This document shows positions 1-64,000 of a stretch of 64,000 nucleotides of DNA, one piece after another. Below the pieces are notes generated by a model. That model had not been told where the DNA came from. It saw nothing but the letters and a program-made list of their open reading frames with translations, and did not search any database. Position numbers and translations under genes: made by a program. This DNA is from Thalassotalea hakodatensis (GTDB lineage: Bacteria > Pseudomonadota > Gammaproteobacteria > Enterobacterales > Alteromonadaceae). The stretch is taken from the NCBI RefSeq assembly GCF_030295995.1, contig NZ_AP027365.1, positions 4,000,066 to 4,064,065 on the forward strand, read 5' to 3'. How positions within the stretch are numbered: position 1 is the first letter of the stretch; every line of letters starts with the position of its first letter.

Positions 1-300
1 ATAAGTATTTTTTAAATCTCCAGCCTTAACTGCTTGTTGCACTGCGGTTAACATAGTCTCGGTGTCGTCATCTGACGTTGCGTTTTCGGCTATCGCTTCA
101 ATGATTTGCAAACGACCGTTAAGCCAATTCGCAATATTTCCAGAAACTGAATGGCCGATCTCATCAATGGCTCGATTTAAGTTATCTTCTGTATCTTGTT
201 TAAGTGAAAAGTAATTAATCGAGGTTGATACTGCTAACGCTAAAATTAATAAAAATACCGTGACAGCAATAATTTTATGGGCAAATTTTAAAGGAAACAC
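1..300 (-). CDS. methyl-accepting chemotaxis protein, N-terminal part (cut by window)
   Basis: Reading leftward from 300 there are 100 open codons that run off the window. The GTG start at 300 is chosen because an AAGAG ribosome-binding sequence lies 8 bases before it. The protein begins with a short basic stretch and one membrane helix (about residues 8-28, rich in I, V, L and A). An acidic periplasmic-type segment follows, with the run NIANWLNGRL near residues 54-63, which is typical of the start of a dCache sensor in chemoreceptors. The family senses small ligands in the periplasm and signals to CheA. The ligand cannot be told, and the signalling domain lies outside the window, so another dCache protein (kinase or cyclase) is possible. 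Confidence 0.6.
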   Translation of the reverse strand, partial: MFPLKFAHKIIAVTVFLLILALAVSTSINYFSLKQDTEDNLNRAIDEIGHSVSGNIANWLNGRLQIIEAIAENATSDDDTETMLTAVQQAVKAGDLKNTY

Positions 301-575
301 AATTAATTCTCTTGTTATTATTATTAAGCAACCATAGTACCTTACCATTGCTTGATAAAATGTCCAATGTAAAAAATTTCATCTATAGAAAGCTATCTAA
401 TTGAAAAATAGATATAAAAAATTATCTGTAAACTAAATAATCCATACTTAGCCTAACTTAATGAACAAAAGTTACTCCCTTCTTATGCCGAGTATTTCTA
501 GCCAAACAACAAAAAGTTCTGATACAAGCTAAATAAAAACTGGCACACTAATTACTCATGCAGCACGGAGGTAAT

Positions 576-1436
576 ATGAGCAGCGCTAACCATTACATAC
601 TGACTTGGCAATGTCCTGATACGACAGGGGTACTCGCGCAAGTCGCACAAAATTTATTTGAACATGGTGCGTTTATCACTGAAACGTCTCAATACAGTGA
701 CCCTTACACTGAAACATTTTTCTCACGCATTGCCTTTGATGATCGTCATATGACGGTTGGCAGTGAGGAATTCGCTCAAGGTATTGAAAAGTTAGCTACA
801 CCACTAAATTTACAATATCGCTTGCGTGAAAAAAGCAATGTGCCCAACGTTGTCATTGCGGTGTCGAAAGATGACCATTGTTTAGTGTCTTTGCTGACGA
901 AATGGAAAGCAGGCGCATTACCCGTCAATATTGTAGCAGTTGTTTCTAACCATATAGAGTGCAAATCATTGGTTGATTGGCACGGTATTGATTACCATTA
1001 TCTGCCAATGACGCCAGGTAAAAAGCATGAACAAGAAACAGCAATGATGGCTATTTTCGAACGATATCACGGCGATTTACTCATTTTAGCCCGCTACATG
1101 CAAATATTGTCAGATGATATGTGTACGAAACTCCGTGGCAAAGCAATTAATATACATCATTCCTTTTTACCCAGTTTTAAAGGTGCACGGCCGTATCATC
1201 AAGCACATACCCGTGGCGTAAAAGTGATTGGTGCAACAGCGCATTATGTTACCGCTGATCTAGACGAAGGTCCTATCATCGTGCAAGAAGTAAAGCCCAT
1301 TAACCATACATACACCATAGAACAAATGGTACATGCAGGTCATGATTTAGAAGCTACCGCACTTAGTCACGCAGTAAAAATGCATGCAGAACAACGCGTT
1401 TGTTTGAACAAAGATAAAACCGTTATCCTAATTTAA
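576..1436 (+). CDS. purU: formyltetrahydrofolate deformylase
   Basis: PurU hydrolyses 10-formyl-tetrahydrofolate to formate and tetrahydrofolate, feeding formate to PurT-dependent purine synthesis and balancing one-carbon pools in the cytoplasm. The 286-residue product has an N-terminal ACT domain (about residues 1-80; TWQCPDTTGVLAQVAQ) and a C-terminal formyl transferase fold with the motif INIHHSFLPSFKGARPY and the catalytic-type stretch THYVTADLDEGPI-like (here AHYVTADLDEGPI). An upstream ATG at 558 is in frame, but a perfect GGAGGT lies at 567-572, directly before the ATG at 576, so 576 is taken as the start. It stands alone, with a hairpin terminator candidate downstream. Confidence 0.93.
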   Translation: MSSANHYILTWQCPDTTGVLAQVAQNLFEHGAFITETSQYSDPYTETFFSRIAFDDRHMTVGSEEFAQGIEKLATPLNLQYRLREKSNVPNVVIAVSKDDHCLVSLLTKWKAGALPVNIVAVVSNHIECKSLVDWHGIDYHYLPMTPGKKHEQETAMMAIFERYHGDLLILARYMQILSDDMCTKLRGKAINIHHSFLPSFKGARPYHQAHTRGVKVIGATAHYVTADLDEGPIIVQEVKPINHTYTIEQMVHAGHDLEATALSHAVKMHAEQRVCLNKDKTVILI

Positions 1437-1457
1437 TCGCGGTTTTATTGATCTTTT

Positions 1458-1492
1458 AAAGGTTTTAGGTATAACGGTGCTAAAACCTTTTA
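1458..1492 (+). terminator. hairpin after purU
   Basis: An 11-bp perfect inverted repeat (AAAGGTTTTAG at 1458-1468, CTAAAACCTTT at 1480-1490) with an 11-base loop lies 21 bases after purU. The following T-run is only four bases, so termination may be weak. Confidence 0.45.
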
Positions 1493-1504
1493 GCAATTTA
1501 TCTC

Positions 1505-3286
1505 ATGACTATAAAATATCGTATTGCCGCTAACCATGTTAATCATCATTTATTCGATGTTTCGCTAACCTTTACTGCTGAACAACATCAAGATTACTTT
1601 TTGTCATTGCCTGCATGGCTTCCAGGCAGTTACATGATCAGAGACTTTGCTAAAAATATCATAGCAATTTCAGCAACTAATGCACAAAACCAATCAATTG
1701 AACTCACAGCACTTGATAAGCAACGTTGGCAACTAGCTCGCTGTGATGGCAACATAACGATTAGTTATCAAGTTTTCGCTTTCGACTTATCGGTCAGAAC
1801 AGCTTATTTAGATAATCAACGAGGCTTTTTTAACGGTAGTTCAACGTTTCTTGCCGTTGATAACTTAAAAGATGACCCATGTCAGTTAGTGATAGAGGCA
1901 CCTACCAATCAGCCCCATTGGCGTGTTGCCACAGGTATGCAACGAGCTAAAAACACAGAAAAATACCATTTTGGTGAATACATCGCTGACAATTACGCCG
2001 AATTAATCGATTGCCCGGTTGCAATTGGCGAGTTTGATAGTATTGAGTTTGACGTAGAAGGTGTTACACACCATATGGTATTTACCAGCAAACATTATGG
2101 TGACACAGAGCGTATGGCAGAAGATGTTGCAAAACTTTGTCAGCATCATATTGATTTATTTGGTGAAGCGCCTTTCAAAGAATACTGGTTTATCACCCAT
2201 TTGTTAGAAAATGGTTTTGGTGGTTTAGAACATAAAAATTCAACCATTTTACAAGCAAGTCGTTTTGATTTACCAAATCCTCAGCAAAAGGACGAGCTCA
2301 GTGACGACTATAAAACCTTTCTATCCTTATGTTCTCATGAGTATTTCCACGCATGGAATGTTTGTCGAATTAAACCAAAAGCCTTTGTACCTTATCAATT
2401 AGATCAAGAAAGCTATACCGAGCAGCTTTGGGCTTACGAAGGTATTACCTCTTATTACGATGATTTTTCACTTTATCGTGCCGGTATTATCTCTTTTGAC
2501 GATTACTTAACAGTACTCAGCAAAGCGATTACACGCGTCAACCGTGGCAATGGTCAATTCAAACAGAGTGTTACAGAGTCAAGTTTTTATACCTGGACAA
2601 AATTTTATAAACAAGGACCAGACGCCGTTAATAATATCGTCAGTTATTACACTAAGGGCGCAATTATCGCCTTATGGCTCGATTTAACGATAAGAGAAAA
2701 ATCTAACCAGCGCTATTCACTCGACCAATTAATGCGAGAGCTATGGATACATTTCGGCCGTCCAGGCATTGGCACTGAGCAAGAAGATTTTATCAACATC
2801 GCCAATATTCTTTGCGGTGAAGATATCAGCGAGGTGTTCACCCAATTGTTAACTGCAAAATCTCCGGTAGATATAGCTCCGTTATTAGCGAACGTTGGCA
2901 TTAGTTTCACAAAAAGTAAATTCTCCAAGCTTAATAGTGTCGACACCACTGAAGACCATAACTATACCCCATATTTAGGAGCACACTATAAAGCGCTTCC
3001 TCTTGGTGTGCAGATCACTCAAGTGATTGAAAACTCGCCCGCAGCTAATGCAGGTATCGCGGTTAATGATGTATTAGTGGCCATTGATCATTTAAAAATC
3101 ACCGATAAAAGCATTCAACAATTGGCAAGTTACTTACCAGCGAATCAACGCGTTGACTGTCATTTATTCAGAGACGACCAATTAATAACAAACGATATTA
3201 GCTTTATTGACTCACCCGATACTGGGGTAAGTTTAACGGTAAAAGATGAAGCATTAAGCCAGCAATGGCGAGCAATAAACCGTTAA
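1505..3286 (+). CDS. M61-family metallopeptidase with PDZ domain
   Basis: This 593-residue protein is a zinc aminopeptidase-like enzyme of the M61 (glycyl aminopeptidase) family. An N-terminal beta domain with the family signature LPAWLPGSYMIRDFAKN (about residues 36-52) precedes the gluzincin core. The zinc motif HEYFH is at residues 278-282, followed by the third ligand in YEGITSYYDD. A PDZ domain near residues 490-560 (LGVQITQVIENSPAANAGI) probably binds substrate C-termini. No signal peptide is obvious, so the location is unclear. The gene is isolated, 68 bases after purU; an AGGGTGT/ACACCCT hairpin with an A-rich loop follows its stop at 3294-3319. The natural substrate is unknown for most members. 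Confidence 0.88.
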   Translation: MTIKYRIAANHVNHHLFDVSLTFTAEQHQDYFLSLPAWLPGSYMIRDFAKNIIAISATNAQNQSIELTALDKQRWQLARCDGNITISYQVFAFDLSVRTAYLDNQRGFFNGSSTFLAVDNLKDDPCQLVIEAPTNQPHWRVATGMQRAKNTEKYHFGEYIADNYAELIDCPVAIGEFDSIEFDVEGVTHHMVFTSKHYGDTERMAEDVAKLCQHHIDLFGEAPFKEYWFITHLLENGFGGLEHKNSTILQASRFDLPNPQQKDELSDDYKTFLSLCSHEYFHAWNVCRIKPKAFVPYQLDQESYTEQLWAYEGITSYYDDFSLYRAGIISFDDYLTVLSKAITRVNRGNGQFKQSVTESSFYTWTKFYKQGPDAVNNIVSYYTKGAIIALWLDLTIREKSNQRYSLDQLMRELWIHFGRPGIGTEQEDFINIANILCGEDISEVFTQLLTAKSPVDIAPLLANVGISFTKSKFSKLNSVDTTEDHNYTPYLGAHYKALPLGVQITQVIENSPAANAGIAVNDVLVAIDHLKITDKSIQQLASYLPANQRVDCHLFRDDQLITNDISFIDSPDTGVSLTVKDEALSQQWRAINR

Positions 3287-3404
3287 TTGACATAGGGTGT
3301 AAATAAAAAAAGACACCCTTATAAAGACATTATATCAACGCAATTAGTAACATTTGTTACTTTTAGTTTATCATCATGCTATTCGAGTAAAAGAGAAAGT
3401 CGCT

Positions 3405-3935
3405 ATGATCAAAATTGAGAAAGTACATCATGTTGCGTATCGCTGTAAAGATGCCAAAGAAACCGTAGAATGGTACAAAGAAAAGCTTAATATGGACCTT
3501 GTATTAGCTATTGCAGAAAATGAAGTACCCTCTACCAAAGCCCCTGATCCCTATATGCATATATTTTTAGATGCCGGTATGGGCAATGTATTGGCATTTT
3601 TTGAATTACCTAACAGTGATGATATGGGCAGAGACGAAAATACACCGGCCTGGGTGCAGCATTTAGCACTTAAAGTTGCCGATGTAGATGCTTTAGTTGC
3701 AGCAAAAGAAAGCTTACAAAGTAAAGGGGTTGATGTATTGGGCCCTGTTCATCACGGTGTATTTAAATCGATTTACTTTTTTGATCCCAGTGGCCACCGA
3801 TTAGAGCTCGCTGCTGATATCGGTACACCTGAACAATATAAACAACTAAATGACGTGGCGCATGCCATGATAGATGAATGGGCTGAAACCAAACGTGCGC
3901 CTAATCATGCTGCGTGGTTGCATGAACACGATTAG
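3405..3935 (+). CDS. VOC superfamily (glyoxalase/dioxygenase-fold) protein
   Basis: The 176-residue product has two beta-alpha-beta-beta-beta modules of the vicinal-oxygen-chelate fold. Putative metal ligands sit where they are expected: HHVAY near the start, the acidic residue in AFFELP, QHLALKV in the second module, and HRLELA near the end. An open frame begins at 3354, but the ATG at 3405 starts exactly at the usual VOC N-terminus (MIKIEKVHHVAY). Members include glyoxalase I, ring-cleaving dioxygenases and lactate-derived epimerases, and the sequence does not decide between them. It stands alone and ends in a strong terminator. Confidence 0.8.
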   Translation: MIKIEKVHHVAYRCKDAKETVEWYKEKLNMDLVLAIAENEVPSTKAPDPYMHIFLDAGMGNVLAFFELPNSDDMGRDENTPAWVQHLALKVADVDALVAAKESLQSKGVDVLGPVHHGVFKSIYFFDPSGHRLELAADIGTPEQYKQLNDVAHAMIDEWAETKRAPNHAAWLHEHD

Positions 3936-3960
3936 ATTTGATACCAACTGATATGATAAA

Positions 3961-3992
3961 AAAGCGAGTAATAAACATTACTCGCTTTTATA
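3961..3992. terminator. strong, probably bidirectional terminator after the VOC gene
   Basis: A 12-bp perfect stem (AAAGCGAGTAAT at 3961-3972, ATTACTCGCTTT at 3977-3988) with a 4-base loop is flanked by an A-run on the left and a T-rich stretch on the right. It separates the VOC gene from the small RNA that follows. Confidence 0.8.
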
Positions 3993-4164
3993 ATTCTTAT
4001 TTACCAACACCATTAATGAATCTCTGTACGCTTGTTCCTTCTTTCTTTGTAAGACATTTGCCATTAATATTTTTTGCTAATGGCTTTCCAATTTTTAATA
4101 TTCTTGCAAAACATTAAGTTAACGAATTTTCATTAAAATGATGTATTTTTAACCAATTTAACAC

Positions 4165-4192
4165 TTGCTTAACAGATTTAATTCGGTAAAGT
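4165..4192 (+). promoter_or_regulatory. candidate sigma-70 promoter of the Csr small RNA
   Basis: TTGCTT at 4165-4170 and TAAAGT at 4187-4192 are 16 bases apart and would start transcription near 4199, just before the first GGA-rich hairpins. This is inference from position and consensus only. Confidence 0.4.
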
Positions 4193-4199
4193 AATGAAA

Positions 4200-4541
4200 G
4201 CTACTGATTGGTAGCCAAATACAAAATGGAACTGAATACGCAATTAGGAAGCTAAAAAATACTCTTTGTAGTATTACTTTATTGCTAATAGGGATGGTTT
4301 AATCTTCATCAGGATTGATGACAATTAAGTCCAGGAGGATAATAAGGAAAGCCTAAGAAAGAGTCAGGACGACCGATAAGTAGAAACACCAAGGGAAGCT
4401 AGTAATAATAAACGGGAACACTGTTAGAGACATACAGGGATTGTTACCAAAGTAACGGATCACACTAAATTGGAACATGCATTTTGTCGAGTTTATATGA
4501 CAATAATTCTCCTAAAGCGATGGCATTGCCATCGTTTTTTC
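4200..4541 (+). ncRNA. csrC: CsrB/CsrC-type CsrA-sequestering small RNA
   Basis: About thirteen GGA motifs occur between 4200 and 4480, several as AGGA or GGGA, which is the CsrA recognition element. Examples are at 4291, 4311, 4333-4338, 4345, 4366, 4393, 4414, 4437 and 4456. At least one sits in a perfect hairpin loop: TCATC-AGGATT-GATGA around 4306-4321. The stretch has no long open frame and ends in a stem (CGATGGC/GCCATCG, 4518-4534) followed by six T. In Escherichia coli csrC lies next to yihI, and here yihI follows at 4622, so synteny agrees. Such RNAs titrate CsrA and so control carbon storage, motility and biofilm. The exact 5' end is inferred. Confidence 0.77.
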
Positions 4542-4621
4542 TTTCTATCATCAGAATAATTACCCTCAAGCGTAAATCTACAGTAAAATAGTAGGTAATA
4601 TTCATCGTTAACGTAAGCCTT

Positions 4622-5197
4622 ATGACACGTAAAAAGAAATCTAGAAAACCTTCAGCCGCGCCAGTAAGGTTATCTAAGCAAGAAAAACAGCAACTTGCAG
4701 AGCTAAAAGATAAAAAACCGAAGAAACAAAAAGGCAAAAAGCCAGGTAATCGACAACAAGAAGCTCGAGATAGTAAAAATACTCCGCAACAAGCGCAGCA
4801 TAATAAAGACCCACGTATTGGCAGTAAAAAACCCATTGCGTTAGGCACAACTGACAATCAACCGTCGGCGGCTAAACCGAAATATAAGCCAGAGTCATCA
4901 CCTCGTGTTGCACCAATTCGCGAGGTAAATCATGTTGATAACACCGCTGAACTTAACAAAGAATTAAACAATATCGAACAAGACGAAGCTTTACAGGTTA
5001 TCCTTGGTAAGCAAGAACAAGACATGGCCTTAACTGAGCAAGAAATTGATTACTACAATCAGTTAATGGATAAGCACCAAGCCATCAGCGAGCAGCTTGG
5101 CTTAACTGATGAGGAAGAAGAGAGCCATCAGTCACCAAAAGATGATGACGCTTTATGGGATACCCTCGATAAACAAGATTTTTCAGATTATCAATAA
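4622..5197 (+). CDS. yihI: Der GTPase-activating protein YihI
   Basis: YihI stimulates the GTPase activity of Der (EngA) and so tunes assembly of the large ribosomal subunit. The 191-residue product has the typical lysine-rich, disordered N-terminal half (MTRKKKSRKPSAA; DKKPKKQKGKKPGNRQQ), the conserved block DPRIGSKKPIAL near residues 60-72, and an acidic C-terminal half (LTDEEEE, DALWDTLDKQDFSDY) that carries the activating function in the family. It lies 80 bases after the Csr RNA terminator and 12 bases before the DUF2489 gene, probably in one operon with it. The order yihI - DUF2489 - hemN is a common gammaproteobacterial arrangement. Confidence 0.92.
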   Translation: MTRKKKSRKPSAAPVRLSKQEKQQLAELKDKKPKKQKGKKPGNRQQEARDSKNTPQQAQHNKDPRIGSKKPIALGTTDNQPSAAKPKYKPESSPRVAPIREVNHVDNTAELNKELNNIEQDEALQVILGKQEQDMALTEQEIDYYNQLMDKHQAISEQLGLTDEEEESHQSPKDDDALWDTLDKQDFSDYQ

Positions 5198-5209
5198 CAC
5201 AGGAACATT

Positions 5210-5719
5210 ATGTTTGAACAATATTGGCTCGAATTATCCGTTATTGGCGGCCTAATAATCGCAGCGCTTGCTTTTTATGCAGGCATGTTATTAAAGCAAG
5301 TAAACCAGCAAAAAAAAACGCAACAAAGTGCACAAAAACAACAACAAGAAAAGTTGCGTGCGCATGACAAGAAGATACTCGATAGTGTTGTGATCATTGT
5401 CCGAGCAATGAAAGAGGAGCAATGTGAGTTATCAGAAGGTTGTTGGCGTTTAAGCGTATTACTCGACTCATTAAAAACATCGAGTAAACTTGCTAGTGAG
5501 TTTCCAAGCATTTTTGAGTTATACAATGCAATTAAGCACATGCCAATTCTTGAAGAACGTAAAAAGCTTGAAAAACGTGAACGCATGAAACTTGATTTAG
5601 TCAGAATGAAAGCAGAAAGTCGATTACAACCAAGCATTCATCAAGATATCGAGCTGTTACACCAATACGCTAATGAACGTATTTCAACCCTTAACGAAGA
5701 AGTTAACAGCGCAGCATAG
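5210..5719 (+). CDS. DUF2489 family protein, membrane-anchored
   Basis: The 169-residue product starts with a membrane helix (about residues 8-27) followed by a glutamine- and lysine-rich charged linker (QQKKTQQSAQKQQQ) and a helical cytoplasmic domain with the conserved CELSEGCWRLSVLLDSL segment. These match DUF2489, a family of unknown function found between yihI and hemN in many gammaproteobacteria. It starts 12 bases after yihI and is probably cotranscribed. No catalytic motif is visible. Confidence 0.8.
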   Translation: MFEQYWLELSVIGGLIIAALAFYAGMLLKQVNQQKKTQQSAQKQQQEKLRAHDKKILDSVVIIVRAMKEEQCELSEGCWRLSVLLDSLKTSSKLASEFPSIFELYNAIKHMPILEERKKLEKRERMKLDLVRMKAESRLQPSIHQDIELLHQYANERISTLNEEVNSAA

Positions 5720-5843
5720 TTACTAACCACATTTATATGTAAAGCTTGCGCTTGATCAAAAAGTTTTTTACCTGCATTGATAAAATACGAGTGTTCTACC
5801 CCTTTTGAACACTCGACTGTCAAACATCGTAAAGGCTAAACTA

Positions 5844-7214
5844 ATGCAAACTGAACTGTATTTTGATCAAACATTACTGGGAAAATATAATACCAGTGGA
5901 CCGCGCTATACTTCATACCCAACCGCGCTTGAATTTCATGATCACTTTACTGCTATTGATTTGGCTTCTGCGATAGAAAACTCAAAGAATAATACGTTAT
6001 CGCTTTATGTTCACATCCCGTTTTGCCACTCATTATGCTACTACTGTGGTTGTAATAAAGTGGTTACGAGACAACGTGATAAAGCAGATATTTATCTTGA
6101 TTATTTAATAAAAGAGTTAAAAACAAAAGCGCCGCTATTCCAAAAATATCAGGTTAAACAATTACATTTGGGTGGAGGCACACCAAGCTTTTTAACTAAA
6201 AATCAATTGAGCTTTCTTGTATATCATTTAAAAAAAGCATTTTCGTTTTTAGAAGACATTGAGATGAGCATTGAAATTGACCCCCGTGAAATTGATCTTG
6301 AGTTAATCGATCATTTATACGAATTAGGCTTTAATCGTTTAAGCATTGGCGTGCAAGATGTTGACGGTAAAGTACAACAAGCAATTAATCGTACGCAGTC
6401 AACCGACTTTATTGCCAGTATTATTGCGCGAGCAAAACGGCTAGGCTTTCGTTCAGTAAATGTTGATTTGATCTATGGCTTACCACATCAAACACCAGGA
6501 ACATTCAGTAAGACTATCGATAAAGTCTACGAAATGAGCGTAGATCGCATTTCATTGTTTAGTTATGCACACCTGCCGAGTCGTTTCGCTTCTCAACGTA
6601 AACTACGTGATGAGTGGTTACCTAATGCACAAGAAAAATTTGCCTTGATGAAATTAGCTATTGAACGATTATGTCAATATGGTTATGAATTTATTGGTAT
6701 GGATCACTTTGCTAAGCCTGATGATGAACTGGCTATAGCGCAGCGCGAAGGCACCTTACACCGTAATTTTCAGGGATATACCACTCAGGGTAGCTGCGAT
6801 TTACTCGGACTAGGTGTCTCTTCAATCAGCGCTATTGGAAATAGCTATAGCCAAAACGAAAAAGAATTAAAACAATATTACCGTGCTATTGATGTACAAG
6901 GGCAAGCGATAACTAAAGGGCTAACATTAACACAAGACGATGTCATTCGTGGCCAAGTAATCAAGTCACTAATGTGTAATATGTATATTGATAAAACAGC
7001 TATCGAAAATCAATTTTCCATTTGTTTTGATCAATACTTTGCCGATGAATTACAAACACTCGCCTGTTTCATCAACGATGATTTAGTATCAATAACAAGA
7101 CAACGCATTAACATTAATCAACGGGCACGATTATTAATTCGAATAATTGCCATGAGTTTCGATGTATATATGAAACAGCATTTGAATCAACAACGCTTTT
7201 CCCGTGTTATTTAG
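5844..7214 (+). CDS. hemN: oxygen-independent coproporphyrinogen III oxidase
   Basis: HemN is a radical-SAM enzyme that converts coproporphyrinogen III to protoporphyrinogen IX without oxygen, in haem synthesis. The 456-residue product carries the iron-sulfur motif CHSLCYYCGC (C-x3-C-x2-C-x-C), the SAM-binding GGGTPSFL, and the family start YNTSGPRYTSYPTA. An in-frame ATG lies upstream at 5805, but the ATG at 5844 has an AAAGG sequence before it and gives the normal N-terminus. The gene overlaps the convergent CadC-like gene by 8 bases. Together with the cytochrome bd genes it suggests life at varying oxygen levels. Confidence 0.95.
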   Translation: MQTELYFDQTLLGKYNTSGPRYTSYPTALEFHDHFTAIDLASAIENSKNNTLSLYVHIPFCHSLCYYCGCNKVVTRQRDKADIYLDYLIKELKTKAPLFQKYQVKQLHLGGGTPSFLTKNQLSFLVYHLKKAFSFLEDIEMSIEIDPREIDLELIDHLYELGFNRLSIGVQDVDGKVQQAINRTQSTDFIASIIARAKRLGFRSVNVDLIYGLPHQTPGTFSKTIDKVYEMSVDRISLFSYAHLPSRFASQRKLRDEWLPNAQEKFALMKLAIERLCQYGYEFIGMDHFAKPDDELAIAQREGTLHRNFQGYTTQGSCDLLGLGVSSISAIGNSYSQNEKELKQYYRAIDVQGQAITKGLTLTQDDVIRGQVIKSLMCNMYIDKTAIENQFSICFDQYFADELQTLACFINDDLVSITRQRININQRARLLIRIIAMSFDVYMKQHLNQQRFSRVI

Positions 7215-9345
7215 TCGCTTTGTATGTTTGATAAATATCAACATTATTTTGATTGGCTTGGCTGTAACTTAGCTGTCCCTCTGCAATATCAAAGTCACTA
7301 ATACGTGTTTTAACCAGTGGTTGTATACTATCATTTTCACTTAACAGCGATAGAATCTCTTGCCTATTGCTATCAAACCAATACCAATACAGGCCCCTTT
7401 TACGCAAATTAAATTGACGTCCATTCATCACATAGTTAGCAAGCTCAAGATTGTTCACTAGTTCCTTATTCATATTCCCGACGAATAGTTGATGTTGCTG
7501 ATCTAGCCATAAAGTATTTTGTTCTTTATCACTAAAATGTACATACTGCCAACGACGTTCAGCTTTAGATACGGAATCTGTTTTCAAGTCATAAAAGTGC
7601 ACTTGCCATCGTTCATCGACTTTAACACTGTAAGCGATAACACTATTGCGCTTAAATGATACCCCTCTAATTTCATTTTGAGGTATTTTCAGTCGAATAA
7701 ACGTTCCATCTTCCAACGAGATCAAGTGAATTTCATTTAATGTTAGTGCCATTAAATAACGGTCATCAGGCGACCAACGTAAATCTAAGTAATGCCTATC
7801 ATCATTAAAGTGAGTGAGTTTCCGGCGAGTTAAACGATTAAGATCAGTGAGCCATACTTCTTCGTGGCCAGTCGCTAATGATATATAAGCAACCTGATTC
7901 GAATGATGGGAAAAACGAGAAAATTGCTCATTTACCGAACTGTCAGCAATCATCACTTGTTGTTTAGTGTCTAGCGCTAATAACGCAATATCTATATTCT
8001 TATTACCTGCTGAAAACAAATAATCTTGTCCATTAATGTGCCTTCTTGGAGCACGAATAACACGTGTGCCAGAATAAATAACGCCTTCTTTTTTCCCCGT
8101 TAAGCGATAACGAATCAATTCATAAGCGGGGTGTTCGCCCATCATGACGACATGGTTGCCATCATGGCTCCATATCGCACAACAAACATAAGCGTTTAGT
8201 TTAAATAAAAAGGTTAATTTATCGCGTTCTATATCTAACTGATAAAAACCTTCCCATTGTTGTTGGTCGGGAGATGAGATTAATAATTTATTTTCTGTCG
8301 GGTGCAAATCGAACTGGCTATTCCCCCCTAAATAAATGTCAGGTTGTGCTACTCGCCTCTGTTCACCAGTTTCACTATGAATGGAAAACAATGCATATGG
8401 TGTAGCGATGCCATTATTTTCAGCATACACTAAACGTTTATCATCATGCGTAAATAAAATTTTGCCAAAACTGCCAGCTGTACAATTATGAATGAGTGTT
8501 GGCTTTCCTAACGTCAAGCCACTAATCTCTCGAATGAAATATTGGCATTGATTGCTATTTCCGACTAAATACGCCAGTTTTGTCCCGTCATCATTCCAAC
8601 TTGCAGGGCCAACACCTATGTCTCCATGATCATCAATCGTGATCACTTTTTCATCAGCAATTCGTTTTATTCTTAAATACACATTACCTTGTATGTTAGA
8701 TAAATAGGCTACCCGCGTACCGTCTGGTGAAAATTCAGGGAAAAGCTCATCACCAGCATCTGTGGTTAATGCTTGAGCTGATGTTGTTATTCTCGCTTCA
8801 TTATTTACCGGCCAAATTAGGTAAGTCATAAGTATAAACGCAATCATCAATAACATGATAATTAACTGACGCTTCGGCTTCTCTATCAACGAATTTGGCA
8901 GTAACTCTGCATGATTCACTTCGCTATCTGAATGATTAACAACAGGGGGATTTGTCTGCATTACTCGTGGCAGAGAATCTTCTAAAATATTATCAGTCGG
9001 TTGTGGTGTCGTTTCTCTAGTAGTTTGTTGCTCATCCACCCTTGTGACAGTCGCAATAAACTTATAGCCTTTTTTCGGAAAAGTGGCGATAAATTGGGGT
9101 TGTCTCGGGTTATCTGCAAACGCTTTCCTCAGCTTTGTAATCAGTTTACTTACCGTATTATCGCTGACAACCCTTCCAAGCCATACGTTTGTGATTAACT
9201 CATCTTTACTAATAATCACATCTGGGTGCTGACAAAAATATCGCAACAACTCTACTGCCATAGGCTCTAACTGTAATGTCTGTTTTTCATCGACAAGTGA
9301 CTGTTGTTGATCACAAAAAATAAAGTGTGCTATTTGCCAGCGCAT
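7207..9345 (-). CDS. CadC-like membrane regulator with TolB-type beta-propeller
   Basis: The 712-residue protein joins a cytoplasmic OmpR/PhoB-type winged helix (about residues 1-100; LQLEPMAVELLRYFCQHP, SDNTVSKLITKLRKAF, FIATFPKKGYKFIA), a linker, one membrane helix (about 163-180) and a large periplasmic part. The periplasmic part has repeated WSPDD/FSPDGT-like strands typical of a WD40/TolB propeller. This is the architecture of one-component regulators such as CadC and ToxR, in which the outer domain senses a signal and the membrane-bound helix binds DNA. It is divergent from the CocE-like hydrolase gene, with tandem AAAAGTCA repeats between them, so it probably controls that gene and itself. 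The signal is unknown. Confidence 0.85.
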   Translation of the reverse strand: MRWQIAHFIFCDQQQSLVDEKQTLQLEPMAVELLRYFCQHPDVIISKDELITNVWLGRVVSDNTVSKLITKLRKAFADNPRQPQFIATFPKKGYKFIATVTRVDEQQTTRETTPQPTDNILEDSLPRVMQTNPPVVNHSDSEVNHAELLPNSLIEKPKRQLIIMLLMIAFILMTYLIWPVNNEARITTSAQALTTDAGDELFPEFSPDGTRVAYLSNIQGNVYLRIKRIADEKVITIDDHGDIGVGPASWNDDGTKLAYLVGNSNQCQYFIREISGLTLGKPTLIHNCTAGSFGKILFTHDDKRLVYAENNGIATPYALFSIHSETGEQRRVAQPDIYLGGNSQFDLHPTENKLLISSPDQQQWEGFYQLDIERDKLTFLFKLNAYVCCAIWSHDGNHVVMMGEHPAYELIRYRLTGKKEGVIYSGTRVIRAPRRHINGQDYLFSAGNKNIDIALLALDTKQQVMIADSSVNEQFSRFSHHSNQVAYISLATGHEEVWLTDLNRLTRRKLTHFNDDRHYLDLRWSPDDRYLMALTLNEIHLISLEDGTFIRLKIPQNEIRGVSFKRNSVIAYSVKVDERWQVHFYDLKTDSVSKAERRWQYVHFSDKEQNTLWLDQQHQLFVGNMNKELVNNLELANYVMNGRQFNLRKRGLYWYWFDSNRQEILSLLSENDSIQPLVKTRISDFDIAEGQLSYSQANQNNVDIYQTYKATK

Positions 9346-9405
9346 AGTTGTATCTACACCGTGTTAAGTGATTGTAAATTATCATAAACCACTTAGCTGG
9401 TCACG

Positions 9406-9423
9406 AAAAGTCATCAAAAGTCA
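9406..9423. promoter_or_regulatory. tandem direct repeat, candidate operator of the CadC-like regulator
   Basis: AAAAGTCA occurs at 9406-9413 and again at 9416-9423, exactly one helical turn (10 bases) apart, in the 187-base gap between two divergent genes. OmpR-type winged helices usually bind such direct repeats. The link to the neighbouring regulator is inferred. Confidence 0.4.
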
Positions 9424-9532
9424 TGGTTTAATCACGACACTTTTTGTAAACCAAGTATCTTTGTTGCGTAACTTCAATCTATCAAAACGCTCATATAACC
9501 ATTAAGAATTATTGCGTTAATAAGGATAAAAA

Positions 9533-11860
9533 ATGATTATTTTAACAACGTTTTTTCAGTCAATTGGGCGTTTTTTCCGACGTCCTTTGACTCAATTTAT
9601 CGTGATAACTTTCACCGTCATTACCCCTGTCAAAGCAGAAGAAAACTCAAATGAATTGATAATGCCTAGTCAGCTAAAAGGTGCTCCAATGACTTCTCGA
9701 GATCACGCTTTGTCGTTATTAACTGATACGATATTTCACCAACAGTTGCTCGCTTTAGCACAGCAATTACCGGCGAGTGTTGTAGAAGAACAAAGTATGT
9801 TCAGTAAAGTTGCGTTACTATCACTCTTAGGCAATCACAAACAACTGTTATCTCTTATCAATAAACACCCCAATGGTATTAACTATAGCCATTACCAATT
9901 ATACAGCCAAGCTTTACAATTATTGAAAGATAAACAATCTGATCTTGGGTCTGCCATTAGTCAACAGTTTTCACATCGATTGGATAAGGCTGATGACGAA
10001 GCATTAGTGAATTTAAGCTTAGCACTTGGTTGGTCTATCGATAATGCGCAAGATTATGCCTATAACATTTTTAAGGGATTAAAAAACGAAGAAACACTGT
10101 CGATAAACCAAGCCATTAATTTAATTACCAATGCACATCTTTATCGAGTGCTTACTGAGGTCATTCCGCGAGTGAATCCCATGCTCGTTACAGAGCAAAA
10201 TAAACGATTTGATATTCAACCTGAAGTATTAATAACAACCAGTGAAGGCATTGAACTCACAGCCACTATTGTGATGCCGAAACATCGGGAAATGACTTTA
10301 CCTACAGCCATGCAATTCACTATTTATGCCGACGAAAAAAGCCATATAAAAACAGCTATGCATGCCGCCGCACATGGCTATATCGGCCTAATTGCTAACA
10401 CTAGAGGCAAACGCTTAAGCAGCAATACTATTACGCCATTCGAACATGATGGACAAGATGCGACAGCAGTCATCAATTGGATCAGTAAACAACCATGGAG
10501 TAATGGCGAAGTAGTCATGTATGGCGGTAGTTATAATGGTTTTACCCAATGGGCAACAGCCAAACATATGCCAAAAGCGCTCAAGGCAATAGCACCCTAT
10601 GCAGCTGCAAGCTTAATTACCGGTTTACCATATGAAAACAACATTATGTTAACGGCAAATTATGAATGGGCATTTCATGTCACCAATAACAAAACCGTTG
10701 ATCATAGTGTTTACGCCAATTGGCAAAAGCGAAATGCACTCGTTAAAGAACTGTATGAAAGTGGAAAATCAATCTCATCTATTGACAAATTAGACGGAAA
10801 AAATAATCCATGGTTCCAAAAATGGTTAAAGCACCCAAGCTTTGATACTTATTATCAAGCAATGGTACCAGTAAAACATGAATATCAAAGAATAGATATT
10901 CCCGTATTAACAATTACAGGTTATTTCGATGGTGGGCAGATTTCTGCATTAGATTACTTAACCCGTCACTATCAACATAGCCCAAATGCAGATCATACTT
11001 TGTTAATCGGACCATATAATCACCATACAGCGCAAAACAAGGTAAGAACTCATCACAGCAACTACAAACTTGACGCCGTAGCGCTAGAAAAAGACACGGA
11101 AGAAATCGTTTTTCAATGGTTTGACTATTTATTAAAAAATACAGCAAAGCCAACGTTGCTAAAGAACAAAGTGAACTATCAAGTAATGGGAAGTAACCAA
11201 TGGCTACATAAAGCGTCATTAGCAGAGATGAATAAAAACGCACAATCGTTTTATTTTCAGACTAACGCTAATGAACAGGGGCATTATTTGCTAAGTAATA
11301 AAATGGATTCAAAACTGAATTTTATAAAACAAACCGTAGATATGGCTGATCGCACAACAGAACACAACGTTTCTCCTTGGCCAATCATGTCAGAATCATT
11401 TAACGTTGATAATGGCGTCGTCTTGATGACCGAGCCTTTTGAGCAACCCATGGAATTATCGGGTCAAATACATGGTACTTTATCATTGGCCGTTAATAAA
11501 AAAGATGTTGATATAGGTTACACGTTGTTTGCCATTGATCGGTCTGGTAAAACCATGCACCTGCAAACTTATATCAGCAGAGCAAGCTACGCACATAATA
11601 TGAGTAGGCGAGAGCTGTTAACCCCTAATGAGAAAAAAAATATTCCTATCGTTAACGCTAGAATGACTGCAATGCTGTTGAAAAAAGGCAGCCGACTTGC
11701 CATCGTGTTAAATGTGAATAAAAATCGCAACGCACAAGTTAATATGGGGTCAGGTAAAGATGTTGGTAGTGAAACTATCGCTGATGCTGGCAAACCATTA
11801 GTCTTAACTTGGTTTAACGATAGTGAAATTAAATTACCTCTAAAGGTTTGGCAGCCTTAA
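9533..11860 (+). CDS. CocE/NonD-family hydrolase (X-Pro dipeptidyl-peptidase-like), secreted
   Basis: The 775-residue protein begins with a basic region and a hydrophobic segment ending near VKAEE, consistent with export. An N-terminal helical region follows, then the alpha/beta hydrolase of the X-Pro dipeptidyl-peptidase S15/CocE class: nucleophile elbow MYGGSYNGFTQW, aspartate in GYFDGGQISAL, histidine in GPYNHHTAQ. The C-terminal beta-sandwich (about 600-775) is typical of the family. Members cleave Xaa-Pro dipeptides, cocaine-like esters or glutaryl amides, and the substrate here is not evident. It is divergent from the CadC-like regulator and followed by a strong terminator. Confidence 0.85.
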   Translation: MIILTTFFQSIGRFFRRPLTQFIVITFTVITPVKAEENSNELIMPSQLKGAPMTSRDHALSLLTDTIFHQQLLALAQQLPASVVEEQSMFSKVALLSLLGNHKQLLSLINKHPNGINYSHYQLYSQALQLLKDKQSDLGSAISQQFSHRLDKADDEALVNLSLALGWSIDNAQDYAYNIFKGLKNEETLSINQAINLITNAHLYRVLTEVIPRVNPMLVTEQNKRFDIQPEVLITTSEGIELTATIVMPKHREMTLPTAMQFTIYADEKSHIKTAMHAAAHGYIGLIANTRGKRLSSNTITPFEHDGQDATAVINWISKQPWSNGEVVMYGGSYNGFTQWATAKHMPKALKAIAPYAAASLITGLPYENNIMLTANYEWAFHVTNNKTVDHSVYANWQKRNALVKELYESGKSISSIDKLDGKNNPWFQKWLKHPSFDTYYQAMVPVKHEYQRIDIPVLTITGYFDGGQISALDYLTRHYQHSPNADHTLLIGPYNHHTAQNKVRTHHSNYKLDAVALEKDTEEIVFQWFDYLLKNTAKPTLLKNKVNYQVMGSNQWLHKASLAEMNKNAQSFYFQTNANEQGHYLLSNKMDSKLNFIKQTVDMADRTTEHNVSPWPIMSESFNVDNGVVLMTEPFEQPMELSGQIHGTLSLAVNKKDVDIGYTLFAIDRSGKTMHLQTYISRASYAHNMSRRELLTPNEKKNIPIVNARMTAMLLKKGSRLAIVLNVNKNRNAQVNMGSGKDVGSETIADAGKPLVLTWFNDSEIKLPLKVWQP

Positions 11861-11868
11861 TTAGTTAA

Positions 11869-11899
11869 GAAACTACCAATAAGGTAGTTTCTTTTTTTT
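11869..11899. terminator. terminator between the hydrolase and GGDEF/EAL genes
   Basis: A 9-bp perfect stem (GAAACTACC at 11869-11877, GGTAGTTTC at 11883-11891) with a 5-base loop is followed by eight T. It serves the hydrolase gene; the converging GGDEF/EAL gene ends just beyond it. Confidence 0.85.
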
Positions 11900-11908
11900 A
11901 TTTCTAAA

Positions 11909-13405
11909 TCAAGGATTAAGCTGTTTTATATGCCGCGTTAAATCCTCAATAGGCATCGGCTTTGCCAAATAGAACCCTTGCGCTTCTTCGCATCCCATAT
12001 TTTGCAATAAAGACAATTGTTGCTCTGTTTCTATGCCCTCAGCAACAATATTAACCCCGAAGCTTTTTGCCATAACGATAATGGCATTGACGATCGTTTT
12101 TGAGCGTTCGTCATGTTCTATTTCAGAAATAAAACTGCGATCAATTTTTATTTCATCCACGGTTAAATCTTTTAGCATCGTAAGTGATGTGTAACCAGTA
12201 CCAAAGTCATCGATAGAGAAGGTAATACCACTTTGTTGTAGATCCGAAATAATATCAACACTTTGGCTCATATCAGTTAATGTTGCTGTCTCGGTAATTT
12301 CAATACGTACATAATTTGCAAAATATTCAAGACTTTTAATAAATTTTGCAAGTACACGCATTTCATCAATATTATTAAATTCTGTCGCTGATACATTAAT
12401 TGAAATATGTTGTAAAATTCCATTAAGTAAGCCTGCTCCGGCTAACTCTTTAGCTGCTTTACCGACAACAAATTTAGATATAGCACTCGTTAAATAATTA
12501 TCTTCAGCAAGTGGAATAAAATCTGCTGGAGATACAAAACCATGCTTTTCGTGAACCCAGCGTACTAACACTTCAACACCACTCACGGCCAGTGTTTTTA
12601 AATTATATTTAGGCTGATAGACAACTGATAGGGTTTCATTTTCAATCGCCTGTCGTAAATCTAGTACCAATTGCCGTCGTTGCATGGCCTTTTCTGTCAA
12701 AACTCGATCATGATATTGAATAGCATTTTGTTGCTTTTTCGCTATTTCCAACGCTTCTGTTGCCGACACCATTAATTCTTTCGCATTCCTACCGTCTGTT
12801 GGATATAGTGCAACGCCAATACAGCAAGTTACATTAATACCATTATGTTTCGCACGTTTTGCAAACAATCGTTGAAAACTTAAAACATGATCATCCATAT
12901 CAAAGGCTTCATCGGTATTTATAAGAGCAAAACTAGCAAATTGATCGGCATGTAACCGAGCCGTCACAGAACCCGCAAGCGTCGCTTTTGAGATATCAGC
13001 TGCTAATTCTCGTAAGAACATGTCAGCGCGGTCAAAACCTATCGTTTCATTTAACGCTTTAAAGTCATCAATGTCTAAATAACCGAGAATGATTTGTTCA
13101 TGAGAGTGAAGTGAGCGTATAGATTTATCCAAAGAACGGATGAACATATTAATACTATATAGCCCCGTCAGACCATCTAAGTCATTGGTTTTCTCTAATG
13201 CTCGGTTATTTCGGTACACCAATAACAACAGCATCATTGCAGTTACAAAAACGAAAATGAGTCCTTTATACGTTTGTGCAAGTGCGCGTAAATTTGCACT
13301 GTCAATAAAGGTTTCAACGGCAAAATCTGAGAACAATATCCAAAGACCCGAAAATACTGCGTAAATAAAGGCGATTCTCACCGCCGAATTAACGACTTTA
13401 TCCAT
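11909..13405 (-). CDS. membrane GGDEF/EAL protein with degenerate GGDEF, probable c-di-GMP phosphodiesterase
   Basis: The 498-residue protein has two membrane helices (about residues 8-25 and 45-64), a GGDEF domain (about 70-230) and an EAL domain (about 240-490). The signature GGDEF is replaced by HADQF in ARLHADQFASF, so cyclase activity is unlikely. The EAL motif reads EVL but keeps the metal-binding glutamate (VSGVEVLVRW), and DDFGTGYTSL, KIDRSFI and AEGIET are intact, so c-di-GMP hydrolysis is likely. This is inferred from motif conservation. The gene stands alone, and its end is close to the terminator of the converging hydrolase gene. Confidence 0.88.
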   Translation of the reverse strand: MDKVVNSAVRIAFIYAVFSGLWILFSDFAVETFIDSANLRALAQTYKGLIFVFVTAMMLLLLVYRNNRALEKTNDLDGLTGLYSINMFIRSLDKSIRSLHSHEQIILGYLDIDDFKALNETIGFDRADMFLRELAADISKATLAGSVTARLHADQFASFALINTDEAFDMDDHVLSFQRLFAKRAKHNGINVTCCIGVALYPTDGRNAKELMVSATEALEIAKKQQNAIQYHDRVLTEKAMQRRQLVLDLRQAIENETLSVVYQPKYNLKTLAVSGVEVLVRWVHEKHGFVSPADFIPLAEDNYLTSAISKFVVGKAAKELAGAGLLNGILQHISINVSATEFNNIDEMRVLAKFIKSLEYFANYVRIEITETATLTDMSQSVDIISDLQQSGITFSIDDFGTGYTSLTMLKDLTVDEIKIDRSFISEIEHDERSKTIVNAIIVMAKSFGVNIVAEGIETEQQLSLLQNMGCEEAQGFYLAKPMPIEDLTRHIKQLNP

Positions 13406-13566
13406 AAAAATTTGCTCTCAATACTGCGCTTATTATAATGGCAGAGGTTTAGTTCATACCCAATTTATTACATATACATCATGACTCATCAGATAACAAT
13501 GATACCCAATCAGTTACCTATCATTGATTCAATAAATCATTGAATACATTATTATAGATTATACTG

Positions 13567-15195
13567 TTAATTGTGCTTAATTGCCTTAATACGTTTCTTC
13601 ACCTGTCGCGCATAATAGATTGCAGGTACAATAACCATGATAGCAAGCGCACCTAATATCCAATGATGATGCTGTTCAAACAATTGCAGTTTAACAATAT
13701 CTGCGGCAAGTTCTGTATTTGCTTGTTTGGCAAAGGCTATTGCACCTATAGCACCTTCTTTGGCAATTGAAAAACCTCCACTAAAGGCACTTTCCCAACC
13801 TAGAGAAGATAAAGACGAATATGCTTGATAACCAATTGCTGATGCACCAAACGCAAGACCCCCTATTGCAACAGTACCTAAACTAAATAGACCGAACCCA
13901 ATCGCGCCAATAGCCAATACCCCAACAGAGATAATGCCCACACTAATAGGCGCTATGGCAACACCTCCCCATGCAAATAATAACCCTCTTGCATAACTTC
14001 CACCGGCTATCCAACCAAAAGCCGCTTTATCATTTTGCTCTGGAATACTAAATTGAATATGCACCAAAGGTACGCCAAATAGTGTTAACTTACTGATATA
14101 TTCACGCTGTTTTGATGATGCTTGGTCACTTTCATGTAGGAAAGCTTCAGGATGAAATAACCGCTCATGCTGACGTAGAGTTTTCTGTGCGATAACCATC
14201 GCCACGGCAAGGTACAAATAACATGCAACAAATGCCAGTACCACAAGTTGTGAGATAATAGCCATCATTTTAGCACTCTCATGGTTTGCATAGACATAAT
14301 GTTTTAGTCCTAACATCGCCAGAACAAACAAACATGCAAAGGTAAAAAATAACACAACAGATTTGATCACTAAGCGACGCTCATTAACCGTTCGTGATTG
14401 ATCAAGTCCAGCCCGTAAGCCAAAAAATGAACTAATAAAACCTGAAGACACTGCGAGAAACGTAAGTATGGTTCCCAGTTTAAACAAACTACTGGTTTTC
14501 ACCGCACTTGCACCAAAAACAGCCGCCTTTGCGGGCGGTGCGATATCGCTAATAATGGTAAAGATAGCGGTAGTAAAAGCCACCCCAGGCTTACTTTTTT
14601 CTAATGTATCTTCAACAAATGAATTCACAGCAGTTTTTAATAATTTACGTCCACGAGAAAGTCGCTGTTTCACTGTGTCTTCAGATAAATCAAGTTCACT
14701 CGCTACACGTTCGATAGATTGTTGTTCACGATAAAATAATACCAAAGGTTCGCGATAGGTTTCTTCCATTGTATTCAGTGTTTTCCATAACAAGTCTTGC
14801 TCTTGCTGCGCAATCATCGCGGTATCTAATTCAGCATTCTTTTGTGCATGATCATCTTGTACATTAAGTTCGCTGGCATTTGTAATTGGCTGATTATTTT
14901 CTTTTCGGCGAAAGTGACTGACCTTGAACCGTAAAATACCGCACAACCATGATTTAAGCTTTTCAGGATCTCGAAGGGTATCAAGCTTCTTCCAAGCTTC
15001 AATAAAGGCTTCTTGGGCAAGATCTTCACTTTGTTTTATATCACCAATGGCTGAATAGGCTACAGAGCAAAGTAAGTTTTGATAGCGAGAGACAATCTCA
15101 CAAAAAGCATATTTGTCGCCTCCTAATGAGTGCATCACAAGATGTGCATCACTGGCATCAATAATCGGTACTCGTTTTTTAAAAAATTTCATCAT
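13567..15195 (-). CDS. ECF-type sigma factor fused to a multi-pass membrane domain
   Basis: The first 170 residues are a complete sigma-70 ECF unit: region 2 (VSRYQNLLCSVAYSAIGD, DLAQEAFIEAWKKLDTL) and region 4 (TMEETYREPLVLFYREQQS, DLSEDTVKQRLSRGRKLL). The remaining 370 residues hold several membrane helices, ending in an unusual glycine/alanine-rich run (GVLAIGAIGFGLFSLG, TVAIGGLAFGASAIGYQ) with a GxxxG-like rhythm. The ATG at 15195 is preferred over an upstream start because GGAAG lies before it. A sigma factor tethered to the membrane could be released or sequestered by its own tail instead of by a separate anti-sigma factor. The target genes are unknown; the next gene, in the opposite direction, is an obvious candidate. 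Confidence 0.8.
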   Translation of the reverse strand: MMKFFKKRVPIIDASDAHLVMHSLGGDKYAFCEIVSRYQNLLCSVAYSAIGDIKQSEDLAQEAFIEAWKKLDTLRDPEKLKSWLCGILRFKVSHFRRKENNQPITNASELNVQDDHAQKNAELDTAMIAQQEQDLLWKTLNTMEETYREPLVLFYREQQSIERVASELDLSEDTVKQRLSRGRKLLKTAVNSFVEDTLEKSKPGVAFTTAIFTIISDIAPPAKAAVFGASAVKTSSLFKLGTILTFLAVSSGFISSFFGLRAGLDQSRTVNERRLVIKSVVLFFTFACLFVLAMLGLKHYVYANHESAKMMAIISQLVVLAFVACYLYLAVAMVIAQKTLRQHERLFHPEAFLHESDQASSKQREYISKLTLFGVPLVHIQFSIPEQNDKAAFGWIAGGSYARGLLFAWGGVAIAPISVGIISVGVLAIGAIGFGLFSLGTVAIGGLAFGASAIGYQAYSSLSSLGWESAFSGGFSIAKEGAIGAIAFAKQANTELAADIVKLQLFEQHHHWILGALAIMVIVPAIYYARQVKKRIKAIKHN

Positions 15196-15394
15196 CTTTA
15201 CTTCCTGTTTGAATACCAAATAAGTGCCGTTGAAAAAATAAAAGTGACAAAAAAAATGACTTTTTTATGGCTTTTAACAATAAATAAAATTTCTTTGTCA
15301 CCTTTTCTCTGTGCTTGGTACTTAATCCACAAGAAGGTGATGAAGCTAACACGGCTCATGACCTCCGATGTTAATTTTACAATATTTAGGAAAG

Positions 15395-15997
15395 ATGATG
15401 AAAAAATTAAGCCAAATAATAAAGACACTCGTAAACGCAACGATGCTTACCACGGTTATCGCTTTTTCAGGGGCAGCAAATAGTCATACCATAGAGAAAC
15501 TTGTCGATGATTTTAATCATAAAACTAACAATAGCTTGGGCTTGCCAAGACAATTTATCAATGACACAACTGCCGGAGGCAAAACAACAACAACCTTAAC
15601 GATTTCAAATGGCAGTATGCATCAATCAGGTGACATTATACCTCCTAGAGGTCAACCAGGCTGGGCAAGTTCAGTATTGTTACTGGATGCGCAAGGCATG
15701 CCGATAAATTTGAGTCAATATGAAGGTATAAAGTTATTAATAAAAGTCCGAAAAGGTAACTTATCAGTCTCTGCCAATAGCACAGAAGTGACGAACTTTG
15801 ACTATCACGCTGCGCCAGTAATAATTAGTGCTGATGAACAATTTCACGAAGTAAAGCTGCCTTTCAACGCCATGAAACGCGCTTGGTCAGAGCAAACGCC
15901 TTTGAACACAAAGACGATTAATAGCGTAAGTATTGTCGCTTATGCCATGCAAAGATCTTCTTTCGATTATCACATTCGCGAAGTCAGTTTTTATTAA
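15395..15997 (+). CDS. secreted protein with CIA30/CBM11-like beta-sandwich
   Basis: The 200-residue product has a lysine start (MMKKLSQIIK), a hydrophobic stretch and an AANSHT cleavage-like site, so it is probably exported. The mature part (FNHKTNNSLGLPRQF; SSVLLLDAQGMPINLSQYEG; VKLPFNAMKRAW) resembles the galactose-binding-like sandwich of CIA30 and family-11 carbohydrate-binding modules. This is a weak fold-level call made by eye. The ATG at 15395 follows a GGAAAG. It sits between the membrane-fused sigma factor (divergent) and an acyltransferase (34 bases downstream), suggesting a small envelope-related locus. Confidence 0.5.
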   Translation: MMKKLSQIIKTLVNATMLTTVIAFSGAANSHTIEKLVDDFNHKTNNSLGLPRQFINDTTAGGKTTTTLTISNGSMHQSGDIIPPRGQPGWASSVLLLDAQGMPINLSQYEGIKLLIKVRKGNLSVSANSTEVTNFDYHAAPVIISADEQFHEVKLPFNAMKRAWSEQTPLNTKTINSVSIVAYAMQRSSFDYHIREVSFY

Positions 15998-16031
15998 TTT
16001 ATCATCTCTACATACGAAAAGGGTAACTAAG

Positions 16032-17252
16032 ATGGCCAGTTCATCACAAGCGCCGAATAGGCTCGACTACCTAGACGCAGCGAGAGCATTAGCGTTACTA
16101 CTCGGTATTTTTTTTCACGCAAGTTTATCATTTATGCCAATGTTTATTGGCTGGGCGGTGATGGATATTTCCACAAGCAATATCGTCGCGATATTTGTGA
16201 TGATCAATCATTCTTTTCGTATGGAACTATTCTTTTTAATTGCCGGCTTTTTTAGCCACATGACATTGCAAAAGAAAGGCATGAAAGCTTTCATATCATC
16301 TAGGCTTATCAGAATAGGACTTCCGTTGGTGGTCGGCTGGTTTCTTCTAAGGCCTATGTTGGTGTCAGGTTGGGTCATGGGGGCTGAGAGCATGCGTGGC
16401 GATGTAAATGTGTTAAACGGACTATCACAAGGTATTGCAAGTTTTAAAGAGCTCCCAAATGGTTTTCTAATAGGCACACATTTATGGTTTTTATATTATC
16501 TATTACTCATACCTGCCCTTGTACTTGTTGTCTGCAGTATGGTGTCGTTAAATGACAAGGTGAAACATACATTATCAGCAAGTATGGATCACGTGGTAAC
16601 TTGGCTTTGCCGATCCTCTTTTGCGCCATTTTTGGTCATGTTGCCAATCGCGAGTTGCTTATGGTTTATGTCGCACTGGGGAATGGATACGCCTGATAAA
16701 AGTTTAATACCAAACTGGCCGGTGCTTTTTATTTATACTGGATTTTTTAGTTTTGGTTGGCTGATGAATCGTCAACGCCAACCTTTAGCAGATTTTGCAA
16801 CAATAACCTGGGGCAAAGTATTCTTATGTTTATTGGCTTCTATATTAAGCGTGCTATTAACCAACTATCAGTCACAGCTGGGGCACCCTGATTATTTATT
16901 GCTTAAAATAGGCTTCACCTTGAGCTATGCATTAATGATGTGGACTCTGGTATCACTGTTTATCGGATTATGTTTTCGCTTTTTTAATCGCTTAAATCAC
17001 ACAATGCGCTATCTTGCTGATGCTTCCTATTGGCTTTATCTGATACATTTACCTATCGTGATTTGGCTGCAGATTGCCTTTGCCGAAGTGGATATTCACT
17101 GGGCGTTCAAGTTGTTGAGTATCTGCATGATCACCGTGATGTTATCGTTAATCTTATATGAGCTTTTCGTACGCTCAACAGTTATAGGCGCGGTACTGAA
17201 CGGCAGAAAAAAATCACGTGTTTTAATTTCTGCACTCAAGTCCAGCGCGTAA
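16032..17252 (+). CDS. membrane acyltransferase, family 3 (OpgC/OafA type)
   Basis: The 406-residue protein starts with the family signature RLDYLDAARALALLLGIFFHAS, in which an arginine and a histidine in the first helix are conserved in acyltransferase family 3. About ten membrane helices follow. Such enzymes move acetyl or succinyl groups onto glycans or lipids at the inner membrane. The start at 16032 follows a GGGTAAC sequence and lies 34 bases after the exported beta-sandwich gene, so the two are probably cotranscribed. The acceptor is not evident. Confidence 0.85.
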   Translation: MASSSQAPNRLDYLDAARALALLLGIFFHASLSFMPMFIGWAVMDISTSNIVAIFVMINHSFRMELFFLIAGFFSHMTLQKKGMKAFISSRLIRIGLPLVVGWFLLRPMLVSGWVMGAESMRGDVNVLNGLSQGIASFKELPNGFLIGTHLWFLYYLLLIPALVLVVCSMVSLNDKVKHTLSASMDHVVTWLCRSSFAPFLVMLPIASCLWFMSHWGMDTPDKSLIPNWPVLFIYTGFFSFGWLMNRQRQPLADFATITWGKVFLCLLASILSVLLTNYQSQLGHPDYLLLKIGFTLSYALMMWTLVSLFIGLCFRFFNRLNHTMRYLADASYWLYLIHLPIVIWLQIAFAEVDIHWAFKLLSICMITVMLSLILYELFVRSTVIGAVLNGRKKSRVLISALKSSA

Positions 17253-17272
17253 AACAAAAAATATTGACGTAT

Positions 17273-17809
17273 TTATTCATCAATAAAACCGAGGTTAATA
17301 CATTGGTCAGCACTATTAAATATCATTGCTGCCTTACCCTTAATCTCGGTTTCTTTAGCTAATTCAACCCATTGATAGTACACATTACGATGAATAGTGG
17401 CAGGTAAATTACCCCTAACAATAACAGATAAACCTCCGTCATCTTCTATTTTCACAGGGTGTTCGGCATCTAAAATAAACTCATCATCAACATTTGTGGT
17501 TAACATCATAATCGTTGATTGTTCATCAAGCCAACGCCATTGGGTTATGATTAATGGGTACTTTTCGACCTGTATTTTGATTTTCTCGACAGGGGTCACC
17601 AAAAAATACTCATCAGCTTCTTTTTTCAACACTGAAGCCAATAACTTAACCAGTGACATTCGTTTGAAAATAGTACCCATGTAAAACCAATCACCATTCG
17701 CTTTTATGGTCAGATCCATTGCTCCGCAATAGGGCGGATCCCAAGATTCAACTGGTGGATAACCTTTTTCTTGCTGTTTAAGTTGTTCGACAAGCTTTTC
17801 TAATGACAT
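17273..17809 (-). CDS. DUF1285 family protein
   Basis: The 178-residue soluble protein matches DUF1285: PPVESWDPPYCGAMDLTI near the start, DGDWFYMGTIFKR-like (here NGDWFYMGTIFKRMSLVKL) and EKYPLIITQWRW in the middle. The family is widespread in proteobacteria, and its function is not established. It is a single gene convergent with the acyltransferase. No terminator hairpin was seen in the 20-base gap between them. Confidence 0.82.
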   Translation of the reverse strand: MSLEKLVEQLKQQEKGYPPVESWDPPYCGAMDLTIKANGDWFYMGTIFKRMSLVKLLASVLKKEADEYFLVTPVEKIKIQVEKYPLIITQWRWLDEQSTIMMLTTNVDDEFILDAEHPVKIEDDGGLSVIVRGNLPATIHRNVYYQWVELAKETEIKGKAAMIFNSADQCINLGFIDE

Positions 17810-17878
17810 ACCAACACTATTTTATTGCTTCACATTGTTTTTATTCTAACAAATTTTGCAATATTTTCTCATTTGGGC

Positions 17879-17905
17879 TTGTCACCGTTTACGAGGTACT
17901 ATAGA
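17879..17905 (+). promoter_or_regulatory. candidate promoter of tRNA-His with GC-rich discriminator
   Basis: TTGTCA (17879-17884) and TATAGA (17900-17905) are 15 bases apart, and the sequence after the -10 is GC-rich (CGCGCAC), as in stringently controlled stable-RNA promoters. The spacing is shorter than ideal. Confidence 0.4.
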
Positions 17906-17955
17906 ATTCGCGCACTTCGATAAACGCAAACGCTTTGTGATTATCAAGTTCTGTG

Positions 17956-18031
17956 GTGGCATTAGCTCAGTTGGTAGAGCCCTGGATTGTGATTCCAGTT
18001 GTCGTGGGTTCAAGTCCCATATGCCACCCCA
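17956..18031 (+). tRNA. tRNA-His (anticodon GTG)
   Basis: The acceptor stem is GTGGCAT (17957-17963) paired with ATGCCAC (18021-18027). There is an extra G at position -1 (17956) opposite C73, the hallmark of tRNA-His. The D-arm (AGCTCAGTTGGTAGAGC), an anticodon loop with GTG inside GATTGTGATTC, and the T-arm with GGTTCAAGTCC are all standard. CCA is encoded (18029-18031). The gene is followed directly by tandem repeats that copy its 3' end. Confidence 0.96.
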
Positions 18032-18530
18032 CTTTTTCTCTAATTCCTTAATTATGCTTTAACCTGCGAGTACGTCATCACAAAGTGATTCCGTTATTAT
18101 AGTTCCCGCGCGTTCAAGTCCCATTTGCCACCCCACTTTTCTCTAATTCCTTAATTATGCTTTACCTGCGAGTACGTCATCACAAAGTGATTCCGTTATT
18201 ATAGTTCCCGCGCGTTCAAGTCCCATATGCCACCCCACTTTTTCTCTAATTCCTCGATATTTCTTCGCCTGCGAGTACGTCATCACAAAGTGATTCCGTT
18301 ATTATAGTTCCCGCGCGTTCACATCCCATATGCCACCCCACTTTTTCTCTAATTCCTCGATATTTCTTCGCCTGCGAGTACGTCATCACAAAGTGATTCC
18401 GTTATTATAGTTCCCGCGCGTTCACGTCCCATTTGCCACCCCACTTTTCTCTAATTCCTCGATATTTCTTCGCCTGCGAGTACGTCATCACAAAGTGATT
18501 CCGTTATTATAGTTCCCGCGCGTTCACGTC
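18031..18530 (+). repeat. tandem 102-103 bp repeats carrying the tRNA-His 3' end
   Basis: Four full units and a fifth partial one begin at about 18031, 18135, 18237, 18340 and 18443. Each has a T-rich lead, CTCTAATTCC, a variable middle, then GCGAGTACGTCATCAC (at 18066, 18168, 18271, 18374 and 18476), an ATCAC-AAA-GTGAT hairpin, GTTCCCGCGCGTTCA, and a copy of the tRNA T-arm/acceptor 3' strand ending in GCCACCCCA. The last unit loses the acceptor part. Units 1-2 and 3-5 form two sequence sub-types. The layout resembles the rtT repeats after tyrT in Escherichia coli. No protein is encoded. Confidence 0.93.
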
Positions 18531-18642
18531 TAATTTCAAACGTTTTTATTCACTTTGACTAAACTTTTTCTCCGAAATTGAGTATGCTTAGTTTTATGAC
18601 TTTTTCATAAATTGAATGGCTTCTATCAAGGTAAATATCTAC

Positions 18643-19104
18643 ATGAAGTTTCTTGAGTTAAAAATTCCCCCAGTATTACTAATGATGATATTTGCTGCGA
18701 TAATGTGGCTGAGTAAAGACATTTCAACACCAATGATATTGTCCTCACAGTTAACCATCATAATGACGTTATTATTCTGCTTTTTGGGCACAATTGTGGT
18801 CGCGGCGGGGGTTATCGCATTTAAAAAAGCCAAGACCACTGTAGACCCAACCAAGCCAGAATCAAGCGCTTCATTGGTCAGTTCAGGGGTTTACCAATAC
18901 ACCCGTAATCCTATGTATTTAGGTTTCAGTTGCTGGCTAATGGCATTGTGCTTTTATGCCGCCAACCCGCTGTTAATCGGTTTTGTCGTGCTGTTTATTT
19001 TCTACTTAGATACCTTTCAAATATCACCAGAAGAGCGAATGTTAGAGAAGCTCTTTGGTCAAGCTTACCTTGATTATTGTCATCAAGTTCGGCGCTGGAT
19101 TTAA
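18643..19104 (+). CDS. isoprenylcysteine carboxyl methyltransferase-like membrane protein
   Basis: The product is about 153 residues, with four hydrophobic helices and the conserved block GVYQYTRNPMYLGF that precedes the SAM-binding site in the ICMT/PEMT family; EERMLEKLFGQAYLDYCHQV closes the protein. Bacterial members methylate unknown, probably lipid or quinone-like, substrates. A start at 18616 is possible, but MKFLELKIPP at 18643 matches the usual N-terminus. The stop codon overlaps the start of the next gene (TAATG), so the two are translationally coupled. Confidence 0.75.
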   Translation: MKFLELKIPPVLLMMIFAAIMWLSKDISTPMILSSQLTIIMTLLFCFLGTIVVAAGVIAFKKAKTTVDPTKPESSASLVSSGVYQYTRNPMYLGFSCWLMALCFYAANPLLIGFVVLFIFYLDTFQISPEERMLEKLFGQAYLDYCHQVRRWI

Positions 19105-20093
19105 TGTTATTGGTTATGCGTACATATTTTCTTCTTTTAATTTGCGTTGCGCTAAGCGCTTGCACTGAGCAGCCGGTGTATACCTCTTTAGCCAGCGTCA
19201 CACAGCAATATAGTGAAAAAGTACTTAAAGCGGCAGATATTAGTACTGATGGTACAATAACGATAGTTAGTGACAACGAACAGGTTTGTGTGTGGGATAA
19301 TATAAAAGACCAAAAAAGCTATTGTTTACAAGGACTTGATGCAAAACTGATCGAGTTGTTAGGTATCTCTCACTCTAAACGATACTTTTATACCTCAAAT
19401 CGCGTGAATGTACATTTATATGACTTAGCAACAGGACGCCTTGTCAGAGTTTGGTCTGCTGGTGATAATATTATCAATGATATTGCGATGGCAAATAATG
19501 AAAAAGCTTTAATCTTTGCTTTTCGTAGTGGGCAAGCCAGCGTTGTTTCTGTGCATAGCGATGTCATTAACACCTTTAAACCTCACCGCTTAGACATTAA
19601 CTCTATCGCCATTTCTAATGACGGTATGAGTGCATTTACCGGTTCAAGCGACAAGTACGCTAGTCTATGGCATACGAAAACTGGCGAGATACTTGATTCG
19701 TACACTCATCAATCGCGTGTTAATCATGTAGCATTGTCACCCACTGGCAAGTTTGCATTTACCTTGGATGCGATAAAAGACCGCTTTTTTTGGCGTATCA
19801 ATAACCCACAACCGCAAGCAGAATTAGGCAGTCTTGTGAAGTTCATCGAATTTAACGACAGTCAGTTTGTTAATCATAACAAGTGGTTATTATCAGCTTC
19901 CCCCAAACAGGTTATTCAACTATGGCGGGTAAAAGATGGTGAACTATTAGCACAGTGGCAGGCGTATAAACATGAACAGCGCTTTCGCTCGTCGGTATTA
20001 GCCATTGAAATGATCAACCCAAACACTATCGCCTCAATGACCAGTGATGGTGTTTATCAGCAATGGCCTGTTGCGATAACATCGCTTCATTAA
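19104..20093 (+). CDS. WD40-repeat lipoprotein
   Basis: The product has about 329 residues. Its start has a hydrophobic segment with a lipobox (VALSACTEQ), so it is a lipoprotein, probably facing the periplasm. The rest is a run of WD40-like blades (NSIAISNDGMSAFTGSSDKY, ASLWHTKTGEILDSYTHQS). ATG at 19104 overlaps the stop of the methyltransferase gene; ATG at 19116 would give a shorter signal sequence. Such propellers act as interaction scaffolds. No catalytic residues are evident and the partner is unknown. Confidence 0.78.
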   Translation: MLLVMRTYFLLLICVALSACTEQPVYTSLASVTQQYSEKVLKAADISTDGTITIVSDNEQVCVWDNIKDQKSYCLQGLDAKLIELLGISHSKRYFYTSNRVNVHLYDLATGRLVRVWSAGDNIINDIAMANNEKALIFAFRSGQASVVSVHSDVINTFKPHRLDINSIAISNDGMSAFTGSSDKYASLWHTKTGEILDSYTHQSRVNHVALSPTGKFAFTLDAIKDRFFWRINNPQPQAELGSLVKFIEFNDSQFVNHNKWLLSASPKQVIQLWRVKDGELLAQWQAYKHEQRFRSSVLAIEMINPNTIASMTSDGVYQQWPVAITSLH

Positions 20094-20117
20094 GTCCCTT
20101 TTTAGCGAGCTGTAATG

Positions 20118-21872
20118 TTACTCTTTCACTTGATTACTGAGCCACACCGTTTGATAAGGTTGTAAGGTGATACGCTCTAAGGTATCGCGTATTTCCTGTT
20201 GTGCGATTAAGTCAAACCAAGATTCAGTTATCACTAAGTTTAACTCGCTAAGCATCAGTGGCTGAGGTTCACAACTAATATTACTAATACAAAAAATACT
20301 TTGTTTTCGATCAACGCTTTGTCGCCAAAAGCCAAACAATTGTAATCCTAGATGCAAGGTAAACTGTACTGCGTTTGGATGAAAAGCCGGCTGTTGTGTA
20401 CGAATATCAATAAGTTCTTTCATGGCACTAAAAATTTGCTGATGATGACTTTGCTTATCACTTAAACGCTGTTTTAATTGTTCATATTGCCAACGATGTC
20501 GGTTTATCGAACGATTGTGATGGGTATGTGCTAACCGTTCTTCATCATTTCTGGTGGCTAAAAGACTATGAATATAAATGCCAGGTATACCTTCTAACGC
20601 AAGCATAATGGCATGCGCACAGATAAAGCGTGCATTCCCCCATTTATCGGGCCCTGCACTCGTTCCTTGTAATGCATCATAAAGCGCAATATTTATTTCA
20701 TAGGCTTTTTGTTGACCTTCATCACTGGTTCGCCAAGAAATTCTGCCGCCAAATTGCTTCATGGTGTTAATTAACACGTTTAACTCTTGATCGGTTAATA
20801 AACCTTCCGCTGGACGCAACCCTATACCGTCATGTGAAGCAATAAAATTAAAATAGGTTGTACCATTTTGAGCGGGTGGCATGCTCATCAGCCAACGTTT
20901 TAAGTATAAACAATCACCAGTGATTAGCGTATTTAACAATAACGGCGGTAATGAAAAGTTATAAATGGCATGGGCTTCGTTAGCATTTCCAAAATAGGTT
21001 AAATTTTGTGTGTTAGGAATGTTTGTTTCAGTGATCACAATAGCGTTAGGTTTTGCGTGTTCAATAAGCGTACGTAACAACCTGACGACTTCATGAGTTT
21101 GCGGTAAATTTATAGATTTACTACCGACAATTTTCCATAAGAAAGCCACCGCATCTAAACGAAAAATTTCAACGCCCATATCAAGATACTGCCGAATAAT
21201 CGACACAAATACCCTTAATACCGCGGGATTTCTAAAATCAAAGTCCACTTGGTCATGACTAAAAGTGCACCACGAAAATTGTTTGCCGTTTGCCGTTTCA
21301 ACTTCTTTTAATAGCGATGATGTTCTTGGTCTGACGACTGAGGATAAATCATCATCGGGTGACGCGGTAAAAAAGAAATCATGGCCAACTCCTTTACCAT
21401 TGATGAAATTTTCAAACCATAAGCTTCTACTTGAGCAATGATTAATCACTAAATCAGACATTAAACGTTTATTCGCTGCAATCGCTGAAATATCTTGCCA
21501 ATCACCAAGTGCTTCATTGACCGACGAGTAATCAATAACCGAAAAGCCATCATCAGAACTAAATGGAAAAAACGGTAAAATATGCACACCATTTATTGTG
21601 TTACCGATGTAGTCAGTAATAAAGTCTTGTAAGGTTTTCAGTGGTTGTTCATCTGTGTCGATAATACTATCGCCATAGGTGATCATCACCACATCTTGCT
21701 CTGACCATAAGTTCTGATAGGGCTTAACTTCATGCATCTCTTCGGGAAAACGCATTTCAGCAAGTAGTTGATCCGCTAACCCCTGGTAATCATCAACACC
21801 CTCTACATCGCGGTAAATAAACGCCAGTTGCTGGCATACCTTTTGTGTTAACGTATCAAGCACATTTACCAT
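20118..21872 (-). CDS. glucosylglycerate phosphorylase (GH13_18, sucrose-phosphorylase-like)
   Basis: The 584-residue protein is a GH13 subfamily 18 retaining phosphorylase. The catalytic nucleophile lies in [12 protein letters not shown], the acid/base glutamate in [10 protein letters not shown], and the third acid in [15 protein letters not shown]. Sequence alone does not settle the substrate, but it is the last gene of an operon with GpgS-like, GpgP-like and glycerate kinase genes. Cleavage of glucosylglycerate by phosphate to glucose-1-phosphate and glycerate therefore fits best. It overlaps the synthase gene by 17 bases. A plain sucrose phosphorylase would not explain the neighbours. Confidence 0.82.
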
Positions 21873-23103
21873 GTATAGACCCCTGAGAAAATTCTTCGTT
21901 ATCTAATTCAACTGCGGTTTTTAATTGCTCTAGTACATCTGGCATTGCACTTACCACACGGTTCCATGATGGAATAAACGGGGTGTCCATTGGATTTTCT
22001 AAAAACGTTTGTCCTGCGGTCATAATGTTCATCGCAAACATTTCAACCGCCTTTTCTTCTATGTGAATATCTAGCGTTAAGCCATTCATTACTGCGTCAT
22101 TACGATAGGTTTCTACATAATCTAATGCTATACGGTAATACGTTGCTTTAAGGGTACGAATAGTTTCGGCAGTGAAGGTTTCACCTTGTGTTGCCAGTTT
22201 ACGAATTAACGCTTTACTGATATCAACTGACATTTTAGATAACCCGGCATTGGCATTATCTAACGATAAATCTTGATGCTTATGATCGTATGTTTGCGCA
22301 ATATCAACTTGGCATAATCGGTTCGATGAAAAATTACGGTGCATTTCAGATAATACCCCTATTTCTAAACCCCAATCACTTGGAATGCGTAAGTCGTTTA
22401 ACACATCGCGCCTAAAGGAAAACTCACCTGCTAGTGGGTATAAGAAGCTATCCATGTATTCTAAATATTCGTTATGACCTACAGTTTTCTTTAATGCTTT
22501 GAGAAGTGGAGTCACTAATAGTCGTGAAACACGCCCGTTAACTTTACCGTCTGCCACTCGTGCATAGAAGCCTTTACAAAACTCATAATTAAAGAGTGGA
22601 TTGGCCACAGGGTAGAGTAGTCGAGCTAGTAATTGGCGATCGTAAGTTAAAATATCACAATCGTGCAAAGCAACAGATTCAGACTTGCCCGACGCCAATA
22701 CGTAACCCATGCAATACCAGACATTGCGCCCTTTACCCATTTCTTTAGGCGCTAAGCCAAGAGCTTCAAGCTTGGCATCAAGGGCACGAAGCCTTGGCCC
22801 ATCATTCCACAACACCTTATGATGTTGTGGTAGCTCACCAAAAAATTTCAACGCAGAGCGATATTGCGTTTCGTCAGCGCGATCTAACCCGATCACAATC
22901 TCAGATAGATAAGGAACTTGTGCAATGTTATCAATAATTTCAGGCAATGCTTTACCTTCAAGTTCAGAATAAAGTGACGGTAAAATTAACCCTAATGGTC
23001 TTTTCTTTGAAAACGCCAATAGCTCTTGTTCTAGGCTTTCTTGATCACGTTGCCCTAAGTTATGTAACGTTGTTACCGTACCATTTTGATAAAAATCAGC
23101 CAT
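21856..23103 (-). CDS. gpgS: glucosyl-3-phosphoglycerate synthase (GT81)
   Basis: The 415-residue GT-A glycosyltransferase transfers glucose from a nucleotide sugar to 3-phosphoglycerate, the first step of glucosylglycerate synthesis. Visible marks are [18 protein letters not shown] near the start, the metal-binding DCD in [14 protein letters not shown], and the family block [14 protein letters not shown] / [16 protein letters not shown]. Its place between the HAD phosphatase and the phosphorylase gene supports the call. It overlaps the phosphatase gene by 8 bases and the phosphorylase gene by 17, a sign of tight coupling. Confidence 0.86.
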
Positions 23104-23941
23104 GTTGCACCTCGTGATGATGAATAAAAGGAAGTAAATGCGTTAATGTTTCAGCCCAACCTTTCGGGCCATATTCGTCGCTTTGAATCGCTTTGGATTG
23201 ACGCTCTAATGCAGGAAAATCATGCTTAGGTGATCGAATTTGTACGGCAATATCTGCCGTTTCAAGCATGGCAATATCGTTGTCACTATCACCTAACGCA
23301 ATAGTCGTTATATCTGATGCGGGATATTGTTCGCGGTATCTTTCCGCAAGCCAGTGTTGTGCAAGCCCTTTATCGCAAGCACCACTAATATGTAAAAAGC
23401 GTCCGCCTTGCAGTACATTTGCACCATAATCTGACATCAAATCGATGAAAGCCTTACGTTGTTTATGTGTACCATTCCAATGAAGCGGTTCGCTAAATTC
23501 TCGCTGTAATGCGTTTTTTGCTTGTTGCTCGCTTAAGTGAGTAAGCGCAACGAGCTCGTTCACCGTCAACTGAGAAAAACCCGTAAAATACTGTTGATAC
23601 TCAAACGCCACATTTTTCAGTAATGAAAGCCAATAACTTCTTGGCTGACAAAATGTTTTAACCCAATAATTCCCTTGTTGAAAAGCATCTTCTGGTTGTT
23701 TATCAAAGTAATTAATAGGGATATAAATAGCAGCACCATTTTCAACAATAAATGGCGTAGACAATGCTAGATCATTTCGCAACTCTTCTAATTCAACAAA
23801 GGTTTTACTGGTGTTTAATATAAGGGGAATATCAGCCGCCTTTAATGCCAATAACGTTGGTTTAGCAGCCTGCCAACTATAGGTTTCATGATCTAGTAAC
23901 GTGCCATCTAAATCGCTAAATATTAGGTAAGTATTTTTCAT
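23096..23941 (-). CDS. glucosyl/mannosyl-3-phosphoglycerate phosphatase (HAD)
   Basis: The 281-residue HAD hydrolase has motif I FSDLDGTLLDHETYSW, motif II LILNTSK, and motif IV ALGDSDNDIAMLETAD, and matches the MPGP/YedP group. It would remove the phosphate from glucosyl-3-phosphoglycerate to give the compatible solute glucosylglycerate. The start is one base after the kinase stop, and its end overlaps gpgS, so all four genes form one operon. Whether it prefers the glucosyl or mannosyl substrate is inferred from the neighbouring GT81 enzyme. Confidence 0.86.
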   Translation of the reverse strand: MKNTYLIFSDLDGTLLDHETYSWQAAKPTLLALKAADIPLILNTSKTFVELEELRNDLALSTPFIVENGAAIYIPINYFDKQPEDAFQQGNYWVKTFCQPRSYWLSLLKNVAFEYQQYFTGFSQLTVNELVALTHLSEQQAKNALQREFSEPLHWNGTHKQRKAFIDLMSDYGANVLQGGRFLHISGACDKGLAQHWLAERYREQYPASDITTIALGDSDNDIAMLETADIAVQIRSPKHDFPALERQSKAIQSDEYGPKGWAETLTHLLPFIHHHEVQHG

Positions 23942-23942
23942 A

Positions 23943-24827
23943 TTAATCGCCTATAACCACTTGCTTAACTTGTCGATCATAATCAAGCAATAACAGGTAA
24001 TTCATTTGCTGAGGAAGTGTTACTAAACCGTGTTCGGTTAAACGTTGAAAATACTGAATAAACTGACGGATCTGTTCCGAAGACATGATTTGATTGTTTG
24101 TATCTTCGGAGTTTTCTGCCAGTTTATTTTCTTGTTCTAACCGCCACTGAAATACCGCATTAAATGATGGCGCAGCCAACATCACCCAATAATCAAACAA
24201 CTGATATAGTGGTTGATAGTTTTCGACTAACTGTTGATTCACATAGGTACGCCAAACACATTGTTCATCATTAGTTTGTTCTAACCGATTGATTGCGGGG
24301 GTTAACGCTGTACTTTCTTGCCTCATAACACCCCAACACCAGCCTTCAAGAAGCACTAAATCAGGCTGGTCTTTCACATACTTCCACTGCGTTACATATT
24401 TAACATCATCTATGGCCTTATCGAACGCAGGTATTTGCACGCCAGAATTGCCTTGTTTTAACGCCAATAATGTTCTAGATAATAAGTCAATATCATGGGT
24501 GCCTGGCACACCTCGGGTCGCTAACAAAGGGTGTATTTTCTCGGCTAGCTTATTTCGCGACTGTTTAGATAAGTAAAAATCATCAAGTGATAGGTTAACC
24601 ACGTTGACATTGAAATTTTGCACTAAATACTCAGCGATGAACGCGCACATGGTTGACTTGCCACTTCCTTGGCAACCATTAATACCGACAAATAAAGGAG
24701 ATTCACCACAATGAATACGCTCAAGTAACGTATTTGCTAACGGCACATAAAACTGTGATGCGGTTTCTTGAAACGCGTCAGATAGTTGGTGTTTGGCAAT
24801 AAATTCGCTGAGCATTTTGTCCATCAA
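23943..24827 (-). CDS. D-glycerate kinase (P-loop, GLYK type)
   Basis: The 294-residue protein has a P-loop (VGINGCQGSGKSTMCAFI, about residues 47-64), the switch region VNLSLDDFYLSK, and GTHDIDLL and LLEGWCWG blocks shared with plant/fungal-type D-glycerate 3-kinases and pantothenate/uridine kinase relatives. It heads the glucosylglycerate operon, where it would return glycerate released by the phosphorylase to 3-phosphoglycerate. It is the first gene, with a 180-base upstream region holding the likely promoter. Confidence 0.84.
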   Translation of the reverse strand: MMDKMLSEFIAKHQLSDAFQETASQFYVPLANTLLERIHCGESPLFVGINGCQGSGKSTMCAFIAEYLVQNFNVNVVNLSLDDFYLSKQSRNKLAEKIHPLLATRGVPGTHDIDLLSRTLLALKQGNSGVQIPAFDKAIDDVKYVTQWKYVKDQPDLVLLEGWCWGVMRQESTALTPAINRLEQTNDEQCVWRTYVNQQLVENYQPLYQLFDYWVMLAAPSFNAVFQWRLEQENKLAENSEDTNNQIMSSEQIRQFIQYFQRLTEHGLVTLPQQMNYLLLLDYDRQVKQVVIGD

Positions 24828-25007
24828 TATATCCTACATTAACATCTTTATTTCAACTCTCGTGCCAAATCAAGCATATAGAGAAAATTTAAAATATCTT
24901 GTTGTTAATTAAGAGTATATTAGTTTATTACAAAACACCTTGTAGAAAGAATAACATGCTAAGTTGGCTAGTTTTAACGCAACGATGCACCATGAAGGTG
25001 CACCCTG

Positions 25008-25841
25008 TTATTTTTGTAAACACCTGTGATGGAACGCTAAATGCTCATCAATAAAACTTGAGATAAAATAATAGCTATGATCATAGCCAGCCCGCGTTCT
25101 AAGCTCTAATGCAGAGCCATGTTGTTGCGCTGCACGTTGAAGATTCTTAGGTTTTAATTGTTCAGCGAGAAAATTATCCGCGTCTCCTTGATCCACTAGT
25201 ATCGGTAGTGTTGATTTTTCTTGAGCCAGTAAATGACAGGCATCATAAGATAACCAATCGTTTTTATTGTCACCTAAATAGGCCGAGAACGCTTTTTCAC
25301 CCCATGGACATTGTGACGGATTTGTAATCGGACTAAACGCTGAAATAGACTGATATTGATCTTGATTTCGTAGACCTATAACCAAGGCACCGTGCCCACC
25401 CATGCTATGCCCCGCAATTGAACGTTTATCGGTAACTGGAAAGCTTTGTTCGATCAGTCTAGGCAACTCATACACTATATAATCGTACATTTGGTAATGT
25501 TCAGACCAAGGAGATTGCGTAGCATTAACATAAAAACCAGCCCCTTGTCCTAAGTCATAAGCATCATCATTGGCGACATTTTCGCCACGCGGGCTCGTAT
25601 CAGGCGCAACAATAGCAACGCCTAGTTCAGCCGCTTTCTTAAAAGCGCCAGCTTTTTGCATAAAATTTTCATCAGTACAGGTTAGCCCTGAAAGCCAATA
25701 AAGAACAGGCACAGGTTTGTCTGCATTAGCGTTAGGCGGTAAAAATATCGCCAAACGCATCGTGCACTGCAAGGTAGTTGAAAAATGTGTAAATTGCTGA
25801 TGAACACCTTCACACACTTTTGCTTGACTAATTTGTTCCAT
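25008..25841 (-). CDS. fghA: S-formylglutathione hydrolase
   Basis: The 277-residue alpha/beta hydrolase of the esterase D family carries the nucleophile elbow GHSMGGHGAL, the oxyanion block PVLYWLSGLTCTDENFMQKAG, and a C-terminal histidine in GYDHSYYFI. It splits S-formylglutathione to formate and glutathione, the second step of glutathione-dependent formaldehyde removal. It follows the dehydrogenase gene by 9 bases and is surely cotranscribed with it. Confidence 0.95.
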   Translation of the reverse strand: MEQISQAKVCEGVHQQFTHFSTTLQCTMRLAIFLPPNANADKPVPVLYWLSGLTCTDENFMQKAGAFKKAAELGVAIVAPDTSPRGENVANDDAYDLGQGAGFYVNATQSPWSEHYQMYDYIVYELPRLIEQSFPVTDKRSIAGHSMGGHGALVIGLRNQDQYQSISAFSPITNPSQCPWGEKAFSAYLGDNKNDWLSYDACHLLAQEKSTLPILVDQGDADNFLAEQLKPKNLQRAAQQHGSALELRTRAGYDHSYYFISSFIDEHLAFHHRCLQK

Positions 25842-25850
25842 TAACGCTCC

Positions 25851-27014
<1,164 letters not shown>

Positions 27015-27123
27015 TTATATTCACTTTTGAAACAGTATAGCGCTCTGCCATTACTCTTACGAGCTCAATTGCTCATAGACAAGCTACAACATTGTTTGAC
27101 GGTTATAATTTTGAAGGATAATA

Positions 27124-27155
27124 AAAGAAAAAAACAGGGCATTAAGAATACCCTG
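27124..27155 (-). terminator. terminator of the cydAB operon
   Basis: Read on the minus strand, a stem CAGGGTATT...AATGCCCTG (27135-27155) is followed by a run of seven T. It lies 126 bases after the cydB stop. Confidence 0.75.
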
Positions 27156-27280
27156 TATAAAAAGAGAAATAACAGTCCTACATTAATGTAGTAGAGCAAT
27201 CAAATTCGATTGATTCAACGAAGTAATCAATAACGCTGGTATTTAATCTTGTTATTACCTTAATGAAAAGACCATTCGTC

Positions 27281-28279
27281 TTAGTAATAGTTGAGTTCAT
27301 CTGCTTTACCCCAAAAAACACGATACGAATAGACGGTATAAGCTAAAATAGTTGGTACAACGATGAAAGCTCCCCACAGTATAAAGTTAAGTGACTCTGG
27401 TGCAGCAACAGACTGCCAAATGGTTAACTGATTAGGCACAATGTCAGGGAAAAAGCTAAAGCTTAAGCCAAAAAAGCTTAACGTAAAAATAAATACCGTG
27501 ATAAAAAAAGGTAAACCTGAGCCATGTTCTGGTGTTTTTTTCAAATGTCTAAGTACATTAAAACAAAGAAAAAAAGCAATACAACAGACCATCGGAATTG
27601 GTAATAAAAACAAACCATATGGCCAAGTAAACCACTTTTCATAAACTTCAGGGTTAACCCACAAATTTAAACCGGATACTAGCACCACACCAATAAAGGT
27701 GATAACCACACAACGCTGTGCATACTTAATGGCTGTTTGCTGTAATTCTCCATGTGTTTTCATCACTAGCCAACCTGCACCAATTAGCATATATGCGCAA
27801 GCAACACCAAAGGCACTCATTATCGCAAAACATGTTGCCATCCAAGACTGCTCAAAGCCGGTCACATAAATGCCAAGTATATACCCCTGAGACAACGCAG
27901 CAATAAATGATCCTGCTTTAAAAGTTTTATCCCAAGTTTTACGATGTGACACTGCTGCTTTTGCTCTAAAATCAAAAGCAACGCCCCGCAAGATCAAGCC
28001 AATCAACATAACCACGCTAGGAAGATACAAGGCTTTTAGTATCAAATTATACGCTGCAGGAAAAGCGATTAATAAAAGCCCAACAGCAAACACTAACCAG
28101 GTTTCATTTGCATCCCAAAAGGGGCCTATCGACGCTATCATGGTGTCGGCATGCTCTTTTTTTTCTATCGGTAACAACATGCCAACACCAAGATCATAAC
28201 CATCTAATATCACATACAATAACGTTGATAATGCCATTAAACTTACAAAAATAACGGCAAGCGATTGTTGATCAAACAT
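27281..28279 (-). CDS. cydB: cytochrome bd quinol oxidase subunit II
   Basis: The 332-residue, eight-helix protein has the subunit II signatures DGYDLGVGMLLP near residues 28-39 and FWDANETWLVFAVG. The start at 28279 is preferred over an upstream ATG because GGGAGA lies 8 bases before it; it overlaps cydA by 8 bases. Together with subunit I it reduces oxygen to water with quinol at high affinity in the inner membrane. No cydX-like small gene is visible in the 125 bases downstream. Confidence 0.94.
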   Translation of the reverse strand: MFDQQSLAVIFVSLMALSTLLYVILDGYDLGVGMLLPIEKKEHADTMIASIGPFWDANETWLVFAVGLLLIAFPAAYNLILKALYLPSVVMLIGLILRGVAFDFRAKAAVSHRKTWDKTFKAGSFIAALSQGYILGIYVTGFEQSWMATCFAIMSAFGVACAYMLIGAGWLVMKTHGELQQTAIKYAQRCVVITFIGVVLVSGLNLWVNPEVYEKWFTWPYGLFLLPIPMVCCIAFFLCFNVLRHLKKTPEHGSGLPFFITVFIFTLSFFGLSFSFFPDIVPNQLTIWQSVAAPESLNFILWGAFIVVPTILAYTVYSYRVFWGKADELNYY

Positions 28280-29648
28280 GATTATTCTCCCATTCATTTT
28301 CACGGTAAGGAGAAGTTACATTGGTTAACTCCTCATTTTCAAATTCTTCCACCTTCACGGCACGCTTCGCCAATAAGAAAATGGTATGTAGGTATGCTAC
28401 GAGTAAACTTACATAGACCACGACATACATTGTTAAACTGATCACTACATTTTCAGCTGCTATATCAGTGACAGCCTCTTTCACCGTTAATATGCCACTG
28501 ACTAAATAAGGTTGACGGCCAATTTCTGTGACATACCAACCTGCAAGCGTTGCAATCCAGCCAGAAAAACTCATCCACACAAGCACCTTTAATAAACCCG
28601 TTGATACCTTTTGCTGCTTGAACAATTGAAAACGCGCAAGCCATGCAACTAAAATCATCATCAACCCCATACCTACCATGACACGAAAGCCATAAAACAC
28701 AGGTTTTACTGGTGGGTGGTTGTCAATAAAGTCATTTAGGCCCTTAATTTCCCCATCTGCTTGATGTGTTAAAATCCAACTGGCTAAATTTGGTATACCT
28801 AATTCATAACTGTTAGTACGAGTTTCTTCATTAGGAATAGCGAATAACAATAGCGGTGCATTAGTGCCAGTTTCCCACGCCCCTTCCATCGCGGCGACTT
28901 TTTGCGGTTGATGTTCGAAAGTATTTAAGCCATGTAAGTCACCAACAAATGCTTGTAAAGGAGCCAATATAACTGCAACGGTTAAACCAACCTTTAACGT
29001 GAGTTTAGGTGCTTGCTTTTCATCTCCTAGTAACAGACGGTATGCGCTCAACCCTGCAACTAAAAATGACGCGGTAAGCCCAGACGCAATCATCATATGG
29101 AAGAACCGGTAAGGGAATGAAGGGTTAAAAATAACGGCAAACCAGTCGACAGGAAACACTACCCCGTCTCTTATTTCAAAGCCAGTTGGCGTATGCATCC
29201 AAGAGTTCAAACTTAAAATCCAAAACGCAGACAACGTTGTGCCAACAGCAACCACAATAGTCGCAATAGTATGTACCCTTGCGGACACTCGCTTCATACC
29301 AAATAGCATAATGCCAAGAAACGTTGCTTCTAAAAAGAAGGCCGTTAATACTTCGTAACCCAATAATGGGCCTGCAATATTCCCCACCTTTTCCATATAG
29401 CCCGGCCAATTAGTACCAAACTGAAACGACATGGTAATGCCGCTTACTACGCCTAAAGCAAACGTAAGCGCGAACACTTTTACCCAAAAGCGGTAGGCTC
29501 GCATCCACACAGGGTGCTGTGTTTGGTCATAACGCACTTTAAAGAACACAAGAAACCAGCATAACGCGATGGTGATGGTCGGAAAAAGAATATGAAAACT
29601 AATATTAAGCGCAAACTGAATTCGCGACAGCATTTCTGTCTCTAACAT
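28272..29648 (-). CDS. cydA: cytochrome bd quinol oxidase subunit I, short Q-loop (CioA-like)
   Basis: The 458-residue subunit begins LSRIQFALNISFHILFPTI, which includes the haem b595 histidine, and has GRQPYLVSG in the quinol-binding part. At 458 residues it is clearly shorter than the roughly 520 of the Escherichia coli long-loop CydA, so it belongs with the short Q-loop or cyanide-insensitive (CioA) forms. It is the first gene of the pair with cydB. Upstream are a GbsR-type regulator gene in the same direction and an exact FNR box. Confidence 0.92.
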   Translation of the reverse strand: MLETEMLSRIQFALNISFHILFPTITIALCWFLVFFKVRYDQTQHPVWMRAYRFWVKVFALTFALGVVSGITMSFQFGTNWPGYMEKVGNIAGPLLGYEVLTAFFLEATFLGIMLFGMKRVSARVHTIATIVVAVGTTLSAFWILSLNSWMHTPTGFEIRDGVVFPVDWFAVIFNPSFPYRFFHMMIASGLTASFLVAGLSAYRLLLGDEKQAPKLTLKVGLTVAVILAPLQAFVGDLHGLNTFEHQPQKVAAMEGAWETGTNAPLLLFAIPNEETRTNSYELGIPNLASWILTHQADGEIKGLNDFIDNHPPVKPVFYGFRVMVGMGLMMILVAWLARFQLFKQQKVSTGLLKVLVWMSFSGWIATLAGWYVTEIGRQPYLVSGILTVKEAVTDIAAENVVISLTMYVVVYVSLLVAYLHTIFLLAKRAVKVEEFENEELTNVTSPYRENEWENNHV

Positions 29649-29734
29649 AATATACCTCTGCCAAATTTGGCGTGAGTAAGTCCGTAGCGCAATATTGCTA
29701 TTGCACTTAAAGTATAATCAATTATAGGAAGATA

Positions 29735-29797
29735 GGGCTTGTTGATCTTTCGCGTTTATTTCGAACAAAATTTAATCTCGAAAGAGCAACACCCCCT
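29735..29797. repeat. palindromic small repeat, copy 1 (inverted relative to copy 2)
   Basis: The 63-bp unit begins GGGCTTGTTGATCTTTCG and ends CGAAAGAGCAACACCCCC, so its ends are imperfect inverted repeats of each other. The 46 bases at 29752-29797 match the reverse complement of 30456-30501 with about four mismatches. It touches the stop codon of the regulator gene. It resembles a non-coding mobile repeat (MITE-like). Confidence 0.7.
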
Positions 29798-30347
29798 AGT
29801 GTTTACTCGACTTTACAACCTTGTCTTTAAAATCAAGCATTTTTACCACACCCGAGCCAAGCTTCATGAGGGTAGTTAATTTTTCTGGGCTAACACTTTG
29901 CAACTCACGCGCCCATTTAGTTAATGTTTCTAGCAAATCATGAATTTCATCCATCTGTTGTAAAGCATATTCTTCATGTGGATTAGATGGTTCATCAAGC
30001 AAGGAATCACGCAGTAACGATAATGTTGGATCAATTTCACGTTTACTTCTTTCTTCAAAAATGCGATTTGCAAGTTCCCAAATACTACCCGACGGTAAGT
30101 AATAATCTTTTCGATCACCGGCAATATGTTGCACGTTCACAAGCCGCCAGGATTGCAGCTCTTTGATACCCATACTGACATTACCGCGAGAAATACTGAG
30201 TGTTTCACCTATCTCGTTAGCTGATAATGGCTGTTTACTCATGACAAGCAAGCCCATTATTTGACCGATCGTGCGATTAAACCCCCATCGACTGCCCATT
30301 TCACCACAATGCATTACAAAACTTTCTATCCGAGGTGATACTTTCAT
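29796..30347 (-). CDS. GbsR/MarR-type transcriptional regulator
   Basis: The 183-residue protein has the GbsR-family winged helix (GFNRTIGQIMGLLVMSKQP; LSANEIGETLSISRGNVSMG; LVNVQHIAGDRKDYY) and a helical C-terminal dimerisation part. Members bind promoter DNA as dimers and often repress neighbours. It lies directly upstream of cydAB in the same direction, 147 bases away, so cydAB is the likely target. A TTCTAAAC/GTTTAGAA inverted repeat and an FNR box lie just upstream of its start. Confidence 0.85.
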   Translation of the reverse strand: MKVSPRIESFVMHCGEMGSRWGFNRTIGQIMGLLVMSKQPLSANEIGETLSISRGNVSMGIKELQSWRLVNVQHIAGDRKDYYLPSGSIWELANRIFEERSKREIDPTLSLLRDSLLDEPSNPHEEYALQQMDEIHDLLETLTKWARELQSVSPEKLTTLMKLGSGVVKMLDFKDKVVKSSKH

Positions 30348-30348
30348 C

Positions 30349-30382
30349 TTCTAAACTTTCAATAATTTCTGAACGTTTAGAA
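30349..30382. promoter_or_regulatory. inverted repeat, candidate autoregulatory operator of the GbsR-type regulator
   Basis: TTCTAAAC (30349-30356) and GTTTAGAA (30375-30382) form perfect 8-base arms 18 bases apart directly in front of the regulator start codon. Confidence 0.4.
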
Positions 30383-30396
30383 TTTTAGAACGGAAC

Positions 30397-30410
30397 TTGA
30401 TCTAGATCAA
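30397..30410. promoter_or_regulatory. FNR/EtrA box
   Basis: TTGATCTAGATCAA is an exact match to the FNR consensus TTGAT-N4-ATCAA. It lies 50 bases upstream of the GbsR-type regulator that precedes cydAB, so oxygen-responsive control of this locus is likely. Confidence 0.8.
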
Positions 30411-30455
30411 GACAAATTTATCTATATCTCCACATTATTTTACTGACCTGTTACT

Positions 30456-30501
30456 AGGGTCTGTTGATCTTTCGAGATTAAATTTTGTTCGAACTAAACG
30501 C
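30456..30501. repeat. small repeat, copy 2
   Basis: AGGGTCTGTTGATCTTTCG at the left edge and CGAACTAAACGC at the right edge match the reverse complement of the repeat at 29752-29797 at about 42 of 46 positions. The two copies flank the GbsR-type regulator gene in opposite orientation. Confidence 0.7.
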
Positions 30502-30603
30502 TTTTTGTTCAAACCGTGAGCAATGGCGCATGGTTATTCCATGTCAATTGCGAACAACGATGAAGAAATAGTGTTTAGCTCAACCCAAAGGGCAGTCGGA
30601 GTA

Positions 30604-32427
30604 TTAAAAGTAAATCCAAGATAAAAGGAACGACAATGATACCCACATTAAAATAATTAATGGTACACCCGCACGAATGAAGTCGGAAAATTGATAACCA
30701 CCAGCATTCATCACTAATAAGTTGGTTTTATAAGCCATGGGGGTTGCATAACTTAGGTTAGCGCCAAAAAGTACCGCTAAAATAAAAGGCTCAACAGGCA
30801 AAGAAAGTTGATTGGCTACTGAGATAGCTATCGGTGTGCCTATAACCGCCGCTGCATTGTTTGAGACAATATTCGTCATAATCGCGAGCATTAGCATTAA
30901 CGAGGCAATTATGCCCCATGGAGGTAAATCAACCGCAAAGGCCACAAAAACCTGCGCAATATAATCAGCTCCACCAGTTTGCATCATTGCAGAGCCTAGC
31001 GCTAAAGACGCAACGACAATGAGGATCACTTGCGTACTAAGAGCAGCAGATACTTCACTCCAGTCAATACATTTGGTCATGAGTAATACTAAAATTCCGC
31101 ACAGTGAGCTAATAGCAATAGGTAAAACACCGATAGCGGCAACAGCGACGACTAAAAACAACACAAATAAGGCAATTGGGGCTTTTTGCGAATAAGGTAA
31201 ATCTGACGCCCCATCAATAATTAAGAATCCTTGAGAACTTTTCAGCTCTGCCACTTGGTCTGCATCTCCTTGCACCAATAGCACATCACCAGCATGAATT
31301 ATCACGTTGCCGATACTTTTACGACCAATATCCATGGCACTACCATTACGGTGTAAAGCAAGTACAGAGATACCATATCGTTTGGCAAATTGAACATCTT
31401 TCAATGTTCTGCCAACTAAATTTGATGCCTGGATAACAACCATTTCAACAAGTTTTTGTTTTTCAGCTTTTAAAGGGTGATCATCATCAACTTTATGTGC
31501 ACCTGAAAATAAGGTTGCCTGTAAAACAGATTCAAACTCTTTAAGTTGTTCAGGATGATCTTTAACGTGTAGCCTATCACCTTCTTTTATGATCGTATCA
31601 GGAAACGGACGAATATTTCGGTATTCAGGACTACGTTGTATCGATTCAATACTCATTTGGTCATCAGTAAGTTTCAACAATTCAGCAACGGTTTTACCGT
31701 TCGCAACACTATCTTCATTAATATTAAGATAGGCACTAAATAATCGTGGTGAAGTATCCGGTAACGACGCCTTGCGTTGAGGTAAAAGTTTAGGTGCAAT
31801 TAGCCATAAATATGCGATGGCAATACAAGCGGCAATGATTGCGGGCACACTAAAATCAAACATGCCGATACGTGGCAGCCCCATATCACTCGCCACACTC
31901 ACCACTAATAAATTTGTAGAAGTGCCGATAGTTGTTGTCATTCCCCCCACTAACGTAGCTAACCCCATGGGCAGTAACATAGGTGAGGTATCTGTTTTTG
32001 TGCGCAAGGCAACGCTCGTTAAGATAGGTAAAAGTAACACCACTATTGGCGTATTATTAACAAAGGCGCTCAATGCCCCAGCAATGATCAATGTTACCAA
32101 CAATGAAATTGCCGGGCTTATTTTCCACAATTTCGCTAAATTTCTACCAACAGGTACTAAAGCCCCTGTTCGAACTAATGCATGACCAATGATCATCAAT
32201 GCACAAACAGTAACCAAAGCTTCATGACCAAAACCAAAAAATAAAGAGGACGGTTCTAATTGCTGACCATTAATATCAAAGGGAAACACTGTAAAAATCA
32301 TGCATAGCATCACCAATACCGCTAATGATGACGTTTCTAAGGGTATATCTTCACGCCTGAAAAAATAAAGTGCAATCACGGTAAGCACTAACATGGCAAG
32401 TGCATGATTATTAGGAATGTCAGGCAT
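30604..32427 (-). CDS. SLC13/DASS-type anion permease with two TrkA-C (RCK_C) domains
   Basis: The roughly 607-residue membrane protein has two sets of helices around a central soluble region with two RCK_C domains (SIESIQRSPEYRNIRPFPDT; QASNLVGRTLKDVQFAKRYG). The signature loops are FVNNTPIVVLLLPIL and GTSTNLLVVSVA in the first half and NIVSNNAAAVIGTPIA in the second. The family moves sulfate, dicarboxylates or other anions with sodium, and the substrate is not evident. An in-frame GTG at 32463 would add 12 residues; ATG at 32427 gives the typical N-terminus. It is a single gene. Confidence 0.87.
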   Translation of the reverse strand: MPDIPNNHALAMLVLTVIALYFFRREDIPLETSSLAVLVMLCMIFTVFPFDINGQQLEPSSLFFGFGHEALVTVCALMIIGHALVRTGALVPVGRNLAKLWKISPAISLLVTLIIAGALSAFVNNTPIVVLLLPILTSVALRTKTDTSPMLLPMGLATLVGGMTTTIGTSTNLLVVSVASDMGLPRIGMFDFSVPAIIAACIAIAYLWLIAPKLLPQRKASLPDTSPRLFSAYLNINEDSVANGKTVAELLKLTDDQMSIESIQRSPEYRNIRPFPDTIIKEGDRLHVKDHPEQLKEFESVLQATLFSGAHKVDDDHPLKAEKQKLVEMVVIQASNLVGRTLKDVQFAKRYGISVLALHRNGSAMDIGRKSIGNVIIHAGDVLLVQGDADQVAELKSSQGFLIIDGASDLPYSQKAPIALFVLFLVVAVAAIGVLPIAISSLCGILVLLMTKCIDWSEVSAALSTQVILIVVASLALGSAMMQTGGADYIAQVFVAFAVDLPPWGIIASLMLMLAIMTNIVSNNAAAVIGTPIAISVANQLSLPVEPFILAVLFGANLSYATPMAYKTNLLVMNAGGYQFSDFIRAGVPLIILMWVSLSFLLSWIYF

Positions 32428-32726
32428 GGTCACATTCAACTTATTGATTATTGTTAATAACACACAAGTTCAACGTTAGCACTAGGAATGCTAAAAGGCG
32501 AGAAAGTCAGGAAAAATAACTTGATCGTACAAAATTATGCCTACCGATGAAGTGACTCAAAATGCCAGAAATCAACACATGTTAAAAGTAGCAACATGTA
32601 TTGACTTTAAGCCAACATCATACCGAAAAATCAATATGCCTTGTTTCTAATCAGAAATATAAGTTGAAAAGTCATTTTACTAAGCACTGCGTTTTCGTTA
32701 TGTATTAAGCAGTAAAACTTTTAACA

Positions 32727-33695
32727 TTAAAGCCACTTTTTCCGTTTAAAAATAACAATGAGTCCAACGGAAATAACCAACATTACCCCTAATAAAATAA
32801 AGTAGCCATTCGCCCACTTAAGTTCAGGGATATGTTCAAAGTTCATCCCATAAATACCCGCTAAGAACGTCAGAGGTACAAACAAAGCAGTAATAACAGT
32901 TAACACCCGCATCGTTGCATTTAATTGATGTGAAGTAACAGACATATAGCCATCAATTAAGTCACCACAAATTTCATAATACATTTGCGACAAACTCATT
33001 AATCGTTCTAGGCGTTCTCGTAAATCGGTTAAGGTATGAATTTCAACAGGTGTGATCAATGATGTTTCATCATTTTCTAAAAACTGACTTAACGATTCAC
33101 CAATTGACACATGGTAGTTAAAAGTACGCCTAATTTTTACCAATTGAGAGCGATACGCAGTAATTTCTCGCATCATCTTATCATTACCGCTAAGTTGAAA
33201 TTGATCTTCAATTTTTTCTAAATGCGATTCAAAGGTAAAAAGCTGTTTTAAGTAATTTCCGCAACTAGAGTGAAACATTTGTAATGCTAAATGCACCGGA
33301 CTACGCGCTAGATATTTAGCACTGCTTTCGTTGAACAAATTATTAACGGCAATAGAGCTTCCTGTATGGCAAGTAATTAAAATTCGATGCCCAATAAACA
33401 TGCCTAATTGCAAGTGTTCGAACGTTAAAATGTCGTCATAACTAACAAAACCGCGATACAAGAGAAAAATATAGTTTTCAAACAATTCGACTTTAGGCGG
33501 GTGTCTATCACGTTGCGTGTCTTGAATCGCCAATGGGTGACAATCAAGCGATAATAACATTTGTTTTTCAATGCTCTGGTCAAGCCCTTCTAGATCTAAC
33601 CATAAAGTAGCATCAGCGTCTTGCTGCCACTTTTCAATTAGCTCTTCACCGCCCATTTCTGTGGTAGAAGCGGATATCAACATAGCTTTAATCAT
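32727..33695 (-). CDS. CorA-family metal transporter, ZntB-like
   Basis: The 322-residue protein has a long soluble alpha/beta and coiled-coil N-terminal part and two C-terminal membrane helices, with the channel motif GMN in FLAGIYGMNFEH. The length and the LWLDLEGLDQ, DCHPLAIQDTQRDRHPPK block fit the zinc transporter ZntB branch, although magnesium or other divalent ions are possible. It is a single gene. Confidence 0.85.
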   Translation of the reverse strand: MIKAMLISASTTEMGGEELIEKWQQDADATLWLDLEGLDQSIEKQMLLSLDCHPLAIQDTQRDRHPPKVELFENYIFLLYRGFVSYDDILTFEHLQLGMFIGHRILITCHTGSSIAVNNLFNESSAKYLARSPVHLALQMFHSSCGNYLKQLFTFESHLEKIEDQFQLSGNDKMMREITAYRSQLVKIRRTFNYHVSIGESLSQFLENDETSLITPVEIHTLTDLRERLERLMSLSQMYYEICGDLIDGYMSVTSHQLNATMRVLTVITALFVPLTFLAGIYGMNFEHIPELKWANGYFILLGVMLVISVGLIVIFKRKKWL

Positions 33696-33778
33696 GTATT
33701 ACCTAACCTTATAACAACGTAACTTAGCACGTAGACAACATATGCTTTAGTGTATAAACACGGAACATTTTGCCTCCA

Positions 33779-36511
33779 TTAGATATTGCGACTGGCAATA
33801 TCGTCACTTATTTTCGTAAAACACGCCAATAGTCGCTCAACATTTATTGGCTTTGTTAGGTGCTCAGTAAAACCTACTTGTTTAGCATATTCAACACTTT
33901 CCGCATTTACATCAGCCGTTAACGCTAAAATAGGTAAATGTTTATAGGTATCTATTGCTCTGATTTGTTTTGTAGCCTCGTAACCATCAAGTACAGGCAT
34001 TTGACAATCCATTAACACTAAATCAAACGACTCTCGCATCAATGCTTCAACCGCTAATTGGCCATTATCAACGACAACTGGCTCTATTTGATGTTTTCTT
34101 AAAATGGTTTTTATCAGTGCTTGGTTGATGCGATTGTCTTCGGCAACTAACACCTTCAAGTGAGGAAAGTTTCTCACGGTTGTTGAAGTAGATTTAGCTA
34201 TATTATGCTCTGACACCTTTAATGACGCGGTAAAAGTAAATGTTGATCCTTCACCTTCTTCGCTAACTATTGTGACATCCCCCCCCATTAATTGACTTAA
34301 TTCTCTAGATATTGCCAGACCTAACCCCGTACCACCATAAGTACGAGAAGTAGAATCATCAGCTTGTGTAAACAAAGTAAAAAGCTTTTTCTGGTTAATC
34401 TGGCTAATGCCTATACCGGTATCTGTGACGGTCACGGTTATCAGGGCATTATCACCGTTGATATTAACAATGGCTTTTAACACGACGGAGCCTTTACCGG
34501 TAAATTTAATCGCATTACTGCATAAGTTCACAAGCACTTGCTCAATACGGACATGATCGCCTATAAATCGAATGTTGGCTGGCAATTGATCATCAAGCTG
34601 CCACTGCAACCCCTTGTTCATAGCGAGCGTTTCAAAGATACTGGCAACTCGTAGTAAGCTGCGATGCATATCAAACGTTTGTTCAGATAATTGCAATTTA
34701 CCCGCTTCAATTTTTGAAAAATCTAAGATATCGTTCACGAGATTCAATAAAATGTCTGAAGATATCTCTATCTTGTTAATATATTCTTTTATTTCAAGTT
34801 GTTCACTTGATTGCTTTGCCATTTGGGAAAAGCCCACAACAGAATTTAATGGGGTTCTAATTTCATGACTAATAATCGCTAAAAATCGGCTTTTTGCTTG
34901 ATTAGCTTGTTCTGCTTTCTCCATCGCTTTATGCAATGAAATTGTTCTATGATGTACTCGATTGTTTAATACTAAATGGCGATTATTCATCAACAACAAC
35001 ATTGTGATAATACAAATCACTAAGCAAAACTGAAATATAAATAACAAAAACAATGAATGGCTTTGTTCTCGTTTGAGGTATTGCTGGTTACGTGACAAGT
35101 TTAATAGCCATGTTTGTCCTGAATTTTCAAAACGTAACGTATGCATTATGTTCTTGGTAACATCATCATCTACATTTTTTGCAAAAGAATGCGGCACTCC
35201 TTCTTCAAATAACAAAAAATGAAAAAGTTGCTTGTTATTAACACCAAAGGTTTCATGAAGAATTGTGTTCACTAAAAACACTCCTGTAGCAAAGCCTTTT
35301 AGTTGTTTTGCAGTTGGCGTTTCATTTTTGTCACTCACATCAAATACTGGCATAAACAATAAAAAGGCAGGCTGCTTGCTGGTTATCTGCACTAACTGAA
35401 TAATAGGCGTTGCCTGCGGGTAATAACTATTTTTAGCTTTTTCTATGGTCTTTTTACGCTCAACGTTTGAATACACATTGTATCCAATGGCTTTTTCATT
35501 ACCGCTTTTAGGCACAATATACTTAACATAAACAATAGGATCTTTCGGTAAAATTGGTTCTCCACTAATTTTTAACGGCTTTTGATAAATACGCTGTAAT
35601 TCAGCCTCTTCTTGAGGTTTTTGCCGTTGGGATATCAGTGGATTCCATGACAAAGCGTGTATTGTCGGGTTATTTTCAATAATTTCATGTGCGAATTCAT
35701 GAAATGAGTTCAGTGCTAACGTATTATTTTGAATAAAGTTTGCTAATGTTTGTAGTTGAAGTAAGTTATTATTTAATCGTGCGTATAAACTACTTTCTAT
35801 TACCTTTATTTCTTTAGTAATTAATTTTTGGCTATTTTTATCTGCATAGTTAATAAAAAAGTTTGTCAGTGATAACACCCCTAAAAATAATACGCTCGTT
35901 GCCAATAGATTAATAAGCCGAACATTTTTAGGAAATTTTTCCTGGTCTGAAAATGAAATAAGACTTAGCAAGAAAGGCGTTGCAAGTAATACTCCTATCG
36001 AATCACCAAGCCACCAATAAGTCATGTTAACCCAGTAACTATTCAGCACATAATCGTCATTAAAATAGGTTAACGCTGCCACGCCGATATTAGCGGCAAT
36101 GAGGTTCACAACGACGCCAACACCTACGATAAAACAAATCAACTTTCTCGTTGCAGGTTGAGCAATTGGGTTTCCAAGCCAACGTTTCATTATGTACCCG
36201 CCCACAAAAGCTTGCAGTGATGAACCAAAGGCAATCAAAAACGTACTGGCACCTTTCAACGATAATAGATCAATAAAAATAAGCTCGTCATTAATGCTAA
36301 CATTCAGTGCAATAGAACAAATAAACACCGCTGGAACAAATCGCCAGCCCCAAAGATAACACCCAACAAGAGCAACACCGGCCGGTAACCAAATTGGCAT
36401 TATTTGAGTAAGAAACGAAAAGTTTGATAGAACTAACCCTGATAAATACGCACTTATCGCTAAGACAAAGTACAGCAATTTACTAGCAGTTAGTTTCAGA
36501 TTCGTATTCAT
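33779..36511 (-). CDS. hybrid sensor histidine kinase (MASE1-CHASE-HisKA-HATPase-REC)
   Basis: The 910-residue protein has an N-terminal MASE1 membrane domain (about residues 1-220; [20 protein letters not shown]), a periplasmic CHASE domain (about 245-470; [14 protein letters not shown]), a final helix near 495-515, the kinase core with phospho-acceptor [18 protein letters not shown]-binding boxes ([25 protein letters not shown]), and a receiver domain with phospho-acceptor [17 protein letters not shown]. There is no HPt domain, so a separate phosphotransfer protein is needed. The signal is unknown, and no response regulator gene is adjacent. Confidence 0.92.
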
Positions 36512-36629
36512 AAGATGATCATTTTTAATTCTTTTGTTAAATTTTTTACTCGGTATAGCAGGCTAATAGCGTAGTGTATAAACAAGATAAACCCTATACT
36601 CTGCAATACGTTACTTAAAACCATCCTCA

Positions 36630-37622
36630 TTAAAAGTCCTCTGAGCTTTCTAATGGATAAGCTAATATGTGACTTCTTTTCGCAGGTTTTACCCTACCGT
36701 CAATCATGGCTGATAACATATGCACTAATGCAGGACTCACCTGCGCCTGATTATTCAGGAAATAAGAATGACCTTTTGGCATATCAAACCGGTTATTAAA
36801 ACTATCGCAATCAACCTCATAGACATTTTTGGCCACCTTGGTTAAATCTTCTGGCCCTGTCATACCTAAACGAGCAGAGACGGTTCTATGCCTAAGGTTG
36901 CTTAATTTACTCGCGGGCATGGCTAAGTCATCATTGGCAAAGTACACAACGACATTTCTAGCCGATTGTGGAATTAGTACACCATTATTGCTAGGTTCTA
37001 AGCAATGATTAACCACATCTGCCGCAACCATGAAAATATTTCTAAACAGTTTAGGCACCTGGCCACAATGGTCGTATTTTCCCCATGCGGCTATCGCGTT
37101 TCGCAACACTCGATTACCCATAGAATGAGCAAGAATGTTAATTCTTCGTGTACAAGGGTTTTCTTTACTTGCTTCTTGAGTGCGCCAGTTATCAAACTTT
37201 GCCAACATACGCGCAAATGCTAAACCACTGGCATCAGCTGCTCTTTGGTCATCCCAGTAGTCATCTATAAAAGCATAAAAGGCATCATCATCACATGGCC
37301 AAATAAGTGGAACAACTAAAGCAAACTCATCTCCATATTGTTGATTTATTAACTGCTGTAAGCGTAAAGCATTGGGGAAGATATCAGGTTCAGGAGTATT
37401 GTTAAAACCATGTATGTACAACAATACTTGCATAGTGTTGGGTAGGTTTTTAAGATATTGAAAAAATGCTGGACTGCCTATTTCTCGGTAGTCATGTTCA
37501 CCAAGGCGTTGGCAAAAATACATATCTAAGCTAGTGCGTGTTTTTTGCGGTGGGAAAGATATTTTTCGCCCTTTACGACTCCTTGCTGATTCTTTCGGTG
37601 TTCTATTCGTTGCAAATAACAT
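36630..37622 (-). CDS. DUF900 alpha/beta hydrolase
   Basis: The 330-residue protein has VLLYIHGFNNTPE as the oxyanion loop and nucleophile elbow LAHSMGNRVLRNA, typical of DUF900 esterase-like hydrolases. A histidine in KGHSYFLNN near the C-terminus could complete the triad. No signal peptide is seen. Substrate and pathway are unknown; the genes on both sides are unrelated. Confidence 0.82.
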   Translation of the reverse strand: MLFATNRTPKESARSRKGRKISFPPQKTRTSLDMYFCQRLGEHDYREIGSPAFFQYLKNLPNTMQVLLYIHGFNNTPEPDIFPNALRLQQLINQQYGDEFALVVPLIWPCDDDAFYAFIDDYWDDQRAADASGLAFARMLAKFDNWRTQEASKENPCTRRINILAHSMGNRVLRNAIAAWGKYDHCGQVPKLFRNIFMVAADVVNHCLEPSNNGVLIPQSARNVVVYFANDDLAMPASKLSNLRHRTVSARLGMTGPEDLTKVAKNVYEVDCDSFNNRFDMPKGHSYFLNNQAQVSPALVHMLSAMIDGRVKPAKRSHILAYPLESSEDF

Positions 37623-37970
37623 AAAAAGTCCATTTAATGTTAACGCTAATTACACAACAATTAGCCGGTTAGGTAGGTTAAGAGAATTACGTTTTAAAAC
37701 GACCTCTTTAACACCAAAGTGTAGTGTAATTTGCAACGTTTGCGATAAAAAATCATGATTCAACAGCTTTTATTAGAGTATGTTAATACCTTTCTTCTCA
37801 TTTACCGATAATTGCTCCATTAAATAGTAGCGTTAAATACCTTTACGCATACAGCGCTAAAAGCTGCTTTGCTATACATGATTGAAATCGAGTATTTGAT
37901 ATTTATTTGAATTTTAAAGACAAAGCCCGTTAATGTATGATGGACTCTACATGAATAACTGGTACACGAA
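37623..37970. other. 348-base intergenic region, no gene seen
   Basis: No coding signal, tRNA or strong hairpin was found. It must hold the promoters of the two divergent genes, DUF900 hydrolase (left) and DnaJ-related protein (right), but no clear consensus pair stands out. Confidence 0.5.
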
Positions 37971-38573
37971 ATGCGCACGTTAAATCCATACTTAACACCA
38001 ATATTTCATGAACTTGAGCATTATTTCAGTGTTTCTCCTGTTTCCAATGAATATGACATTATCAAACATTTAACTGACAAGAATATCGCACCTTTTAACC
38101 GTTTTTCATTAGCTGATCACAAAGATTTATTCAGCGCGCACTTTCTTTGTATGCACGCCCTTTATCACTTAAAAGCACATTATAAAACGACACAAAAATA
38201 TCAGCTTTTTATTGAATCTGTTCGTATAGAAAGAGTCGTCATAAACAAAGCAATACCGGATGAGCACCCAGCCAAAAACACACCTGAAAAAACAGACCCG
38301 CTGGCAAGCTATTACTTAAACCCACAACATTATTTTAAAACGCAGGAACACGAAATAAGCGATATGATCAAAAGCTTTTGGCAAAAATACCTCGCACATG
38401 ACACTAAAAAAGAGGCATTCGAAATTTTGTGCCTACCCATAGATGCAGACAAAAAAACGATTAAAGCTCAATACCTTAAACTCGCTAAAAAATATCACCC
38501 TGACAAAGGTGGCTGTGCTGATACTTTTAGCAAAATCCGTCAAGCCAAAGCTGACTTAGATAAGCTGTTTTAA
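37971..38573 (+). CDS. DnaJ-related protein (DNAJ_related N-terminal + J domain)
   Basis: The 200-residue protein has an N-terminal DNAJ_related-type domain (NPYLTPIFHELEHYFS; EYDIIKHLTDKNIAPF) and a C-terminal J domain (about residues 140-200) with the required HPD in AKKYHPDKGG. J proteins stimulate Hsp70 (DnaK) ATPase; this group probably recruits DnaK to particular clients. It is a single gene. Confidence 0.88.
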   Translation: MRTLNPYLTPIFHELEHYFSVSPVSNEYDIIKHLTDKNIAPFNRFSLADHKDLFSAHFLCMHALYHLKAHYKTTQKYQLFIESVRIERVVINKAIPDEHPAKNTPEKTDPLASYYLNPQHYFKTQEHEISDMIKSFWQKYLAHDTKKEAFEILCLPIDADKKTIKAQYLKLAKKYHPDKGGCADTFSKIRQAKADLDKLF

Positions 38574-38657
38574 TAAATACCGGCAACACATTCATTTATT
38601 GCTCAAAACAACGTTCTTAGCCATGCTAATAATACAATGAAAACCTTTCTCTTCGCG

Positions 38658-39566
38658 TCATGCATTCTCACAGTTTTTTGTCACATATTTGATAATAAAA
38701 TCGATAAAGGTCCGTACATTTTTAGATTGTTCTTTATGAAAAGGGTACACGGCGTATAAGGCATGTTTTTCCGCTTGCCAGTCTGGCATTAGCTTGACTA
38801 ACTCTCCTGTTTGCAGCTCTTTTGCAACAAACAATTCGGGTGTTAACAGTATACCAAGGCCAGCTCTTGCCGCTTGCTTCAATGCCAAGCCATTATTTAC
38901 CACATAAGAACTTGGCGGTAAATCAATGGTGCGAACCTCATTATCTTGGCGAAACACCCATTGTCGAGGCGATAAAGCCAAGCTATACATTAAACAATTA
39001 TGTGTATAAAGTGATTCTGGTTCGCTAGGCTGACCATGAATATCCACGTACCCTGCTGACGCACAAAGCACCAGATCAAGCCCATGTATTTTGCGCGACT
39101 TTAAACTTGAACTTTTTAACGGTCCACCGCCACGAATAGCAACATCTAGACCCTGTTCTACCAAATCTAAATATTGATCACTCATTAACAGCTCTACTGA
39201 TATTTCAGGGTGTTCCTTCATAAATTCACACACTGCAGGATTTATTAATAATAGGCCAGCCGACATTGGAACACTTACTTTAATTAAGCCCCTTAACTGG
39301 TTGGAGGATTCTATGATGGATAGATCAGCCGTATTTAATTCATCTAAAATATTACGCACTTGATGATAATACTGTTTACCTTTTTCAGTGACATGCATTT
39401 TTCGAGTGGTACGGTGAATTAATGGTGCCTGTAGATAATCTTCTAGTTGATTAATATTTTTACTAATCGCAGCCTTTGATAACAACAAATCTTCAGCAGC
39501 CGCTTTAAAACTCCCTAACTCTATCACCCGCCTAAAAACAGTTAATGCTTTTATTTTATCCATCAT
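38658..39566 (-). CDS. LysR-family transcriptional regulator
   Basis: The 302-residue protein has an N-terminal winged helix (LTVFRRVIELGSFKAAAEDL, LLSKAAISKNINQLEDYL) and a periplasmic-binding-like effector domain of the CrgA/DsdC-type group. It is divergent from an NADPH-dependent FMN reductase gene, which is its likely target; a TATAGTGA...TCACTATA inverted repeat lies between them. Confidence 0.92.
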   Translation of the reverse strand: MMDKIKALTVFRRVIELGSFKAAAEDLLLSKAAISKNINQLEDYLQAPLIHRTTRKMHVTEKGKQYYHQVRNILDELNTADLSIIESSNQLRGLIKVSVPMSAGLLLINPAVCEFMKEHPEISVELLMSDQYLDLVEQGLDVAIRGGGPLKSSSLKSRKIHGLDLVLCASAGYVDIHGQPSEPESLYTHNCLMYSLALSPRQWVFRQDNEVRTIDLPPSSYVVNNGLALKQAARAGLGILLTPELFVAKELQTGELVKLMPDWQAEKHALYAVYPFHKEQSKNVRTFIDFIIKYVTKNCENA

Positions 39567-39585
39567 ACAACCACAATTATTTACT

Positions 39586-39610
39586 TATAGTGAACTATGT
39601 TATCACTATA
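39586..39610. promoter_or_regulatory. inverted repeat, candidate LysR operator
   Basis: TATAGTGA (39586-39593) and TCACTATA (39603-39610) are perfect 8-base arms 9 bases apart. They include the T-N11-A spacing typical of LysR sites and lie between the divergent regulator and FMN reductase genes. Confidence 0.5.
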
Positions 39611-39710
39611 ACCAAGTTTATCTACTAAATAGAACGCAGTATAGTAACGTTAACTTAACTTTTATTGGCAAATATGCCGTCATCATTAATAACACAACGG
39701 GGAAGTATGT

Positions 39711-40250
39711 ATGAAAAAAGTGTTAGCATTTTCAGGCAGTAACCACAGTCAATCGATCAACCAAACACTCGTTACTTTAGCAGCAGAGAAATTCACCTCG
39801 CATGAAGTAACCATCATAGATCTTAACGAATATGAAATGCCTTTATACGGCTTAGATGTTCAAGAACAAGGCTTTCCTGATAGCGCAATTCAACTACGTG
39901 AGTTGATGTCTGATTATGATGCATTAGTCATTGCTTCACCTGAACATAACGGCTCAATGCCAGCCTTTTTAAAAAATGTGATTGATTGGCTTTCTCGCTT
40001 AACCACGCCAGGAAAACCCTTTTTTGGTGACAAAATAAAACCCGTATTACTGATGAGTACATCTCCGGGCGCAACCGGCGGTGCAACCAACTTAAAACAC
40101 ATGGCAGAGTTGATGCCTTGGTGGGGCGGTGACGTTAAGGACACCTATAGCTTAGGCGGATTTTACGACAAGTATGCTGATGGAAAATTTGACCCAGAAA
40201 CAGATCAAGCCATTAGCAACGTCATAAAAAAATTCGAAGCAACAATATAA
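39711..40250 (+). CDS. NADPH-dependent FMN reductase family protein
   Basis: The 179-residue flavodoxin-fold protein has the FMN-phosphate loop AFSGSNHSQSINQTL and the motif ALVIASPEHNGSMPAFLKN, the hallmarks of NADPH-dependent FMN/quinone/azo reductases. It is likely regulated by the divergent LysR protein, perhaps in response to quinones or oxidants (inference). A GTGCGCTTA/TAAGCGCAC hairpin at 40263-40295 follows the gene. Confidence 0.9.
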   Translation: MKKVLAFSGSNHSQSINQTLVTLAAEKFTSHEVTIIDLNEYEMPLYGLDVQEQGFPDSAIQLRELMSDYDALVIASPEHNGSMPAFLKNVIDWLSRLTTPGKPFFGDKIKPVLLMSTSPGATGGATNLKHMAELMPWWGGDVKDTYSLGGFYDKYADGKFDPETDQAISNVIKKFEATI

Positions 40251-40306
40251 AGTAGCGGTAATGTGCGCTTACTCTCACTTTCCCATTAAGCGCACTATTC
40301 TATTGA

Positions 40307-42079
40307 TTACTCTTTTCCTGCTAATTCTTCAGTAATATATTTCTCTATTTGTGCTTCAAGTACATGTAGAGGTACTGAACCATTTTTTAAGATTTGATAA
40401 TGAAATTCACGTACATCAAAATCAAGACCCAGTTCAGTTTCGGCTCGCTTGCGTAATTTGCGAATTGTGATTTCACCTATTTTGTATGACAACGCTTGAC
40501 CCGGCCATGAAATATAACGGTCTATTTCAGTTTTAACATTATGTAACGATAACGCAGTGTTATCTCTCATAAAGTCCATTGCCTGGGCTCTTGACCAACC
40601 TTTTACATGCATACCGGTATCAACCACTAATCGCGCTGCTCGCCACATTTCGTATGTCAGTCGGCCAAAATTACTGTAATGATCAGTATAAATGCCCGCT
40701 TCAATACCTAACCATTCAGCATATAAACCCCAGCCCTCACCAAAGGCTGAAATATAGGCGTGTTGCCGATACGTAGGCAAATTATCTAACTCACTATTTA
40801 AAGAAATTTGTAAATGATGCCCCGGCACACCTTCATGTAAAGTTAACGCTGGTAATACATACAATGGACGTTTATCTAATGCGTAAGTATTCACCCAATA
40901 TGAACCTGAATGGCGATCATTTGGCGGGCTGATATATCGTCCTGTGGTATATTTAGGTGCGATACTGTCAGGAACCGGCACCACACCATAGGGTGTACGC
41001 GGTAAATGTTTAAATAATGAAGGTAGTTTGCCATCAATTTGCTTTGCAAGGTACGACGCTTCTTTAATTAATGCTAACGGCGTTTTTGCGTAAAACTGCG
41101 GATCTGTTCGTAAAAAGTGGGTAAATTCAGTAAACGTTCCTTCAAAACCCGTTTTGGCAATTACTTCATCCATTTCCAAGCGAATACGTGCGACTTCACG
41201 CAAACCAAGCTGATGAATTTCTTCTGCACTCATGTCAGTGGTTGTATAGTGTTTTACCCGATTGTTGTAATAGGCAAGGCCATTAGGCGTTGAAGAAACA
41301 GCAATATTTTTTCTGGCGTTTGGAAAATACTCTTGCGTAAAAAACTGATAATAGTTTTCATAAGCAGGAATTATTTGTGTGGTTAATAAGTGGACTAAGC
41401 GCTCACGTTGTTCTTGAATAAACTCAGCATCAAGCAACGTTGAACTCGTAGCAAAGGGTTTTAAAAACACTGATTGTTCAACTTTTTCAGGGATAAAGGC
41501 TGATATAGAGTGCTCATAATCTACTAAAACGGCTTGAGGCTGCGTGATCCCTTCAGCCAAACCTTTTCGCATCCAATCAATATTTTGTTCAAAATATGTT
41601 GGCATTGCTGCAAGCTTATTGATGTATTGTTCAATGTCTTTTTTATTCTTAAATACCGTTGCATCAACGGTAAAATTGATACTTGAATGAAACCCTGATT
41701 CAGACTTAAACGGAATATAATGCGATTTATAGTGATAGTGAGCAATTTTGTTATCAAGTTGCGCTTTGATGATCGCATAGTTAATTCTATTTTCAGCTGA
41801 CAGCTCATCTTGCTCTATTTGCTCAAATGCAGCGGCAATACTTTTACGTTGTTCGTACTGTTTTGCTAAAAATTCAGGTGACAAATCTGGCCAATAGCGT
41901 TTTTGCTCTTCTTTTTCGTTACTCTGATACTTCCCCTTGCCTGCACGGTGATCTAATAACTGTTGCACGGTGTGTTCAAATTGTTCATCAGCACTAGGCT
42001 TTATCGGCGTTAGTTGACATGCACTAACAAAAAACAAGCAGATAAACACTACCGTGTATTGAAGTAAGCAAAAGTTCAT
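40307..42079 (-). CDS. DUF885 lipoprotein, probable metallopeptidase
   Basis: The 590-residue protein starts with a lipoprotein signal (LFFVSACQLTP). The DUF885 core contains the zinc-type motif LHEGVPGHHLQ and FGEGWGLYAEWLG, consistent with a gluzincin-like carboxypeptidase fold. Members are thought to be peptidases of the envelope. The gene stands alone, and the substrate is unknown. Confidence 0.87.
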   Translation of the reverse strand: MNFCLLQYTVVFICLFFVSACQLTPIKPSADEQFEHTVQQLLDHRAGKGKYQSNEKEEQKRYWPDLSPEFLAKQYEQRKSIAAAFEQIEQDELSAENRINYAIIKAQLDNKIAHYHYKSHYIPFKSESGFHSSINFTVDATVFKNKKDIEQYINKLAAMPTYFEQNIDWMRKGLAEGITQPQAVLVDYEHSISAFIPEKVEQSVFLKPFATSSTLLDAEFIQEQRERLVHLLTTQIIPAYENYYQFFTQEYFPNARKNIAVSSTPNGLAYYNNRVKHYTTTDMSAEEIHQLGLREVARIRLEMDEVIAKTGFEGTFTEFTHFLRTDPQFYAKTPLALIKEASYLAKQIDGKLPSLFKHLPRTPYGVVPVPDSIAPKYTTGRYISPPNDRHSGSYWVNTYALDKRPLYVLPALTLHEGVPGHHLQISLNSELDNLPTYRQHAYISAFGEGWGLYAEWLGIEAGIYTDHYSNFGRLTYEMWRAARLVVDTGMHVKGWSRAQAMDFMRDNTALSLHNVKTEIDRYISWPGQALSYKIGEITIRKLRKRAETELGLDFDVREFHYQILKNGSVPLHVLEAQIEKYITEELAGKE

Positions 42080-42344
42080 AAGGGTACCTGTATTAAAACG
42101 GAATGAGAGAACATTTATTAGCGGAAAAACATAACGTAAAAAACGAAAAAAAAATAGCGAAGCACGATGAAAGGCATGGCTTATAAGACAACTAACTCCT
42201 TTGAAAAATTAATGTATTAAACGCCTTCAATTTCACTTGATAAATGTTTCAAGGTAAAAAATCACCCTATTAAGTAGCATGTGATAGCGAACCTAATCCG
42301 CGTATTATTCAAAAAAATTATGATTGTTTTGTTGATATTTCCCC

Positions 42345-42638
42345 TTATTGCTCATCCGCACAACATTCATTTCGTAAAAATGAAATTACAGAAAGCAGTT
42401 TTTCATACTCAACAACACAGAATAACGTTCTTCCTTCCCGTCGTTGTTTAATCAATCCTGCAGATGTTAAGCCAGAAAGATGATGTGATAAGGTAGACCC
42501 TGGCACGTTTAGTTCTTCTTGAACAACCCCAACCGGAATACCTTGCCGACCCGCTTTAACCAATCGTTTGAAAACAGCTAATCTTGTTGGGTGGCCTAGC
42601 TCTTTTAATGCTTTGGCTATGGTTTCTATGTTCATCAT
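42345..42638 (-). CDS. ArsR-family transcriptional regulator
   Basis: The product is about 97 residues, a compact winged helix (KELGHPTRLAVFKRLVKAGR, VPGSTLSHHLSGLTSAGLI, KQRREGRTLFCVVEY). A pair of cysteines sits near the C-terminus (NECCADEQ) and may sense metal(loid). The start at 42638 or 42635 follows GAAGAG; the open frame upstream of that is not protein-like. It is divergent from a broken permease gene with a perfect inverted repeat between them, so it is probably a regulator whose target has decayed. Confidence 0.88.
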   Translation of the reverse strand: MMNIETIAKALKELGHPTRLAVFKRLVKAGRQGIPVGVVQEELNVPGSTLSHHLSGLTSAGLIKQRREGRTLFCVVEYEKLLSVISFLRNECCADEQ

Positions 42639-42703
42639 CGTCTCTTCGAAGAATTTATACTTCGATATTACTAGAAATATATTGACAAGTATACAAACCA
42701 ACC

Positions 42704-42729
42704 TATAATTCGACAAAACCAGAATTATA
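42704..42729. promoter_or_regulatory. inverted repeat, candidate ArsR operator
   Basis: TATAATTC (42704-42711) and GAATTATA (42722-42729) are perfect 8-base arms 10 bases apart, between arsR and the divergent permease remnant. Confidence 0.5.
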
Positions 42730-42764
42730 GAATAATTACCGATATTATCGATATCACACAAGAC

Positions 42765-42985
42765 ATGGCGCTTGATGTTTTAAGCATATTTATCTTTTTG
42801 GCCATAGCGTTAACGGTATGAGACTTAACGCAATAATGGCATTAATTATTGGTAGCGCAAGGGCAAGTATCACTGAAATCGTGCAATTATAGTCTATTTT
42901 CAACAACCGAATAATTTCAGCATTTTTAGCTGTAACCCTATTGGTAATCGCTGGTGATAGTTTCTTATATCCATGTCTGTTTTAA
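42765..42985 (+). pseudogene. remnant of a permease (ArsP/DUF318-like)
   Basis: An ATG at 42765 reads MALDVLSIFIFLAIALTV and then meets a stop. In the next frame a C-terminal-like piece continues, NAIMALIIGSARASITEI, an in-frame TAG, then NNRIISAFLAVTLLVIAGD, and finally a natural-looking stop. The ARASITE block followed by a hydrophobic helix resembles the end of the DUF318 permeases that often accompany ArsR. The middle of the gene is missing. This is a by-eye call from short fragments. Confidence 0.45.
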
Positions 42986-43017
42986 ATAACTTAATAACCT
43001 TAATAGGAGTTACCAAG

Positions 43018-44484
43018 ATGAGTAATGCCAATCCTTTAATTCCACAACAGATGATTGACGACATTATTCAGTGGGCAATTATGCATGGCGTAGCATTTCG
43101 TCAGGCTGATAATACAGCCAAACATTGTCCATTGAGCATTGCTCCTATCGCAATGAATAGTGAGGTGTTCGAAAGGTTATGTAACATAACGCCAATTATG
43201 ACTAAATTGATCAACAACATCTCTGAAGATCATGATTTTTTACAAACTTCGCTTGCTGATCTGGCAAAAGCAGATGCATTTTTTGCACGTATTCTTTCTT
43301 TACATCAACAGGCGCATGGCAAAATTGATAACCGAATTAAACCCGAAAGAAAACCTTTGCTACTAATGCGCACTGACTTTATGAGTGATATAACTCATGG
43401 AGTAAAAGTAATAGAGTTCAATGGCATAGCCGCAGGTATGGCACCTTTTGGGCAACGAGCGACAGAGCTTCATGCATATCTTAATAGTCAATGGACAGGT
43501 GTATATCAGCGGTGGTTAGAAACAGATAAATCTACGCCAGCAGATAATAAAGGCCTAGAGCAGCTAGCTTACGGAATTTCAGCAGCGGCAAACAGCGTTA
43601 AAGCCTCTTTTGCTGAGGAAGAAAAAGCTCAAAAGCCAATCTTTTTAATGGTGATCCAAGAAAATGAAGACAACGTTTATGACCAACATTTGCTAGAGGT
43701 AGCTTTGCAACAGCTTGGTTTACAAACGGTAAGGCGGACTTTTAAGCAATTACACAAAGAACTTTATACAGGGAGAAATCAACGGTTGATGTTAACAGGG
43801 GTTGGAGCAATTGATGTCGTCTATCTGCGAACAGGTTATCAGTGCAACGATTATTATACACCAGAGCAAGATGAAAAAATGTGTTGTCAATCATTAAGTC
43901 AAACAAGGTTGTTCATTGAGCAACACCGTGTGGCAGTTAATGCGACATTTGGCCAGCAGTTAGCAACAAGTAAAGCCATGCAAATGCAACTTAGTTTGAT
44001 GTTACCCCAAGATTATACTCGCTGGGGGCTGACACTAGAAGAAGGAACATTAGTAAAAAGCGTTTTTGCCGAAATGAAACCACTCAACCAAGCAACAATC
44101 GCTTGGTTTAACACGCAAGCAACTAAACAGCAATGGGTACTCAAAAACCAAGGAGAAGGTGGCGGGCATTGTATTTTTGGTGATGATATCAGTGAAAAAT
44201 TAGAACAACTAAAACCGCAAGATTACGATGCATGGACATTTATGCAGCGTTTATTTCCCCATGAGCGTGACATACCCACAGTTGCAATAAGGGATAGTAA
44301 ACCGATAAGAGTAGATAACTTAGTTAGTGAGATAGGCCTATTTACAGCCTATTTTGATGGGAAACCTGTCACAAAGCTGAATGGTTATGCTGGATACCTA
44401 ATTCGAAGCAAGCCAGCTAATGAAAATGAAGGTGGCATTCATAGCGGTCAAGGTATTTTAGATTCTTTAGTACTTATCTACTAA
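43018..44484 (+). CDS. glutathione synthetase, eukaryotic type
   Basis: The 488-residue protein resembles the eukaryotic glutathione synthetase family and not bacterial GshB. The N-terminal part has PLSIAPIAMNSEVFERL, ISEDHDFLQTSLADLAKADAF and VIEFNGIAAGMAPFGQRA. The C-terminal ATP-grasp part has the glycine-rich loop KNQGEGGGHCIFGDD, ISEIGLF-like (here SEIGLFTAYF) and a closing LIRSKPANENEGGIHSGQG. The ATG at 43018 has AGGAG in front; an earlier in-frame start exists at 42973. It would join glycine to gamma-glutamylcysteine. Such genes are sporadic in bacteria, pointing to horizontal origin. A homologue acting on another peptide is possible. Confidence 0.75.
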   Translation: MSNANPLIPQQMIDDIIQWAIMHGVAFRQADNTAKHCPLSIAPIAMNSEVFERLCNITPIMTKLINNISEDHDFLQTSLADLAKADAFFARILSLHQQAHGKIDNRIKPERKPLLLMRTDFMSDITHGVKVIEFNGIAAGMAPFGQRATELHAYLNSQWTGVYQRWLETDKSTPADNKGLEQLAYGISAAANSVKASFAEEEKAQKPIFLMVIQENEDNVYDQHLLEVALQQLGLQTVRRTFKQLHKELYTGRNQRLMLTGVGAIDVVYLRTGYQCNDYYTPEQDEKMCCQSLSQTRLFIEQHRVAVNATFGQQLATSKAMQMQLSLMLPQDYTRWGLTLEEGTLVKSVFAEMKPLNQATIAWFNTQATKQQWVLKNQGEGGGHCIFGDDISEKLEQLKPQDYDAWTFMQRLFPHERDIPTVAIRDSKPIRVDNLVSEIGLFTAYFDGKPVTKLNGYAGYLIRSKPANENEGGIHSGQGILDSLVLIY

Positions 44485-44827
44485 TAGCGATATTTCTTTC
44501 ATTGTATGGGATTGCTAACGGCCACTTAGACGGATGAACAATTATTTTACAAACTTGCTTAAATAACGTGTGACTAAGCATAATGTTTGGGACTATCTCA
44601 TATTGAAGTAGTTTATTTGAATGGCTAAAACAAATGAGATTTTATCGATTTCTCTGTTTTTTAATCATGATACCTGATATTCAGTCAGCAATCTTAATGT
44701 TCACAAATAGCCGACATTAGCTAGCTTTTGTAAATTCAGGAGCATATTTACGGCAATATTAGCCAAGATTTTCTGCTCGACCGTTAGATCGGTGTAAACG
44801 CATAGGAGATAATCAATTAAACTTAAG
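44485..44827. other. 343-base intergenic region with a possible coding remnant
   Basis: On the minus strand, 44701-44832 is open and encodes a regular helical-looking piece (TVEQKILANIAVNMLLNLQ) without a start codon or ribosome-binding site. It may be the tail of a lost gene or chance. Nothing else is visible. Confidence 0.3.
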
Positions 44828-45409
44828 TCACGGTGTTAAATTATCTTTTCTATTGGCTATATAAGCATTTATTCCAGTGAAAATAATATCAAGAGATTCG
44901 TCAATATCATCAACGGTTAACTTACCTGTGGTATCACAACTCATTGAAATAGAGAAGCCATGTAAGTAATCTGCGAGTAAGTTTAACGAAGCATTTTCTA
45001 TGGATGTACTCATATTCAGCTTGTTCATAATGATTTTAAATCTATTAATAAAAACGTTAGCTGGACTTGCTGACTTCATAGACAGTAAAGTTTGCAAAAG
45101 ACCATCATACTTGCTTAGAAGTACAATGTAACTCTTTGAAAGCTTGCGTAGCTCTACCTCCCACTCTAAATCTTTTTGCGGTTGATATATCTCAGAAATT
45201 AGGGATGTTGTTAGCTCTTCTAGCAATTCACTTTTATTTTTAAAGTAATAGTAAATAGCCATCGCATCAACATTGAGTTCCGCAGATAATGATCTAATGC
45301 TTGGTATTTTTCCGCCACTTATCATCAGCTTCTTAGCTGTTTCTATAATCACTTCTTTGCTTAATGCCTTTGATTCTTTTTGAGGTCGGCCTCTTTTTTT
45401 TATCGTCAT
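44828..45409 (-). CDS. TetR-family regulator
   Basis: The 193-residue protein has a TetR helix-turn-helix (IPSIRSLSAELNVDAMAIYYYF) with the YYYFKNKSELL block and a helical ligand-binding domain. A basic N-terminus (KKRGRPQKESK) is typical. It is divergent from a RibD-type reductase gene, and the gap holds a perfect 17-bp palindrome, the likely operator for both genes. Confidence 0.88.
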   Translation of the reverse strand: MTIKKRGRPQKESKALSKEVIIETAKKLMISGGKIPSIRSLSAELNVDAMAIYYYFKNKSELLEELTTSLISEIYQPQKDLEWEVELRKLSKSYIVLLSKYDGLLQTLLSMKSASPANVFINRFKIIMNKLNMSTSIENASLNLLADYLHGFSISMSCDTTGKLTVDDIDESLDIIFTGINAYIANRKDNLTP

Positions 45410-45443
45410 TATATTTATTCAATTTATGTTGGTTTACAAATTA

Positions 45444-45460
45444 ATTCTACAGTGTAGAAT
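45444..45460. promoter_or_regulatory. perfect palindrome, probable TetR operator
   Basis: ATTCTACAGTGTAGAAT is a perfect palindrome around a central G, 34 bases before the TetR start and 38 before the reductase start. Length, symmetry and place fit a TetR-family operator. Confidence 0.75.
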
Positions 45461-45498
45461 ATTTTGAAATTAATCTTAGATCAATCTAAGAGGTAACT

Positions 45499-46035
45499 AT
45501 GACTAATATTGTATTTATAGCAACAAGTATTGATGGCTACATCGCAGATAAAAATAATGAAGTTGAATGGCTGCATGCAATTCCTAACCCTGATAACTTA
45601 GATATGGGGTTTACTAAACATATGGAAAGTATTGATGCCTTAGTCATGGGGCGTAATACATTAGAGTTAGTGTTAACACTAGATTGTGATTGGCCGTATT
45701 CAAAACCAGTATTCGTTCTTAGTAATACACTTAATGCTGTAGCAAAAGGCTATGAAGACAAAGTTTCTTTGGTAAATGGGGATTTAAGAAAATTAACTGA
45801 AGAATTAAAAGGTAAGGGCTATGAAAATTTGTATATTGACGGCGGTGTTACAATTCAGAACTTTCTAAAAGAAGATTTGATAGATGAAATCATAATTACC
45901 ACTATTCCCGTTCTGTTAGGTGGTGGTATTCCACTATTTGCTCAACAAGAAAATACTCTTGAGTTTAGATGCACTGATTCAGAAGTGTTTTCTAATGGTA
46001 TTAGCCAAAACCGTTTTAAACGACTTAGATCATAA
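45499..46035 (+). CDS. dihydrofolate reductase / RibD C-terminal family protein
   Basis: The 178-residue protein starts VFIATSIDGYIADKNNEVEW and contains SIDALVMGRNTLELVL, NLYIDGGVTIQNFL and EIIITTIPVLLGGGIPLF, all of the RibD_C (DHFR-like) family. It binds NADPH and reduces an unknown substrate. The AAGAGG before the ATG is a clear ribosome-binding site. It is probably repressed by the divergent TetR protein. Confidence 0.88.
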   Translation: MTNIVFIATSIDGYIADKNNEVEWLHAIPNPDNLDMGFTKHMESIDALVMGRNTLELVLTLDCDWPYSKPVFVLSNTLNAVAKGYEDKVSLVNGDLRKLTEELKGKGYENLYIDGGVTIQNFLKEDLIDEIIITTIPVLLGGGIPLFAQQENTLEFRCTDSEVFSNGISQNRFKRLRS

Positions 46036-46410
46036 TTTTCAACTAAACAGCAGCTCGAAACTCTAACGATGAATTGGTAATGTTTATTGTCAAAACCATG
46101 CATATTTATATCTGCGGGGAGAATGTCCAGTATCGTATCAAAGTAAATGTTAGATGGGCTAATTCTCATTCAGTGATTAGCAATCTCAAGTATTATGGGC
46201 AGTTACACATTACATCTGGAAATTTTCATTTTTGAAGAGAATGAACATTCAAGAAGAATAGGCATCAGAGAGAAGTTGAAAAAATGAAAAAACGTCACTT
46301 TTTTCATTAGTCGAGAGAATTTTATTCAAGTTTCCATTAAGCGATAGAATTCTCTACAGCCCAATATAAATAAGGACTTACAATATTTATAATTACAAAT
46401 ATTCGAGAAA
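46036..46410. other. noncoding gap left of the transposition operon
   Basis: AT-rich, without a convincing gene. The left end of the Tn7-like element should lie here if the element is compact. Partly repeated GAGAGAATTTTATTC / GATAGAATTCTCTAC pieces are present near 46312-46357, but no sequence matching the tnsA-side end could be recognised by eye. Confidence 0.4.
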
Positions 46411-46447
46411 AAAGCAAAAAAAAAGTTAAGCCAATTGCTTAACTTTT
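46411..46447 (-). terminator. terminator of the tnsABC-tniQ operon
   Basis: On the minus strand the 10-bp stem AAAAGTTAAG/CTTAACTTTT (46421-46430, 46438-46447) with a 7-base loop is followed by a long T-run. Confidence 0.8.
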
Positions 46448-46466
46448 AGACGGGTGTTTTGTTTGT

Positions 46467-48131
46467 TTAAAGTGACAAGGAAAGTTGCTTTCGCTTATGG
46501 CAACTTGGGTGATAAAGATTATTTAATATAGATACAAGTTTAGGTATTTTTTTGTAGATCGATGACTCAAATATTGGCTCAATTTTGTTTTTACTCAATG
46601 CCAACTTTATTGTATATGGCGCAACATTATGAACACTTCCCCACCTCTCAATACACTCATAGTTGCTAAGAAAATTCGCAATGGATATTCCTGTATATCT
46701 TTTGTTAGCAACGGTCGGATCTAACTCAGTTAATATTTCTGCTTTGCCTAATTGACCAACTAGAGTTCTTGAAATGCCGATAATCCTTGCTGTTGCAACT
46801 TGTGTAAAAACTACGCCTGACTGTTTTAAGTATTCATTTTCCAAAAAATGAATGATGACCTGCTCATTAACCTTGATTGAATCTATTAGTGATTTTTTAG
46901 TTTTATCGATATGCAGAGGCAGTCTTGCGGCTATAATTTCGAACGCCAACGATTCATCAGAAAGTAAATAAACTGACTTCAACTCTTCAAGCTCTGAAAG
47001 GTATAAAGTGTTTTCAGGATCTTCCGTATCACATGCCATGATAGAGCTGATAAATAAGCGAGCATCAATAATGGTATTTCTTCCGCTTTTTGTATTAGCT
47101 GTGATTTTAAAGCAATCAAGTTGAAACAACTTACGCACTAGTGTCATTTTGCAATTAAACATTTCGGAAAACCCAGCTGGGTCTAGATGATGGCGTAATT
47201 GTTCATTAGCTAAAGTATTGTTCGCCTCTCTACTTGTCGATTCATTTCTTATCCTGCAAGGTGTCATTGTACTTTCACTCAACAGCTCATTTTTAGGAGC
47301 AAAAGAAAGATAACTAGGTTTAATGCCCTTGATTAGCCAATTACCTTGAAGTTTATCTTGTAACTCATGCACCGGAAAAAAGACGGCACGCTCACTTAAA
47401 GCTTTATATTGATGCCGTACATTTGCTAAAGATTGGCACCAAGTACTTATTGCATCAATGTTTGTTAAAAGGGCATAGCCTTGTTGGGCCACATCAGTCC
47501 AATTATCTATAATTGTTGGTAAAAGTTTTATTTTATTGTGCATTGAGTCATATGGTCGAACTACTCGATATATTGATTCGGCTAAATCTTGAAGAAACAG
47601 CGCACGCTCTTCAAAATCTAAGCGATGAAAATGCAATACATGATCTGGCATTTTTTCTACTTGGCAGTGATTGGCAATATCATTCCACGAATTGAGGCAT
47701 TTTGAGCACCCGTACTCAATAAGTGTTGAATCCCAGTTAAATTTTTCTCCGCATGGACACTTTTCTACTAACTGAACTTGATGCTTTGCACAATGAGTAA
47801 TGGGCATTAACTGCCAGTCCTTCATTAAATGGTTTTGGTCTCGCATACAAAAAGGACAAGCTACTGGTTGCCTATCAATTAAGTATGATAGCTGCTCTTG
47901 TTTTTCATCTGACACAGGCCAGAAAGAGGCTGGATTAGCTTCATCAACCAGATTGCAAACGCATTCGACTATGCTGCTTTCACTGCTCGCTATATTGATA
48001 GTCTTAACATCCTGATAATGTGAAAATAACTGTTTAACTTCAATGTAGTCATTTTCAGTAGAAAGTCTGACAAGGTAGCTACGAGCACTTTCATTATTAG
48101 CTGGTAAAATTTGCGTCATTAACTCGTACAT
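46467..48131 (-). CDS. tniQ: TniQ/TnsD-type target-selection protein
   Basis: The 554-residue protein has the TniQ start (ANNESARSYLVRLSTEN) and a zinc cluster CPFC (residues 92-95), HCAKH (113-117), CPCG (125-128), CSKC (142-145). The long C-terminal half with helix-turn-helix-like parts resembles TnsD. In Tn7-like elements this protein picks the insertion site and recruits TnsC. It is the last gene of the operon, overlaps tnsC by 13 bases, and is followed by a strong terminator. Its size suggests a TnsD-like protein that binds a specific attachment site; which site is not evident. Confidence 0.87.
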   Translation of the reverse strand: MYELMTQILPANNESARSYLVRLSTENDYIEVKQLFSHYQDVKTINIASSESSIVECVCNLVDEANPASFWPVSDEKQEQLSYLIDRQPVACPFCMRDQNHLMKDWQLMPITHCAKHQVQLVEKCPCGEKFNWDSTLIEYGCSKCLNSWNDIANHCQVEKMPDHVLHFHRLDFEERALFLQDLAESIYRVVRPYDSMHNKIKLLPTIIDNWTDVAQQGYALLTNIDAISTWCQSLANVRHQYKALSERAVFFPVHELQDKLQGNWLIKGIKPSYLSFAPKNELLSESTMTPCRIRNESTSREANNTLANEQLRHHLDPAGFSEMFNCKMTLVRKLFQLDCFKITANTKSGRNTIIDARLFISSIMACDTEDPENTLYLSELEELKSVYLLSDESLAFEIIAARLPLHIDKTKKSLIDSIKVNEQVIIHFLENEYLKQSGVVFTQVATARIIGISRTLVGQLGKAEILTELDPTVANKRYTGISIANFLSNYECIERWGSVHNVAPYTIKLALSKNKIEPIFESSIYKKIPKLVSILNNLYHPSCHKRKQLSLSL

Positions 48132-49078
48132 GATGTCTCCTCAGAACCATAATAATTCATGATTTCAGTATCCAATTGCTTTGCACTCAGCTTAAAAGGA
48201 TTAAAAGTTAGTGGATTTTGAGGGCGATATTCTTCGTAAGCTTCTGTTAAACTTTTGATATTTATCGCCTCAGTTGAGCCAGCGATTTCGATCGCTTCCA
48301 AAAATAACGAAGATAAGTTTCTGAATAACCCATCTGTAGCCAAATAAATAGCATCTGACAACGCTTCCAGATTAGCTTTACAATTAAGGGCATTTTGGTA
48401 AAACTCGATAATCTCAATCCAACCAGCGTCATTGTTGCCATATGGTGCTAATACGTGATTTTTACGACAGCGTGATTCCAGTTGTTTCTCTTCTTCAAAC
48501 TTGCCTTTGATCTTTAGAAGTTCCATAGTTTTTGGCATGCCAACAAGTACTATTGGAATTTTTAATTCGTTAATAATCTCTTTTAACGCATCCACATTGT
48601 CTTGAGTAGTTGTTCCGCTGCCTCGAAGTAAATGCTGTGACTCATCAAATATGATTAGTTCCACTCTAGCTTTTTCTAACTTACCGTATATTTGCTTCGC
48701 TATGTTATCCGTACGCCCAGTTACGACCTTCGCCCCCGTTAACGCTCTGAATATTTCAGCCGTGAGTGATGCGACAGTCGCTTTTTTAGGGATATCTACA
48801 GCTAACACAGGAACAATTGTTTGATAGCCCTCTTTATATCGTGAGTTGCGTTTTAAATACCTTTTAATGGTCTGGCTCTTACCAACCCCTGCAACCCCTG
48901 ACAATATCATTGACCTAGGATTGCTAGTGTTGGCTGTAGCTTTACACCTATCAAACGTATCATTTAAAAATTGAATACGAGATGTGGCGGTTTTCCTCTC
49001 TAAAAACTCACTTGTTGCGGGGAGTAGCGTTCTGTTTTTTCTCTCAGGGTTCATCAATAAAGCTTCATTACTTACCAT
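48119..49078 (-). CDS. tnsC: TnsC/TniB-type AAA+ ATPase
   Basis: The 319-residue AAA+ protein has Walker A GVAGVGKS (residues 61-68) and Walker B LIIFDESQHLL (Asp145, Glu146). It links the target-selection protein to the transposase and prevents insertion near an existing copy in this family. It overlaps tnsB by 7 bases and tniQ by 13. At 319 residues it is closer to TniB-like lengths than to the 555-residue TnsC of Tn7. Confidence 0.88.
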   Translation of the reverse strand: MVSNEALLMNPERKNRTLLPATSEFLERKTATSRIQFLNDTFDRCKATANTSNPRSMILSGVAGVGKSQTIKRYLKRNSRYKEGYQTIVPVLAVDIPKKATVASLTAEIFRALTGAKVVTGRTDNIAKQIYGKLEKARVELIIFDESQHLLRGSGTTTQDNVDALKEIINELKIPIVLVGMPKTMELLKIKGKFEEEKQLESRCRKNHVLAPYGNNDAGWIEIIEFYQNALNCKANLEALSDAIYLATDGLFRNLSSLFLEAIEIAGSTEAINIKSLTEAYEEYRPQNPLTFNPFKLSAKQLDTEIMNYYGSEETSCTS

Positions 49079-50931
49079 TGTTCTTCTCCGCTACGATAGT
49101 TTTCTTCGCTAGAATGAGGGACGGTATTAGAACGCTCTATTGAACTGTTTTCGTCATATTCAGTGTCGTCAAAGTCTTCCGCAGTCAGATATTCTTGAGG
49201 TACAGGCTCTCCGTTTTTACGCTTCTTGGCGAGAATGTTACGAGCTTTTTGTGCTGTTAAAAGTTCAGCAGTATCTGGTCGAGACTTGCTTTTTAGCTGT
49301 GACTTTATTGTGCTAAAACTAACATCTTTAAGCTCATCTGCACCTTTAGTATTCAATAACTCCAACATCGTTCCATCTGGCAGGACAGCAGTTACTGCCG
49401 AGGCATCAAAGTCATCTATCAATACGGTAATTTTTTTAGCATTACCTTTTTGATCAATATACCCACGTAGAAATGTTTTGAATTTCGATGAATGAAATTG
49501 CTGACCTCGATGTTGAATTCCTGCTTTAAGTGATGGAGTTAATTTCTTTTCTCGGCCTCTTAGTAATAGGCGTTCATCCATATCTTCTAACGTAATATGG
49601 TCTGAACACTGAATATGCTCATCCCATACCTCTAGTGGAGTTTGATTGTTCAACGCTTGTAATGGCTTTTTGTGGTAAACCTCATAAATGTACTGCTCCA
49701 AACGCAGTAAAAATTCTGCAACGGTAGTCTTAGCCATACTTTTCAGGTTTTCATCTGTAACATCTTTTTTGTCCTTCTTGGGTACATACCCTTTCACTTT
49801 CGTTAAGAACTCAGCACGAATTTTTTTGTTAAATGCCTCTATGTAAGGCTTTTCTTGTGGCGCATTGGAGGCACAATATTTAATTTCTGCACCAAGAGAA
49901 CCCAAGAATCGCTTCGTTGCTTCAGCGCGATAACCGGGACCATTATCTAAAACATACTTTAAACCTATGCCCCCAATTCTTTGGCCGTGCGGTTTATTAT
50001 TGACTCGTACAGAGTGAGATAAAGAGTGAACAACAGCGGCAGAAGATTCACCCTTGTCCAATTGAACGGTATAACCCAATATGCAGCGGCTAAAGCAGTC
50101 AATCACCAAAAATAGAGAAACTTTACCAGCATAGCTGCCATCATCATTAAGTAACCCTAGGTTAGGACACAAGCCGTCACACTCAACACGCTCTAATATG
50201 AAACTTGTCTCAATGGAAGAAAGAGCAGCTCTATTTTCAAGTTTTGCGTATGCTTTGCCATGTCGTTTTTCATCAACAATGTGCTTAGGTATTCTCTTTA
50301 GGAATCGTCTGATCTTTCCTTCTGTTGGGCATGTCTCTGGGTAGAACTCATTGCGTTTTGCTTTAAATTTCTTTTCAACAATATTAATGAACTCACTAAC
50401 AGGAGGCTGTGATCTGAGCAAGTAATGCCTTTTGGCTAATTTAAATAAGAAGTCCTGAAGTTCAGGAGACATTCTTTGTTCTCTAGGCCCTTGATAGCTA
50501 TAAATTTGGGGAGCAATATCTCGGCCATCTCTAATCCACTGCCTGCGCCATTTATCGCTAGTTTTAAATTTAGGCTTCTTAGGGTGTTTATCCTTGAGCA
50601 GTTCATAAACGTTATCAATTGCCTCATTTGCATATATTTCCACGCAAGGATTAGGTAATTTATCTAAGGCTTCACAGTACGCTAGTCGAAACTCTGCAAC
50701 TTTTTGTTGCTCTTCATCCAGCGGAAAATATTTTAATGAAATAGCATTTTCAACCAATGTATATTTACTAGCGTTAACATTAGAAATAAACTCCCCCGTT
50801 TTAATTTGCTGATACTTACCGTTATCAAACTCTAGAAAAACAACTTTATGGTCAAAGTACTTAATACTGCCTGATACAGATGGAGTTCTAACTCTTTGAC
50901 CTATCGATAGGTTAGCAATAGTAGCTTTCAT
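49072..50931 (-). CDS. tnsB: TnsB transposase (DDE)
   Basis: The 619-residue protein has the retroviral-type catalytic core with Asp252 (VECDGLCP), Asp329 (KYVLDNGPGYR) and Glu365 (EKPYIEAFNKK). The spacing between the last two is 35 residues, exactly the D-35-E pattern. N-terminal DNA-binding domains precede and a beta-barrel (about 470-540) follows the core. It cuts and joins the 3' ends of the transposon. The gap to tnsA is 2 bases and it overlaps tnsC. Confidence 0.92.
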   Translation of the reverse strand: MKATIANLSIGQRVRTPSVSGSIKYFDHKVVFLEFDNGKYQQIKTGEFISNVNASKYTLVENAISLKYFPLDEEQQKVAEFRLAYCEALDKLPNPCVEIYANEAIDNVYELLKDKHPKKPKFKTSDKWRRQWIRDGRDIAPQIYSYQGPREQRMSPELQDFLFKLAKRHYLLRSQPPVSEFINIVEKKFKAKRNEFYPETCPTEGKIRRFLKRIPKHIVDEKRHGKAYAKLENRAALSSIETSFILERVECDGLCPNLGLLNDDGSYAGKVSLFLVIDCFSRCILGYTVQLDKGESSAAVVHSLSHSVRVNNKPHGQRIGGIGLKYVLDNGPGYRAEATKRFLGSLGAEIKYCASNAPQEKPYIEAFNKKIRAEFLTKVKGYVPKKDKKDVTDENLKSMAKTTVAEFLLRLEQYIYEVYHKKPLQALNNQTPLEVWDEHIQCSDHITLEDMDERLLLRGREKKLTPSLKAGIQHRGQQFHSSKFKTFLRGYIDQKGNAKKITVLIDDFDASAVTAVLPDGTMLELLNTKGADELKDVSFSTIKSQLKSKSRPDTAELLTAQKARNILAKKRKNGEPVPQEYLTAEDFDDTEYDENSSIERSNTVPHSSEENYRSGEEQW

Positions 50932-50933
50932 TT

Positions 50934-51575
50934 TTAGGCTCCTATCACTAATTCTGTTTCGTTTGTTAATGGCTTTGCATAGTCAAAACGATATTGTTGA
51001 TGAGCTAGCATGAGCTTGGTTATACGAAGCGTAATATTTAACTTTCTTGCGGTTTCCTGCATTGCTCCCCAAGTTGTATTGTTGCCTACAGTATCACTGA
51101 GGCTTTGTGCTTGCTCCTTGTTTAAAGGCAACTTGCGCAAATGACACAACCTGATGAGGTTTTGCTGAGTAAATCCCTTGCAAACTTCTTCATCAGTTAA
51201 ATATTCAACTTGTTGGCTTCTGGATTGGAGTAGCACTTTACGAAAGTGACGGAAGCGTGCTTGTTCGTTGGGATCATCGACAAATACTTTAGGCTTTATT
51301 TCTAGCTTTTTTATCGTATTATCACGATTGATAACTTCTGTATCTACCGTATAGGCCGTGGGTTTGCCATTTACCCCTTCATAGATGTATTGCACTGGTT
51401 GTGCCTTGTAGCTCAATACGTCAGCTTTAAAATCGAGATATCGATAAGCCATAAGCTCTAAATTACTATCGCACCATACCCTTGCGCCATTTTTGACCGA
51501 TGGAAAAAAATCAATCCCTCTTCCTTTTCTGTAGTTTGGTAAGTATCTAACGTCTTTAATTTGGTTTGTCATCAT
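50934..51575 (-). CDS. tnsA: TnsA endonuclease
   Basis: The 213-residue protein is a restriction-enzyme-like nuclease that cuts the 5' strands in heteromeric Tn7-like transposition. The catalytic set is visible: Glu40 (SNLELMAYRYLDF), Asp78 (YTVDTEV), Glu92 and Lys94 (KLEIKPKV). Having TnsA means cut-and-paste movement is expected, not cointegrates. It is the first gene of the operon; the transposon end and TnsB sites should lie just upstream. Confidence 0.9.
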   Translation of the reverse strand: MMTNQIKDVRYLPNYRKGRGIDFFPSVKNGARVWCDSNLELMAYRYLDFKADVLSYKAQPVQYIYEGVNGKPTAYTVDTEVINRDNTIKKLEIKPKVFVDDPNEQARFRHFRKVLLQSRSQQVEYLTDEEVCKGFTQQNLIRLCHLRKLPLNKEQAQSLSDTVGNNTTWGAMQETARKLNITLRITKLMLAHQQYRFDYAKPLTNETELVIGA

Positions 51576-52134
51576 TCTTTAGTTTTCAAAATAGGTAATT
51601 TCTAAAAAATGGTAGAACTAATAAAAAGGGTGCGCAACTTAATTACTAGTATATTTTTATGGTTAAGCTTATGTTAAATAAGAGTTTATTATACATATAT
51701 GAATAATGAGTTTGACGTTTTCTGGGAGTGAGTTGAGGTGTAGTAAAAGGCAATGAGTAGTCTAACTAAATGAAAAATATGAATGAATTTATATTAATAA
51801 ACGCTATATTAAATACTCGTTTATAGAACCAGAATATATATAAAAGTGTTCTAAAGCTTTATACGAGTTCTAATAAATCGGTCTAAAAAAATATACATTT
51901 TTCTTTTAATTTAAACGACCACCCTTAAAATTTGCCGAATTCTTTAAAATCGGGTACTTTTTACATGGCGCTAGCCACACTTGCACGTGAGTGAAAAACA
52001 GCAATTTTGACCTGAGAAGGTAACGAAAACCTCTAAATACAACTTAAATTTGATTAATACATACATGGCTTGAGAGATCGTGTTGTAATCGCGTGTAGCA
52101 ATGATTGGTAACAGATTCTCTCTGTCTCAAGCAT
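51576..52134. other. AT-rich gap upstream of tnsA, probable transposon end region
   Basis: About 560 bases without a gene. Imperfect repeats are present: AAATAAGAGTTTATTATAC near 51675 and AAATACTCGTTTATAGAAC near 51811, with GTTCTAAAG and GTTCTAATAAA 19 bases apart near 51848-51877. ATAAACG and CGTTTAT form an inverted repeat between 51798 and 51825. Such repeats upstream of tnsA are where TnsB binds, but the terminal inverted repeat itself could not be fixed. Confidence 0.4.
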
Positions 52135-53211
52135 ATGGATATGTATATGAAAAATTTAAAACCATTCATCTTTTCAGCTCACGCTGACTTAAAACCAGTA
52201 ATTCCTTCGATTAAGAAAAGTCACTTGTACGAAGCCATTGCCGCTTTTTGTGGGTATAAAAGCTATGCTGCATGGCAAGTAGCGATTCACACTAAAGTTG
52301 ATGACATTGAGCAGGCTCAAGGCCAATGCTTTGAGAGAATGTTGGGGTTAGGACTGCCTGCTAAACACGCTTTGCTGATATCTCAGCAGATGCCACGACT
52401 ATGGCAACAATACGATAGTATTACACTGGATGATATCTACGCATATTATTCTGAAGCATCCTATGATGATGCGCTTAAATCTACTCGCATGTTAGATGAA
52501 CTGAAGTCAGCAGTCGAAAATGGGAGTGAAGAGGCTATGTTATTAGCACTTGTGGTAACAGCCCAATTGTTAATTCAATTTGACGAAGACCCTGATAATC
52601 GTAGTGGTGAATATTGGTATCAGAAAAAGCTAACCAATCAAAAGCTCAATCACTTCCAACTTCAAGTTGCAGAACAATACCAGCAAATCATGCCTTATCG
52701 AGAGCTATTTCAACATTTACTGACCATTTTTGATGTCAGTGAAGGCCCTGTATTGCATAGTCCAAGTACTATTGAAGCAGTTTGCTACAAGCATGATGAT
52801 GGCCTTGTTCGTCAGTGGAGTTCCTATTTTTCAGACAGACCAACTGATGTTATTGATGCGATTATCTATGTGTTAAATCACCACGAATCGGAGCAGCCAA
52901 TTATTCCATACTACTTGTATCTCGATTGGTTAAGGGCAGAAATGCTCCTATTTGCTGATAGGGAAGGTATTGTTGAAATTATAAAAGCTGCCGTTGATGA
53001 CGAAGAAAAATGGTTTTGGCACCTGATAGGCTTGAGACAAAAGGTTGATGTTACTGTATCAACGCTTAGAGCAATTCACGCAGATACAGGTGAAGATTAT
53101 GATGATTACGGGCCTATGGACATAGTTGGTGATGAAGGACTTGTTCTTCCGAGTGTTTCCGATGATAGAAAAGCCAAGCTTCAAGCGGAAGTAAATAAAA
53201 TCACATATTAA
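52135..53211 (+). CDS. hypothetical protein of an accessory-element family
   Basis: The product is about 358 residues, acidic and soluble, with no signal peptide or membrane helix. Its first 45 residues (LKPFIFSAHADLKPVIPSIK, KSHLYEAIAAFCGYKSYAAW) resemble a short helical domain found at the start of proteins in plasmids and integrative elements, and the rest is unrecognised. In-frame ATGs at 52135, 52141 and 52147 are all possible starts, none with a clear ribosome-binding site; a TTG at 52105 is less likely. It has no Fic or other toxin motif. Confidence 0.6.
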   Translation: MDMYMKNLKPFIFSAHADLKPVIPSIKKSHLYEAIAAFCGYKSYAAWQVAIHTKVDDIEQAQGQCFERMLGLGLPAKHALLISQQMPRLWQQYDSITLDDIYAYYSEASYDDALKSTRMLDELKSAVENGSEEAMLLALVVTAQLLIQFDEDPDNRSGEYWYQKKLTNQKLNHFQLQVAEQYQQIMPYRELFQHLLTIFDVSEGPVLHSPSTIEAVCYKHDDGLVRQWSSYFSDRPTDVIDAIIYVLNHHESEQPIIPYYLYLDWLRAEMLLFADREGIVEIIKAAVDDEEKWFWHLIGLRQKVDVTVSTLRAIHADTGEDYDDYGPMDIVGDEGLVLPSVSDDRKAKLQAEVNKITY

Positions 53212-53331
53212 TTGTTTTAGGCTAGCCGCAAGCTTTTTTATATTCTCGTGGCTAGCTATTCTTGGGGGTAGCTAATATTACATTCTATAATAAGCTAGAC
53301 AGGTAAACTAGGCGAGGCATCATAGTAGCTT

Positions 53332-53523
53332 ATGAAAATAACTAACGCTGAAACTCTCAAACAAGCACTTGCTAGCATGCGTTTAGAGGGCCTATCTCTA
53401 TCCCCTGAAGTTAATACGTTGATGCTGAATGCTCTTGTTGATCCAAATATTGACACTGAAGATATTAAGCGCCTTTTAGTTAAACCTTACAGAAACGCTA
53501 AAGAAAAGCGTGATGGACACTAG
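53332..53523 (+). CDS. VbhA-like anti-Fic antitoxin (orphan)
   Basis: The 63-residue protein contains the block ALASMRLEGLSLSPEV followed by helices ending in DIKRLLVKPY. This matches the VbhA antitoxin domain, including the inhibitory helix motif S/T-x-x-x-E-G/N (Ser15 to Gly20, SMRLEG). VbhA-type proteins block the adenylylating activity of Fic toxins by occupying the ATP site. No Fic gene (HPFxxGNGR) is found in the surrounding 12 kb, so this is an orphan that could neutralise toxins arriving on other elements. The family call is by eye. Confidence 0.6.
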   Translation: MKITNAETLKQALASMRLEGLSLSPEVNTLMLNALVDPNIDTEDIKRLLVKPYRNAKEKRDGH

Positions 53524-53553
53524 TCACAAGGAAAATGTCCTCCTTGTGACTAG
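53520..53553. terminator. 13-bp perfect inverted repeat, possible bidirectional terminator
   Basis: CTAGTCACAAGGA (53520-53532) and TCCTTGTGACTAG (53541-53553) form a perfect stem with an 8-base loop between two convergent genes. There is no T-run on either side, so a role as a terminator is uncertain. Confidence 0.45.
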
Positions 53554-53576
53554 TGGTTCAGCCTAGGCAGTTGACC

Positions 53577-53732
53577 TCAATCATCTTCATAATCTTCTTC
53601 TTGAGCAGCATCCCAACCTTTGTCCCAGTCTTCGACCACCCACCATGTATCGTCTGACCATTGGTATGAATTAGAGCTTTTGGACTCACCTTTCCAATAA
53701 GCGTTGTAGCCTTCTTTTTGCTCACTAGACAA
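53577..53732 (-). CDS. small RMF-like protein (putative)
   Basis: Read leftward, a 51-residue frame has the pattern EGYNAYWKGE...DTWWVVEDWDKGWDAAQEED. The spacing of G-Y-A...G and W..GW..A recalls ribosome modulation factor and related small proteins. Only a TTG start (53730-53732) is available and no ribosome-binding site is clear; an alternative is that the gene has lost its own start. It lies downstream of three other tiny genes in the same direction. Confidence 0.4.
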   Translation of the reverse strand: MSSEQKEGYNAYWKGESKSSNSYQWSDDTWWVVEDWDKGWDAAQEEDYEDD

Positions 53733-53831
53733 TAAAGTTATGGCAATTATAAGTACAGATGACTGCGTGTAAACGCAGTCATCTACGAAGTCATGAATTG
53801 AGTTATTTCTTAAAGCTTATTCGACAATTGT

Positions 53832-54074
53832 TTAGTTTCCGGTGGTGTTCGATTGTACATATTCAAGAGAAAGAGAACATTCACCCTTACTGAGCATTTT
53901 GTTGAAGCATTCTGAGCACCACGTACCTAAGCCTTCAGCATAAGTTGGGGTGACAGACATAATTGAACCAATTTTTTCGTGGCTATATGTAATGCTATGG
54001 CAGTAATCTCCGACATATATTGGGTTATCACAACCAAAGCAATGACAAAAAGTTTGTCTTTCTTTATCACTCAT
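53832..54074 (-). CDS. small cysteine-rich hypothetical protein
   Basis: The 80-residue protein has cysteine/histidine groups CHCFGCDNPIYVGDYCH and WCSEC, which look able to bind one or two zinc ions. No family is recognised. It lies 16 bases after the 86-residue gene in a tight minus-strand cluster of unknown small genes. Confidence 0.55.
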   Translation of the reverse strand: MSDKERQTFCHCFGCDNPIYVGDYCHSITYSHEKIGSIMSVTPTYAEGLGTWCSECFNKMLSKGECSLSLEYVQSNTTGN

Positions 54075-54090
54075 AAGTCTTCCTGTTAGA

Positions 54091-54351
54091 TTATTTATTA
54101 TTTTCTTCGTGAGTTTTGTCTAAACAAATATTGCGGTGCTGAATATATGCTTGTGCTATCTGATCGAACATGTCTTGAGAAAATACAATTTCGATGGTGT
54201 CTCCATCGATAAATTTTCTGAAGTTGATTTCTTCAGCATCAAACAGCCGCAATACATATTCACTGCCAAGCTTATGTAGCCGTTCATCGACTTGTACTTT
54301 TTCTTCTTGGGATAAAAAAACGTTTTTAGTGAGTGTTTCTGGCATCATCAT
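54091..54351 (-). CDS. small hypothetical protein
   Basis: The 86-residue soluble protein (ETLTKNVFLSQEEKVQVDER; FSQDMFDQIAQAYIQHRNIC) has no recognised domain. Its start overlaps the end of the upstream 70-residue gene by 4 bases (ATGA), so both are cotranslated. The role is unknown. Confidence 0.55.
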   Translation of the reverse strand: MMMPETLTKNVFLSQEEKVQVDERLHKLGSEYVLRLFDAEEINFRKFIDGDTIEIVFSQDMFDQIAQAYIQHRNICLDKTHEENNK

Positions 54352-54560
54352 TTGCTCTCCTTACTATGAGTAACAAGCTCTGCAACAGTGTCTATAATGC
54401 GAGCGGCGGCATGAGGATCTTTGTTAATGTTACCTTCCATTGCGTATTGAAAGGCTACGGTTCCATCTCTGGCGACAATGGCAAACGCGATAGAATCTTC
54501 TGCCATTTCCTTAAATGCATCGAACATTTGTTCTTTTTTAATTAAGCCTTCATAGGACAT
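54348..54560 (-). CDS. small hypothetical protein
   Basis: The 70-residue protein (KKEQMFDAFKEMAEDSIAFA; IVARDGTVAFQYAMEGN) is helical with a short hairpin, and no family is recognised. A GGGGG-like purine run (plus-strand ccccc) lies just before the start. It is the second gene of the minus-strand cluster. Confidence 0.55.
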   Translation of the reverse strand: MSYEGLIKKEQMFDAFKEMAEDSIAFAIVARDGTVAFQYAMEGNINKDPHAAARIIDTVAELVTHSKESK

Positions 54561-54579
54561 ATATACCCCCTTACCTCAG

Positions 54580-55077
54580 TTAATACTTTTTAATATCAGA
54601 ACTCACAAAGCTAATTGCGAAATCTATAACAGGATTAGATTCAATATTCTTAAGGGCTAGTGCATGAAGTAAGTAAACTTTGCACGCAGACTTCCAAAAG
54701 CTATTTTCATGAAACGGTAAATAGCAATGTGCTTTTCTCATTTGCATCCATTCCAACAGTTCACCTTGCTCTTCGAAAATCTTATGAAAGCTGTGCTTCA
54801 GGTAATACTTAGCAGCATCGTCACTAATTATTGCTCCGGGTACTTTGTAGTGACGAGAACAATATAAGCCAAACGCTAGTGTTGAAAATACGCACCCCCA
54901 AGAAGATAGGTATTGTGCAGATGCTTGCCATGCTACAATCGGCAGTGAACGACTTTTTGGATTAAAGCACCATTTATTCCAGCAGATATATGGCGAAATA
55001 CCTCTCCTATTAGCTGCTATTGCATCAAGCTGGCATATAGTTTCCTCAGAAATAAGTGGTAATAAATCTAAATGCAT
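54580..55077 (-). CDS. hypothetical protein
   Basis: The 165-residue protein is rich in aromatic residues and cysteine (ISPYICWNKWCFNPKS; FSTLAFGLYCSRHYKVPG) and seems soluble or loosely membrane-associated. No family is recognised. It heads the minus-strand cluster of small unknown genes and is divergent from the WYL-regulated defence operon across a 300-base gap. Confidence 0.55.
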   Translation of the reverse strand: MHLDLLPLISEETICQLDAIAANRRGISPYICWNKWCFNPKSRSLPIVAWQASAQYLSSWGCVFSTLAFGLYCSRHYKVPGAIISDDAAKYYLKHSFHKIFEEQGELLEWMQMRKAHCYLPFHENSFWKSACKVYLLHALALKNIESNPVIDFAISFVSSDIKKY

Positions 55078-55316
55078 GATTTGTCTCTAGCAACCAAATG
55101 ATGCGTTTATCTTAGTGCTATTTTAAGCTGACTTGCCAATATTGAATTCTTTCAAAAACAGGTAATTTTAATGAAAATTTAGTCTTTCACAAATAGATGT
55201 GCTAGATTTACCTTAAGACAATCAAGCCATTGATTAATATATATTTTAGTGTTTATTAATTAACTGTCCTTTAATTTCCTATTTAATAATTACCTCATCT
55301 CTATTCGTCATAAAGT

Positions 55317-55344
55317 TTGACTTGTTAAATCAATAAGATAATAT
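55317..55344 (+). promoter_or_regulatory. sigma-70 promoter of the Wadjet-like operon
   Basis: TTGACT (55317-55322) and TAATAT (55339-55344), 16 bases apart, are near-consensus and would start transcription near 55351, 28 bases before the WYL regulator start. Confidence 0.65.
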
Positions 55345-55348
55345 TATG

Positions 55349-55363
55349 TAATCATTTTGATTA
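55349..55363. promoter_or_regulatory. inverted repeat, candidate WYL-regulator operator
   Basis: TAATCATTTTGATTA has perfect 5-base arms and sits on the predicted transcription start of the operon, where a BrxR/CapW-like repressor would block initiation. Confidence 0.45.
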
Positions 55364-55378
55364 TGTGGTGGCACGATA

Positions 55379-56272
55379 TTGAGTTCATTAAGTAAGTTAG
55401 ATTTAAGCTACGCCCAAAAACAGAGATTGGCCTATATCGATTTCTTGTTAATGTTTAGAGGTCACTTCAGTCGCAGTGATTTAACTAACAAGTTTGAGAT
55501 GGGATTGGCAAATGCGACTCGTGACATTGCCCTGTATAAAGAGCTATCACCAAAGAATATGGAGCTTGAAAGCTCTAAAAAACAATATTTGCAAGCAAAA
55601 GCCTTTAAACCGCTTTTCAAGCATGATGCGAAGAAAACGTTAATAAAACTCGCTAATGATATTACGGATGGCTTTGATGCTATCGGTGACGTGACTTTCC
55701 CTATCGAAGCACCAAGCCAATTAAACGTTCCTGATATATTCATTGTTGCCAAACTTGTTCAAGCGATACTAAATAACAAACCCGTCAATGTTATTTATAC
55801 CTCGTTAAGCAGTGGTTCTGCCTCAAGAGAGTTAGTTCCTCATTCAATTGTTGATAATGGACTACGTTGGCACGTGAGGGCCTTTGATAGAAAAACAAAA
55901 TCTTTCAGAGATTTTGTGCTTACTCGGATAAGCAAAGTTACGATTAAAAACCAGACTGCTGAGTCACATGAAGACAAATTAGAGGATCATCAATGGATGA
56001 GAATGATGCCTTTGCAGCTAGTAGCCCATCCAAAAAATGTTCAACATCCTACAGCTATTGCGATGGATTATGGTATGGAAAATGGTGTTCTTGAGTTAAA
56101 TGTACGGGCAGCGTTAGCTGGATACTTGCTTAGACGATGGAATGTAGATTGCACCACCAATGCAGATCTTGCGGGTGGCGAATATCAACTTTGGTTGAAG
56201 AATAGGCAAACTCTGTATGGAGCAGAAAATCTTGCCATTGCTCCCGGTTATCAGCAGTCAGAGGACGACTAA
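55379..56272 (+). CDS. BrxR/CapW-like WYL-domain transcriptional regulator
   Basis: The 297-residue protein has an N-terminal winged helix with the block LSYAQKQRLAYIDFLLMFRG ... ATRDIALYKELSPKN, shared with defence-island repressors of the BrxR/CapW group. A WYL domain (about 130-205; GLRWHVRAFD, FVLTRISKV) and a C-terminal dimerisation part (LAGYLLRRWNVDC) follow. WYL domains bind nucleotide or nucleic-acid signals. The only possible start is TTG at 55379, with a GGTGG about 7 bases before. Its stop overlaps the next start by one base (TAATG). It probably represses the whole operon until infection or DNA stress. Confidence 0.85.
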   Translation: MSSLSKLDLSYAQKQRLAYIDFLLMFRGHFSRSDLTNKFEMGLANATRDIALYKELSPKNMELESSKKQYLQAKAFKPLFKHDAKKTLIKLANDITDGFDAIGDVTFPIEAPSQLNVPDIFIVAKLVQAILNNKPVNVIYTSLSSGSASRELVPHSIVDNGLRWHVRAFDRKTKSFRDFVLTRISKVTIKNQTAESHEDKLEDHQWMRMMPLQLVAHPKNVQHPTAIAMDYGMENGVLELNVRAALAGYLLRRWNVDCTTNADLAGGEYQLWLKNRQTLYGAENLAIAPGYQQSEDD

Positions 56273-57066
56273 TGCACGACAAAAGAATTGGTAAGTATCT
56301 TCATAGTATTGAGCAATCCAAAGCAATTAATTACTCGAAATTTCTTGCTTTACTGCCTGAACAATTGTGTGAAGAAGTTAAAGAAAAAGCGACTATTAAA
56401 TTTTTAAGTAAAGGCTCTGTAATCGTTGAGGTTTCTTGTGAGCAACTTTTAGAAAAATTGCGCTCATTGGCGATTGAACCGTCAAGTCGCATTGATGCAA
56501 CGTTGCTAGGTGACTCTCATAAAGTAAATACATCGACTAGCTACTTGTTAGCGTACCATCAATCTTCCGTTGATGTTCACCCCGATACGATTATTAGTAG
56601 TAATGACGAAACACACCTTAGATTTCAACCTAAAAAACGTCTAGTGATTATTGAAAATGCAGAGCTATTTTTCGCAAGAGAAACACTATTTGCTCAGATG
56701 AACAAAGCGTTTTCTCTTTCCTTGTCATTTGACAATACAGATTTGGTTTTTGGTGCCGGAAATCAAATATCCAACAAGCATAACTATACATTTATCAATC
56801 AGTATGAATCGATTTTATGCTTCTTTGATTACGATTTGGGTGGTTTGAAAATATATAAGGCGATGCGAAATATGGTAGGGAGCAAGGCTAAATTCTTGGA
56901 GCCTAGCTCAGATAATTTAACTGAATTTTTCATAAAGAAACCGAAGACCCAAGAACAGTACACAAAGGCGTTAGAAACTGCCAACAGTCTTGGCTTAAGC
57001 AAGCTACACAGCTTGTTTGAATCAAAAAAATCATTCATGGAGCAAGAAGCTTTGTTGGCTTTATAA
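56272..57066 (+). CDS. short Toprim-domain protein, JetD-like
   Basis: The 264-residue protein has a C-terminal Toprim-type domain: acidic residue Glu128 in RLVIIENAE, Asp186 and Asp188 in CFFDYDLGGLKIY, and a conserved GAGNQ turn before. This is the layout of JetD, the topoisomerase-VI-like nuclease that cuts closed circular DNA in Wadjet. It is much shorter than typical JetD (roughly 380-400 residues), mainly because the N-terminal arm is reduced. GAGGA before the ATG supports the start. It is followed by the SMC gene after 15 bases. The family call is from motifs and gene context. Confidence 0.72.
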   Translation: MHDKRIGKYLHSIEQSKAINYSKFLALLPEQLCEEVKEKATIKFLSKGSVIVEVSCEQLLEKLRSLAIEPSSRIDATLLGDSHKVNTSTSYLLAYHQSSVDVHPDTIISSNDETHLRFQPKKRLVIIENAELFFARETLFAQMNKAFSLSLSFDNTDLVFGAGNQISNKHNYTFINQYESILCFFDYDLGGLKIYKAMRNMVGSKAKFLEPSSDNLTEFFIKKPKTQEQYTKALETANSLGLSKLHSLFESKKSFMEQEALLAL

Positions 57067-57081
57067 GAAGGAATCAAAACA

Positions 57082-60030
57082 TTGTCACATCAATTTAATT
57101 TTGTATTAAAGAAACTGGTACTAGTTGATTCGGCTGGTTTTTGTTATTCAGAGATAGAGTTAGATAAACACACAATTTTACTTGGCGAAGGTAATGTCGG
57201 TAAATCTAGCCTTCTTAATTGCATTCGTTTGTTTCTATTGCCAGAAGTCAACTTCAATCGAGCAAAAGATAAATTTAACTTCAAAAGTTCAAATGGTTAT
57301 GAATATGATAAAAACGAGTCATTTGGGCATTATTTTCCTAGCAAGTACTCGCATTTAATTATCGAAGTAGAGAAAGTTATCGCAGGCAAACGATACACCC
57401 ACTGTCAGATTCTAAATAGAGGCAAGAACCTTTCATTTGAGCGTATTTTTACTGCTTTGCCATACCAAGAAATTCAGCATCTATTCTGGCAAGTAGAGGA
57501 AGAGGACGAACATAACATCGGCTCTAGAGTAGAAAAGCTATCGACTCAAGATGTGTTTACTAAAATTAAGGCTAAAGATAAGCACTGTATTTCAGTCAGA
57601 GACCCTCAAAAATTGAAGGATTTGATGTATGCGCGAGACATACTATCTGAAACTGAAATGCGTTATAGCCTTTTTCCGCTCAATGATGCATCTGACGAAA
57701 ACGTAGAGTCGTTGAGAGCGTTAATTTTAATGCTTTTCGATATGGAGACATCAAATGAAGGTGTTGCTAAAGCGGTTGCTAATATTGTTGAGTCAGAGAA
57801 AAAAGAGACAAGCGATGCATTAAACTTTGATATTCAATCTTTTTTATTAGCACATGACTCACTTAAGCTGGAAGAGCAAAAGTTAACTGATATCGAAAAC
57901 AAAACGAGAGAGTTTGAAACCCTAAAGTCTAACTTTGCCAAATATAGTGAACTGTCAGAAGTTGAGACTCGTTTTGTTGATTTTTATCTGCACCTGAGTC
58001 GCAAATTAAAAGAAACAAATGAAGCCGTAAACGAATCGGCAGGGAAAATTAAGGAATGGCAACAGCAATTACAACCTATTGCTGACCAAGTTAAGGTAAT
58101 CAACCAAAATTTGTTCACAGCTAATAAAATCATTAACACTTCAGAACAAAATATAGCTAAGACTCAACAAGCGATTGATAAAGGAGAGTTCGAGTTAAGC
58201 CGTTATGTAAACATGACGCAACAAGAAGTACTAGAGCTTCTTGATGAGGAACTGATTGATACGCAAGAGAAGATTCAAGCTTATCAAAATACGAACGCTA
58301 GACGTATACGAATTAATAAGCTTGAAACTGAAATTACTCAGTATCGGAAAGCTCAACAGAATATAGAGTTGGATATTAAAAATTCAGAGTTTGCGATTCA
58401 AAAGCAGTTGCCTAACGATACACTAGATCTACTAAATTCAATTAATTCACGGCTCTTATTGGCAAATCCGGGTAAGGAATTGGAAAAGCATGAAGTAGAT
58501 GCAATTGAAAATTTTAAAGGCTTATTTAGTGACCAAGGTTATTTATATAACTTTTGGGGGCAAGAATTTAGAAAATCTGACTCTAGGGCAACTCGCGATT
58601 TACACAAAGAGCTAGAAAATATTGAATCCGAAATTAATGCTGTGATTTTGGAAAAATTTGACCTTGAAAAACAAGATACTGAAAACCCATTAATCATAGA
58701 GAAAAAACTTCAAGAACTAGGGAAAGAGTTAAAAGAAATAGAGCGCGTTAAAAAGGTTATATTTGAATTAAATGATAATATCAGCGCTTTAAAAATATAT
58801 AGCGGACAGCTAGCTGAAAACCAAGCTGCGGTTGAGGAATTTTCACCTCAAGTAGTAACCTTATCAAAACAACAAGGTGAACTATCTGAGTTAATTGAAT
58901 CTGAAAAACAAAAACAAACGGGTTTAAGTCGGGAACAATCTCAGCTATTGGCACTTCAAAGTAACGCGAATGGTACTAAACAAGCCTATCCAAAAGTTCA
59001 AAAACAACTAGAAAGACAGGGAACAGCTAATAATAACACCACTTTAACATCAGAATATTTATCTTCTCTTCAACACGACTTACAGCAAGTTGATCAGTTG
59101 AGGGGGCAGATACTTGAAGGGCTTCGAGATTTTGCTCGGGATGGGTTTATCGAACTAGAAGATGATCTTTTTAACTCAAGTCCAGTACCGAGCACGATTC
59201 ATCAGGCTTATGCCAACGTTAAACAAATCTATGATGAACTTGAAGGTCAATGGCACCTACTTAAATCAAAAACTCGTTCGCATAATGAAAGTGTCAGTAA
59301 TTATGCTGATATTTTAGAAAAGAACTTTGAGCATATTAGTCGCTTTGAGAATCAACTTAACCGCTCGTTTGAAGGTATTTCGGTTAATGACTTAACTCAA
59401 ATTGAAGTGTCTATCCATGTAGACCCGCGTTTTAAAAATCTCATATCTGAAATTCAAAAGAGCTATAACGAGTTTAGTGAACAAGCTCTTTCTGAGCAGT
59501 TCTATCTGAGGCTTCAGGCATTTAGCAATGCGTTTTTCAAAGATGGTGAGCGTAATAAGCTAGTAATGTCTGATGTAATTAAAAAAGTCAGCTATAGAGT
59601 TAAGAAAGATGGCCATGACAGTTGGCAAACGAAACAACAATCAACTTCTACCACTGCATTGATCAACCTTAAACTGGTGCGAATTCTACTCGCAAAATTA
59701 CGAGCTGATAGTTGTATGGTGAAGCTACCAGTAATCATGGATGAAGCGGCAAATATCAATGTGAATCAGTACGAATGGCTTTTAAGAGATATCAAGGACA
59801 GCGGTTTTTATCTTTTCACCGCAGGTACTCATAGCTCTGGTGCAGAACTAGTTCACATGATAGGGAACCATTATGATGTTGACGCTTTAAAAACAGCAAA
59901 ACCATACACAGCCGAGAGAACACGCGTAGTTTGGGATGGCCCACAGTCATTTTACGATGAAGAAAGCTTTGAATCATTTGTAGAAAATGATCAGATTGAG
60001 CTTTTGGAAGGTGTAAATGAAACAATTTAG
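57082..60030 (+). CDS. SMC/MukB-like ATPase, JetC-like
   Basis: The 982-residue protein has an N-terminal ATPase half with Walker A GEGNVGKSS (residues 35-43), long coiled coils from about residue 240 to 750 (broken near the middle, as for a hinge), and a C-terminal half with Walker B LPVIMDEAANI (Asp887, Glu888). It matches the MukB/JetC type of SMC motor that extrudes DNA loops. GAAGGA lies 9 bases before the TTG start, which is taken as the start. It overlaps the kleisin-like gene by 14 bases. In Wadjet the motor measures plasmid size and hands small circles to the nuclease. Confidence 0.8.
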   Translation: MSHQFNFVLKKLVLVDSAGFCYSEIELDKHTILLGEGNVGKSSLLNCIRLFLLPEVNFNRAKDKFNFKSSNGYEYDKNESFGHYFPSKYSHLIIEVEKVIAGKRYTHCQILNRGKNLSFERIFTALPYQEIQHLFWQVEEEDEHNIGSRVEKLSTQDVFTKIKAKDKHCISVRDPQKLKDLMYARDILSETEMRYSLFPLNDASDENVESLRALILMLFDMETSNEGVAKAVANIVESEKKETSDALNFDIQSFLLAHDSLKLEEQKLTDIENKTREFETLKSNFAKYSELSEVETRFVDFYLHLSRKLKETNEAVNESAGKIKEWQQQLQPIADQVKVINQNLFTANKIINTSEQNIAKTQQAIDKGEFELSRYVNMTQQEVLELLDEELIDTQEKIQAYQNTNARRIRINKLETEITQYRKAQQNIELDIKNSEFAIQKQLPNDTLDLLNSINSRLLLANPGKELEKHEVDAIENFKGLFSDQGYLYNFWGQEFRKSDSRATRDLHKELENIESEINAVILEKFDLEKQDTENPLIIEKKLQELGKELKEIERVKKVIFELNDNISALKIYSGQLAENQAAVEEFSPQVVTLSKQQGELSELIESEKQKQTGLSREQSQLLALQSNANGTKQAYPKVQKQLERQGTANNNTTLTSEYLSSLQHDLQQVDQLRGQILEGLRDFARDGFIELEDDLFNSSPVPSTIHQAYANVKQIYDELEGQWHLLKSKTRSHNESVSNYADILEKNFEHISRFENQLNRSFEGISVNDLTQIEVSIHVDPRFKNLISEIQKSYNEFSEQALSEQFYLRLQAFSNAFFKDGERNKLVMSDVIKKVSYRVKKDGHDSWQTKQQSTSTTALINLKLVRILLAKLRADSCMVKLPVIMDEAANINVNQYEWLLRDIKDSGFYLFTAGTHSSGAELVHMIGNHYDVDALKTAKPYTAERTRVVWDGPQSFYDEESFESFVENDQIELLEGVNETI

Positions 60031-61411
60031 CGCCATTCAAACACTAAAAATAATGTTAGAGCGACCTAACATTATGTTTAATGTCATCAAAAAAATGGAC
60101 GCGCAAAATGAGCGTTTCATTAGTGAGGGAGCTGTAGCATTTGAAGTTTTGGAAAGTATAAAGCACCTAGATAAGCTAGAGCAGCAACGTTTCAAAATAG
60201 CTTATGCAACGGACAATTTAGCAAAGTCACATATTGTTGCTGATCAAGATCAGGTTGATAACGTTAGCCGCTTAATGTTTCAAGAATCCGTTGTTTCTAT
60301 TTTTAGGCTTTGTGAAACATCTCTATATCAAGAGCTAACAGATGCAAAATTAAAAGCTGAACTCGCTTCTTTTTGGCATATTCAAAAGAAACTTCTTTCT
60401 GGTGATTGTAGTTTCAACTCAATGGATTATGACTATACAGAGCTGGTAGATGAGTTATTTCACAAGCTCGGTAGTTTACTAGATTTGCTCAAGCGCAACT
60501 TGGTTAGAATGCAGAGCATTAATAGTGATTTGGAAAAACTATCGTTTGAGGTGAGCAAAGACGGTACTGACTTTGTTGAGTACAGACAAAAAGTGCTAGA
60601 TGACGTAACGCATCTATATGAAAGGCATATTCTTCCCACTCAGCGATTTGTTAATCCTGACGTAAAGTTAGTGGATGGAGACAACCTGCTAGCGACAATC
60701 AACTCTATAAAGTTGCTATTTGATGCTCATGGAAAACATGAGCTTTCTGACCAAGTGTTTCGCTATGGACTGAGTTTTACCAACATCATCAACCCACTAA
60801 AAGACGTTTCAAATCAGATAAATGGTTTTATTCGCAAGACCCAGAAGAGTTTAACTCAATTTAACGCGATGGAATGGCACTTTGAACGCTTTAAGAAAAA
60901 GTATGAAGAAACTCTGGATGGTCGTGTAAATCGCACAAAAATAGATAACTCTTTCGCTGATGACGTTCCTTTCATGAAAAATGTGAAGCGAATTCCGAGG
61001 CCCAAAGGATTAAAAATTGAAAATAATAGCTCTTATTTTTACAACATATTCAAAGATCTTGAGTATCGAATCCAAGACCAATTACTGCTATCAAACGAAG
61101 ATATAGAAGCAGAAGGCCAAGCTTTGGTCTCTTTCACCTCGAAAGATCGCTTAAAGAGAGCAAAGGCAATATATGACTTGATAGAAAAGCTCTCATTGAG
61201 AGAATCAAAGGACGTAATTGCTACCCTACATTACCGCCTTCAAAGTTTATTACCAGAATATCACTTTGTTGATCTTATAAATGCTGTCGTCCATTTCATG
61301 AAAAAGACACTTGATGGAAAACGTCTGATTAAGACAAACAACAAGGCGTTCATTCAACAAGAAAATAAATATTACGTATATAGGATTGTCATCTTGCAGG
61401 AGTCTAACTAA
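60017..61411 (+). CDS. kleisin-like protein, JetA/MksF-like
   Basis: The 464-residue, mostly helical protein (TLKIMLERPNIMFNVIKKMD; VSRLMFQESVVSIFRLCETS) fits the size and place of the JetA/MukF kleisin that bridges SMC heads. No catalytic motif is seen, as expected. GGAAGG directly before the ATG supports the start inside the SMC gene. Its stop overlaps the start of the next gene by one base. The assignment relies on operon position, length and helical character; primary sequence alone is not decisive. Confidence 0.68.
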   Translation: MKQFSAIQTLKIMLERPNIMFNVIKKMDAQNERFISEGAVAFEVLESIKHLDKLEQQRFKIAYATDNLAKSHIVADQDQVDNVSRLMFQESVVSIFRLCETSLYQELTDAKLKAELASFWHIQKKLLSGDCSFNSMDYDYTELVDELFHKLGSLLDLLKRNLVRMQSINSDLEKLSFEVSKDGTDFVEYRQKVLDDVTHLYERHILPTQRFVNPDVKLVDGDNLLATINSIKLLFDAHGKHELSDQVFRYGLSFTNIINPLKDVSNQINGFIRKTQKSLTQFNAMEWHFERFKKKYEETLDGRVNRTKIDNSFADDVPFMKNVKRIPRPKGLKIENNSSYFYNIFKDLEYRIQDQLLLSNEDIEAEGQALVSFTSKDRLKRAKAIYDLIEKLSLRESKDVIATLHYRLQSLLPEYHFVDLINAVVHFMKKTLDGKRLIKTNNKAFIQQENKYYVYRIVILQESN

Positions 61412-62001
61412 TGGAAAGAGAAGTTATTTACAGCTTTGAAGAAATTCCTTACACCAAAAGTGCTGAGATTTACCGACTATTCTCTCAAGGTCGAGTGCTC
61501 AATAAGCAGCGCTATGACGATGTTCACGGTTGCTTAGTAGATGATGATTTATTCACATTGGTATTCAATAAAATTAAGCACTTTTCCCTTTTCTTTAAAC
61601 ATATGGGGTATGACCTAAAGTTTGATGAAGACGGAGACTTTTACTTCACTCAAGACCTTCGTGACGCTAACAACGATGAATCAGATGATAATGCCATGAA
61701 GATTCAATCTATCCTGCTTTTTATTGGAAGGTACTATGCAACAGTAGGCGATTTGGCACAGTTACAAGATCCTATGTTTGGGCTGAAGGAATCAGATATT
61801 GATGCATTAAAACAAGACGATTTGCTAGCAAGTTCGCTGAAGGCTTTAAGGATAGACAATTGGGACAAAGCACTCGAATACCTGACAAGCAGAAGCCTTA
61901 TATTTAAAGTGTCTCAGGATAAATATGTGCTAAGTAAAGCCGCAATGACATTTTTGAATAGGTTGATAGAGGCTCATTCTGAGTTTATCAATAACAACTA
62001 A
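61411..62001 (+). CDS. MukE/JetB-like winged-helix subunit
   Basis: The 196-residue protein has the MukE/MksE-like block FTLVFNKIKHFSLFFKHMGY followed by DLKFDEDGDFYFTQ, and a C-terminal winged helix (DKALEYLTSRSLIFKVSQDK). In these complexes it binds the kleisin and DNA. AGGAG lies before the ATG. It closes the five-gene operon; no clear terminator follows in the 178 bases before the next gene. Confidence 0.75.
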   Translation: MEREVIYSFEEIPYTKSAEIYRLFSQGRVLNKQRYDDVHGCLVDDDLFTLVFNKIKHFSLFFKHMGYDLKFDEDGDFYFTQDLRDANNDESDDNAMKIQSILLFIGRYYATVGDLAQLQDPMFGLKESDIDALKQDDLLASSLKALRIDNWDKALEYLTSRSLIFKVSQDKYVLSKAAMTFLNRLIEAHSEFINNN

Positions 62002-62179
62002 GTCAGGTAGTAAATTTAGAAGAGGGTACTTACTCATCTATTTGAATGATAGCCTGAACTAAGTTAGTCGACTTATTTCAATAACTATTGAATTATTGTT
62101 GTCATATACTTATTAGTTGGTAAAACAGCGAAAATTATTTACTATTGTGAAGAAAATTCACTAAAAGGATCATGAGGTT

Positions 62180-64000
62180 ATGAATAGACCGGGAGTAGTT
62201 TTAGAAGAAATGATGAGGATTATTGGGCCATCATCAAACCCTTTAGCGCCTATGTTAGAAGGAATTACTAACTCACTAGAGTCCATTCTTAACTTACCTG
62301 ATGACTTTGAAAGAAAAATATCAATTGAACTGCATTTTAATGATAGTGATGATAACGAAGGTGGTAAGCGTTTAGATTACATGATAATTGAAGATTCAGG
62401 GAATGGATTCAATGATGAAGCATTTACTAGATTTAGTAACTTACTAGACAAGAGTAAAGGATTTAAAAATAGAGGTACAGGCAGACTTCAATATTTGCAT
62501 AGATTTGGTGAAATAGTCATTGAAAGTAATTTCATCAATGAAGGTTCATATTATTTGAGGAGTTTTAAGTGTAATAAGCAGTCATTTATCTCTAATAACA
62601 TATGCAATAATTCGAATTCTGAGATATTGAAGACAACAGTAAAATTCATTAACCCTAAACTAAACAATCAAGACATTAAGTTTTATTCGTCTTTATCATT
62701 TCAAAAGTTTGTATCTATAATTAAGTCCCATTTTGCATTAAGGGCATATTTGGAGGAAGAAAAAGGGATTACATTTCCCAATATAGAATTAAAGTATTGT
62801 TACACTGTCGCTGATTCAGAAACGATTTTAATAACAAAAGATGACTTACCCCAGCCGAGTGAGCGAGGAACTTTTGAAGTAAATTATCAAAGTGCTAGTT
62901 TAGATAAAAATAGCAAAGTGTGTTGGCATGTTGATAATTCTAAGCTCCCTGAAAAATTTGAGTGGCTAGTTTTTGACTTTACTGAAGAAGAAATTGATCG
63001 GCATGGAGCATTCTTATGCTCAAAAGACATACCTATTGAAGAGTTAGAAAATCCAGTTCTGAAAAAAAGCAAAGGCTTTAAGGGGACTAAACGATTAGCT
63101 GCTTTTTACGGCCCTTACTTAGATAAACCAGAAAACGTCAACCATGCTGTAGATTCATTCAATATAAAGTCTAGAAGTGAAGTATCAAATGTTAGCAGTG
63201 ATCTTTTTGATAATGACTCTGTTGTTTATATAGATGACATAAAAAAACAAGCTAACAATGAACTTAACATAATCTTTAAAGAAGTAATGTCTGCACAAAA
63301 AGTGGCTGAACAAAATGTTCACAGACTTGCTAAAGAACTAGGCATATCACAACAGTTTGCGAACAAAGTCTTAAAAACTATATCGCTAAACGATGATGAA
63401 GATTCAATTACAAGTAAGTTACTAATAGAAGAAGCTCGGTTTATTGCTGATAAAAGCAACACAACCAGAAAGTGTCTTGATGATATAAAAAGCCTTGATC
63501 CCACAAGCGACGATTATAGAGAAAAACTAGAGTCAAAATCGAAACAAGTTTCAGAACTAATTGATGCTCAAAATAAAGAAGAGCTTTCAAAGTATGTAGT
63601 TCGCAGAGGGCTGGTAGTAAAGTTGTTGAGCAAGATACTTAAGAATGAGCTTGATGTACAAACCAAAGAAATACCCAAAGGAAAGAACAGAGATCGAGAA
63701 GGCATCATTCATGATCTCATATTTAAAAGAAAAAAAACCAGTTCAAGCGTAAATGATCTTTGGATATTGGACGAAGAGTTTGTTCATTTTGATGGGTTTT
63801 CTGAAACACAATTTACCAAGATGCAGCTCAAAGATGGCAGACCATTTCTTTTTCCCGAAGCTTTAGACGAAATGAAAGAAATGGGATTTAAGCCAGATCG
63901 TAGACCTGATGTCTTTTTATTTGCTGACGAAGGAAAATGCATCGTAATAGAATTTAAAGAACCAGAAACAGATCTAGCGGATTACCTCCAGCAGATGCCA
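62180..64000 (+). CDS. GHKL ATPase with nuclease-like C-terminus (cut by window)
   Basis: From ATG at 62180, after an AAAGGATCATGAGG region, 607 codons run open to the window edge. The N-terminal part is a GHKL (Hsp90/MutL/gyrase) ATPase: LEGITNSLESIL (N box), IIEDSGNGFND (D-x-G-x-G) and NRGTGRLQYLHRFGE (G2 box). A helical middle follows. Near the end of the window, RPDVFLFADEGKCIVIEFKEP has the D...E-x-K spacing of PD-(D/E)XK nucleases. ATPase-nuclease fusions of this kind are common in phage-defence islands. It has its own 178-base upstream gap, so it may be a separate system or an accessory gene of the SMC operon. The C-terminus is not seen. Confidence 0.72.
   Translation, partial: MNRPGVVLEEMMRIIGPSSNPLAPMLEGITNSLESILNLPDDFERKISIELHFNDSDDNEGGKRLDYMIIEDSGNGFNDEAFTRFSNLLDKSKGFKNRGTGRLQYLHRFGEIVIESNFINEGSYYLRSFKCNKQSFISNNICNNSNSEILKTTVKFINPKLNNQDIKFYSSLSFQKFVSIIKSHFALRAYLEEEKGITFPNIELKYCYTVADSETILITKDDLPQPSERGTFEVNYQSASLDKNSKVCWHVDNSKLPEKFEWLVFDFTEEEIDRHGAFLCSKDIPIEELENPVLKKSKGFKGTKRLAAFYGPYLDKPENVNHAVDSFNIKSRSEVSNVSSDLFDNDSVVYIDDIKKQANNELNIIFKEVMSAQKVAEQNVHRLAKELGISQQFANKVLKTISLNDDEDSITSKLLIEEARFIADKSNTTRKCLDDIKSLDPTSDDYREKLESKSKQVSELIDAQNKEELSKYVVRRGLVVKLLSKILKNELDVQTKEIPKGKNRDREGIIHDLIFKRKKTSSSVNDLWILDEEFVHFDGFSETQFTKMQLKDGRPFLFPEALDEMKEMGFKPDRRPDVFLFADEGKCIVIEFKEPETDLADYLQQMP

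Follow-up and report, generated by a model that had tools for sequence, protein, structure and literature searches.

The window analyzed here, a 64,000-nt stretch of the Thalassotalea hakodatensis genome (GCF_030295995.1; NZ_AP027365.1, positions 4,000,066 to 4,064,065, forward strand), contains a five-gene block that, based on its predicted proteins, probably encodes a Wadjet-like SMC-nuclease complex of the MksBEF branch that would cleave circular DNA and may be autorepressed through a BrxR-family regulator. All five open reading frames lie on the + strand (as do all features below, numbered within the window), and each runs in frame from start to stop. They encode a WYL regulator of the BrxR/CapW family (55379..56272; TTG start, 297 aa), a short Toprim nuclease resembling JetD/MksG (D; 56272..57066; ATG start, 264 aa), an MksB-like SMC ATPase (C; 57082..60030; TTG start, 982 aa), a putative MksF-like kleisin (A; 60017..61411; ATG start, 464 aa), and an MksE/MukE-like KITE subunit (B; 61411..62001; ATG start, 196 aa). 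The junctions, in gene order, are a 1-base overlap, a 15-base gap, a 14-base overlap, and a 1-base overlap; this ORF check bore out the coordinates and tight coupling reported in a first-pass annotation of the same DNA.

The Toprim-SMC-kleisin-KITE order (D-C-A-B) was found in 39 of 43 homologous loci, which do not represent 39 independent events because several Marinobacter and Halomonas loci are near-identical; the other four are interrupted by contig ends. The count includes L061, where a D fragment adjoins C and the intact D lies farther upstream, at a distance of ∼1.6 kb. It leaves out loci with a D match and no family SMC (L033, L034, and L040), with D joined to a different SMC operon (L036), with D replaced (L045), or with a contig that begins at C (L046 and L068), as well as duplicates (L009 and L028). 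The nuclease-first order is thus a fixed trait of the family rather than an oddity of the T. hakodatensis genome, as is the short nuclease, both of which the first-pass annotation had singled out. Where computable (10 of 23 pairwise comparisons, one of them at a dS of 4.4), dN/dS was 0.014 to 0.18; dS was saturated in the remaining 13. Given these ratios and the recurrence of the genes in the same order across homologous loci, the five-gene block is more than a chance cluster. In one locus (L005), C and A are separated by two small genes.

The D-C-A-B genes spread as a cassette that moves alone. DNA identity with Pseudoalteromonas flavipulchra is 87.6% over window positions 55406 to 62009, and that with Colwellia chukchiensis is 89.9% over positions 56262 to 61991, with no further match in the flanks compared. 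The distribution is patchy, with a D match in 13 of 394 genomes of the host's order; one genome carries two unlike D-C-A-B systems, and copies occur on two plasmids. A near search of Escherichia coli genomes returned no homologue.

By profile, motif, and predicted fold, D matches JetD/MksG with its catalytic motifs intact, in agreement with the first-pass view of this Toprim protein as JetD-like. It aligns with JetD in hhalign (E = 4.9e-9) and matches Pfam DUF7281 (1.1e-6, above the cutoff) and JetD_C (4.5e-4, below the cutoff); a literature search found no paper mentioning DUF7281. The best solved match of the D model (pLDDT, 91) is the Corynebacterium glutamicum nuclease 8b7f (E = 1.5e-5), followed by topoisomerase VI-A. 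The Toprim acidic residue E128 of an IIENxE motif (56653..56655) is E in 37/37 family members, D186 and D188 of the DxD motif D186-Y-D188 (56827..56835), which resembles GDxDxxG, are each present in 36/37, and an EQE motif at residues 257 to 259 (57040..57048) is found in 37/37. Among six reference JetDs, the corresponding counts are 6/6 for GDxDxxG, 6/6 for RLEQE, and 5/6 for ENE. D proteins measure 257 to 341 aa across the family versus 382 to 426 aa for these references. Because the first ∼107 JetD columns have no counterpart in D (hhalign), the activation of D may differ from that of JetD.

The SMC protein C has profile similarity to MksB (hhalign, 8.1e-59) and JetC (1.5e-21) and none to MukB, for which one reference was compared; its Pfam match to AAA_29 (9e-4) is below the cutoff. 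The Walker A and B motifs reported in the first-pass annotation are intact: in Walker A (GEGNVGKS, residues 35 to 42; 57184..57207), G40 and K41 are conserved in 38/38 SMCs, as are D887 and E888 in Walker B (LPVIMDE, residues 882 to 888; 59725..59745). In the ABC signature QSTST (residues 853 to 857; 59638..59652), S854 is conserved in 38/38, and Ser856 replaces the usual Gly. Position 856 is Ser in 12 of 38 SMCs and Gly in 26, and a quick tree unites the 12 with a support of 99. The S-x-S signature may give this subclade an ATPase cycle or a DNA-size threshold of its own.

Assignment of A as a kleisin is the weakest of the subunit assignments (fold E = 1.2e-3; pLDDT, 76). Pfam gave no useful match (FadA at 0.1), and alignment with MksF in hhalign had a probability of 89.7 and E = 2.4e-6 over 406 columns. 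The top six solved matches of the A model are MukF-containing entries (five chains) and a JetABCD entry (one), with E values of 1.2e-3 to 0.16. B matches MksE in both Pfam (1.4e-22, above the cutoff) and hhalign (1.8e-12), and Pfam MksE was matched by 6/6 B members tested. Searches of the PDB were less informative: in profile searches, neither the best 60 of 236 matches to C (mostly coiled coils) nor all 5, 10, and 2 matches to D, A, and B, respectively, included a chain of JetABCD or MukBEF, and single-sequence searches with C, D, and B returned nothing informative.

Taken by profile kinship, the complex is nearest to MksBEF condensins and not to type I JetABC. Its SMC, KITE, and putative kleisin correspond to MksB, MksE, and MksF, and the genes run D-C-A-B rather than in the MksBEF operon order F-E-B. 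MksBEF reference loci (L118 to L121 and L126, some with a short MksG-like gene, with names assigned by kinship) encode proteins of similar sizes (MksB, 917 to 959 aa; MksF, 406 to 425 aa; MksE, 177 to 204 aa) with full-length profile kinship to C, A, and B. They differ in the order F-E-B(-G) versus G-B-F-E here and in falling in a separate SMC tree group; the nuclease gene is absent from three of the five (L118, L119, and L121). Two (L120 and L126) have a Toprim gene of 287 to 293 aa, and L120 has a divergent gene with a WYL-like start, judged by eye. With MukBEF, the system shares the Pfam family of its KITE (PF21980, which is matched in E. coli as well), and the kleisin model resembles MukF entries; MukBEF has no nuclease, and MukB is 1,492 aa in the one reference locus.

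This kinship leaves room for an accessory chromosome condensin, in which the Toprim protein would be a topoisomerase-like or DNA-handling partner rather than a defence nuclease. Nuclease-free MksBEF complexes are known in chromosome dynamics. They occur here as MksFEB operons in related genomes, and MksBEF acts in Pseudomonas chromosome segregation (excerpted text of PMC7485682). However, the rarity of D within the order, the cassette-like transfer, the presence of two dissimilar systems in a single genome, and the plasmid-borne copies make this role unlikely. A WYL gene also adjoins D in many loci, and the host already has its own ScpA and an SMC-family protein of SMC size (1,171 aa), on which grounds we rejected a housekeeping condensin.

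The circular-DNA-cleaving complex would most likely work as follows. SMC dimers carrying kleisin and KITE would associate in pairs, be loaded onto DNA, and use ATP for loop extrusion. If the DNA is a small closed circle, the motors would exhaust it and stall, and a D dimer activated in this way would cut the circle; plasmids, and possibly other circular invaders, would be lost and the chromosome spared. Alternatively, phages could be the main target, or the system could sense phage DNA forms and respond by abortive infection; the loss of plasmids would then be incidental. BrxR-family regulators co-localize with phage defence systems (excerpted text of PMC9122601), and single flank proteins match PADLOC models that include anti-phage ones (PglZ, GajB, CBASS cyclase, argonaute, and viperin). 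The functionally known kin, JetABCD and MksBEFG, act on plasmids as described in excerpts of PMC10586767 and PMC10123090, and we consider a primarily anti-phage role distinctly unlikely. Searches of 50,697 phage records found no homologue, and none of 141 pattern stretches in a scan of viral contigs was confirmed; these results weigh little for or against a phage role.

The flank matches are only a qualitative hint, since 152 PADLOC families in 111 flank proteins versus 135 in 120 control proteins is no clear numeric difference, and defence-island enrichment on such counts was rejected. Control proteins also include strong candidates (type I methylase and specificity genes, LeoBC, PDC-S05, and PDC-S23). 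Cargo status in the neighbouring Tn7-like genes was likewise discarded: in the Tn7 layout, a tnsA-position gene facing the operon places the operon outside the element, and the gene here does face it. Transposon ends were looked for around the operon, and none was convincing.

Six reference loci show the A-B-C-D order that the first-pass annotation called usual for Wadjet: four complete DUF3375 loci and two judged by eye to be of that type. Among the type I references, a DUF3375 match is found only in L113 to L117; for L124 and L125, the type was judged by eye. Type I Wadjet and Corynebacterium MksBEFG (JetABCD) share with the present system four subunit kinds and a Toprim nuclease with similar motifs, and they supply the best solved match of D. 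Their JetC proteins are 1,095 to 1,354 aa versus 953 to 1,088 aa for family C, and JetA has no detectable kinship to A, which has no hhalign profile signal to JetA and no DUF3375 Pfam match. The first-pass assignment to a Wadjet/Mks-type operon thus stands for a nuclease-bearing SMC complex and is not supported for A and B as JetA (DUF3375) and JetB. Profile searches and homologue collection, which the annotation had proposed as a check, found the genes conserved together and none of the outcomes that would have spoken against it.

PADLOC Wadjet models likewise see little of the family beyond its nuclease. D reaches JetD1 at 2e-7, and at E = 0.01, five of six family Ds reach a JetD3 model and five of six a JetD1 model. 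At the same threshold, 0/37 family kleisins reach any model, and 1/35 KITEs does (JetB1, 4.3e-3). Among six family SMCs scanned, the best match is Lamassu LmuB (5.5e-5, in 2/6), ahead of any JetC, for which the best value among the six is 3.7e-4; C of the T. hakodatensis operon reaches 3.8e-4 at best. Despite the JetD matches of D, an already catalogued Wadjet type I, II, or III is therefore unlikely, given these results for A, B, and C, a T. hakodatensis genome with no DUF3375 match at E = 1e-5, and a quick tree in which the family SMCs form a 38-row group (support, 85) apart from MksB and from the JetC references.

More tentatively, the family could represent another class of immunity by SMC-nuclease complexes, alongside Wadjet I to III, a reasonable possibility that we do not press. 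It would be MksBEF-derived and have acquired, perhaps independently, a minimal nuclease that resembles topoisomerase VI-A and has a reduced N-terminal domain; it would often be under BrxR control and include the S-x-S subclade, and its nuclease would swap between SMC families, as in L036. No description of the D-C-A-B family was recognized among the papers listed by the literature searches, and no paper on Wadjet together with Colwellia was found. Up to 2023, plasmid immunity by SMC complexes was studied mostly in type I (excerpted text of PMC10586767). A type II Wadjet structure has reportedly been published since. Surveys using PADLOC would probably miss the family, since its kleisins and KITEs are almost never matched. 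The family unites MksBEF subunits of the condensin type with a nuclease of the JetD/MksG type in a single conserved cassette and so bears on the passage between chromosome condensins and immunity proposed in the same excerpt (PMC10586767), and its compact nuclease and altered ABC signature offer a way to test how nuclease activity is triggered by an SMC motor.

The regulator belongs to the BrxR/CapW family, with homology along the whole wHTH-WYL chain: it matches Pfam WYL (3.7e-12), residues 8 to 294 align with 9 to 295 of 7qfz (E = 8.2e-85), and CapW 9c5g and BrxR 7t8k match at 2e-32 and 3e-25. Provided that the ungapped alignment offset holds, WYL Arg16 corresponds to BrxR Arg17. The identity proposed in the first-pass annotation is upheld. 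The regulator is optional, a WYL gene adjoining D in 20 of 42 loci (divergently in 15 of the 20). In L059, the WYL gene is a piece of 66 aa. Upstream of the T. hakodatensis gene is a promoter-like -35/-10 pair (TTGACT, 16 nt, TAATAT; 55317..55344; consensus scan, 9/12 matches), weak on its own because the region has 12 such sites, fewer than shuffled sequences (mean, 22.2). A candidate operator, the palindrome TAATCA-TTT-TGATTA (55349..55363), follows 15 nt before the WYL start codon and is the only match in the window at ≤1 mismatch (expected, 0.54). In L041, L043, and L045, where the promoters are otherwise unalignable, the same palindrome precedes the WYL start by 9 to 16 nt; at L027, where the WYL gene is also co-directional, it was not found. 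By this layout, the repressor would bind the palindrome immediately 3′ of the promoter, keeping the operon low until released by some signal. BrxR has an inverted repeat in the same position downstream of its promoter, whereas the regulator here leads an SMC-nuclease operon; the Escherichia fergusonii BrxR site has 11-bp arms and a 5-bp spacer, compared with 6-nt arms and a 3-nt spacer here (excerpted text of PMC9122601 for BrxR).

The D-C-A-B operon is best filed as Wadjet-like in its working, by analogy, and as part of the MksBEF branch by sequence. Inspection of the DNA bore out the coordinates and spacing that the first-pass annotation had claimed for its five ORFs and their junctions (window 55379-62001, + strand) in this 4.28-Mb, single-contig genome. 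Pfam identified the first gene as WYL, D as DUF7281 with JetD_C below threshold, and B as a clear MksE match; C gave only a subthreshold P-loop match, and A returned nothing useful. PADLOC on the window called D JetD-like (2e-7), barely matched C (3.8e-4), and recognized neither A nor B at E 1; family-wide, at E 0.01, it matched none of 37 A proteins and 1 of 35 B proteins (JetB1, 4.3e-3).

D, C, A, and B are conserved as a unit, in the order D-C-A-B in 39 of 43 loci and truncated D-C-A-B in the remaining 4. The species genome collection, scanned by pattern, yielded 139 pattern stretches and, from these, 32 confirmed loci, whose record titles indicate gammaproteobacteria or unplaced Pseudomonadota plus one Burkholderiales and one Bacteroidetes metagenome bin. 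The D profile gave 16 matches in 13/394 genomes of the order sample (12 within D-C-A-B operons) and matched 8/398 genomes of the phylum-wide sample, all of the window's own class. Among 72,556 plasmid records, tblastn found two relatives of C, each carried by a large plasmid, one in Photobacterium damselae and the other in Methylophaga thalassica. A search of the class sample (369 genomes) with the KITE subunit, B, detected one match apiece in 2 further genomes and, at 0.86 Mb in the window's own genome, a second system that is unlike the first. This second D-C-A-B system (about 861370-869058 of the genome contig; L007:5371-13059) is only distant kin, has a divergent WYL gene, and is followed by a gene that appears GIY-YIG-like by eye. 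We recognized no description of the D-C-A-B family in the literature covered by our search; key subscription papers lie outside it and may mention the family.

Reference operons for comparison were drawn from the taxonomic order to which the window belongs. Among the type I Wadjet references, four complete DUF3375 loci and two loci typed by eye run A-B-C-D, and another DUF3375 locus (L116) has no clear D. The others comprise three MksFEB operons without a nuclease, two MksFEB operons followed by a Toprim gene of roughly 290 aa, and one MukBEF. Based on profile-profile comparisons, the nearest kin of C, A, and B is MksBEF: C matched MksB with probability 100 (E 8e-59) and JetC with 99.5 (1.5e-21); B matched MksE with 98.2 (1.8e-12) but JetB with merely 13 (0.0015); and A matched MksF with 89.7 (2.4e-6 across 406 columns) and JetA not at all. 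D matched JetD (96.9, 4.9e-9) and the short MksG (96.6, 1.1e-8) alike. A quick tree built from SMC head regions, whose root is not known and in which several rows have long branches, puts the 38 family members in one group (SH-aLRT 85, not strong), with MksB (support 96) and JetC (100) outside it and the SMCs of loci L036 and L123 as neighbors. Counting against MksBEF kinship, PADLOC on six family SMCs gave Lamassu LmuB as the best match (5.5e-5) in 2 of the 6. Another nuclease-bearing MksBEF layout occurs in reference locus L120 (5032-11541), where MksF-E-B precedes a 293-aa MksG-like Toprim gene and a divergent gene, WYL-like by eye, lies at the opposite end.

The structure model of A (pLDDT 76) is weaker than that of D (mean pLDDT 91), and among 350,542 chains nothing passed E 0.001; of the six best-ranked chains, five belong to MukF-containing entries and one to a JetABCD entry (E 1.2e-3 to 0.16). 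Together with the MksF profile match, this fold ranking supports, though not firmly, a MukF-type kleisin. The checked Walker A and B residues of C are intact in 38/38 SMCs. At residue 856 of the ABC signature (window 59638-59652), Ser replaces Gly in 12/38, including the window's C; these members form one tree group (support 99), and one change suffices. Compared with C of locus L041, the window's C is 98 to 100% identical across residues 1-250, 70 to 86% across 251-700 (the coiled-coil part), 92 to 100% across 701-950, and 84% across the last 32 residues.

In D, E128 and EQE257-259 are invariant in 37/37 proteins, and D186 and D188 are conserved in 36/37 apiece; the six reference JetDs carry GDxDxxG and RLEQE in 6/6 and the ENE motif in 5/6. 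Five matches of the D model fell below E 0.001: four are topoisomerase VI-type chains, and the best is the Corynebacterium glutamicum nuclease 8b7f (1.5e-5). Their low query TM-scores (0.39 to 0.44) indicate a different domain arrangement. D proteins are 257 to 341 aa (median, 273; the 257-aa row ends at a contig edge), whereas JetDs are longer (382 to 426 aa, n = 6). Because the D-JetD profile alignment begins at JetD column 108, the part absent from D is N-terminal, and this part of JetD is described as carrying a CAP domain (PMC10586767). A family D (29% identity, profile alignment) also heads a different SMC operon in L036 (7643-14954), followed by a 1227-aa SMC and 214-, 409-, and 280-aa proteins, an arrangement suggesting transfer of the nuclease gene from one SMC system to another. 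D genes in L033 (7581-8414) and L034 (7615-8502) have no SMC partners within the fetched stretch, retain the three catalytic motifs, and adjoin a gene that is glycerol kinase-like by eye. In the metagenome bin locus L045 (3950-4160), about 200 bases with two near-identical repeats (by eye) stand in place of D, and WYL, C, A, and B are still present.

In the accounts cited here, MksBEFG/JetABCD use a kleisin-linked motor pair to extrude DNA and a Toprim dimer to cut closed circles (PMC10586767, PMC10123090, PMC12287153). Given this kinship, we infer that the D-C-A-B complex would behave likewise, with a kleisin-linked pair of C motors extruding DNA and a dimer of D cutting closed circles. The short nuclease and different kleisin suggest that D docks to the motor unlike in type I.

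A WYL gene adjoins D in 20 of the 42 loci with sufficient upstream sequence (none in 22); 15 are divergent and 5 are codirectional, and one is a fragment. Residues 8-294 of the window's WYL protein align with 7qfz (E 8e-85), BrxR of Escherichia fergusonii (PMC9122601), and the protein also matches CapW and BrxR 7t8k. BrxR is described as a repressor with its operator immediately downstream of its own promoter (PMC9122601). Here, the palindrome TAATCA-TTT-TGATTA lies 4 nt past the promoter-like -10 of a weakly predicted promoter and 15 nt ahead of the WYL start codon. It recurs 9 to 16 nt ahead of the codirectional WYL start in L041, L043, and L045, whose promoters are otherwise unalignable, and is absent from L027, which also has a codirectional WYL gene. 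Across 132 loci, the palindrome occurs at just one further place that is not a copy of these; it lies in L120, at a distance from the WYL-like gene of that locus.

Pseudoalteromonas flavipulchra shares 87.6% DNA identity with the window across 55406-62009, the five genes, and Colwellia chukchiensis shares 89.9% across only 56262-61991, D-C-A-B. A 19.5-kb segment from a genome of the same genus aligns with the window as far as 42.2 kb and again from about 4.8 kb beyond the window end, beside an engB-like gene (by eye), with nothing matching between these points. This variable region holds Tn7-like genes (window 46467-51575): TniB-type tnsC and TniQ exceed Pfam cutoffs, the integrase-core tnsB falls below its cutoff, and the tnsA position, at the end facing the operon, is occupied by a 213-aa gene without a Pfam match. 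A search for the element's ends found none.

Defense-type genes in the operon flanks are no more than hinted at. PADLOC (E 1e-15) was run on 111 flank proteins and 120 control proteins. The 35 loci supplied 236 flank proteins, 221 of them no longer than 900 aa, and every second one of these 221 was taken; the controls came from 15 arbitrary regions. Family totals were alike (152 versus 135). Among the 25 families listed for each set, flank matches included PglZ, GajB, argonaute, HerA, CBASS cyclase, viperin, and a reverse-transcriptase helicase, with one protein per model, and control matches included type I methylase and specificity genes, LeoBC, PDC-S05, PDC-S23, RtcR, and mad2/mad3. Just beyond the operon and extending past the window (L008:2246-7105), possibly further defense genes encode a 706-aa protein that is GHKL ATPase-like by eye and has no Pfam match, a protein with a subthreshold DHH match, and a HARE-HTH protein.
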